Shown: positions 1-33,377 of the stretch, one piece after another | Numbering within the stretch: the first letter of the stretch is position 1 | Layout of the letters: each line of letters starts with the position of its first letter | Origin: Ruminiclostridium sp. | GTDB taxonomy: Bacteria; Bacillota; Clostridia; Oscillospirales; Ruminococcaceae | DNA: 33,377 nucleotides | Assembly: GCA_017941355.1 (NCBI GenBank) | Contig: JAGAWN010000106.1 | Span: 1-33,377, forward strand | Direction of reading: 5' to 3' | Notes under the pieces: model-generated | Databases searched by the model: none | Told to the model about the DNA's origin: nothing | The model's input: the letters and a program-made list of their open reading frames with translations, nothing else | Made by a program: the position numbers and the translations under genes

Positions 1-3000
1 ATAACACGCGGCAACAAGGGCGAAGGCTCCGTTACCGACCCACCCGTTGTACAGAACACGGGCGGAATTGTGGAGCAGACTCCCCCGGAGATCAACAGAG
101 GCCCCATAACCGACTTTCTACCGCCCATATCTCCTGCGGATATAAGGGACACCTCTGAAAACATCACCAACGGCAATAACAATAACAATAACAATGACAA
201 TAGCAATAACAGCGGCAATACCGGAGGAAATGAGTCTCTGCCGCCGATAACATCTGATGAGATCACTCATATCACAAATGAACTCGGTGCGGGCGTGGGT
301 CCCATAACTGTCACACTCGGCTGGCAGACCGAGGACGACCTCGACCTGCACATGATAACCCCGGACGGGAGCCGTATCTACTACCGCAACAAGACAGCGC
401 AGGGCGGTACTCTCGATGTTGACATGAACGCACGCGAGAGCAATATAAATATCCCCGCTGTGGAAAACATCTTCTTCCCCGACCCCGAAAACGGTCACTA
501 CAAGGTATATCTGCGTGATTTCCGCGACAGGACACAAAACTCCTCGTCTCACTGGATGATAAAAGTCAAAGTGGGCGATGCGGAACACGTCTTTGAGGGT
601 GACATTGACGCGAGCGGCACGGAGCAGTTCGTGTTTGAGTTCGACTACGGCGGACACGGCACGGAAAGCACCCTTCCTCCCGCGCCGGACAGCAGCACCA
701 TGGGCGGTACTCTTGTGGAGCGCGGTGCGAGAACAGGAAAGATAACATTATCCACCATGTGGAACCGCTTTGACGACGTAGATCTGCACTGTGAAGCTCC
801 CGGAGACGCGCACATCTACTACGGGAACAAGACTGCCGGCGGCGGTCAGCTTGATGTTGACGCGAACGCGGGCGGTCAGAGAATACTTGACCCGGTGGAG
901 AACATCTATTTTGAGAACCCGCGCAACGGTCATTACAAGGTGTACCTCAACCAGTTCGCGGACAGAAGCGATGACAGCGCATCATACCTCGTCCGCGTAG
1001 ATGTTGACGGCGAGGTGCGCGAGTTCAGCGGTACCATTGACACCACCGGAACGAATGTCCCGATATATGAATTCGACTACAACGGAGCGGAGGAGACTCC
1101 TACCGGAACTCTGAGCGGTCACCGCTACGAATACTACTCGAACGCGGACATATCATGGACAGAAGCGCGTGCTATGTGCCAGTCAATGGGCGGGCATCTC
1201 GTGACCATAACCTCTGCCGAGGAACAGGCTTTCATTGAAAGCACATTCCCCGGAACTACCGGCTGGATAGGCGGGTATGGAGACAACAACGGCTGGAGCT
1301 GGGTAACAGGCGAACAGTGGAGCTACACGCACTGGTCTCCCGAAAATCCCGACAATGCGGCGGGAACAGAGTGGTTCGGTCATCTGTGGAACAGTATGCA
1401 GTGGAACGACCTCGACAATGATGACCCACGCAACGCACAGTCCGGCTTCTACTGCGAGTATGACGAGTACGGCGACGGAACACGCGTTGTGACCCCGACC
1501 GGCAGTAACGGCAACAGCGGCAACACAGATAACAGCACAACAACACCGACACCCGGCGGCGACGACTTCTCGACAGCTATACCGATAAGCATAGGTCAGA
1601 CCGTCGATAATCAGTCCATTGTAAGCGGCGGACAGGAGCGCGTTGTTTACAAGTTCACAACGGGCGAAGCGGGCGACTACACGATCACCATGAAGCACCC
1701 GCAGGATTACTTCGGTACGGCACACGCGATATTCGTACTGTCCGATTCCGCTCAGAACCGCGTAAGCGAGGAAGAATGGTTTGAGGACGAAGTAACACGG
1801 ACTTATTCGCTGAACGGCAATTCTACCTATTATCTCGAAGTGTGGGATTATGTGATATTCACTGTGACCTACGGCGCTTCCGGCGGCACTGCGGACACTT
1901 CCGACGGCGGCTACTGGAGGCTCACCAAGGTATCATCGTATGTGCATGACATTGTAAATGACACAAGCGGTAATTATGAAGGCACAAGCAGTCATATAGT
2001 CAACGACGGAATGGGTGAGACTACCGATCGTTCGATAACCGAGACCGGTCCCGGTCTGCAATTCAGATATCACGACAAGTTCAGTTACACAAACTACGGA
2101 GAAATACGCAGCGGCACAAGCACGGCAATAACGACTTCCACACTCCCGAAGACTGCTTATGCTGCCGGAGAAACGGCTGTTCTCTCATTTACGAACAAAG
2201 CTTCCGATACAGGCGAGGGAAGTGTCGAGTCAAGCATAAGCGCCAATTTCTGGCACGGTCCGCATACCGTTGATAATTCGTACTTTGTGAACGGCAGAGA
2301 CTTTGTTGACGAAAGCGGAGAGGACGATCTTGACGCGTACTCGCCGAATAACTGGAGAACGGATCAGCCTCCCGAGGGTACTCTGATTGTAAAAGCAGAC
2401 TTGCCGGATAAGCCGGACGACCTCACGGACGAAGATGACACGATCATCAATATAAGGATAAACAGCAACGGCATGATCGTGTGCTACACCTACGAATGGA
2501 CTTCCGGCTCGATGCCCGCGAATGTGGGGGCAGCGTCCGGCTATATCAGCGGCGAAGCTCCCGCAAATACGGACAGCAATACAGGCGGAACGACAGGCGG
2601 CATACAGGACGAACGTACAAGACAGGGCGCGGGTGACGGAAAAATTACCATTTCGCTCCTGTGGGATTCCAAGGACGACCTCGACCTGCATATCTTCACC
2701 CCGAACGGCTCCGAGCTGTGGTGGGGCAATCCCAGCGCGCAGGGCGGTGTCTTTGATATCGACGCCAACAGAGAGGGCAATATGAAGTCGAATCCGCTGG
2801 AGAATGCGTTCTTTGCAAACCCCGCGAGCGGCGAATACTGGGTATATGTCTATAACTACGAGGACAGAACGCCCGGCAAGGCAACGAACTGGACAGTCCG
2901 CGTTCAGGTCGGCGATGAGGAGCAGATATACTCCGGTACGATCACAAGTCAGGAAGAGACGATCGAAGTCCTCGGTTTCAGCTATACTGCCGGGGCAAAC

Positions 3001-3483
3001 TCCGGCAGTTCAGCGGGAAATCTGCTCACCAACGGCAACGCTTCCGACGGAATGAACGGCTGGCAGGCTCCGGACGGGAAGTGGACGACCGATATCAACT
3101 ATGACGGTGTAGAAGCATACGACTCCCACTACTTCTGCACTAAGGGATTTACCGGTTCAGACGGCTCGAGAATGTATCAGGACATCGATATCAGCAGCTA
3201 TGTCGGAAGAACAGCGACCCTTTCCGCTATGAACCGTGCATACCGCAGCGGACACGCAGATGAGAGTATGTTGATGATCGAGTTTCTGAACGCGGGCGGC
3301 AGTGTCATAAGCAAGGCATCATCGGAAAAGGATAGCGGCAATTCGGAATGGCACCGTATGAGCGTTTCTGCGTCGGTACCCTCCGGCGCGGTGAAGGCAA
3401 GAGTATCACTGTACACATTCTATATAACAGGCACGGAATCGGATTCATATTACGATAATGTGTCGCTTACCATAAACGGCTGA
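1..3483 (+). CDS. Large modular surface protein with YfaP/DUF2135-like, C-type lectin-like and CBM-like domains (5' end outside window)
   Basis: The frame is open from base 1, so the start lies before the window; 1160 residues are visible. Counting from base 1, an Asn/Gly-rich linker (about 50-75) is followed by a YfaP/DUF2135-like module (about 101-217, with DDLDLH and NGHYKVYL), a second (about 246-361), a C-type lectin-like domain (about 370-490, with WTEARAMC, GGHLVTITS and WIGG), a Ser/Thr/Gly linker, a PPC-like beta module (about 520-625), an unassigned region with WHGPHT, a third DUF2135-like module (about 878-1000) and a terminal CBM-like jelly roll (about 1003-1160). The family names rest on recognised motifs. 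The acidic composition, linkers and lectin/CBM folds suggest an exported protein binding glycans or other ligands. No LPXTG, dockerin or membrane anchor is seen at the C-terminus, so any anchor must be upstream. A strong terminator follows at 3511. Confidence 0.85.
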   Translation: MTRGNKGEGSVTDPPVVQNTGGIVEQTPPEINRGPITDFLPPISPADIRDTSENITNGNNNNNNNDNSNNSGNTGGNESLPPITSDEITHITNELGAGVGPITVTLGWQTEDDLDLHMITPDGSRIYYRNKTAQGGTLDVDMNARESNINIPAVENIFFPDPENGHYKVYLRDFRDRTQNSSSHWMIKVKVGDAEHVFEGDIDASGTEQFVFEFDYGGHGTESTLPPAPDSSTMGGTLVERGARTGKITLSTMWNRFDDVDLHCEAPGDAHIYYGNKTAGGGQLDVDANAGGQRILDPVENIYFENPRNGHYKVYLNQFADRSDDSASYLVRVDVDGEVREFSGTIDTTGTNVPIYEFDYNGAEETPTGTLSGHRYEYYSNADISWTEARAMCQSMGGHLVTITSAEEQAFIESTFPGTTGWIGGYGDNNGWSWVTGEQWSYTHWSPENPDNAAGTEWFGHLWNSMQWNDLDNDDPRNAQSGFYCEYDEYGDGTRVVTPTGSNGNSGNTDNSTTTPTPGGDDFSTAIPISIGQTVDNQSIVSGGQERVVYKFTTGEAGDYTITMKHPQDYFGTAHAIFVLSDSAQNRVSEEEWFEDEVTRTYSLNGNSTYYLEVWDYVIFTVTYGASGGTADTSDGGYWRLTKVSSYVHDIVNDTSGNYEGTSSHIVNDGMGETTDRSITETGPGLQFRYHDKFSYTNYGEIRSGTSTAITTSTLPKTAYAAGETAVLSFTNKASDTGEGSVESSISANFWHGPHTVDNSYFVNGRDFVDESGEDDLDAYSPNNWRTDQPPEGTLIVKADLPDKPDDLTDEDDTIINIRINSNGMIVCYTYEWTSGSMPANVGAASGYISGEAPANTDSNTGGTTGGIQDERTRQGAGDGKITISLLWDSKDDLDLHIFTPNGSELWWGNPSAQGGVFDIDANREGNMKSNPLENAFFANPASGEYWVYVYNYEDRTPGKATNWTVRVQVGDEEQIYSGTITSQEETIEVLGFSYTAGANSGSSAGNLLTNGNASDGMNGWQAPDGKWTTDINYDGVEAYDSHYFCTKGFTGSDGSRMYQDIDISSYVGRTATLSAMNRAYRSGHADESMLMIEFLNAGGSVISKASSEKDSGNSEWHRMSVSASVPSGAVKARVSLYTFYITGTESDSYYDNVSLTING
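174..210 (+). repeat. Hexamer microsatellite inside the surface protein gene
   Basis: Imperfect tandem copies of a six-base AATAAC-type unit encode an Asn-rich linker. The unit is a multiple of three, so slippage would change linker length without breaking the frame. Confidence 0.7.
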
Positions 3484-3510
3484 GATCAGACAGCAGACAG
3501 ATATTCAAAT

Positions 3511-3546
3511 GCTCTGAGCCGCATATTAAGCGGTTCAGAGCCTTTT
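3511..3546 (+). terminator. Intrinsic terminator of the surface protein gene
   Basis: Arms GCTCTGAGCCGC (3511-3522) and GCGGTTCAGAGC (3530-3541) form a near-perfect 12-pair stem, followed by CTTTT, 28 bases after the stop codon. Confidence 0.85.
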
Positions 3547-3895
3547 GGCTATTGGAAACGGATGTACGGAAATGGCACGTCCATATCGGGTAGTTACAGT
3601 GAAAAGCAGCGGTCAAATCATACAGCATAATGAAATGATCTTTTGTCTGCTCCGGATAAACGAGAAAGGGTTTAAACACATATACATTGCTTTGCCGATG
3701 ATCGTTCCTGACAAAATGTCTGTAAGTTGTCATGCTGCAACAACTAATTATTCTATCCGACGATCAAATGGTTTGACTATGTACTTTCCCCGCCTCCGGC
3801 TCGGAAAGTACATAGTCAATACCGCACAAACAGGCTTACGCGATCTTTTCATCGCTGCACCGTGCGCGGTATAGCCTAAAGAATCATTCATCTCA
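3547..3895. other. Gene-poor interval with degenerate repeats
   Basis: An open frame of 109 codons (3545-3874, plus) starts inside the terminator, lacks a good ribosome binding site and runs through a 15-pair palindrome (see 3766), so I do not call it a gene. The interval holds repeat H copy 1 and, at 3818-3875, a partial inverted match to the end of repeat family B (shared core ACCGCACAAACAG). Confidence 0.5.
3766..3823 (+). repeat. Intergenic hairpin repeat H, copy 1
   Basis: The flank AATGGTTTGA is followed by a perfect 15-base inverted repeat (3775-3789 with 3803-3817) around a 13-base loop. The flank plus a stem containing TTTCC/GGAAA recurs at 8353 and 17251 with different arm sequences, which places it in a family. 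Confidence 0.55.
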
Positions 3896-3931
3896 AAGCA
3901 CCGAGCTGTAAATCAAGCCCGGTGCTTTTTT
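3896..3931 (+). terminator. Probable intrinsic terminator without an assigned gene
   Basis: Stem AAGCACCG (3896-3903) pairs with CGGTGCTT (3920-3927), followed by a run of six to seven T. No convincing gene lies directly upstream, so it may belong to a decayed gene or an unannotated RNA in 3547-3895. Confidence 0.65.
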
Positions 3932-3957
3932 ATGCAATCAAGAGAGGGTGACACAGC

Positions 3958-4182
3958 ATGACGGAATTATAGCTGCTTGAATATCATATCACGTTAGGTG
4001 AATATGCCCTATACGAACTGCTGTTCTTTGTTGATAATGCCGAAAATCTAAAACTTTCAGAATATGCGTTGACGCCGTGTCAGCTTTATGCCATGCGTGA
4101 AGCCGGAATGAAATTCAGAATGCACAGTGTTTATGAGATCATATATTCCTGCGTGATGCAGTTATTGGGAGCCGCGGGATGA
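3958..4182 (+). pseudogene. Small ORF of 75 codons with in-frame amber stop at codon 5
   Basis: An ATG at 3958, preceded by GAGAGGG, reads four residues, then TAG at 3970-3972, then 69 sense codons to TGA at 4180-4182 in the same frame. The product beyond the stop looks protein-like (LGEYALYELLFFVDNA and MKFRMHSVYEIIYSC), with regular hydrophobic spacing. I do not recognise the family. The simplest reading is a nonsense-mutated small gene in a decayed stretch; a sequencing error or a downstream start are alternatives, though no in-frame ATG occurs until well into the ORF. Confidence 0.45.
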
Positions 4183-4211
4183 AATACACAAAACTCGGGA
4201 AACAATAATAA

Positions 4212-4919
4212 AAAACACGTCCCGACTCGGAGAACCGGCGTATTGATGATGAAACCCTCCATGAAGTAACGGTCTCGGCGTTTTATATAGACCCTTATGA
4301 AGCCTTGCAGTCTGACTATGAAGCACTTATGGGCAACGACCCAAGCACCTTTGACGGCGAGGGTCTGCCGGTTGACAATATCTCATGGCTTGAAGCGGTG
4401 CAGTATGCAAATGTCAGAAGCAATGCGGCAGGGCTGACACCTGTATATATGATCGGAGACGGCGAGGTGGTCTGGGACAGGTCTCTGCCGCTTGCCCACA
4501 GAAGCCGAGTGGGAGTATGCCTGCCGTGCAGGAACCGTGACACCATTTAATACAGAGCATTCTCTGAGTGCCGATGATGCAAATTTCTACGGACATTACC
4601 CCTATGAGATAGAGGAGAATTATTTCTATGACGAGGTGCTTGAAGCCCGTCCCGGAGTATATAGGCAGACCACTGTTGCAGCCGGCAGCTTTGAGCCGAA
4701 CGCATGGGGACTGTATGACTGTCACGGGAACGTGAATGAATGGTGCCGGGATTATTACGGCGCTTATGACATATCACATACCGCTGACCCAACGGGAGCT
4801 GAGAACGGCACACGCCATGTTTACAGGGGCGGCGGCTGGAATGATTTCGCAACGAATATGCTGTATTCATCAGCTGCGATCTCTTGATGAGCGGACATTG
4901 AATATGCGATATTCACTGC
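4212..4919 (+). pseudogene. Frameshifted formylglycine-generating-enzyme (FGE/SUMF1)-like gene
   Basis: The frame opening at 4212 encodes LPVDNISWLEAVQYAN and ends the matching stretch at VVWDRS near 4480. Homology resumes one frame over near 4489 with RLPTEAEWEYACRAGT, then AWGLYDCHGNVNEWCRDYY and YRGGGWND, and stops at TGA 4885-4887. A third frame continues with SLDERTLNMRYS, the usual end of the family. These are hallmark FGE-sulfatase-domain motifs (WLEAVQYAN, RLPTEAEWEYA, GNVNEWC, RGG.W). The residues that normally join WDRS to RLPTE are missing, so the first lesion is a small deletion; the second is a frameshift near 4880. In intact homologues the domain occurs in formylglycine-generating enzymes and in many proteins of unknown role. 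No plausible start is seen. Probably non-functional. Confidence 0.8.
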
Positions 4920-4925
4920 AAGGTT

Positions 4926-5249
4926 TTATCCGAATATCTGTCCGGGTAATTTTAGTTTTTCTTTAGGCGGAAAGTTTTTGTCAAATTTTTCGACATCGGC
5001 ATCATCGACGTAATAACCTTGCGGCGTCTGATATACTCCTGTCACATTGTCAAGATAACCCGGGATAAGCTCCTTGCAGAGGAAGAACGACGAGTCTGCG
5101 TCCTCGGGAAGATCGTGATACCTTCGGCTTATAATCCTTCTTACACTTTTATCCGTAGCTCCGACGCCGAATCGGAAGAAACCGTTACTGAACTTGTCGG
5201 GGTAGTGAGCTATGCCGAAATGCCGTATTTTAAGGTGACGGCGGCTGTA
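4926..5249 (-). pseudogene. Start-less 107-codon ORF in frame behind the histidine kinase stop
   Basis: Directly after the kinase stop codon (5250-5252), the same frame stays open for 107 codons to TAA at 4926-4928. The translation looks like genuine protein (HFGIAHYPDKFSNGFFRFGV, SSFFLCKELIPGY, QTPQGYYVDDADVEKFDK), but there is no ATG, GTG or TTG near its beginning; the first GTG is far inside. I do not recognise the family. It is most likely the C-terminal remnant of a gene whose 5' part was lost when the kinase gene came to lie beside it. Readthrough of the TAA would append it to the kinase and is a less likely alternative. Confidence 0.5.
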
Positions 5250-7874
5250 TTACTTCAACGCCGTTTGCAAATTGCACAGCAATTCGCTGTATTCCCCGAA
5301 AACAGTATCGTGGTTTTCTTTGATATATCCGTAATTACCGTTTTTGGCGGCGTTTTCAAGTGCTTTTGCGTGTTCGGACAGGCTGACAGCTCCTATATTC
5401 AGAGATGTACTTTTCAGGGCATGGACATAAGTCTCATAGTCATTCCAGTTTTCCGCTTCATAGGCATTTCCTATCACCTGCCGCTTATCGCCGCGCAGGT
5501 ACGTTTCTATCATTTCGATATAAAACTCCGCGTCGTCCATGCAGTATCTTATCCCAAGCTTTGTATCGAGCATCGGGAAGCGTTCCGCAAGGTCTGAGTT
5601 TTCATCTGACATATTAGTGTTTTTTCTTTCTTCCGTTTTGATATCCGCCGCATTTCCGGATACCGGCTCTTTCGGAAGATACCTGACTATCATTTCTATA
5701 AGCTCGTCTCGAATTATCGGCTTTGACAGATAATCAACAAGTCCATTTTCGAGGTACATTTCCCTTGCGCCTACGACTGCATTGGCGGTAAGAATAATAA
5801 CGGGAGTGTTTTTGTTTTTGTGCTCAAGTTTCTTCATCTGCCCGAATGTTTCTATACCGTCCATTTCCGGCATCATGTGATCGAGAAATATTATGTCGTA
5901 ATGCTTCTCCGCGATCTTTTCAAGACATTCCCTGCCGCTGTACGCTGTATCGACATCTGCGCGGGTGCGTTTCAGCATACCTTTTACTACCTGTATATTC
6001 ATCTCCACATCATCGACGACAAGTATCGACACGCCGTGAAGATCCACAGCATCAGACTTTTCCTTATGCTGATCGACAAACTCATTGTACCGTTTGGAAA
6101 AATCACCGACAGGTGTGCTGCTGATTATTTCCTGAGTTATCACCGCTCCGAATACCGAGCCTTTTCCGTATTCGCTCTTCACGGTTATCTCTCCGCCCAT
6201 AAGCTTAACAAGCTTCTCCGTAAGTGCAAGACCGAGTCCTGTTCCCTCGATATAACGATTCTTCTGTTCGTCGAGCCTGGTGAAATTTCCGAACAGTCTC
6301 CCGATATCCTCTTCCTTTATCCCGATACCGGTGTCCGACACCTCCACCGACAGCCTGACCATACCTCCGCTTCTTGACAGTTCCCTGAGCCGGAGGGTCA
6401 CATGACCGCTCGGGGTATATTTCACCGCGTTGGAAAGGAAATTGTTGATTATCTGCCGGAAATGCACCTCATCACCGAAAAGCATGGAGGGGATATTCGG
6501 GTCAATATCCATAAAAAATTTCAATCCCTTTTCCTCTGCCCTTGAAAAGGTCATGTTATAGCAGTCGTTAAGCACCGAGAATATCTCGTATTCGACCGGG
6601 ATAAGCTCCATTTTTCCGGATTCTATCTTTGATATGTCAAGAATGTCGTTGATTATCGAAAGCAGTGTCTGGCTGGCGCTGTTTATGTTCACCGCGTACT
6701 GTCTCGCTTCCTTTGTGTTGCCGTCATTCAGTTCGTCGAGAAGTATCGCGTTCATTCCCATGATACCGTTGATAGGAGTGCGGATCTCGTGGGACATATT
6801 AGCAAGGAACCTGCTTTTTGCCTGACTGGCGGCAGCGTATTTATCGGCAAGCTCTATCTCCTCCGTAACGTCCGTAAACACCATTAAAATGCAATACGGA
6901 TCCCCATAGGTGTCCTTGACGGAATTGAGCTTGACGGAATACGCTTTTTCCTTGTTTTTATCCCACAGTCTGGTAGAGTAAATATGATCTGTTCCTTTCT
7001 CGAACATATCATCAATGTCAGCTTCACCGATGCTGAAAAGGTCACACAGCTCTTCTTTCCTGCCGCCGGCAAGATGGTTTTCGGCATAAGCGTTTATTAT
7101 TGCAATATGCCGGTCTGTATCAAATACTATTACACCGGCTTCTATGAAATCAAACAGCCTGGCTGTGATATTTCCGACGCTGACATCGAAGGAATTGAGA
7201 ACAATCGCGCCGTACCACATTACTATCGTACAAGCCGCGCCGCCAAGTCCCGAAGTTGCAACTCCCGGGAGTCCTAAAGACGGCAGCACAGTGTCCGGGA
7301 TAGTCGCAAATATCAGAGAGAAATTTGCAACTATGAGTATGGACAGGAATTTCCGCAATCGTTTCAGCTTTGTCCGCCTGAACCATATTATTGCAAGTAT
7401 AAAGAGCAGCAGGAACATAAGCACTTCATAAGCGCTGTGTACGCTGCGGTTGAAGCTCTTGTCGATATTCGCAAACCAGCGGGTATAGCCGTCCTCGCGT
7501 ACAAATATATCGACATCTTTATCTGCGTATATCACAAGGTCTGCGACTGACAGTACCAGCGCGCTCACTCTTATGCAAAGCGCGGAGCGTTTGCCGAGCT
7601 GCGCCATTTCCGTCACAAGTACGACCTCGTTCATCAGAAAGCCGTTTATCGCGATAAGACCGGGTATCCTTATGTACGGACATACGGAAAGATCGGAAGT
7701 TACTCCCAGCACGGCGTAGCTCATACACCATACTGCCGAAAAAATACCGTAGCAGAAGATATAAGAGCTTATATGTCCCGCCGAGTCTTTGTTCCTCCAA
7801 TAGAAGCTTATTCCCATTATGCCTGCGATAGTTCCCATTATCAGCAGGGCGCAGTTATTTACTATCCATATCAC
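5250..7874 (-). CDS. Hybrid sensor histidine kinase (membrane sensor, PAS-like, HisKA, HATPase, REC, HPt)
   Basis: The ATP-dependent membrane kinase would relay phosphate His-Asp-His within one 874-residue chain. Roughly 1-225 holds about seven hydrophobic segments; a PAS-like region follows (about 235-335); HisKA carries SHEIRTP with His362; the HATPase domain has NFLSNAVKYT, DTGIGI and GTGLGL; the receiver has VVDD, phospho-acceptor Asp665 in FLDHMMPEMDG and Lys in YLSKP; the HPt domain has His818 in HALKSTS. All catalytic residues look present. I start at GTG 7874-7872, because AAGGAG lies eight bases before it, whereas the earlier in-frame GTG at 7883 overlaps that ribosome binding site. 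It is expressed from the promoter at 8228-8256 behind a frameshifted small ORF. No output response regulator is adjacent, so the target is unknown. Confidence 0.93.
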   Translation of the reverse strand: MIWIVNNCALLIMGTIAGIMGISFYWRNKDSAGHISSYIFCYGIFSAVWCMSYAVLGVTSDLSVCPYIRIPGLIAINGFLMNEVVLVTEMAQLGKRSALCIRVSALVLSVADLVIYADKDVDIFVREDGYTRWFANIDKSFNRSVHSAYEVLMFLLLFILAIIWFRRTKLKRLRKFLSILIVANFSLIFATIPDTVLPSLGLPGVATSGLGGAACTIVMWYGAIVLNSFDVSVGNITARLFDFIEAGVIVFDTDRHIAIINAYAENHLAGGRKEELCDLFSIGEADIDDMFEKGTDHIYSTRLWDKNKEKAYSVKLNSVKDTYGDPYCILMVFTDVTEEIELADKYAAASQAKSRFLANMSHEIRTPINGIMGMNAILLDELNDGNTKEARQYAVNINSASQTLLSIINDILDISKIESGKMELIPVEYEIFSVLNDCYNMTFSRAEEKGLKFFMDIDPNIPSMLFGDEVHFRQIINNFLSNAVKYTPSGHVTLRLRELSRSGGMVRLSVEVSDTGIGIKEEDIGRLFGNFTRLDEQKNRYIEGTGLGLALTEKLVKLMGGEITVKSEYGKGSVFGAVITQEIISSTPVGDFSKRYNEFVDQHKEKSDAVDLHGVSILVVDDVEMNIQVVKGMLKRTRADVDTAYSGRECLEKIAEKHYDIIFLDHMMPEMDGIETFGQMKKLEHKNKNTPVIILTANAVVGAREMYLENGLVDYLSKPIIRDELIEMIVRYLPKEPVSGNAADIKTEERKNTNMSDENSDLAERFPMLDTKLGIRYCMDDAEFYIEMIETYLRGDKRQVIGNAYEAENWNDYETYVHALKSTSLNIGAVSLSEHAKALENAAKNGNYGYIKENHDTVFGEYSELLCNLQTALK

Positions 7875-7894
7875 AGCTGTCACTCCTTGTCTCG

Positions 7895-8169
7895 TCAGAT
7901 ATCATTCTGCTGATAATTGATGATGCCGTATGCCATTTCCTGTGTAACAAACTTGTTGAGCGGCTTTGTGAGATAATCGTCGATGCCGAGTTTGTTTATT
8001 TTTTCCAGTGTTTCGCCGGTGTAATACCGTACTTGCTCATCTTTTCGTATATGTAACCGGATAGAAGGTTATTCGCCCGACCGAGTTTCTGATCGTCAAT
8101 ATGGTTAATGAATTCTGAGCCGCTTTGGTCTATAAGCTCAAACAAATCATCTGTGTTTTTTTGAATCAT
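7895..8169 (-). pseudogene. Frameshifted small ORF upstream of the kinase
   Basis: ATG 8169-8167 follows AGGAGAAG and reads 57 codons (LFELIDQSGSEFINHIDDQK, SGYIYEKMSKYG) before TAA. Shifting by -1 at a run of six A (about 8000-8005) continues with TGETLEKINKLGIDDYLTKP and ends at TGA 7895-7897, 20 bases before the kinase start. The GIDDYLTKP stretch resembles the conserved Lys end of a receiver domain, but no receiver Asp is present, so the assignment is weak. The two halves fit as one about 91-codon gene with one indel. A sequencing error, a true pseudogene, or slippage on the A-run are all possible. Confidence 0.5.
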
Positions 8170-8227
8170 ATCTTCTCCTGTTTGTTGTATCCGTCATATA
8201 AAAATGAAATGTTATTACACTGAAGAA

Positions 8228-8256
8228 ATTATATCATCATATTAATTAAAAGTCAA
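8228..8256 (-). promoter_or_regulatory. Sigma-A-type promoter for the small ORF and histidine kinase
   Basis: On the minus strand TTGACT (8256-8251), a 17-base spacer and a perfect TATAAT (8233-8228) lie about 60 bases before ATG 8169. Confidence 0.85.
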
Positions 8257-8352
8257 TATCTTGATATATTCTTCTCACAGAAAAAATTTTTATCCGAGCG
8301 GGACGAAACTTACGATCGGTGTGATATGATATGCTGCTTTATATAGGCAATT

Positions 8353-8445
8353 AAATGGTCTGGCTTTTGTTCTTTCCCCCGCAGCAGGAGGGGAAAGAAC
8401 GCAATATATCAACCGGCTGTTAAACTGCCGAAGTAATAATACCAA
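8353..8445 (+). repeat. Intergenic hairpin repeat H, copy 2
   Basis: The AAATGGTCTG flank is followed by a perfect stem GTTCTTTCCCC (8369-8379) with GGGGAAAGAAC (8390-8400). The downstream stretch GCTGTTAAACTGCCGAAGTA aligns with the equivalent part of copy 3 at 17301-17325. No gene is seen in 8257-8808; the rest is repeat B copy 1 and inverted-repeat element A. Confidence 0.6.
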
Positions 8446-8503
8446 ACTCTTAGGCAGTACCTCGCAAATAGGCGCGCACAATCTTTGCGTCGCTGCTCCT
8501 GCT

Positions 8504-8630
8504 TGCATATTATTCCGTTATCTTGCGCGGAAATTCCTTGACTTGCGCCGGCAAGCCTGCCTCATTTCTGTACAATCTGACGAAAAATCTGACGGCGCGA
8601 TCTGCGCACGCTGTTTGTGCGGTATTGTCT
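8504..8630 (+). repeat. Divergent intergenic repeat B, copy 1
   Basis: This starts with GCATATTATTCCGTTATCTT, has CTTGAC, GCCGG and CTGACGAAAA blocks in the middle and ends in CGCTGTTTGTGCGGTAT. The same blocks in the same order recur at 18973-19107. Both copies end shortly before a predicted promoter, copy 1 with element A in between. Confidence 0.5.
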
Positions 8631-8631
8631 T

Positions 8632-8734
8632 AAGGAACCGCTGATTAAATCGCTTTTACCCAAGAATCGACACCGTGAAAGGCGTATAATATCAACATTG
8701 ATATTTCTGATGTCGATTTAATCAGCGGTTCCTT
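8632..8734 (+). repeat. 103-base terminal-inverted-repeat element, copy A (MITE-like)
   Basis: The ends are perfect inverted repeats of 21 bases starting AAGGAACCGCTGATTAAATC, and the flanking TT/AA extends the symmetry. There is no coding capacity. The reverse complement aligns along its full length with 23157-23259 at roughly 89 percent identity. The internal palindrome AATATCAACATTGATATT adds to its ability to fold. It ends 12 bases before the -35 box of the DUF3737 operon promoter. Confidence 0.8.
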
Positions 8735-8746
8735 AAATATAAGCAT

Positions 8747-8775
8747 TTGTAATTTGAGACAGAATGTGGTATAAT
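8747..8775 (+). promoter_or_regulatory. Promoter of the DUF3737 / MalY operon
   Basis: TTGTAA (8747-8752), a 17-base spacer and a perfect TATAAT (8770-8775) place transcription start near 8782, 27 bases before the first candidate start codon. Confidence 0.75.
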
Positions 8776-8808
8776 GGATATAACAAAGAGAAAAAAGGCG
8801 GTTCGTAA

Positions 8809-9006
8809 ATGAACGACAGCATAAGACAAAACCCCATAGATACAGGCTGCGGCAGCGGATCTGTAAACAGGTCTGAGAACTGCGCCTCTGCGATAGGAGT
8901 AAATGCGAAATGCTTCCTGCCGAACACAGACGAGAACCGCCTGACGAGGCACACGCAGAATAGGACAACACCGGTGTTTATGATGAATAAGGAGTGCTTG
9001 AAATGA
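8809..9006 (+). CDS. Possible 65-residue leader ORF overlapping DUF3737 start
   Basis: ATG 8809 is the first start codon after the predicted transcription start, preceded by a weak AAAAGGCGG. The ORF ends with TGA overlapping the next gene's ATG (ATGA at 9003-9006), the usual geometry of translational coupling. The product (Asn, Thr and Arg rich, four Cys, no membrane segment) is not recognised. Its codon use is unremarkable. It could be a real small protein, a leader that only couples translation, or chance. Confidence 0.4.
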   Translation: MNDSIRQNPIDTGCGSGSVNRSENCASAIGVNAKCFLPNTDENRLTRHTQNRTTPVFMMNKECLK

Positions 9007-9857
9007 AAGAGCTGATAACAGGAACATTCACAGGCGAGCGTGCGCTCTTTATGGCGCAGGACAAGCATATAAAGAACAGCGTGTTTGAAGACGGCGAGTC
9101 GCCTTTAAAGCACAGCAGAAACATTGAGATCGAGGGTTCACAGTTCAAATGGAAGTATCCCCTCTGGTACAGCGAGAATGTAAGTGTGAAAAACTGCACG
9201 TTTTTTGAAATGGGACGTGCAGGGATATGGTATTCAAACAATATTTCTGTCAGCGGCTGCGAATACATCGCACCAAAGGGATTCCGCAGATGTGACGGAG
9301 TGACTGTCACCGATGTGAACTTTCCGAATGCCGCCGAGACCCTATGGCAGTGCAGGCGTGTAAAAATGAAAAACGTCACCGCAAAGGGCGATTATCTTGC
9401 TATGAACTGCGAGGATATGGAGATAGACGGCCTTGAACTTGACGGCAATTACAGCTTTGACGGAGCTGAGAATATCCGCATAAGCAACTCAAGGCTTATA
9501 AGCAAGGACGCTTTCTGGAACTCTGAAAACATAACCGCAGAGAACTGCTTTATATCAGGCGAATATCTCGGGTGGAATTCCAAAAACCTTACGCTTATAA
9601 ACTGCACGGTCGAAAGTTTGCAGGGGCTTTGCTTCTGCGAAAATCTGACGCTTATAAACTGCAGGCTCGTGAATACCACCCTTGCTTTTGAATATTCTAC
9701 CGTAAACGCCGATATCATCGGTACGGTGGACAGCGTCAAGAATCCCCTCGGCGGCATCATCAAGTGCGGCGGTATTGATGAACTTATAATGGAGGAAGAT
9801 AAGGTAGATGTGAGCAGGACAGAATTTATCAGAAAAAATATAAGTGAGGCGGTTTGA
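9003..9857 (+). CDS. DUF3737 family right-handed beta-helix protein
   Basis: This 284-residue protein is built of short degenerate repeats of the type S(E)NI.(I/V).(N/G)C, for example RNIEIEGSQF, ENVSVKNCTF and KNLTLINCTV, typical of a parallel right-handed beta helix. The beginning KELITGTFTGERALFMAQ is the recognised DUF3737 signature; the family has no established function. It has no signal peptide, so it is probably cytoplasmic. ATG 9003 is chosen because ATAAGGAG sits eight bases upstream; the GTG at 8994 overlaps that site. It is followed by a one-base gap to the PLP enzyme, which implies one transcript. Confidence 0.88.
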   Translation: MKELITGTFTGERALFMAQDKHIKNSVFEDGESPLKHSRNIEIEGSQFKWKYPLWYSENVSVKNCTFFEMGRAGIWYSNNISVSGCEYIAPKGFRRCDGVTVTDVNFPNAAETLWQCRRVKMKNVTAKGDYLAMNCEDMEIDGLELDGNYSFDGAENIRISNSRLISKDAFWNSENITAENCFISGEYLGWNSKNLTLINCTVESLQGLCFCENLTLINCRLVNTTLAFEYSTVNADIIGTVDSVKNPLGGIIKCGGIDELIMEEDKVDVSRTEFIRKNISEAV

Positions 9858-9858
9858 T

Positions 9859-11013
9859 ATGAAATATGATTTTGACAAAATGATCGACAGAACAGGTACG
9901 AACTCCTACAAATGGGACATTGCTGAAGGTGAGCTGCCGATGTGGGTGGCGGATATGGATTTCCGTACCGCTCCCGAGGTGACCGAAGCGATCGTCAAGC
10001 GAGCCGGACATGGAGTTTTCGGGTATTCAACCGTTCCCGATGAGTGGTACGGAGCATACATTAACTGGTGGAAAAACAGGCATGATGTTGAATTTAAAAA
10101 GAGTGAGCTTATCTTCAGTACGGGAGTTATCCCCATAATTTCAAGCTGTGTGCGAAAGCTGACGACTCCTGCCGAGAATGTGCTTATAATGACACCGGTG
10201 TACAATGTTTTCTACAACTGCATCAGAAACAACGGCAGAAATGTGCAGGAGTTTCCTCTTGATTACGGGAACGGCAGGTACAGCATTGATTTTGACAGGC
10301 TCGAAAAGGCATTGTCCGAACCTCAGACGACACTTATGCTTCTCTGCAACCCTCATAACCCTATCGGAAGGATATGGGACAGGGAAACACTCGCTAAGAT
10401 CGGCAAACTTGCCTGCGATAACGGTGTAACGGTCATAGCGGACGAGATACACTGCGATATCACCGATCCGGGCTGTGAGTATGTTCCGTTTGCATCGGTT
10501 TCGGAAAAGTGCAGGAATAACTGTGTGGTCTGCATATCTCCGACAAAGACATTCAACCTTGCGGGCTTGCAGACTGCGGCTGCTGCTGTCCCGGACAAAC
10601 GGCTTCGTCACAAGGTATGGCGTGCGCTCAACACCGACGAAGTTGCAGAACCGAATGCCTTTGCGGTGCAGGCGGCTGTTGCCGCATTTGAGCACGGCGG
10701 CGTATGGCTCGACGAATTAAGGCAGTATCTCTATGATAACAAGCAGCTGGTAAAGGAGTTTATTGCAAATAAACTGCCGCGGATAAAACTTGTACCGTCA
10801 GATGCAACTTACCTTCTCTGGCTGGACTGCACCTCGCTGAGTATCACATCAAAGGAACTTGCGGATCATATCCGCAGAAGCACCGGTCTCTATCTTTCAA
10901 GCGGAGATATCTACGGCAGTAAGGAATGTTTTCTGAGAATGAATATCGCCTGCCCGAGAGCTGCGGTGCAGGACGGGCTTGAACGGCTGTTGAAGGCAGT
11001 CGGGGCGTTATAA
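9859..11013 (+). CDS. MalY/PatB family PLP-dependent aminotransferase or cystathionine beta-lyase
   Basis: This 384-residue fold-type I PLP enzyme belongs to the MalY/PatB subgroup, whose characterised members cleave C-S bonds (cystathionine to homocysteine, pyruvate and ammonia) or act as aminotransferases. Seen in sequence: MWVADMDF near the N-terminus, LLCNPHNPIGRIW, ADEIHCDI with the PLP-ring Asp, and SPTKTFNLAGLQ with the Schiff-base Lys230. A C-terminal Arg (FLRMNIACP) fits carboxylate binding. Its length is normal and all key residues are present. Start ATG 9859 follows AGGCGG and lies one base after the DUF3737 stop. It converges with the permease gene at 11104. The exact substrate cannot be read from sequence. 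Confidence 0.92.
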   Translation: MKYDFDKMIDRTGTNSYKWDIAEGELPMWVADMDFRTAPEVTEAIVKRAGHGVFGYSTVPDEWYGAYINWWKNRHDVEFKKSELIFSTGVIPIISSCVRKLTTPAENVLIMTPVYNVFYNCIRNNGRNVQEFPLDYGNGRYSIDFDRLEKALSEPQTTLMLLCNPHNPIGRIWDRETLAKIGKLACDNGVTVIADEIHCDITDPGCEYVPFASVSEKCRNNCVVCISPTKTFNLAGLQTAAAAVPDKRLRHKVWRALNTDEVAEPNAFAVQAAVAAFEHGGVWLDELRQYLYDNKQLVKEFIANKLPRIKLVPSDATYLLWLDCTSLSITSKELADHIRRSTGLYLSSGDIYGSKECFLRMNIACPRAAVQDGLERLLKAVGAL

Positions 11014-11103
11014 TATACAAGGCGGACAAATATAAGGCTCAAAGAAAAATCGGATCGTACCGGAGTTTTCTTGTTGTGCGCGCATACTTGCGGCAAGCTG
11101 TTT

Positions 11104-12021
11104 TTATTCCTTTACCGAACCGGCTACAAGGTTCGAATAAATGAATTTCTGCAAAGTGATGAAGATTATCAGCGACGGGATAATACAGATTATTATACCT
11201 GCGAAGATTATCTCCCACTTTGCGCCGTACGGACCGATAAATCTGTAAAGTGCAGTCGATACAACGCCCAGCTCCTTTGAGGGCATATACAGATTTGCGG
11301 TGTAGAAGTCGTTGTAGATGCCCACAAACTTTATGACAAGCACAGTCGCAACAGCCGGACGCAGCATCGGGAGAATGATGCTCCAATAGATACGGAAGTA
11401 GCTTGCGCCGTCAAGGAACGCACTCTCATCGAGAGAACGGGATATGTTGTTGAGGAACTGAATGAAAATATAGATAGAAACTATGTCGGTTCCGATGTAG
11501 AGTATGCAGGGCGCCCATATTGAGTTGTAAAGACCGAGTGAATTGATGACCTGAAAGACCGTTACCTGCATGGATATGTTCGGGAGAAGCGCCGCTACGA
11601 GGAATACCGCTTTGACGGCGCGGGTGAACAGCGAGTTGAAGCGCTGCAGCACGAACGCGGTCATGGTTCCGGTGATTATCGTCCCGGCACAGGATATCAA
11701 AAGTATTATCGCTGTGTTCAGAAGCCCGTGCATTACATCTCCGTCAACGAACGCAGTCGCAAAGTTGCCGAACTGGGGAACGGACGGGAGCGCGAAAACA
11801 TTCGTTGTAATATATTCGTCGTGTGTCTTGAACGAGCCGATCAATACCACCAGCAGCGGCAGTATTACCAGCAGGCAGGCTCCTATGAGTATGACATATT
11901 TCGCTATGCCGAACAGAACCCTGACAGCTTTTGGCGTTTCCCTGAATTTATAGGATTCTTTTCTTTTGCGGTATTCTTCGAGTTCATTTGTTTCAGCGGC
12001 ATGAACTGTGTTTTCTTCCAT
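11104..12021 (-). CDS. Carbohydrate ABC transporter permease, MalG type
   Basis: This 305-residue inner-membrane subunit of a CUT1-type sugar importer has six predicted membrane segments beginning at KYVILIGACLLVILPLLVVL and the cytoplasmic EAA loop (ESAFLDGASYFRIYWSII, followed by LP) that docks the ATPase. ATG 12021-12019 is preceded by AAGGAGG and lies one base after the TGA of the partner permease. The N-terminal 35 residues are hydrophilic and charged. It is the last gene of the operon: binding protein, permease, permease. No ATPase is encoded here, so a shared MsmK/UgpC-type ATPase elsewhere is the likely partner, which is common in Clostridia. Confidence 0.93.
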   Translation of the reverse strand: MEENTVHAAETNELEEYRKRKESYKFRETPKAVRVLFGIAKYVILIGACLLVILPLLVVLIGSFKTHDEYITTNVFALPSVPQFGNFATAFVDGDVMHGLLNTAIILLISCAGTIITGTMTAFVLQRFNSLFTRAVKAVFLVAALLPNISMQVTVFQVINSLGLYNSIWAPCILYIGTDIVSIYIFIQFLNNISRSLDESAFLDGASYFRIYWSIILPMLRPAVATVLVIKFVGIYNDFYTANLYMPSKELGVVSTALYRFIGPYGAKWEIIFAGIIICIIPSLIIFITLQKFIYSNLVAGSVKE

Positions 12022-12022
12022 A

Positions 12023-12949
12023 TCACTTATCCTCCTTAAAGAACGCTTTTTGGATCCCGGTGACGACAAGTATTATCGCAAGCAGCACCACCGCCATTGC
12101 CGACGCAAGCCCGACGTGCTGGTAGGTGAATGCCGTATCTATGGTTTTTATGACAAATGTGCTTGTTCCGACCTTACCGCCGGTGATGATGTAGGGGATC
12201 TCAAATACCGAAACCGCGCCCTTTATAGCAAGAATAAGCTGCAATGCCACTATCGGTCTGATACTCGGGAAGATGATATACCAGAAGCGCTGCCACGCGT
12301 TTGCCCCGTCGAGGTCTGCGGCTTCATAGATGTCGGGGGAAATAGACTGTATCGCGCCTATGTACATGATGATATCAAAGCCGATGTATCGCCATATCGA
12401 CGCAAACACGAGGCACCAGTTGACGATATCGGGGTTGGAAAGCCACTTCACGGGATCCCCGCCGAACATCTGAATGATACTGTTGAGCGTACCTTCTGTA
12501 TTGGTGATGCCGTCGCCTTTCTGGAAGAAGCGGCGGAATATGAGCGAGACCGCAACGCCGTTCATCATGTACGGGAAGAATATGACGCCCTTGAAAAGAT
12601 TCGCAAATCTTATCTTCGAGCATAACAGAACCGCTATGAAAAGTGCAACAGCCTGCTGCGCGAAAGAACCGGCGAGGTAGTAAAGAGAGTTCCGGAAAGT
12701 GGAAAGATAGCTTGTATCTGTGAATATGGTCTTGTAGTTATCCAGCCCGACCCATTCGGGGTTCACACCGAACTGATCGCGATCCTGAAAGCTGAATATG
12801 AACATATTTGCCGCGGGGATTATCGTGAAGAGTATCATCAGTATGATCGGGATAAGCAGAAACAGCAGCGTAGTCGTGTATTTCTGCCCGGTGTAGCCGT
12901 GGAGCCAGTCAAAAAAATCTCTTTTTTTAGTCTTTGCGGGTGCAGCCAT
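12023..12949 (-). CDS. Carbohydrate ABC transporter permease, MalF/UgpA type
   Basis: This 308-residue partner permease has about six membrane segments (the first TTLLFLLIPIILMILFTIIP) and an EAA loop (YEAADLDGANAWQRFWYIIF) ending in P. ATG 12949 is preceded by GAAAGGAAAG; an upstream in-frame extension to 13000 has no better site. It lies between the binding-protein gene, with a 248-base spacer containing a long inverted repeat, and the MalG-type permease, with a one-base gap. The substrate is probably an oligosaccharide or sugar phosphate ester by family; it cannot be named from the sequence. Confidence 0.93.
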   Translation of the reverse strand: MAAPAKTKKRDFFDWLHGYTGQKYTTTLLFLLIPIILMILFTIIPAANMFIFSFQDRDQFGVNPEWVGLDNYKTIFTDTSYLSTFRNSLYYLAGSFAQQAVALFIAVLLCSKIRFANLFKGVIFFPYMMNGVAVSLIFRRFFQKGDGITNTEGTLNSIIQMFGGDPVKWLSNPDIVNWCLVFASIWRYIGFDIIMYIGAIQSISPDIYEAADLDGANAWQRFWYIIFPSIRPIVALQLILAIKGAVSVFEIPYIITGGKVGTSTFVIKTIDTAFTYQHVGLASAMAVVLLAIILVVTGIQKAFFKEDK

Positions 12950-12989
12950 AAATATCTTTCCTTTCGTTATCCGGAGGTTCCCTGCGGTT

Positions 12990-13118
12990 GCTGCGGACAT
13001 TCTGAAAAAGCGGACGGAGGAAGATGAATATGTGATAACTTTTAAGCAAAGAGGAACGGTGTATCTCCGGACTCAGAGGTTCCCTATGTTTATCCCGCTT
13101 CTTCAAAATGTCCGCAGC
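12990..13118 (-). promoter_or_regulatory. Long inverted repeat between binding-protein and permease genes
   Basis: Bases 12990-13013 and 13095-13118 are inverted repeats of 24 bases with two differences, both becoming G-U pairs in the minus-strand transcript. The enclosed 81 bases end with AGAGGTTCCC. A second small GC hairpin (CCCGGG twice, 13119-13137) precedes it in the direction of transcription. There is no T-run, so it is more likely an mRNA-stabilising or processing element that raises binding-protein levels over permeases, as intergenic stem-loops do in malE-malF, than a full terminator. Confidence 0.6.
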
Positions 13119-13197
13119 CCCGGGATTTTCGCCCGGGAACTGCAAAATAATACTATGAGAGGAGGTTGTGAAGAAAATCTATGAAAACAGCGTCTTA

Positions 13198-14658
13198 TCA
13201 GCCTGCTTTATATGCCGTATAATCCGCATTTGCGTCTCTTGTCGCAGCCCACTTGCTGTTGCAGTCGGCAAAGATCTGCTCCACTGAGCTGAAATCATTG
13301 CCCGCAAGAGCAGCCTCTGCGATACGGATCTTGAAGTTAGCGGCATCGCCTGCCCAGATACCTACCTGAGAATCGTTGTCTATCTCGTTCCATACGCCTA
13401 CAAGTCCGTCGGGAGCGGTGTCTTCCGTGAAGAGTATGCAGTCTGCGAACGCTTCGAGGTAATCGGGCATATCGCTTCCCTTGAGTGTCGGGATAGCGCC
13501 TTCCTTCTTCGCAAATCCGGAATCCTCAACAAACCATGTTATGTATTTCTTGCCGAGTTCCTTGATCTCATCGGAGCGGTTCTTGTTCACGCCCATAGCA
13601 TAGTCGGAAGCGGACTGAGCGTACTGTTGACCGTTTATAGAGAAAGGAGCGGGCATATAGCCGATATTGTCGGGATTGTCTCCTGCTTCCGCGAACTGAC
13701 CTACTGCCCACGAACCCATTACCATTGTGCCGATAAGTCCGTTGTTTATAGCAGCCTTGCAGCCCTCCCAGTCTGAGGTCATCGGATCTTCCTCGATGAG
13801 GGTGGGGTCTGCGAATACATCGTACATGAGCTTGAACACTTCGTAATAAGCGCCGCCGGGAACGAAAATATCTTCGCCGTTGATGAGAATATCGTTATTG
13901 TAGGAGGACTTGCCGGAAGCCGACATTACGAGCGAGCTCCACTGGCTTAACGTCCAGTCCGCCGCCGCAAAGTTGGTGTAGTAGGGGATAGCGTCTGTGT
14001 TGTCGCGGATCAGTTTAAGGTCTGCGAGGAATTCGTCGGCAGTAACGGGGAGAGTTGTTATGCCCGCGTCAGCCCAGACTTTCTTGTTGTAGCAGATGCC
14101 GCCGCTTACTGAACCGAGGTGGGAGATGCCGTAAACAACGCCGTCGTACATCTTCTGATCTGCCCAGTTATACTTCTCTTTCAGATCGTCGTAGGAACCG
14201 AGAGGCTCAAAGTAATTGGACAGATCGGAGAGCTTTACCGTATCGGGGATCATCAGTACATCGCCGTAATCCGAGGTGCTCATCATTGTCGAAACATCGC
14301 CTGCGTAATCGGTGAAGCCCTGATACTTCACGATGCAGTTGTTTGCGCTCTCAAAAGCCTTTGTCATTTCTTCGAGAGAGCCGTCACCGCCGTTTGCGAG
14401 ACGGTCTGTACGGTGTGTGAGAACTGTAAGCGTGAGCTTGTCGCCGCTGTCTGTACTTTCGGCGGGAGCTGCAGTTGCCGCGGTTGTATCGGCTGCGGCT
14501 GTTTCTCCTCCGGAGGAGGAGCCGCCTTCGCCGGCTACTGCGTTCTGTGCAGGGGCTTCTGTTGATGTTTGTGTGCTTGCTGTACTGCCGCCGCAGCCTG
14601 CTGCCGAAAGAGCGATCGCCGATGTGAGAGCTGCCGATAAGATTTTCTGAAGTTTCAT
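13198..14658 (-). CDS. Extracellular sugar-binding lipoprotein of the ABC importer
   Basis: This 486-residue solute-binding protein (SBP family 1 type) has an N-terminal signal peptide with lipobox LSAAGC and lipidated Cys22, then a Ser/Thr/Ala/Glu-rich linker (about 25-75), then the mature fold starting KLTLTVLTHR with LEEMTKAFE and ending near the C-terminus. GSWAVGQF and MPAPFS motifs match the family. It would capture the sugar at the outer face of the membrane and deliver it to the two permeases downstream. ATG 14658 follows AAAGGAAAAG. The promoter and repeated operator-like boxes are at 14722-14769; the sensor-GGDEF gene is divergent. The ligand is unknown. Confidence 0.93.
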   Translation of the reverse strand: MKLQKILSAALTSAIALSAAGCGGSTASTQTSTEAPAQNAVAGEGGSSSGGETAAADTTAATAAPAESTDSGDKLTLTVLTHRTDRLANGGDGSLEEMTKAFESANNCIVKYQGFTDYAGDVSTMMSTSDYGDVLMIPDTVKLSDLSNYFEPLGSYDDLKEKYNWADQKMYDGVVYGISHLGSVSGGICYNKKVWADAGITTLPVTADEFLADLKLIRDNTDAIPYYTNFAAADWTLSQWSSLVMSASGKSSYNNDILINGEDIFVPGGAYYEVFKLMYDVFADPTLIEEDPMTSDWEGCKAAINNGLIGTMVMGSWAVGQFAEAGDNPDNIGYMPAPFSINGQQYAQSASDYAMGVNKNRSDEIKELGKKYITWFVEDSGFAKKEGAIPTLKGSDMPDYLEAFADCILFTEDTAPDGLVGVWNEIDNDSQVGIWAGDAANFKIRIAEAALAGNDFSSVEQIFADCNSKWAATRDANADYTAYKAG

Positions 14659-14721
14659 ACTGTTCTTTTCCTTTCGCTTTGGATTGTTTGATACTTGATT
14701 TAAGTTACCGACGTTGTATGA

Positions 14722-14769
14722 TTGCTTAAATCTTGCTTAAATTATATCTTTGTTTTTTGCTAAAGTCAA
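14722..14769 (-). promoter_or_regulatory. Promoter of the sugar ABC operon with tandem operator-like repeats
   Basis: On the minus strand TTGACT (14769-14764), a 17-base spacer and TATAAT (14746-14741). Immediately downstream TTTAAGCAA occurs twice with a period of 11 bases, overlapping the -10 box and the start site. A further copy lies at 14884-14893; its 14-base core TTGCTTAAATTATA (plus strand, 14884-14897) is identical to 14733-14746. The arrangement fits binding of a repressor or activator on one face of the DNA. Confidence 0.75.
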
Positions 14770-14872
14770 TATAAAATTCCACCAAAACTCTGTTTCTTTG
14801 AAATGTTTGTACAAAACATTCAATCGCAGCAGCGCTGTTTGTGCAAAAGTGATTTTCAGACCCGGGTTATAA

Positions 14873-14908
14873 CTTAATTTAATTTGCTTAAATTATAATT
14901 AAATTAAG
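14873..14908. promoter_or_regulatory. AT-rich palindrome in the divergent control region
   Basis: CTTAATTTAATT (14873-14884) and AATTAAATTAAG (14897-14908) are perfect 12-base arms around a 12-base centre that contains the third TTGCTTAAAT box. It is a candidate operator serving both divergent genes. The rest of 14770-15101 shows no gene. Confidence 0.55.
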
Positions 14909-15108
14909 CAGCTGTTTTATGGTTGATTTTTGACAAATAATGCTGACTCGAATTGTGATATATGTCCAATCCGTGACTCGTAACAGACAAAAATGTAACC
15001 TCTTTGTGACCGCCTGCCTGAAAAAAACGCCCGGTTCATTTCTCCTGTTCCCTGAATTCAGAACCGCCCGGCAGCGTAACATAAAAATAATAAACAGCAT
15101 TTTGACTA

Positions 15109-15137
15109 TTGAAACAATACAGTTTATATGTTATAAT
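15109..15137 (+). promoter_or_regulatory. Promoter of the sensor-GGDEF gene
   Basis: TTGAAA (15109-15114), a 17-base spacer and a perfect TATAAT (15132-15137). The start site is predicted near 15143, within the first bases of structured element copy 1. Confidence 0.8.
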
Positions 15138-15138
15138 C

Positions 15139-15230
15139 AATGTGTCCTCAATAACTGCCTTTTGGCAGCTATTGAGGACACATTCCTTGATGTCAAGCTC
15201 ATTTCGTCTTTCGGACTGACGGCAGACATG
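15139..15230 (+). repeat. Structured multi-hairpin element, copy 1 (minimal form, in 5' UTR)
   Basis: Domain 1 is one long hairpin: TGTGTCCTCAATA pairs with TATTGAGGACACA around CTGCC-TTTT-GGCAG. The spacer TTCCTTGATGTCAAGCTCAT, identical in copies 2, 3 and 4, follows, then GTCTTTCGGAC with a UUCG loop, and the closing GACAT (15225-15229) can pair with ATGTC (15190-15194). It is the shortest copy, lacking the side hairpins of copies 2-4. The GGAGG of the downstream gene begins 22 bases after it. Confidence 0.75.
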
Positions 15231-15264
15231 GATAATTCAGCAAATCATTATCTGGAGGCTCTCA

Positions 15265-17184
15265 ATGAATAAAGAGCGTTTTAATATCGGTCTTCTTGTT
15301 GCCAATATCTCCGATGCGTTCAGTAACGGACTTGCAAAGGGAGCAATGCGGCGAGCGGGAGAACTCGATGCCGATCTTGTGATAATCCCCGGAAAATATA
15401 TAGGTGTTCAGAACAAATATGAGCAGTACGATACAAAATATGAGTATCAGTACAATGTTCTGTTTGATATTGCGGCAGCCGCAAAACTCGATTATCTGAT
15501 CGTTGCCGCAGGTACTATTGCTTATGCTTATGACGCGAAAAAACAAAAAGCTTTCCTTGACAGTCTCGGAGATACGCCGATACTGAGCGTCGCGGCGGAA
15601 ATAGAGGGGTATGACTTTCTGCAATATGACAATCGTTCCGGTATCGCCGCGGCTGTTGAACATCTTGTAAAGCATGGACGCAGGCATATCGGTTTTATGG
15701 TCGGGGAACTCAATAATTCGGAGTGCGCCGAAAGATACGCGGAATACAGATCGAGCCTTGAAAAACACGGCATAGAGTTCCGGAAAAGCTATGTAACGGA
15801 ATGTGACCTTGCGCATGAGAGCATACACGATGCCCGCCCCTTTATTGAGAAAAATCCCGATCTCGATGCTGTTCTCTGTTTCAATGATATAGTCGCTTCA
15901 AAGCTTTATGAAGTCCTTGCGGAAAAAGGATTGAAAGTCGGTGATGACATAGCCGTCATCGGGTTCGACGATCTCCCGTTCTGCAAGAAGCTGTCACCCG
16001 AACTCGCGTCGGTGCGCGCGGATGCCGAAACGCTTGGTGCGGTATCTGTGGAAAAGGCAGTGAATTTTCTTAGCGGGATCCCGGACGAACGGCACTATGT
16101 CGAAACCCGCTTCATACCGAGGGCGTCATGTCCGTCCGATGATGCGGCTACGGAGGAGAGCGAGGCCCCAAAAAGCTATACGGTTGAAAAATACGAGGTG
16201 CGCACTCATATTGAAAACATATTTATCCGTGATACGCTGATGTTTGACAGTGATCCCGAAATGGGCTATTCACAGATAATGAAGCAATTAAGCTGCATAG
16301 GTGCCGACACCGGATTTATATATATTCTTGAGGAACCTATCGTTCATGCTGTGAAAGGGAAATTCCCGAAAAAGCTGTCGTGGCTGTTCAAGTCATACAG
16401 CTACGGAGAGGACAGATTCTCTGTTCCTGCCGGGGAACAGAAGATGTCAACGCCCTCCGTGTTCCGGAATAAATATCTTGTTTCCGACAGGCAGCGCACA
16501 CTTATTGCCGCCGATCTTTATTCAGCCGAAACACAGTACGGCATAGCGCTGCTGGAGCCGAGAAACGCGGATTTCTTTGATGAGCTTGAGATCGTGACAT
16601 ATCAGCTGAGCGCCGCCGTCCGGACACTCAATATATTGAAAAAGCAGTCCGACCTGCTTGCCGAACTGCATATAAAGAACCTTGCTCTTGAAGAGCTTTC
16701 GCATATTGATGAACTTACAGGTGCAAACAACCGGCGCGGCTTTTATATGGAGGCCGAGAAGCTCGTAAGAGCGGGGAACGGAAAATCGTTCATTGTTTGC
16801 TATGCCGATATGGACGGACTTAAAGCCGTGAATGACACCTACGGACACGATGAGGGGGATTTCTGCATAAAGCTGGTTGCGCAGTGTATGCACAGAATAT
16901 TCGGCGATAAAGCCGTTATCGGCAGAATGGGCGGAGATGAGTTCGCGGCGATAATGATATCGGAGCCTGATCTTCGGCCGTGGGATATCCTCGCTGCACG
17001 CGATGCGTTTGTCAAGAAATTCAACAGCCGGAAGAACAAGCCTTATCAGTTCAACGTTTCGATAGGCGTTCACGATGCACTGATAAAAAATGTATATGAT
17101 CTTCAGAGTGCTGTAAATATAGCTGACAGCTTGTTGTATATAGAAAAGAAAGAAAAGAAACGGCGAGCGGCAACGCTGATGTAG
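15265..17184 (+). CDS. HTH-less LacI/PBP-like sensor fused to GGDEF diguanylate cyclase
   Basis: This 639-residue cytoplasmic protein has no signal peptide or membrane segment. Residues about 5-290 are a LacI/PurR-type periplasmic-binding fold (FNIGLLVANISDAFSNGLAKG at the start, GRRHIGFMVG, DLDAVLCFNDIVASKLYEVL, IAVIGFDDLPF), but the DNA-binding helix-turn-helix that precedes this fold in LacI is absent. Residues about 300-470 are unassigned, possibly GAF-like. A GGDEF domain follows (DELTGANNRRGF at about 482, intact GGDEF 556-560). No RxxD inhibitory site is seen just before GGDEF. Expected role: c-di-GMP synthesis controlled by a small ligand, perhaps the sugar imported by the divergent ABC operon (inference). 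Start ATG 15265 follows GGAGG. Confidence 0.92.
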   Translation: MNKERFNIGLLVANISDAFSNGLAKGAMRRAGELDADLVIIPGKYIGVQNKYEQYDTKYEYQYNVLFDIAAAAKLDYLIVAAGTIAYAYDAKKQKAFLDSLGDTPILSVAAEIEGYDFLQYDNRSGIAAAVEHLVKHGRRHIGFMVGELNNSECAERYAEYRSSLEKHGIEFRKSYVTECDLAHESIHDARPFIEKNPDLDAVLCFNDIVASKLYEVLAEKGLKVGDDIAVIGFDDLPFCKKLSPELASVRADAETLGAVSVEKAVNFLSGIPDERHYVETRFIPRASCPSDDAATEESEAPKSYTVEKYEVRTHIENIFIRDTLMFDSDPEMGYSQIMKQLSCIGADTGFIYILEEPIVHAVKGKFPKKLSWLFKSYSYGEDRFSVPAGEQKMSTPSVFRNKYLVSDRQRTLIAADLYSAETQYGIALLEPRNADFFDELEIVTYQLSAAVRTLNILKKQSDLLAELHIKNLALEELSHIDELTGANNRRGFYMEAEKLVRAGNGKSFIVCYADMDGLKAVNDTYGHDEGDFCIKLVAQCMHRIFGDKAVIGRMGGDEFAAIMISEPDLRPWDILAARDAFVKKFNSRKNKPYQFNVSIGVHDALIKNVYDLQSAVNIADSLLYIEKKEKKRRAATLM

Positions 17185-17540
17185 GGTACCTCTGAGGAAA
17201 CACTGATATATTGCTTTGGCGGCTGAATATTGTTATTAATAAGGTAGCAGAATGGTTTGAGTTTTGTTCTTCCCCGTCGGCGGGGAGAAAGAATAAAACC
17301 GCCGTTATTTAATTGCCGCAGTAATATTCCCGGGGACTGTTTCGACAAATCAAGAAGCATTTACGATGCTCTGCTGTTTGAACTCGGTTTTGCAGACGCG
17401 GGGGTATCGAGCGGGTACTGTGCGATTGTCAGATACGATATTCCGGCTTTGAAAATTGCCGGCTGGATAACTGTTCTCGGTAATCAATGAAATCAGTGAT
17501 AATCGGCTCCCCATACCGCTGCTGATCTCTCAGATGTTTT
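17185..17540 (+). other. Intergenic stretch with repeat remnants and a possible gene remnant
   Basis: GGGTACCTCTGAGGAAACAC (17186-17205) resembles the end of the inverted-repeat element family. A 50-codon stretch (17340-17490) reads protein-like (FDKSRSIYDALLFELGFADA, YDIPALKIAGWITVLG) but runs out of repeat H copy 3 with no convincing start; I do not recognise it and treat it as a possible remnant. Confidence 0.35.
17251..17330 (+). repeat. Intergenic hairpin repeat H, copy 3
   Basis: The AATGGTTTGA flank is followed by a stem of GTTTTGTTCTTCCCC (17261-17275) against GGGGAGAAAGAATAAAAC (17282-17299, small bulges), then GCCGTTATTTAATTGCCGCA, matching copy 2. It lies 75 bases downstream of the GGDEF gene and may act as its terminator, although no clean T-run follows. 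Confidence 0.6.
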
Positions 17541-18164
17541 TCATAGGTTCCCTACGGCAAATACAAGGCATAAAAACATCAGAGCGTTCGCGATATTTCC
17601 CTTGGCGGGAAGTTTTGTCGGAGCGAGGATCATAAAAAACGGCAGGGTGTTGAACAGGCATGCCCACGCCGGCAGATTCGTCTTACCCGTTATTACAAGC
17701 ACGAACAGCGTAACGCAGAATACGAGCAGTCCCACATAGGCAAGTGCCGCGGCTGCGGTCCTTTTGAAAAAATACAGCACGGTCTCAAGAGCCTTTTCTG
17801 TCCTGTCAAATTTGATATAGAACCATTCCACCGCGCCGCAGAGTACATGGTGCGCCGCTATCGGAACGATGAAGAAAAGCCCGGAAATACACATCACTGT
17901 TCCTGCAGTCTGCGAAAACTGCTCCGCCCAGCGGCTGAGCGCGATATAGCCCGTTCCTGCCATAAACAGCGCGAACACGCCTATAAGCATGGACAGTTCT
18001 ATCTGTTTCGGCGGCATTTTTGAGAACAGCATCTTCATTCTTTCCGGGTCTTTCGTGTCCTTTGACATATCAAATCTGCCGTCCGGCGTATAGGCGAGCA
18101 TACAGTCGGTGATGCCGCAGATGATATGTCCGATACACGCGATGATAAGCATTGTTTTCAGCAT
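17541..18164 (-). CDS. Small integral membrane protein (DUF6796-like)
   Basis: This 207-residue protein starts MLKTMLIIACIGHIICGITD and has about six hydrophobic segments. The pattern of an N-terminal GHIICGITDCMLAYTPDGRF followed by a membrane bundle resembles proteins labelled DUF6796 in Clostridia; that name is from memory and uncertain. No function is known. Start ATG 18164 is chosen because AAAGGAAAGG precedes it; a longer reading to 18326 would overlap the neighbouring gene. It follows the 162-residue membrane protein by 20 bases, so the two likely form one transcript. Confidence 0.8.
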   Translation of the reverse strand: MLKTMLIIACIGHIICGITDCMLAYTPDGRFDMSKDTKDPERMKMLFSKMPPKQIELSMLIGVFALFMAGTGYIALSRWAEQFSQTAGTVMCISGLFFIVPIAAHHVLCGAVEWFYIKFDRTEKALETVLYFFKRTAAAALAYVGLLVFCVTLFVLVITGKTNLPAWACLFNTLPFFMILAPTKLPAKGNIANALMFLCLVFAVGNL

Positions 18165-18184
18165 TTGCCTTTCCTTTCGCCGTT

Positions 18185-18673
18185 TTACTGCCCGAAAAAC
18201 GGAAACATTATGCCTGCAAGAACTGCCGCCGCCAGCGGATTCCCGATAATTACCGTCAGCCATTTCTGAATAAGCCTTTTCTTCGGGATATAAGGCTTGA
18301 GATCCTCCGTGCCGGGTATCGTCCATGCTTTTGTGTGATTTACCCAGTAGGCATCTATGAAAAACCTGTCAAAAAGCCCTTCCGCCATAGCCAAAACATA
18401 TATCTGGAGAAACGGCGCCACAAAACCTCTTGCGCCGTTTATTCCGTAAACCGCCCACAGCACAAAGGCGATCAACACGGGCAGTGCGGTACTTTTGAAA
18501 AGCTTCATATTTCTCCTGAGCTTTTCTTCGGTGATAAGTCCCAGCTGCACAACACGCTCCTGCACGTCCTTTTCAAACAAAAACGCGCCGTTATGCACCC
18601 CGTTTGCTATAGCGATCACGCAGGGAACAAGCAGTATAAAGCATACCGCAATACATTCGAGTATAAGTACCAT
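18185..18673 (-). CDS. Small integral membrane protein of unknown function
   Basis: This 162-residue protein has about four hydrophobic segments, the first at the very N-terminus. The central DRFFIDAYWVNHTKAW and IPGTEDLKPYI motifs are of the kind conserved among Firmicutes hypothetical membrane proteins; I cannot attach a function. It is the first gene of a two-gene unit transcribed from the promoter at 18850-18878 with about 170 bases of leader. The ribosome binding site is weak (GAAGTGAG). Confidence 0.8.
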   Translation of the reverse strand: MVLILECIAVCFILLVPCVIAIANGVHNGAFLFEKDVQERVVQLGLITEEKLRRNMKLFKSTALPVLIAFVLWAVYGINGARGFVAPFLQIYVLAMAEGLFDRFFIDAYWVNHTKAWTIPGTEDLKPYIPKKRLIQKWLTVIIGNPLAAAVLAGIMFPFFGQ

Positions 18674-18825
18674 TTTGTTTTCTCACTTCTTTTCAGTTTT
18701 CGGTCATGCCGCGCATAAACCGTGGATCCTGCCATGTTTCCGTCTGTCAGGGAATTTGCGCTTTTTGCGCTGCCGTTTCCCGCTTCAGAGGGATCACTTG
18801 CTGCAGGCGGTGATCTCCGGCTCTT

Positions 18826-18878
18826 GTTAGCGCGGACTAACCGCATTGTATTATACACCTTTACGTTCAAAAAGTCAA
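18826..18878 (-). promoter_or_regulatory. Strong promoter with palindromic operator for the membrane protein pair
   Basis: On the minus strand TTGACT (18878-18873), a 17-base spacer and a perfect TATAAT (18855-18850). Just downstream, spanning the expected start site, GTTAGTCCGCGCTAAC (18841-18826) has inverted arms GTTAG/CTAAC around six bases, a geometry typical of a repressor operator. The cognate regulator is not in the window. Confidence 0.75.
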
Positions 18879-18972
18879 TAGTTCTGACGGCTGCAATACT
18901 TGTCCATTGATCCCGGACACGGCATCTGAACCGGGAAATGTGCGGCACTCCGGCAGTTATCATAAGGTAATC

Positions 18973-19107
18973 ATTCTCTTGCCCGCATATTATTCCGTCA
19001 TCTTGACTAAATTTTGCTTGACCGGTGCCGGAATGCCGGAAAAAAATTGGCTAAACTGACGAAAATTTACGGAATACGGTCTGAATGCGCTGTTTACGCG
19101 GTATAGA
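18973..19107 (+). repeat. Divergent intergenic repeat B, copy 2
   Basis: GCATATTATTCCGTCATCTT at the start, CTTGAC, GCCGG and CTGACGAAAA blocks, and GCGCTGTTTACGCGGTAT at the end, in the same order as copy 1 at 8504. The end hairpin GCG/CGC keeps pairing with changed bases relative to copy 1 (GCAC/GTGC). It ends 15 bases before the pilin promoter. Confidence 0.5.
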
Positions 19108-19121
19108 CCATAACAAAAGTG

Positions 19122-19150
19122 TTGACAAATCGTAAAAAAAATGATATAAT
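19122..19150 (+). promoter_or_regulatory. Consensus sigma-A promoter of the pilin-like gene
   Basis: A perfect TTGACA (19122-19127), a 17-base spacer and a perfect TATAAT (19145-19150); start site near 19157, giving a leader of about 155 bases. Confidence 0.9.
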
Positions 19151-19244
19151 TACTGTAAAGATAGATCAGTATAGGCAGGAATTCAGTATCTGACGCATAA
19201 CGATATAATCACAGAAGGACGGTAAACAACAGCAATCATTATAA

Positions 19245-19290
19245 GGGAATCTCTAATAATTTGAGAGAAAACGTGTTTTCAGAGGTTCCC
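19245..19290 (+). promoter_or_regulatory. Hairpin in the pilin leader related to the inverted-repeat family
   Basis: GGGAATCTCT (19245-19254) pairs with AGAGGTTCCC (19281-19290) with one G-U pair, and an inner GAAAACGTGTTTTC also pairs. The structure ends 21 bases before ATG 19312 and shares AGAGGTTCCC with other repeats in the window. Confidence 0.5.
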
Positions 19291-19311
19291 GTAAAGAAAT
19301 GGGGAGATAAT

Positions 19312-20052
19312 ATGAAGATCAGGAACCGAAAAGGCTTCACTTTGGTTGAAGTTATCATCGTCATTGCGATCATCGGTGTGCTTGCTTCTATAGCTATTCC
19401 TACAATGTCCAGTTACTACAGAAAAGCAAGAATAACCGGTGCGATCGCTGATACGAGGACAGTCAAAACGTCAATTGAAAGCTCGCTGATAAACCACATT
19501 GCGGTCAACCACGCTTCAAGTGCAGGCTTTAACAAAGTGCTTTATCTTGACCAGGATAAAGGAAAAAATTTAAAGGACAGAAGCTATGAAGTGGTAGGCG
19601 CTTTTACTAACGTTAGCTGGTATTCTTATAAGAAAAAGGAGAATACCAACAACGGATCCGCCGGTTTGGACAAGGTGATCGCAGGCGCTATGGACAATAC
19701 ATTCAACGAAGTATGGGAAACCGGTAAAAAAGTAAATCCGCTGAGTTACAATCAAGGAGTAAAAACCTGCAACCAGTACTTGACGGACGCAAAGACTAAT
19801 TTTGGCATCATCGTTGTGTATAATAGAAACGGCAGCGTCCGTATGCTTCAGCTGTACCGTAACGGAGTATTGGTAACATACCTCAACGGCGAGTATCTTG
19901 TGAATCTTGAAGCCGACGCACACTTTGTCGGCACCGGTACATGGGACACGATCTATAAGGACTGCGGCGAGGGCGCTCCCGAGGAGTATTGTAAGGTAAG
20001 CCTTGCCAACGGTCAATTGGGCAATAACGGAAATATGGGAGGCTGGTATTGA
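19312..20052 (+). CDS. Type IV pilin-like / pseudopilin protein
   Basis: This 246-residue protein has a class III signal peptide: a short basic leader, then the prepilin peptidase site KG|FTLVEV and a hydrophobic helix IIVIAIIGVLASIAIPTMSS. The first mature residue is Phe and Glu5 is present, as needed for N-methylation and assembly. The C-terminal 200 residues form an unassigned globular part with several Tyr/Asn-rich strands and Cys at CNQYL, DCGEG and EEYCK. ATG 19312 is preceded by GGGGAG; a longer reading from 19261 would put the cleavage site too far in. No other pilus genes lie in the window, so it must depend on a system elsewhere. It could be a pilus subunit, a competence pseudopilin, or a pilin-like surface protein. 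Confidence 0.88.
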   Translation: MKIRNRKGFTLVEVIIVIAIIGVLASIAIPTMSSYYRKARITGAIADTRTVKTSIESSLINHIAVNHASSAGFNKVLYLDQDKGKNLKDRSYEVVGAFTNVSWYSYKKKENTNNGSAGLDKVIAGAMDNTFNEVWETGKKVNPLSYNQGVKTCNQYLTDAKTNFGIIVVYNRNGSVRMLQLYRNGVLVTYLNGEYLVNLEADAHFVGTGTWDTIYKDCGEGAPEEYCKVSLANGQLGNNGNMGGWY

Positions 20053-20223
20053 TCCGCTCCTTTTCCGAGTGACCGGATCTCAGCTTTTGGACACGGCAAA
20101 GCCCTTGTTTTCTCGCAGGAACCTTTTCCTGCGGCAAAACACAACAAAACAGTCATCGGCACCGCCTATGAGATAAGTCTCGCAGGCGGTGCCGTTCGGT
20201 GTATGATCGATGAGACGCAGCTT
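20053..20223 (+). other. Spacer with three hairpins after the pilin gene
   Basis: GATCCG/CGGATC flank the first 40 bases; CGCAGGAA/TTTCCTGCG fold at 20114-20133; and a 10-pair stem GGCACCGCCT (20158-20167) with AGGCGGTGCC (20184-20193) lies just before the next gene. None has a clear T-run, so partial termination or mRNA processing between the two genes is as likely as full termination. Confidence 0.45.
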
Positions 20224-21366
20224 ATGAAAAAGAGAACAACATCAATAACCGCCGCAGCCTTTGCCCTGACAGGTGTATTAGTGCTTAATTCCTGCTCTGC
20301 GGGCAGTTTCTCCGGAGCGAGCGGATCGCTCTCCGTCGAAGATCTCGGTGTCATTCACGAAGACGAATTCGGCGGTGTGTATCTTACAATGACTATCGAG
20401 GAATTCAACGCTTCGGGATTTGGATTCGGAGACAGCGTGAATATTGAATTCTCCAACGGTTACGAACTGCGGGATATCCCTTATTACAACGGGTATTACG
20501 CAAAACAGGGAGATGCGCTTGTTGTGGGCTATCCCGGGTATCCGTACATAGAAGCCTGTATGAACAGCGGCGACGATCTCTACCTTGCTGCGGGACTTAC
20601 GGAAAACGATCACGCGGCGGTCACGCTTGCCGAAAAAGGAAAGTACCTGGTGACCCAGAATGCCCGTGATATCCATTACGAGGACGATCGCTCGCTGTAT
20701 GAAAGCGACGCTGTATTTGCCAATTTCCGTGCCGTAACGGCAGGAAATATATCGGAGGGAAAACTGTACCGTTCCGCGTCGCCCTGTGACAACAAGCACT
20801 GCCGCGCCCCGTATGCCGACGCACTTATGGGAGCCGCCGGCGTGAACTGCATAATTGACCTTGCGGACACCGAAGAAAAGCTTTCTGCTTATATCGGGAG
20901 AGAGGATTTTGATTCGCCGAATTTCCTTGCATTGTACGAAAAGGGAAATGTCGTCCCGCTTGCAATGAGTATGTCCTACACATCGGACAGCTTCAAGGAG
21001 AAGATAGTTAAAGGGTTCTCCGCAATGACCGAGTCGGAGGGGGCGTATCTTATACACTGCACAGAGGGCAAGGACAGGACGGGATTTGTCTGTATGCTTC
21101 TGGAAGCGCTTTGCGGAGCGACATATCAGGAAATAAAGGACGATTATATGCTTACTTTCTATAACTATTACGGCATTGACAAAGAGTCTGATCCCGTGCG
21201 GTATGATCTTATTGCGGAACAGCTTCTGGAGCCGATGCTGAGAAGTGTCATAGGTGATGATACCGCGCCGGATACCGCCGATCTTGCCGCCTGCGCGGAG
21301 AGATATCTGACCGCCGCGGGAATGTCGTCATCGAAGATCGCCGCTCTGCGTGAATGCCTGAAATGA
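20224..21366 (+). CDS. Secreted lipoprotein tyrosine phosphatase (CX5R type)
   Basis: The 380-residue product has a signal peptide with lipobox LNSC (Cys24), then a small beta domain (about 50-115, FGDSVNIEFSNGYELRDIPY, GYPGYPYIEACMNSGD) that resembles the C-terminal domain of SAM hydroxide adenosyltransferases, then a protein-tyrosine/dual-specificity phosphatase domain. KLYRSASPC matches the beginning of the Y_phosphatase3-like fold and HCTEGKDRTG is the P-loop with nucleophile Cys279 and Arg285. It would act outside the membrane on phosphotyrosine, phosphoinositide or another phosphate ester. Start 20224 is preferred because it gives a clean basic signal peptide; 20203 (seven residues longer, acidic) is possible. 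Ribosome binding sites are weak for both. A strong terminator follows. Confidence 0.85.
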   Translation: MKKRTTSITAAAFALTGVLVLNSCSAGSFSGASGSLSVEDLGVIHEDEFGGVYLTMTIEEFNASGFGFGDSVNIEFSNGYELRDIPYYNGYYAKQGDALVVGYPGYPYIEACMNSGDDLYLAAGLTENDHAAVTLAEKGKYLVTQNARDIHYEDDRSLYESDAVFANFRAVTAGNISEGKLYRSASPCDNKHCRAPYADALMGAAGVNCIIDLADTEEKLSAYIGREDFDSPNFLALYEKGNVVPLAMSMSYTSDSFKEKIVKGFSAMTESEGAYLIHCTEGKDRTGFVCMLLEALCGATYQEIKDDYMLTFYNYYGIDKESDPVRYDLIAEQLLEPMLRSVIGDDTAPDTADLAACAERYLTAAGMSSSKIAALRECLK

Positions 21367-21373
21367 AACAGAA

Positions 21374-21413
21374 ACAACGGGTATGCTTTTTTACAGGCAT
21401 ACCCGTTGTTTTT
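21374..21413 (+). terminator. Intrinsic terminator of the phosphatase gene
   Basis: A perfect 13-base stem ACAACGGGTATGC (21374-21386) with GCATACCCGTTGT (21397-21409), followed by TTTT, directly after the stop codon. The 126 bases from there to the TauE fusion gene show nothing else. Confidence 0.95.
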
Positions 21414-21539
21414 GCCTTCCCCCATGCCGGTATGCTCACATTGGTACCCGGGTCTGCAAAACTTGCTTTGTACGGTTGATGCTGCCAATGCGTAACCTTT
21501 ATGAACCGTTCGTTTTTGTTTTTTGTTTGCCGTAACGTG

Positions 21540-23057
21540 TCATACAGCAATGACCGAGATCAGTCCCAGCACGATAATGTCCGCGGCAGGTACGGTCGCG
21601 GTATCTGTCCCGCCCTTGCTGCACAGCTCTGTGAATGCCGAGACGGCTCCGACTATAAGAGAAATAATGACTGCCGCAGGGACAGAGTACGGGGAAAACA
21701 GCAGCAGGCTCACAAGGCAGGCAGTGAATGAGACTGCCGCCATAGCTCCTGTACCTTCCCATGATTTGCTGTGATCGGCAAGCGCAAATCTTACCTTATG
21801 CCTGCCGAAAGGTCTTCCTACCCAGGCGGCGGCTATATCGCCGAGTCCCCATGCGGCAGTTGCGGCAACGAGGATATACGGTTTACCGAGAAATCCGCAG
21901 GTAAAGGCAATGAACACAGCCTGTGACAGGAACAGAAGCAGCAGACTGTTTTTGGCTTCGCCGTTTTTCTTTTCAACGAAAAGATCCTTGTAGCCTCTCC
22001 ATTTTTCTCCTGCCGCAAGTATCGGGAACACGACAGCCGCGAACAGCAGCATCGTCAGTGTTTCCGGAAGCCACCCGTCGCCGTTCATCACAACGAATAT
22101 CGACGAAGTGAATGCCGCGATATGCAGCAGTTTCCGGAAAATATCCTTCGGTATCCGGAATAATAAGTGGATCAGTATGAGTACAGCCGCGAACGAGCAG
22201 ATATAGATCAGATAACGGAGGAACGTTCCCGCCGTTTGCCGTACAAGCTCATTTGTTGTGAAGAATTCTCGGTAGTTCAGGAATATCATTGCTCCGCCAA
22301 GCAGGGTCAGCGCTGCGCCTGTCACGATACCGACGATGCGCCCGTTCACCTTGTTGGCAAACTTCGCGGAAACGATACCGGACAACGTAGAGACGACGAT
22401 GCACAGCAGCATAACGTCCCATTTTTCAAGAACGATAGCGGGGTGTATCAGAATGTGGCTGACAGAGGCGATGAGCGCGGTAAAAGTCATAATGAATGTG
22501 CTTGTGCCGACAGCGGTTTTCCGCTCCATGCCGAGGAAAGCTGTGAACACTATCAGCATCATCATACCGCCGCCGGTGCCTACAAAACCGGTTCCGAAGC
22601 CGATCGTAAGCCCGAAGAACACGGATATCGCCGCACCCTTAAAGTCGAGTCTCTGACCCTTTGCAGCCTTGCTTTTTTCGCCCGAATCGGGTTTCAGAAG
22701 AAAACGTATGCCGATACAGAATGTAAGTATCAGCGTGAATCCGCCGAGTACCGTATTCCCCACGATAAAAGCGACATAGCTTCCGACGGTACACATAGCC
22801 AGAATACACACAAGCATTATCCGGCCGCGTTTCAGATCAATGTTCCTGTGCTTTATATAAACAGCGGAAGCTGCTGCCGAGCCGAGAATGTCAGAGGCGA
22901 GTGCGATCGCGGTAGCCTGATACGCGCCTGTCTCGCCTGCAAAAGACGGACAGAGAACTATCAGTATCGGCACCATTACGGTTGCCGCCGAAATGCCGGC
23001 AAGACCTGTTCCGACCCCTGCGCCGAGAGCGGCGATTATGTACCATATCCATTCCAT
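21540..23057 (-). CDS. TauE/SafE (TSUP) permease fused to a dolichol/polyprenol-kinase-like domain
   Basis: This 505-residue polytopic membrane protein has two parts. Residues 1-265 match the TSUP anion transporter family (sulfite/sulfonate exporter type): GTGLAGISAATVMVPIL at 16-32 and the repeated half GFGTGFVGTGGGMMMLI at 153-169. Residues about 285-505 resemble CTP-dependent dolichol/phytol/diacylglycerol kinases (SEC59/VTE5/Dgk1): RKLLH (308-312), GLGDIAAAWVG, GRPFGRHK (414-421) and KSWEGT (431-436), with several membrane helices. There is no stop or frameshift between them, so it is a true fusion in this sequence. AAGGAGG precedes ATG 23057. It is transcribed alone from 23274-23302 through a leader holding inverted-repeat element B. 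Transported ion and lipid substrate are unknown. Confidence 0.87.
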   Translation of the reverse strand: MEWIWYIIAALGAGVGTGLAGISAATVMVPILIVLCPSFAGETGAYQATAIALASDILGSAAASAVYIKHRNIDLKRGRIMLVCILAMCTVGSYVAFIVGNTVLGGFTLILTFCIGIRFLLKPDSGEKSKAAKGQRLDFKGAAISVFFGLTIGFGTGFVGTGGGMMMLIVFTAFLGMERKTAVGTSTFIMTFTALIASVSHILIHPAIVLEKWDVMLLCIVVSTLSGIVSAKFANKVNGRIVGIVTGAALTLLGGAMIFLNYREFFTTNELVRQTAGTFLRYLIYICSFAAVLILIHLLFRIPKDIFRKLLHIAAFTSSIFVVMNGDGWLPETLTMLLFAAVVFPILAAGEKWRGYKDLFVEKKNGEAKNSLLLLFLSQAVFIAFTCGFLGKPYILVAATAAWGLGDIAAAWVGRPFGRHKVRFALADHSKSWEGTGAMAAVSFTACLVSLLLFSPYSVPAAVIISLIVGAVSAFTELCSKGGTDTATVPAADIIVLGLISVIAV

Positions 23058-23156
23058 GTATTATCCTCCTTGATGTATGCCGGTCTCCGAACCCCGAAAA
23101 CAGCATGAGAACATAATGTCTATCCGGGTTTACCGGAACTTACCGGCGATGTTTTT

Positions 23157-23259
23157 AGGGAACCGCTGATTAAATCGACATCAGAGATCTCAATGTTGAT
23201 ATTATATGCCTTTCGTGGTGCCGGTTTTTGGGTAAAAGCGATTTAATCAGTGGTTCCTC
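23157..23259 (-). repeat. 103-base terminal-inverted-repeat element, copy B (MITE-like)
   Basis: In the opposite orientation to copy A (8632-8734), it aligns over all 103 bases with about 11 differences; the ends GAACCGCTGATTAAATCG and CGATTTAATCAGTGGTTC are nearly perfect inverted repeats. It lies within the predicted 5' leader of the TauE fusion gene. Confidence 0.8.
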
Positions 23260-23273
23260 AGAAGACACCATTG

Positions 23274-23302
23274 ATTATAGCACACTTTCGTTGATTTGTC
23301 AC
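23274..23302 (-). promoter_or_regulatory. Promoter of the TauE-kinase fusion gene
   Basis: On the minus strand GTGACA (23302-23297), a 17-base spacer and a perfect TATAAT (23279-23274). Start near 23267 gives a leader of about 210 bases that includes element B. Confidence 0.7.
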
Positions 23303-23703
23303 TATATCCGGCATTCATTATTGCTGAACACACTGCATAAAATGCGCGCAGCGGATATAGAGTGCAATGCAAAGAATGTATGCTTTTGCTTTATGGATTT
23401 GTGAATATTTTGCATAACAGCAGACGCTGCTTTCTTTTCTGTAGTATCTGCTTTGATTTCCCTTGTAGGATTTAAAAAGGTAAGAAAAATGCCGGAAACC
23501 GATCGACATAGCATAAAAGCCGATCCGCTTTCTGTGCAGTCTGCATAAAACCGGTATATCGGTAAGCCTCCCCTCCTGTCCTTGTTTCAGTGACAGCGAG
23601 GGGGGCTTGTTTTACAGGAGACGATCCATTATGAATTGGTCACAACCGGAACGGGCATAAGAATGACCGTATTCGCCATATTGTCAAAAAAGAGTGATAA
23701 CGC
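23303..23703. other. Gene-poor interval upstream of the hydrogenase-like gene
   Basis: A 70-codon minus-strand frame (23302-23514) reaches no recognisable family and has no ribosome binding site, so it is not called. The only strong structure is the hairpin at 23564-23613. A small RNA ending there is possible but unsupported by a clear promoter. Confidence 0.4.
23564..23613 (+). terminator. Long hairpin terminator with no gene upstream
   Basis: AAGCCTCCCCTC pairs with GAGGGGGGCTT (one bulge), with an inner CTGTC/GACAG stem, followed by GTTTT. It is oriented for plus-strand transcription, yet no plus-strand gene precedes it within 1.5 kb. Confidence 0.7.
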
Positions 23704-23732
23704 TTGACAATCCGTGTAAAATGGTATACTAT
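23704..23732 (+). promoter_or_regulatory. Promoter of the hydrogenase-like sensor gene
   Basis: A perfect TTGACA (23704-23709), a 17-base spacer and TACTAT (23727-23732); an overlapping TATAAT two to three bases later is an alternative -10. The leader of about 85 bases contains a CTGTTTGCGC motif like the end of repeat B. Confidence 0.7.
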
Positions 23733-23825
23733 AATAATGTTTGCAAAAATCATCGGTTCGGCGTTATAACAACTCCGTATATGCTGTTTGCGCAGTGACC
23801 GTATGAAAACAGTCTGAGGTAAGAA

Positions 23826-26192
23826 ATGAGTATAACGGGATCCCTTGTCTATACGAACGATAAATGTATAGGCTGCAACAAATGTATTAATGTATGTCCG
23901 GCTATGGGTGCCTGCACTTCCGTTGATGTTGACGGAAATCAGCGCCGCATAACCGTAAACGGAACATACTGCGTATCCTGCGGCGCGTGTATGGACGCGT
24001 GTGTTCACGGAGCGCGCGAGTTCAACGACGACACGGAACGCTTTTTCGCCGATCTTAAAGCGGGGCAGAAGATCTCCCTGCTTCTTGCTCCGGCGTTTCT
24101 GGCAAATTATCCGTCACAGTACGCTTCTGTGCTGGGCGGACTGAAACAGCTCGGCGTGAACCGCATCATATCCGTATCATTCGGCGCGGATATAACAACA
24201 TGGGGATATCTCAACTACATAAAGAAGTATAACTATCTCGGCGGTATATCCCAGCCCTGTCCGGCAGTTGTGAGATACATCGAGGATTATACCCCCGAAC
24301 TGCTGCCGAAGCTTTTCCCGATACACAGTCCGATGATGTGCGCGGCGGTGTATTGCCGCAAGGAACTGAAGATCACCGATAAGCTTGCGTTCATATCCCC
24401 GTGTATAGCAAAGAAGCTTGAGATAGACGATCCGAACAATGACGGTCTTGTGCAGTACAATGTCACCTTCGATCATCTTATGAAGTATGTCAAGGAGCAT
24501 AGGATCAGCGGTCCCGCCTGCACGGACGAGATAGAGTACGGACTCGGTTCCATATATCCTACTCCCGGCGGACTTAAAGAGAACGTGTACTGGTTCCTCG
24601 GCGAGGACGTAGCTATTCGTCAGATAGAGGGCGAAAAGCGTATGTATGAGTGGCTTCAGAAGAACAGAAAGCGTATAAAGGACGGGACTACCCCGTTCCT
24701 GTTCATAGACGCCCTCAACTGCGAGAACGGCTGTATCTGCGGCACGGCGACGGATCCGAAAATGTCGGAAACGGACGACGCGATGTACAACCTGCTTAAA
24801 ATAAAGGAGTCGTCAAAGAAAAAACGTCCGGCAAGCGCCTGGTCAAAGCACGCGTCGCCAAGAATGCGTCTTGCGGCTCTGAACAGACAGTTCAGACATC
24901 TCCGCCTTGAGGACTATATCCGCAAATACACGGACAGATCCCGCGATACCGCGTATAAAACGCCGTCGCAGAGCGAACTCGATTCGATATTCCTTTCCAT
25001 GCGCAAGCTTACAAAACAACAGCAGAATATCAACTGCACCTGCTGCGGATATGAGACTTGCCGGCAGATGGCAACGGCTATCTATAACGGGTTCAACGTC
25101 AAGGAGAACTGCATACACTACCAGAAAGATCACGTTCAGCAGGAAATGGATCATGCCGAGTGTCTTGCCAAGGAGGTTGAGCATCAGCGCGCGCAGGAGA
25201 CCGGTGAGCATCATAAGCTTCTGTCCGCGATCGAGCGTATGGAAAGAGAAGTTGACGATATCTACAAGTCCATTGACGAAATGGCGGCAGGGAATGAACG
25301 CAACGCTTCCGACAGCGGAAACATTGCGCAGAAGATACAGGCTGTCTCCAATTTCACGGAAAACCTTGAAGTCTCCATGAACGAGATACGCGGACTTATA
25401 GATCAGCTCGGAGCAAACAACAAGGAAGTCGTAAGCATAGCGAGCCACACCAATCTGCTTGCGCTTAACGCAGCTATCGAAGCTGCACGCGCAGGTGAGG
25501 CGGGCAAGAGCTTCGCTGTCGTGGCTTCCGAGATCAAGAACCTTGCGACAAACTCCGAGAGTACCGCAAACAACAGCAACGAGAATCAGGCAAAGATAGA
25601 CGAGTCCGCTCTCAATATCATCAAGGGCGCGGAACAGCTCGCAACCGAGGTATCGGCGGTAAGCAACCTTACGAACAGCCTTGCCGAAGCTACCAATGAA
25701 ATGTCAATGACCACCGAGGAGATCCGCAGAAGCATAGGAAATGTCAAGAACGAACTGAGCAATCTCGCGGTTCCCGGAAGCTTGTCTGACGACGCAGGAC
25801 ATTCCGGGCTGTACAGAAAGCATATCCTTATTGCCGAGGACGTCATAATAAGCGCGGAAATGCTCCGTCAGATGCTTTCGGCTGTGGGTGCGTATGCCGA
25901 TATAGCCGAAAACGGACAGAGGGCGGTCGAGATGTTTGAAGAAAGCAGGGACGGCGATTACGCGGCTATCATCATGGATATCCATATGCCGATAATGGAC
26001 GGCATGGAGGCTGCAAGAACGATCAGAGCGCTGCCCCGCGGAGATGCGGGTACTGTGCCGATAATCGCTCTTACCGCAAACAGTGTGGAGTACGATGCCA
26101 AAAAGACTGCAAGTGCCGGAATGAACGCACATCTTTCAAAACCCGCCGATGCTTCCGAACTGCTCAGAACTCTTGAAAGACTTGCCCAATGA
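23826..26192 (+). CDS. [FeFe]-hydrogenase-like redox/H2 sensor fused to chemoreceptor signalling and receiver domains
   Basis: This 788-residue cytoplasmic protein begins with a 2[4Fe-4S] ferredoxin domain (Cys14, 17, 20, 24 and Cys49, 52, 55, 59). A hydrogenase large-subunit-like domain follows (about 80-350) with three H-cluster loops in sensory-type form: SQPCP (Cys145), SPCIAKK (Cys193) and NCENGCICG (Cys299, 303, 305). The first loop lacks the second Cys of catalytic TSCCP, as in HsfB/HydS-type sensory homologues. An Fe-S motif CTCCGYETC...C follows (about 400-430), then a methyl-accepting-chemotaxis signalling coiled coil with [21 protein letters not shown], then a receiver with Asp718 (MDIHMP) and LSKP. 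It probably senses H2 or redox state and signals through CheA/CheW or phosphotransfer. Start ATG follows GAGGTAAG. No hydrogenase maturation or structural gene is adjacent. Confidence 0.92.
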
Positions 26193-26220
26193 TGAAGAAG
26201 CGATTCCGAAAACAATAATA

Positions 26221-26478
26221 AATGTGTCCTCAACAACTGCCTTTTGGCAGTTGTTGTTCCGAAATCCGCAAAGCGGACTTCGGAAAGCCTTAAAAATACG
26301 CTTTCAGCGTCTTTTTAAGGCGGACACATTCCTTGATGTCAAGCTCATTTCGTCCTTCGGACGAACAAAAGTGCAAGGAAAATTTGTTTATTTCGGAATT
26401 TTCCTTGCACTTTTGCAACCGTTAAAAGGTTTCAAGCTGCGCTATGAAGCCTTTTCGCGGTTGATGAGCAGACATTAA
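26221..26478 (+). repeat. Structured multi-hairpin element, copy 2
   Basis: Domain 1 is closed by TGTGTCC (26223-26229) with GGACACA (26325-26331) and holds three hairpins: CAACAACTGCC/GGCAGTTGTTG, TTCCGAAATCCGC/GCGGACTTCGGAA and GCCTTAAAAATACGC/GCGTCTTTTTAAGGC. Next are the conserved spacer TTCCTTGATGTCAAGCTCAT and the hairpin CGTCC-TTCG-GGACG. A perfect 19-pair stem CAAAAGTGCAAGGAAAATT/AATTTTCCTTGCACTTTTG follows, then a hairpin with conserved loop AAGCTGCGCTATGA. The end GATGAGCAGACATT can pair with GATGTCAAGCTCAT and close domain 2. It starts 28 bases after the sensor gene stop. No coding capacity. Confidence 0.85.
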
Positions 26479-26484
26479 TAAAAA

Positions 26485-26522
26485 GCGGCAGAGTATCTAT
26501 CGGATACTCTGCCGCACTTTTT
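26485..26522. terminator. Bidirectional terminator between convergent genes
   Basis: A perfect 13-base stem GCGGCAGAGTATC (26485-26497) with GATACTCTGCCGC (26503-26515), with T-runs in both directions (TTTTT after it on plus, TTTTT read on minus). Confidence 0.92.
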
Positions 26523-26592
26523 GTCAATAAAGCTGTATTGGAGATTCTGTATGCAGATGTTCAGATCTCCGTGAAACGGCATGGGTGCAGCG

Positions 26593-27297
26593 TCACGCGT
26601 TTACCTTGCGGACAATGGAGATCGGGGTCTGCTGAGAACACTGGTCGTGGGGATTGTCGCGGAATACCTGCTCGCCGAACGCTGTCGGGAGATCCTTTCT
26701 GCTCTTGCCGAGGACTGTTGCCGCAATGTCGTTCGCGTCGATAATGATAACATCACAGCCGCAGTGCTTCGCAAGATCCGCCGCAGCTTCGTCGGGCTTG
26801 TCCGGAGCCATTTTTGCGTAATGGTTGTACGGAGGCAGCGTATAGTCGCAGGGACCGTCAATTGCACGGGCTTTCATGCCGCAGATATTGTAGAAAACGC
26901 CTTTCTTGCCGAAAAGTTTGCCGATAGCAGCACAGAATGCCGCCCAAAGCACTTTCGGAACGCCGACCTCGCGTATGCACAGTTCCATGGTCTCCGGCAT
27001 ACCGAGACCGATACCGTAGTTGGTCTTTACAACGAAATGGCTGAGCAGCTTTGCGAGAGGACGAACCTTGATCTCTTCTATCGGGAAAGCGCGTCCCTGA
27101 GTGATCGCAATTATCTTCTCGGAGATAATGACCGTATCGCCCTTTTCGAGATACGGGCAGACGTACTTGTCCAGCACATCGGTCATAACGTCGTCTTTCA
27201 TTATAACGTGAGTTTTTATGGGATAACGCGCATAGGTGCCGAAATCCGTATCTATCGTCAGATTTTTTCCCTCATTGGCTTCAAACGGCATTTCCAT
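26593..27297 (-). CDS. CofE-like coenzyme F420-0:L-glutamate ligase family protein
   Basis: This 234-residue protein is recognised as COG1478 (CofE-like) from GDTVIISEKIIAITQGRAF near residue 50, NYGIGLGMPETMELC, RAIDGPCDYTLPPYN and the C-terminal IDANDIAATVLGKS. True CofE adds glutamate to coenzyme F420-0 using GTP and a divalent metal. No other F420 genes are in the window, and many Clostridia carry this family without making F420, so the substrate is uncertain. Start is set at the second ATG (27297), nine bases after AAAAGGA; the ATG at 27306 touches that site. Promoter at 27339-27367. It converges on the bidirectional terminator at 26485. Confidence 0.87.
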   Translation of the reverse strand: MEMPFEANEGKNLTIDTDFGTYARYPIKTHVIMKDDVMTDVLDKYVCPYLEKGDTVIISEKIIAITQGRAFPIEEIKVRPLAKLLSHFVVKTNYGIGLGMPETMELCIREVGVPKVLWAAFCAAIGKLFGKKGVFYNICGMKARAIDGPCDYTLPPYNHYAKMAPDKPDEAAADLAKHCGCDVIIIDANDIAATVLGKSRKDLPTAFGEQVFRDNPHDQCSQQTPISIVRKVNA

Positions 27298-27338
27298 TTT
27301 TATCATTCCTTTTCGTATCAGTTGTTTGAATAACGTAT

Positions 27339-27367
27339 ATTATACCACATATTTCCGGAATAGTCAA
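27339..27367 (-). promoter_or_regulatory. Promoter of the CofE-like gene
   Basis: On the minus strand TTGACT (27367-27362), a 17-base spacer and a perfect TATAAT (27344-27339), about 42 bases before the start codon. Confidence 0.88.
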
Positions 27368-27380
27368 CCTTTTGCGGAGT

Positions 27381-27544
27381 ATTTTTGCAATTCCTGCGGT
27401 TGTGTTCGCATATAAAAGCGGAAAAATTTGTTATAATAACTGCAAAGTCGCTCGTACTGTGCAATTTGCGGTATTCGACATTTTTGCAATTTCTGTTTTT
27501 TGTACAAAAAGCCTATGTTAAAACGAATGAAAATGTGGTATAAT
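27381..27544 (+). promoter_or_regulatory. Tandem extended -10 promoters upstream of the CarD-like gene
   Basis: ATTTTTGCAATTCCTG (27381-27396) recurs with one change at 27480-27495, and each is followed 51 to 59 bases later by an extended -10 box (TGTTATAAT ending 27437; TGGTATAAT ending 27544). The -35 boxes are poor in both. It looks like a duplicated control segment; the downstream site leaves a leader of about 90 bases. Confidence 0.55.
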
Positions 27545-27641
27545 ATATAAAGGAAAATACTGCGCGGATCGCATACGGATCCTGCGTAAGCATTGCCGGA
27601 AGAAAGTATGTGCGTTTTTCTGACGTTAAGGAGGTTTTGAA

Positions 27642-28154
27642 ATGAATGCGGCAGATTTTTCGGTGAATGATTATGTGGTTTATAAAGGGGTAGGCGTTTG
27701 CCGCATTGAGGCGGTGGAGAACAAAACCTTCGACGATGTGAGATATGAGGATTATTTCAAACTTGTCCCGCTTGGCTCCGGAACATCTTCATATTTTATC
27801 CCCGTGGGCGCTGCCGGAATGAAGCTGCGCAGACCTATGACGGAGGACGAGGTCAATGCTGCGATCGACAATTCCGTAAGCGGCGAGATCAGTCTTACCC
27901 CCAACACCCGTGAGCGCAAGTCCGCAATAGAGTCCATACTGAAAGAGGGGGACTGCACCCGTATCATCACGCTCATCAAAACCATTTACCTGCATACCCA
28001 GACCTGCCGCAGCAACGGCAAGAAAGTTCTCGTTTCCGACGAAAACGCTCTGCGCATGGCAGAGAACATGATCTATCCTGAGTTCTCCTTTGTACTCGGC
28101 ATCGACGAGAAAGAGGTAGCGGGTTACATCGGACGCAGGCTGGAGAATGTTTAA
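27642..28154 (+). CDS. CarD family transcriptional regulator
   Basis: This 170-residue protein matches the CarD/CdnL family: an N-terminal RNA-polymerase-interacting Tudor-like domain (about 5-65: FSVNDYVVYKGVGVCRIEAV, DYFKLVPL, SYFIPV) and a helical C-terminal domain (about 70-170) ending in a region that in homologues contacts promoter DNA. CarD proteins bind the beta subunit and stabilise open complexes at many promoters. A strong ribosome binding site (AAGGAGG) precedes ATG 27642. The two promoters lie upstream. Structured element copy 3 starts five bases after its stop codon, and no separate promoter was found for the large sensor-EAL gene further on, so the two may be co-transcribed through the element. 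Confidence 0.9.
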   Translation: MNAADFSVNDYVVYKGVGVCRIEAVENKTFDDVRYEDYFKLVPLGSGTSSYFIPVGAAGMKLRRPMTEDEVNAAIDNSVSGEISLTPNTRERKSAIESILKEGDCTRIITLIKTIYLHTQTCRSNGKKVLVSDENALRMAENMIYPEFSFVLGIDEKEVAGYIGRRLENV

Positions 28155-28159
28155 TAATT

Positions 28160-28418
28160 AATGTGTCCTCAATAACTGCCTTTTGGCAGTTATTGCCTGA
28201 AAGTCTGTAAAACAGACTTTCAGATGTTGTTCCAATGCACCTGCAGCGCATTGGAACAACGGACACATTCCTTGATGTCAAGCTCATTTCGTCCTTCGGA
28301 CGAACAAAAGTGCAAGGAAAATTTTAAAAAATGGGGAATTTTCCTTGCACTTTTGCAGCCAACAAATTGCTTCAAGCTGCGCTATGAAGCAATTTGTTGG
28401 CTGATGAGCAGACATTAA
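28160..28418 (+). repeat. Structured multi-hairpin element, copy 3
   Basis: The plan matches copy 2 with different arms. Domain 1 is closed by TGTGTCC/GGACACA and holds CAATAACTGCC/GGCAGTTATTG, CTGAAAGTCTG/CAGACTTTCAG and GTTGTTCCAATGC/GCATTGGAACAAC. The identical spacer and TTCG hairpin follow, then the long CAAAAGTGCAAGGAAAATT stem, then GCCAACAAATTGCTTCA/TGAAGCAATTTGTTGGC around the conserved loop, and the closing GATGAGCAGACATT. Arms differ from copies 2 and 4 on both sides, so pairing is preserved. It fills the gap between the CarD-like gene and the sensor-EAL gene. Confidence 0.88.
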
Positions 28419-28447
28419 GTATTTTAATACCGGACAGGTGATATGAT

Positions 28448-31400
28448 TTGATAAACAACAAAATAATAGTAGGTATCTGCATAACAAAGATCGAGGACGA
28501 TTTCAGGGTTGATTTTCTGTCAAGTCTGCTTAAAAAAACAGGCAGTGACAACATCAAGATGATCGTTTTCAACAGTCCCCGCGACTTCTATTACGGCGAC
28601 AAGTATGACAAGGGTGCGCGTCAGGTCTATGATCTCATAAACTATGATTATCTGGACGCGCTTGTTATCCTGCGTGAAAACTTCTATGACGAGCAGGTTG
28701 TAGAATCTATTATCGGCAAAGCAGAAAAGCATAACGTACCGGTCATACTCGTTCACGGCGAGCATGAGAACTGTTACTGCATAAAAAGCGATTACAAAGA
28801 CGCTTACAAGGAATTGCTCGGACACCTTTTCACTTGTCACGGAATTAAAGATCCCGTATTCATCGGCGGCAGGCAGGAGGATGATCCGGACACTGTAACA
28901 CGCCTTGAATGTTTCAGGGAAGTTCTTGCCGAGAACGGTATCTCCTACCGGGACGATATGCTGTACTACGGTGAATACTGGGATTTCCCGACGCAGAGCG
29001 CGGTACAGAAGATCCTCTCGCGCAGCACCAAGGCACCGGACGCTTTTGTGTGCGCAAACGACACAATGGCTATGGCTGTATGCAACGAGCTTGCAGCTGA
29101 GGGGTACAAAGTCCCGGGGGATATTAAAGTAACCGGATTTGACGGTCTGATAAGCGCAGAATACTTCATGCCCCGGCTCAGCACCTGCCGTGAGGATATA
29201 GATTCACTTACCGGAATCACTGTTGACCTTATCAAATCAGCGATTGGCGGCAGCTCCGAACCGGGCGTATATATTGAGAAGTATGTGTCGTTCATAGGGG
29301 AATCCTGCGGCTGTGAATACAAGGAGGTCATCGACTTCCGCGAAAGAGCGAGACTTCTGTTCATGCGCAACTACGAAACCGGTCAGCATGAGGGACACGT
29401 TTATACTTGGGTGGATTCTGTACTCGACAGCGACAGCATCAATACCCTCAGCCTTGCTCTGAGCGACTACATACTCCGGAATTCCAGCGTATGTCTGAAT
29501 GAGGGATTTATAATGACATCTCTCGGTCAGACTGCCGAGATCTCACCGGATCAGTCATTCAACGAATACATTGTCATTTCCTCCAAGACCAGCGATTACT
29601 CCGGCGGCAAAGAGGGCAGATTTCCTGCGGCTGAAATGGTCCCCGATCTCTCCAAATGGCTTGAGGATCCGACATTATGTGTTATCACCCCGATAGTATC
29701 AGCCGATGTGAACTGCGGTTACTACGCAGTCAAAACAGACGATATATACGAGAACGCACATAAGCTATTCAGAGTTTCAAAAACTATGAATATCGCATTC
29801 GGCGCACTGCTGAACCGTCTTATGAAGCGCAATATGCAGAGCAGTATAATAAACGCTCAGCTTATTGACCAGCTCACCGGACTTGCCAACCTCAAGGGGC
29901 TTACCAACTGGTTCCGGGAATTCTCGCGCGTTGAAGCCAATCACAACAAGACCGTTATGGTTTCGGTATATAATATTCCTCAGTATAAGTTCATTTATGA
30001 GAACTACGGCATGGAAGATATCGAAGAAGCCGTTAAATTCACGGCAGATACGCTCAAGCTTGCCAACAAGGACAACGGTTTCATTGCAAGAACCGGAAAC
30101 GACGAGTTTATCGTTATCAATTCCGTTGACAGCGAAGACCAGGTAAGCATGGTAATAGACAATGCCGTATCCGTGTTCTTCGGTATCATCGAGGGATATA
30201 ACACAAGCAACAACAAGGATTACTATCTTGAAGTTAACTGCGGCTGCACAGTCGCTTACGCGGGCTGGAACAGCAGCCTCAGCAGTTTCATAAAGCTTGC
30301 CAACGCGGAAATGTACATGAACAAGCTGAAAGCGGGACTTACACCGGTAATGAAAGACGAGGCTATCCGTCAGCAGCCGGAGGTCAAGACTCCCAATGAT
30401 CTTTACAGCGAGTTCAGCATTCTTATCGAAAAGAACCTGTTTACATACTTCTTCCAGCCTATCATCGACGCGCGCACCGGTGAGATCTGCGCCTATGAGG
30501 CGCTTATGAGGACAAGCGGCGGTATCAAGATGTCACCGCTGGAGATACTCGATATAGCCAAGGAATACAACCGTCTTTACGAGATAGAAAAAGCCACAAT
30601 GTTCAACGTCATGGACAGATATGTGCGCGATATGGATAAGTTCAAAGGAACAAAGGTGTTCATAAACACTATACCCGGCAACTTCCTGAAAAAAGATGAT
30701 CTTATCGGACTCAAAGAGAAATACGGACAGTACATTTCCAACTTCGTTTTTGAGATAACCGAACAGGACACGGTTTCGGACGAGGAACTTGACGCTATCA
30801 GAAGTCTCGGCGTTGTCGGAAATTCCGAGGAGTTCAAGGGTATGGAGGGCGGACAGATAGCTGTTGACGACTACGGCACCGGTCACTCCAACATAGTGAA
30901 TCTTCTGAGATACGCGCCGCATATCATCAAGATAGACCGCTTCCTCATCAGCAATATCCAGAACGATCTCAACAAGCAGATGTTTGTAAAAAGCACTATC
31001 GAGTTCTCAAAGATGAACAACATCAAGGTGCTTGCCGAGGGCGTGGAAACGTATGAGGAAATGAAAACCGTAATCGAGTTCGGCGTTGATCTTATCCAAG
31101 GGTATTACACCGCCCGCCCGGCACAGGATCCTATCGGGAAGATACCGGACGCTATACGCAATGAGGTCATTACTGAAAATCTCAATCTTTCCAAATACGA
31201 CAACGATAAACTTACATACCGCGCTCACGACGGCGAGACCATCAGCCTGTACGATCTTGCAATAGGGAAATACGCCAGCATACGCATTCCTGACGGTAAT
31301 GTGCGGATAGTCGGCACCGAGGGACAGACTTTCGAGACAGAGCTAAGTATCGACGACGACGCAAATGCGGTCATAACTTTCGATAACATCAGCATCAAAG

Positions 31401-32392
31401 CAATGGCGAATCCGGCGATCACTCTCGGACGTTCAAGCAAAGCCGAGATCAGACTTGTCGGAGAAAACTCGATACAGAAGAACGGCATCAGCGTTCCCGC
31501 AAACTCTTCCCTGCTGTTCAGCGGCGACGGTGATCTGAACATCAACATAAAGAGAAACGGCAGCGTATGTATCGGAAGCTCCCACGAGGAAGCATACGGC
31601 GGTATCTCCTTTGAACATACCGGAAACATCACTGTCGAACTTCAGCTTGACAACGGCATCTGCATCGGCGGAGGCTTCTCGGACGGTTCCGCGATCAATT
31701 TCGCAAGCGGCAGCGTTTCAATACTTTTGCAGTGCGTGAATTCTATCGGTGTCGGCAGCCTGCGCGGAAAGGCTGATGTCACGATCGCGGCCGATGCTTC
31801 GGTAACAGTAAAATGCAGCGGTAAGAACGCTGTCGGAATAGGTTCATTTGACGGAACGCTGAATCTTGAAAGCAGCGGAATCATTGACGCTGTAGCTGAC
31901 GGCGAGACTTGTGCCGCCTGCGGTGTTTTAGGAACAGGTAACGCTAATATCAGGATATCGGGCGGCTCCGTAAGTGCAGTTGTCCACAGCTCCAAAGCGG
32001 TATGTATCGGCTCTGTAGAGGGTCCCTCCGATATCACGATCACCGACGGTTACATTAACGCATACGGCGAGGGCGATATTATCTGCGGCTGCGGAAGCGC
32101 GGAGGTTGCGGGTGTGACGCATATCGAAGGCGGCACAGTTGCGATCAAGATCCTCTCCGGCTGTATTCTGCAGTTCGGCAGCGTGAAATGCTCAACCATA
32201 ATCACCGGCGGAAACATTCTTGCCGACAAGGAAGATCTTGTATATGCCGTGAACAAGTTCGGTGAGCAGCTTCACGCGGAGCATCCCGGCGGTGACAGCT
32301 TCTATACGACAGTAACAACTCCGCACGGCGAGTATTTGTACCGTGCTGAGAAAAAAGCACCGGACGATGATTTAATTGTATTCCTGCCTTAA
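28448..32392 (+). CDS. HTH-less LacI/PBP-like sensor, degenerate GGDEF, EAL phosphodiesterase and beta-helix-like C-terminus
   Basis: This 1314-residue protein has no signal peptide or membrane segment. Residues 1-290 are a LacI/PurR-type binding fold (IIVGICITKIEDDF, DAFVCANDTMAMAVCNEL, IKVTGFDGLISAEYF) without the DNA-binding HTH. About 300-460 is an unassigned sensory region. The GGDEF domain is degenerate (GNDEF 550-554), so it is probably inactive or a GTP-sensing module. The EAL domain (about 650-900) keeps YEAL (Glu684), INTIP, FEITE, DDYGTG, KIDRF, AEGVET and QGYY, the residues for metal binding and hydrolysis of c-di-GMP to pGpG. About 930-1290 is a beta-helix-like repeat region rich in G, S, N and I (SVCIGSSHEE, GICIGGGF, CIGSVEG), of a type usually seen in surface proteins. 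The start is TTG 28448 with AGGTGA upstream. A terminator follows directly. Confidence 0.9.
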   Translation: MINNKIIVGICITKIEDDFRVDFLSSLLKKTGSDNIKMIVFNSPRDFYYGDKYDKGARQVYDLINYDYLDALVILRENFYDEQVVESIIGKAEKHNVPVILVHGEHENCYCIKSDYKDAYKELLGHLFTCHGIKDPVFIGGRQEDDPDTVTRLECFREVLAENGISYRDDMLYYGEYWDFPTQSAVQKILSRSTKAPDAFVCANDTMAMAVCNELAAEGYKVPGDIKVTGFDGLISAEYFMPRLSTCREDIDSLTGITVDLIKSAIGGSSEPGVYIEKYVSFIGESCGCEYKEVIDFRERARLLFMRNYETGQHEGHVYTWVDSVLDSDSINTLSLALSDYILRNSSVCLNEGFIMTSLGQTAEISPDQSFNEYIVISSKTSDYSGGKEGRFPAAEMVPDLSKWLEDPTLCVITPIVSADVNCGYYAVKTDDIYENAHKLFRVSKTMNIAFGALLNRLMKRNMQSSIINAQLIDQLTGLANLKGLTNWFREFSRVEANHNKTVMVSVYNIPQYKFIYENYGMEDIEEAVKFTADTLKLANKDNGFIARTGNDEFIVINSVDSEDQVSMVIDNAVSVFFGIIEGYNTSNNKDYYLEVNCGCTVAYAGWNSSLSSFIKLANAEMYMNKLKAGLTPVMKDEAIRQQPEVKTPNDLYSEFSILIEKNLFTYFFQPIIDARTGEICAYEALMRTSGGIKMSPLEILDIAKEYNRLYEIEKATMFNVMDRYVRDMDKFKGTKVFINTIPGNFLKKDDLIGLKEKYGQYISNFVFEITEQDTVSDEELDAIRSLGVVGNSEEFKGMEGGQIAVDDYGTGHSNIVNLLRYAPHIIKIDRFLISNIQNDLNKQMFVKSTIEFSKMNNIKVLAEGVETYEEMKTVIEFGVDLIQGYYTARPAQDPIGKIPDAIRNEVITENLNLSKYDNDKLTYRAHDGETISLYDLAIGKYASIRIPDGNVRIVGTEGQTFETELSIDDDANAVITFDNISIKAMANPAITLGRSSKAEIRLVGENSIQKNGISVPANSSLLFSGDGDLNINIKRNGSVCIGSSHEEAYGGISFEHTGNITVELQLDNGICIGGGFSDGSAINFASGSVSILLQCVNSIGVGSLRGKADVTIAADASVTVKCSGKNAVGIGSFDGTLNLESSGIIDAVADGETCAACGVLGTGNANIRISGGSVSAVVHSSKAVCIGSVEGPSDITITDGYINAYGEGDIICGCGSAEVAGVTHIEGGTVAIKILSGCILQFGSVKCSTIITGGNILADKEDLVYAVNKFGEQLHAEHPGGDSFYTTVTTPHGEYLYRAEKKAPDDDLIVFLP

Positions 32393-32398
32393 CAGATC

Positions 32399-32431
32399 AC
32401 AAACCCCGTCTCACTTCGAGACGGGGTTTGT
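32399..32431. terminator. Terminator between convergent genes
   Basis: A perfect 14-base stem ACAAACCCCGTCTC (32399-32412) with GAGACGGGGTTTGT (32418-32431) around ACTTC, seven bases after the plus-strand stop and three before the minus-strand stop. T-rich flanks are short. Confidence 0.88.
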
Positions 32432-32433
32432 AT

Positions 32434-33102
32434 TCATGAGCAGAATCTGTGATCTCCGATAACGGTTATCACCGGACGCGAGTAGATAAAACGGTTACTG
32501 GTCTTATCGGGATTGTAGTAGTATATCGCTCCGCCCGTGGGATCCCAGCCGGCAAGCGCGTCCCGTGCGGCAGCGTATGCGCTGTCGGCTACCGGCTGGT
32601 CAAACTGACCGTCATACAATGCACTGAACGCTCCGTTCTGGTACAGAACACCCGCGAGTGTATCCGGGAACGACGGATGCTCGATACGGTTGCATATCAC
32701 CGCTCCTATCGCCACCTGACCTATATACGGCTCTCCCCTGCCCTCCGCCGAGATCATACGCGCAAGCAGGTTCACATTTGCTTCCGTTGCGTCGGGAACT
32801 ACACCTATAGTTATACCGAGACGTTTGAGTGTCTCTTCGTCCGCTATCCCGGTCTGACCGAGTCCCTGCTGCTTCTGGAAACGCGTCACCGCCTGTCGCG
32901 TCTGTTCCCCGTAATAGCCGGTAATCTCTCCGTTGAACAGACCGCGCTCTTTAAGTACGCGCTGGATCTCCTCAACCTCGGTCCCGGACGATCCTGTACG
33001 GGAATACGCGGGAAGCGCTTTCTCCGGCTGCGAAGAATTCGCCACAGCTGCGCAGAGGACTATTGCTGTAAGCACAAGCAGCATTTTTATAAAACTGTTC
33101 AT
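32434..33102 (-). CDS. sleB: SleB-like spore cortex-lytic enzyme / cell wall hydrolase
   Basis: This 222-residue exported protein has a signal peptide (MNSFIKMLLVLTAIVLCAAV), a peptidoglycan-binding type 1 domain (about 42-98: VEEIQRVLKERGLFNGEITG, TRQAVTRFQKQQGL) and a Hydrolase_2/SleB catalytic domain (about 108-222) with LLARMISAEGRGEPYIGQVA, where Glu120 is the expected catalytic acid, plus AIYYYNPDKTSN. SleB is a lytic transglycosylase that degrades spore cortex during germination; the same architecture occurs in vegetative cell-wall enzymes, so a spore role is likely, not proven. ATG 33102 is chosen for AAGGAAAGGTGAT just upstream; the GTG at 33111 lies inside that site. Upstream is a TATAAT (about 33160-33165) with no good -35, and structured element copy 4. 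Confidence 0.9.
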   Translation of the reverse strand: MNSFIKMLLVLTAIVLCAAVANSSQPEKALPAYSRTGSSGTEVEEIQRVLKERGLFNGEITGYYGEQTRQAVTRFQKQQGLGQTGIADEETLKRLGITIGVVPDATEANVNLLARMISAEGRGEPYIGQVAIGAVICNRIEHPSFPDTLAGVLYQNGAFSALYDGQFDQPVADSAYAAARDALAGWDPTGGAIYYYNPDKTSNRFIYSRPVITVIGDHRFCS

Positions 33103-33208
33103 ATATATCACCTTTCCTTATTCTCTTTGTGCAATAATAATTTCCGCAGTTTTTTCCGAATTATACGGGAGCTTACGCTTATGGAAAAAAATGTTCTGTA
33201 CATATTTA

Positions 33209-33377
33209 TTGGCTGCAAAAGCGCAAGGAAAATCTATATATTTTAGGATTTTCCTTGCACTTTTGTTCGTCCGAAGGACGAAATGAGCTTGACATCAAGG
33301 AATGTGTCCGTTGTTTAAATGCACCGCAGGCGCATTTAAACAACATCTGAAAATCTGTTTTGCAGATTTTCAGTCAA
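33209..33377 (-). repeat. Structured multi-hairpin element, copy 4 (cut by window end)
   Basis: On the minus strand from 33377 it reads CTGAAAATCTG/CAGATTTTCAG, GTTGTTTAAATGC/GCATTTAAACAAC, then GGACACA, the identical spacer, the TTCG hairpin and a long stem CAAAAGTGCAAGGAAAATC/GATTTTCCTTGCGCTTTTG. Homology stops at GCAGCCAA (about 33209), so the last hairpin and closing strand are missing; the first hairpin lies beyond the window. It sits about 105 bases upstream of the SleB start, in the same orientation. Confidence 0.85.

Follow-up and report, generated by a model that had tools for sequence, protein, structure and literature searches.

REP/REPIN sequences and the IS200/IS605 elements are built on palindromes, are recognized by structure and insert in a fixed orientation to their target, and they are not known to leave a target duplication. 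The element that we describe here, from a Ruminiclostridium genome bin, makes a 6-bp target duplication in contrast, and its 6-bp repeats rule out an IS200/IS605 or REPIN-type identity. The Correia/NEMIS, ERIC, RUP and YPAL MITEs, which measure approximately 100 to 200 bp and mostly carry a TA motif (PMC2229807, PMC10969869), are closer: as the cited sections portray bacterial MITEs, they are small, gene-less, interspersed and mostly intergenic, with target duplications, stable folded transcripts and imperfect terminal repeats. The present element resembles them in size, in being gene-less, interspersed and mostly intergenic, in its target duplications and in its predicted stable fold, and its ends may count as imperfect terminal repeats in some types. 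It departs from them in its length (242-256 bp in full-length copies), its two cloverleaf domains, its 6-bp repeats, its one-way orientation, its TATAAT target and the lack of any mobilizing IS found for it. The BOX and RUP repeats of the pneumococcus resemble it in being modular or compact, tightly folded, judged parasitic and co-transcribable into operon ends (PMC3049150). In the portion of that account used here, BOX is described as boxA-(boxB)n-boxC with a varying number of boxB modules, whereas our element has fixed domains that are shortened by deletion, and mobilization of BOX has been proposed to proceed via an IS with like terminal repeats. The bcr1-bcr18 repeats of the Bacillus cereus group, compared by description only, are likewise MITE-like intergenic Firmicute repeats, often located in UTRs and some with conserved structure, but a -10-box target is not mentioned in the cited part of their description (PMC3446304). 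Considered by broad-sense MITE criteria, the element is a multi-copy, gene-less, short interspersed unit with a target-site duplication, and it is best read as a variant within the MITE-like class.

The window, by which we mean the whole stretch of 33,377 nucleotides that was analyzed, is one entire contig (C277) of a genome bin (G000) of 4.5 Mb in 300 contigs, and it holds four copies of the approximately 254-bp element, of which one is intact, one is of full length but has doubtful flanks and two are incomplete. The exact termini are ATGTG...GACAT. The intact copy 2 (26222..26475, plus strand, as are all its parts; 254 bp) stands between two TAATAA target duplications, the left at 26216..26221 and the right at 26476..26481. 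Its domain 1 (26222..26329), three hairpins closed by the helix ATGTGTCC/GGACACAT and supported by fold and covariation (helices 1-4), is followed by the interdomain linker TCCTTG (26330..26335) and by domain 2 (26336..26475), in which the helix ATGTC..GCTCAT / ATGAGC.GACAT closes hairpins 4-6 and which served as the basis of covariance model R1. Hairpin 5 (CAAAAGTGCAAGG...CCTTGCACTTTTG, 26366..26415), again supported by fold and covariation (helix 8), has a lower stem that is near-invariant in sequence. Copy 3 (28161..28415, plus strand; 255 bp) is also complete, yet its flanks are unlike, TAATTA (28155-28160) versus TAAGTA (28416-28421); since its left flank, together with 60 bp of a CarD-type gene, recurs on contig C131 beside a different right flank, the junction is likely a chimeric join or a recombination. 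Among the 15 other genomes of the genus that match this gene, none has an element left end within 400 bp after it, and a lone one-mismatch right-end match follows it in one (L292). Copy 1 (15140..15229, plus strand) is a deletion form, composed of hairpin 1 self-closed by ATGTGTCC/GGACACAT (15140-15183), the spacer and a remnant of domain 2 up to GCAGACAT, and no matching repeat was found at its right end; directly 5' of it lies a site that looks promoter-like by eye (15109..15137, plus strand; TTGAAA at 15109-15114, 17 bp, TATAAT at 15132-15137), and 3' of it a gene with periplasmic-binding and GGDEF domains (15265-17184). Copy 4 (33204..33377, minus strand) is cut on its left by the contig end and broken on its right inside hairpin 6 near 33204. 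The joints, hairpins and matched arm differences that a preliminary description had listed as common to four copies are thus present in the sequence as described, with the ends refined, copy 1 recast as a deletion form and copy 4 as cut at both ends.

That description had also proposed an interspersed family, and the spacer bears this out, with 39 matches in the bin's own genome and 52, 17 and 12 in three congeners (at most two mismatches) as against none for the reversed pattern used as a control; the data are mostly metagenome bins, and the copy counts span several species and may include inherited insertions. Assemblies often break at the element: 27 of the 39 own-genome matches are no more than 260 bp away from a contig end, and in practice many contigs of these genomes have it at a broken end. 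The exact spacer has no match in viral contigs; among the matches listed, its records are MAGs titled Ruminiclostridium, Ruminococcus, Ruminococcaceae, Oscillospiraceae or uncultured Clostridia, with goat or water-deer stomach or a rumen co-assembly as stated sources. BLAST with copy 2 places the element in 18 of the 71 genomes of the genus, its own included. The spacer pattern matched 12 of 297 family genomes, and of the 11 besides its own, two carry genuine elements (G342 and G309, type E, in two other genera), the other nine showing no element and resembling coding sequence by eye; G014, matched in the search that gave the own-genome and congener counts, has a spacer-like stretch and no element. 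Model R1, run over 394 genomes of the order under strict filters (E <= 0.001), matched seven. Elements are clear in the own genome, in G073, in G623 (type F, from another family) and in G019 (type G, from the same genus), which raises the carriers in the genus to at least 19 of 71; an element is probable in G457, a member of a further family (type H, E 8.7e-4, repeat TATATAA), and the matches in G506 and G507 are uncertain. Type D, found in G073 and G074, keeps the plan unchanged with different arms.

Target duplications, a TATAAT target, one-way orientation and mobility are absent from the preliminary description. With the ends set at ATGTG...GACAT, 6-bp flank repeats accompany 70 of 105 copies, versus 17.3 after flank shuffling. 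In a set of 138 copies having both ends and flanks, which leaves out those with less than 10 bp of flank, left-only or right-only copies and ends more than 340 or 420 bp apart (depending on the search), direct repeats of at least 5 bp occur in 105 (99 of 6 bp, five of 7 bp, one of 5 bp), 41 of these being short deletion forms, and a matching repeat is absent in 33. Relative to an asymmetric target, 67 copies of types A-E lie forward, none in reverse, and 38 sit in palindromic repeats; beside these 38, an extra TA is found on the left only in 21, on the right only in none, on both sides in five and on neither in 12. As 46 of the 67 forward copies lie outside TATAAT, promoter selection alone cannot explain the one-way orientation. 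Target sites are of the TATAAWWA type and very often the promoter-like TATAAT, which precedes 50 of 107 insertions versus 189 of 3132 background sites (odds ratio 13.7, P 5e-30; background taken from the analyzed sequence, coding sites included), with AATAAT and TATAAA enriched less than 2-fold, about what gene avoidance alone might give. Insertion at TATAAT leaves the -10 box intact. A need for a -35 box beyond TATAAT was rejected, with 18 of the 50 insertions having one as compared to 54 of the 189 background TATAAT sites (P 0.30). In eight of 97 copies the TAA of the repeat coincides exactly with the end of a sense ORF located upstream. The TAANNA rule for the repeats is not universal, in that the three type G copies, with TTATTA, TATGTA and one unlike pair, depart from it, and a single base of the repeat is mismatched in one of the three type F copies. 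The ends of types A-C form imperfect inverted repeats (ATGTGTCCTCA versus ATGTCTGCTCA, 9 of 11 positions matching), and those of types D, G and H differ more. No clean empty site was found among the loci analyzed: of four candidates with 69-77% identity, one is occupied and at best one is convincing.

Arms and a spacer of these lengths also fit the sites of tyrosine recombinases, and folded single strands are known substrates in integron cassettes. The element could accordingly be imagined as a cassette of the attC-like or Tn916-like kind, with TGAGCAGACAT-TAATTA-ATGTGTCCTCA as the 11-6-11 site of its circle junction; the one-way orientation and the occurrence of another left end directly after the repeat in eight of the 138 copies would be in keeping with this. 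The two flank repeats are, however, identical in 105 of 138 copies, which would not be expected of an overlap that is inherited or of a coupling sequence from the donor, and their sequence is independent of how closely elements are related, 9.5 of 47 nearest neighbors sharing it as compared to 8.0 by shuffling (P 0.28, 47 copies). Each copy therefore appears to have duplicated the site where it landed. A staggered cut at every new site would give this result, whereas an overlap inherited from the donor, as in tyrosine recombinases, would not and is rejected on this ground. We regard such a cassette as very unlikely.

A partner that could mobilize the element was sought on several routes. No autonomous relative with these ends appeared among the matches listed in end searches of four, two and two genomes, and no autonomous element in repeat-plus-ends scans of 1.0 Mb of element loci and of 1.18 Mb of G342. 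The 1032 ORFs called in the G342 stretch include one near-identical pair, which excludes multi-copy IS proteins as the partner there. Of the two transposase families covered in carriers, DDE_Tnp_1 occurs in two of seven and rve in three of seven, with both absent from three of the seven (G342, G041 and G074, the latter two 79% and 83% complete), and these three also lack the reverse transcriptase PF00078, which is found in two of eight carriers. The absence of PF00078 matches from the other six of these eight weighs against a SINE-like retroelement, whose RNA, transcribed by a host promoter from approximately the first bases of the element, would be copied into another -10 box by target-primed reverse transcription. 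Such a cycle could account for the one-way orientation, for the position just after TATAAT and for two left-truncated copies that by eye have flank repeats (L181, L209); yet the repeat length is near constant, the transcription start expected from the sequence would lie two to four bases inside the element, so that its ends would be lost, and both left-truncated and right-truncated copies exist. Target-primed retrotransposition as an explanation of left-truncated copies was rejected because there are right-truncated ones as well and, by eye, several of the left-truncated copies lack a repeat. We hold a retroelement of this kind to be most improbable.

The predicted fold is beyond chance by far. 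As single-stranded DNA, copy 2 reaches -93.9 kcal/mol (z -17.5) and, as RNA, copy 3 reaches -145.1 (z -19.5), and none of 200 shuffles was as good in either case. The two adjoining multi-branched domains drawn in the preliminary description are recovered in the predictions for representatives of types A-D and for L271 of type E, as two closed domains with three hairpins each and a six-base joint; in L273 of type E and in type F the two element ends pair with each other instead, and types G and H have closing helices that are only partly formed. All of types A-H show the six hairpins. Since this six-hairpin plan is common to types that share little arm sequence and belong to at least two families, the architecture itself seems to be kept. 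In alignment A1 (70 distinct full-length copies of types A-E), 91.5% of 7347 cells are able to pair, versus 82.1% after shuffling and at most 39.7% when partners are slid, a control over which the structure is favored because it was derived from these same sequences; poor alignment of domain 1 in type E reduces the pairing in helices 3 and 4. The compensatory differences reported earlier are real, as 56 of 108 pairs change on both sides, and they hold in this larger set, with a covariation score of 0.257, where shuffles give 0.111 and slid partners no more than 0.071. Further pair types are no more numerous than in shuffles, of which 375 of 500 reach the A1 value.

A stable fold with strong covariation, on a plan that recurs in types A-H, might be taken as the mark of a functional structured RNA, either a 5'-UTR regulator or a stand-alone transcript, under selection for its RNA fold, with mobility secondary. 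The position of TATAAT-class copies, mostly before a sense gene (33 sense, 10 antisense, by mechanical ORF calls), speaks for this; by the same kind of calls over 97 copies (E, element; arrows, neighboring ORFs), the contexts are <E> 35, >E> 28, >E< 23 and <E< 11, and the 23 copies between convergent ORFs speak against it, as do internal deletions of many sizes that persist and the lack of an Rfam match. Rfam gave no match in the window and 13 in four loci, all below the gathering score (best E 0.0046), which excludes a known Rfam RNA family; the earlier statement that no described family has this plan is likewise consistent with the open-licence literature searched. Selection acting on a sense RNA should spare G-U pairs. 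When 54 distinct copies of types A-D were each compared with their five nearest copies, the private changes that affect one side of a pair gave G-U 37 times, A-C 52 times and other combinations 57 times, alongside 41 two-sided changes to another Watson-Crick pair. Private changes may represent neutral drift of settled copies, so that genotypes common to at least three copies weigh more; these are few, with G-U 8, A-C 17 and other 25, and in 16 copies of type E the single-sided counts are G-U 13 and A-C 14. An excess of G-U over A-C was thus not found in private or in shared changes, and a structured RNA under fold selection appears unlikely to us.

Template switching within inverted repeats during replication can be envisaged as the source of the whole compensatory pattern, with no selection on the fold. 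It has been described to homogenize arms and invert spacers (PMC8604942) and to be able to create compensatory changes (PMC8794818), as far as the cited parts of these reports go. Exact inversions of the hairpin top are present in H3 (15 nt), H5 (30 nt) and H6 (20 nt), in one copy each versus 5, 2 and 35 in the other state, and the Watson-Crick alternatives seen in at least two copies comprise 32 of transversion type and 26 of transition type, both as template switching would have it. H1, H2 and H4 yielded no exact inversion, however, mosaic mispaired arms (for example L080 and L165) imply that correction is incomplete, and the process leaves unexplained why types A-H keep the same plan and joints in different genera and families. 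As the entire explanation we therefore consider template switching possible, albeit doubtful. As a contributor it fares better: the lack of a G-U excess and the three exact hairpin-top inversions point to correction of palindromes at the DNA level, and not to RNA selection, as the source of much of the arm matching. The interpretation in the preliminary description is hence upheld in part: the plan itself seems to be kept across types A-H, while the G-U and A-C counts and the inversions in three of six hairpins do not support the matched changes as a sign of selection on an RNA fold. We infer that selection for mobilization keeps the plan and that mostly DNA-level correction keeps the arms; selection for folding at the DNA level may be compatible with the G-U/A-C test. 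Because palindrome correction at the DNA level can leave the same mark, strong covariation alone does not amount to RNA selection, a caution that reaches beyond this family; the comparison of G-U with A-C, together with loop inversions, helps to separate the two.

The mobility reading stands on the target duplications, the choice of TATAAT and the one-way orientation, and we conclude with good, if incomplete, confidence that the element is a non-autonomous, MITE-like DNA transposable element. We posit that an enzyme acting in trans recognizes two different ends, namely hairpin 5 and, on the right, the conserved GATGAGC.GACAT together with the strand that pairs with it. This enzyme would cut the target with a 6-bp stagger and join the ends asymmetrically, thereby fixing the orientation. 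Landings at such sites could be tolerated if the -35 and -10 boxes keep their positions and transcription of the gene passes through the element, or if the duplicated TAA restores a stop codon. Folding would serve mobilization at the DNA level, with template switching inside the palindromes matching the arms and flipping hairpin tops. More tentatively, and with less than even confidence, we suggest that this may be the first transposable-element family to prefer the promoter -10 box and to be strictly one-way, moved in trans by an unrecognized enzyme that would recognize a single strand folded into twin cloverleaves instead of terminal repeats, with host promoters transcribing from the first bases of the element. 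Landing in promoters in one direction points to an unusual, asymmetric choice of target, possibly made by an unrecognized enzyme, and the element would then be a mobile repeat that inserts into sites such as gene start signals, leaves these unbroken and faces one way in each copy whose orientation is assessable.

By its Pfam domains, one protein encoded in the window (23826-26192) has an iron-only hydrogenase C-terminal domain and ferredoxin motifs together with a response-regulator receiver and an MCP signalling domain. In two further genes, LacI-type periplasmic-binding domains are fused to GGDEF just downstream of copy 1 (15265-17184) and to GGDEF, plus EAL, just downstream of copy 3 (28448-32392). 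Copy 3 is probably the site of a chimeric join or recombination, since its flanking repeats are mismatched and one left flank, including the end of a CarD-type gene, is followed by two different right flanks within the same bin, G000, one in the window (28101-28421) and the other at loci L307/L120 on its contig C131.

Elements also occur in tandem. The repeat plus a new left end opens the right flank in 8 of the 138 copies that have both ends and flanks, and further tandem cases were read individually; at loci L009, L107, L193, L210, L220, and L272, a single 6-bp repeat is common to both neighbours.

The top of hairpin 3 in L056/L237 (contig C16 of genome G041) holds an additional palindromic insert of ~68 bp, read in the sequence, which is possibly another small repeat nested within the element; length or a split match suggests that L090 and a copy on G075:C302 are perhaps alike. 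Hairpins 5-6 are deleted with an identical junction (..ACAGCAGACATT) in five loci (L007, L013, L025, L072, and L229). This one junction recurs in copies whose arms differ, as if the structure directed the place at which the element is shortened.
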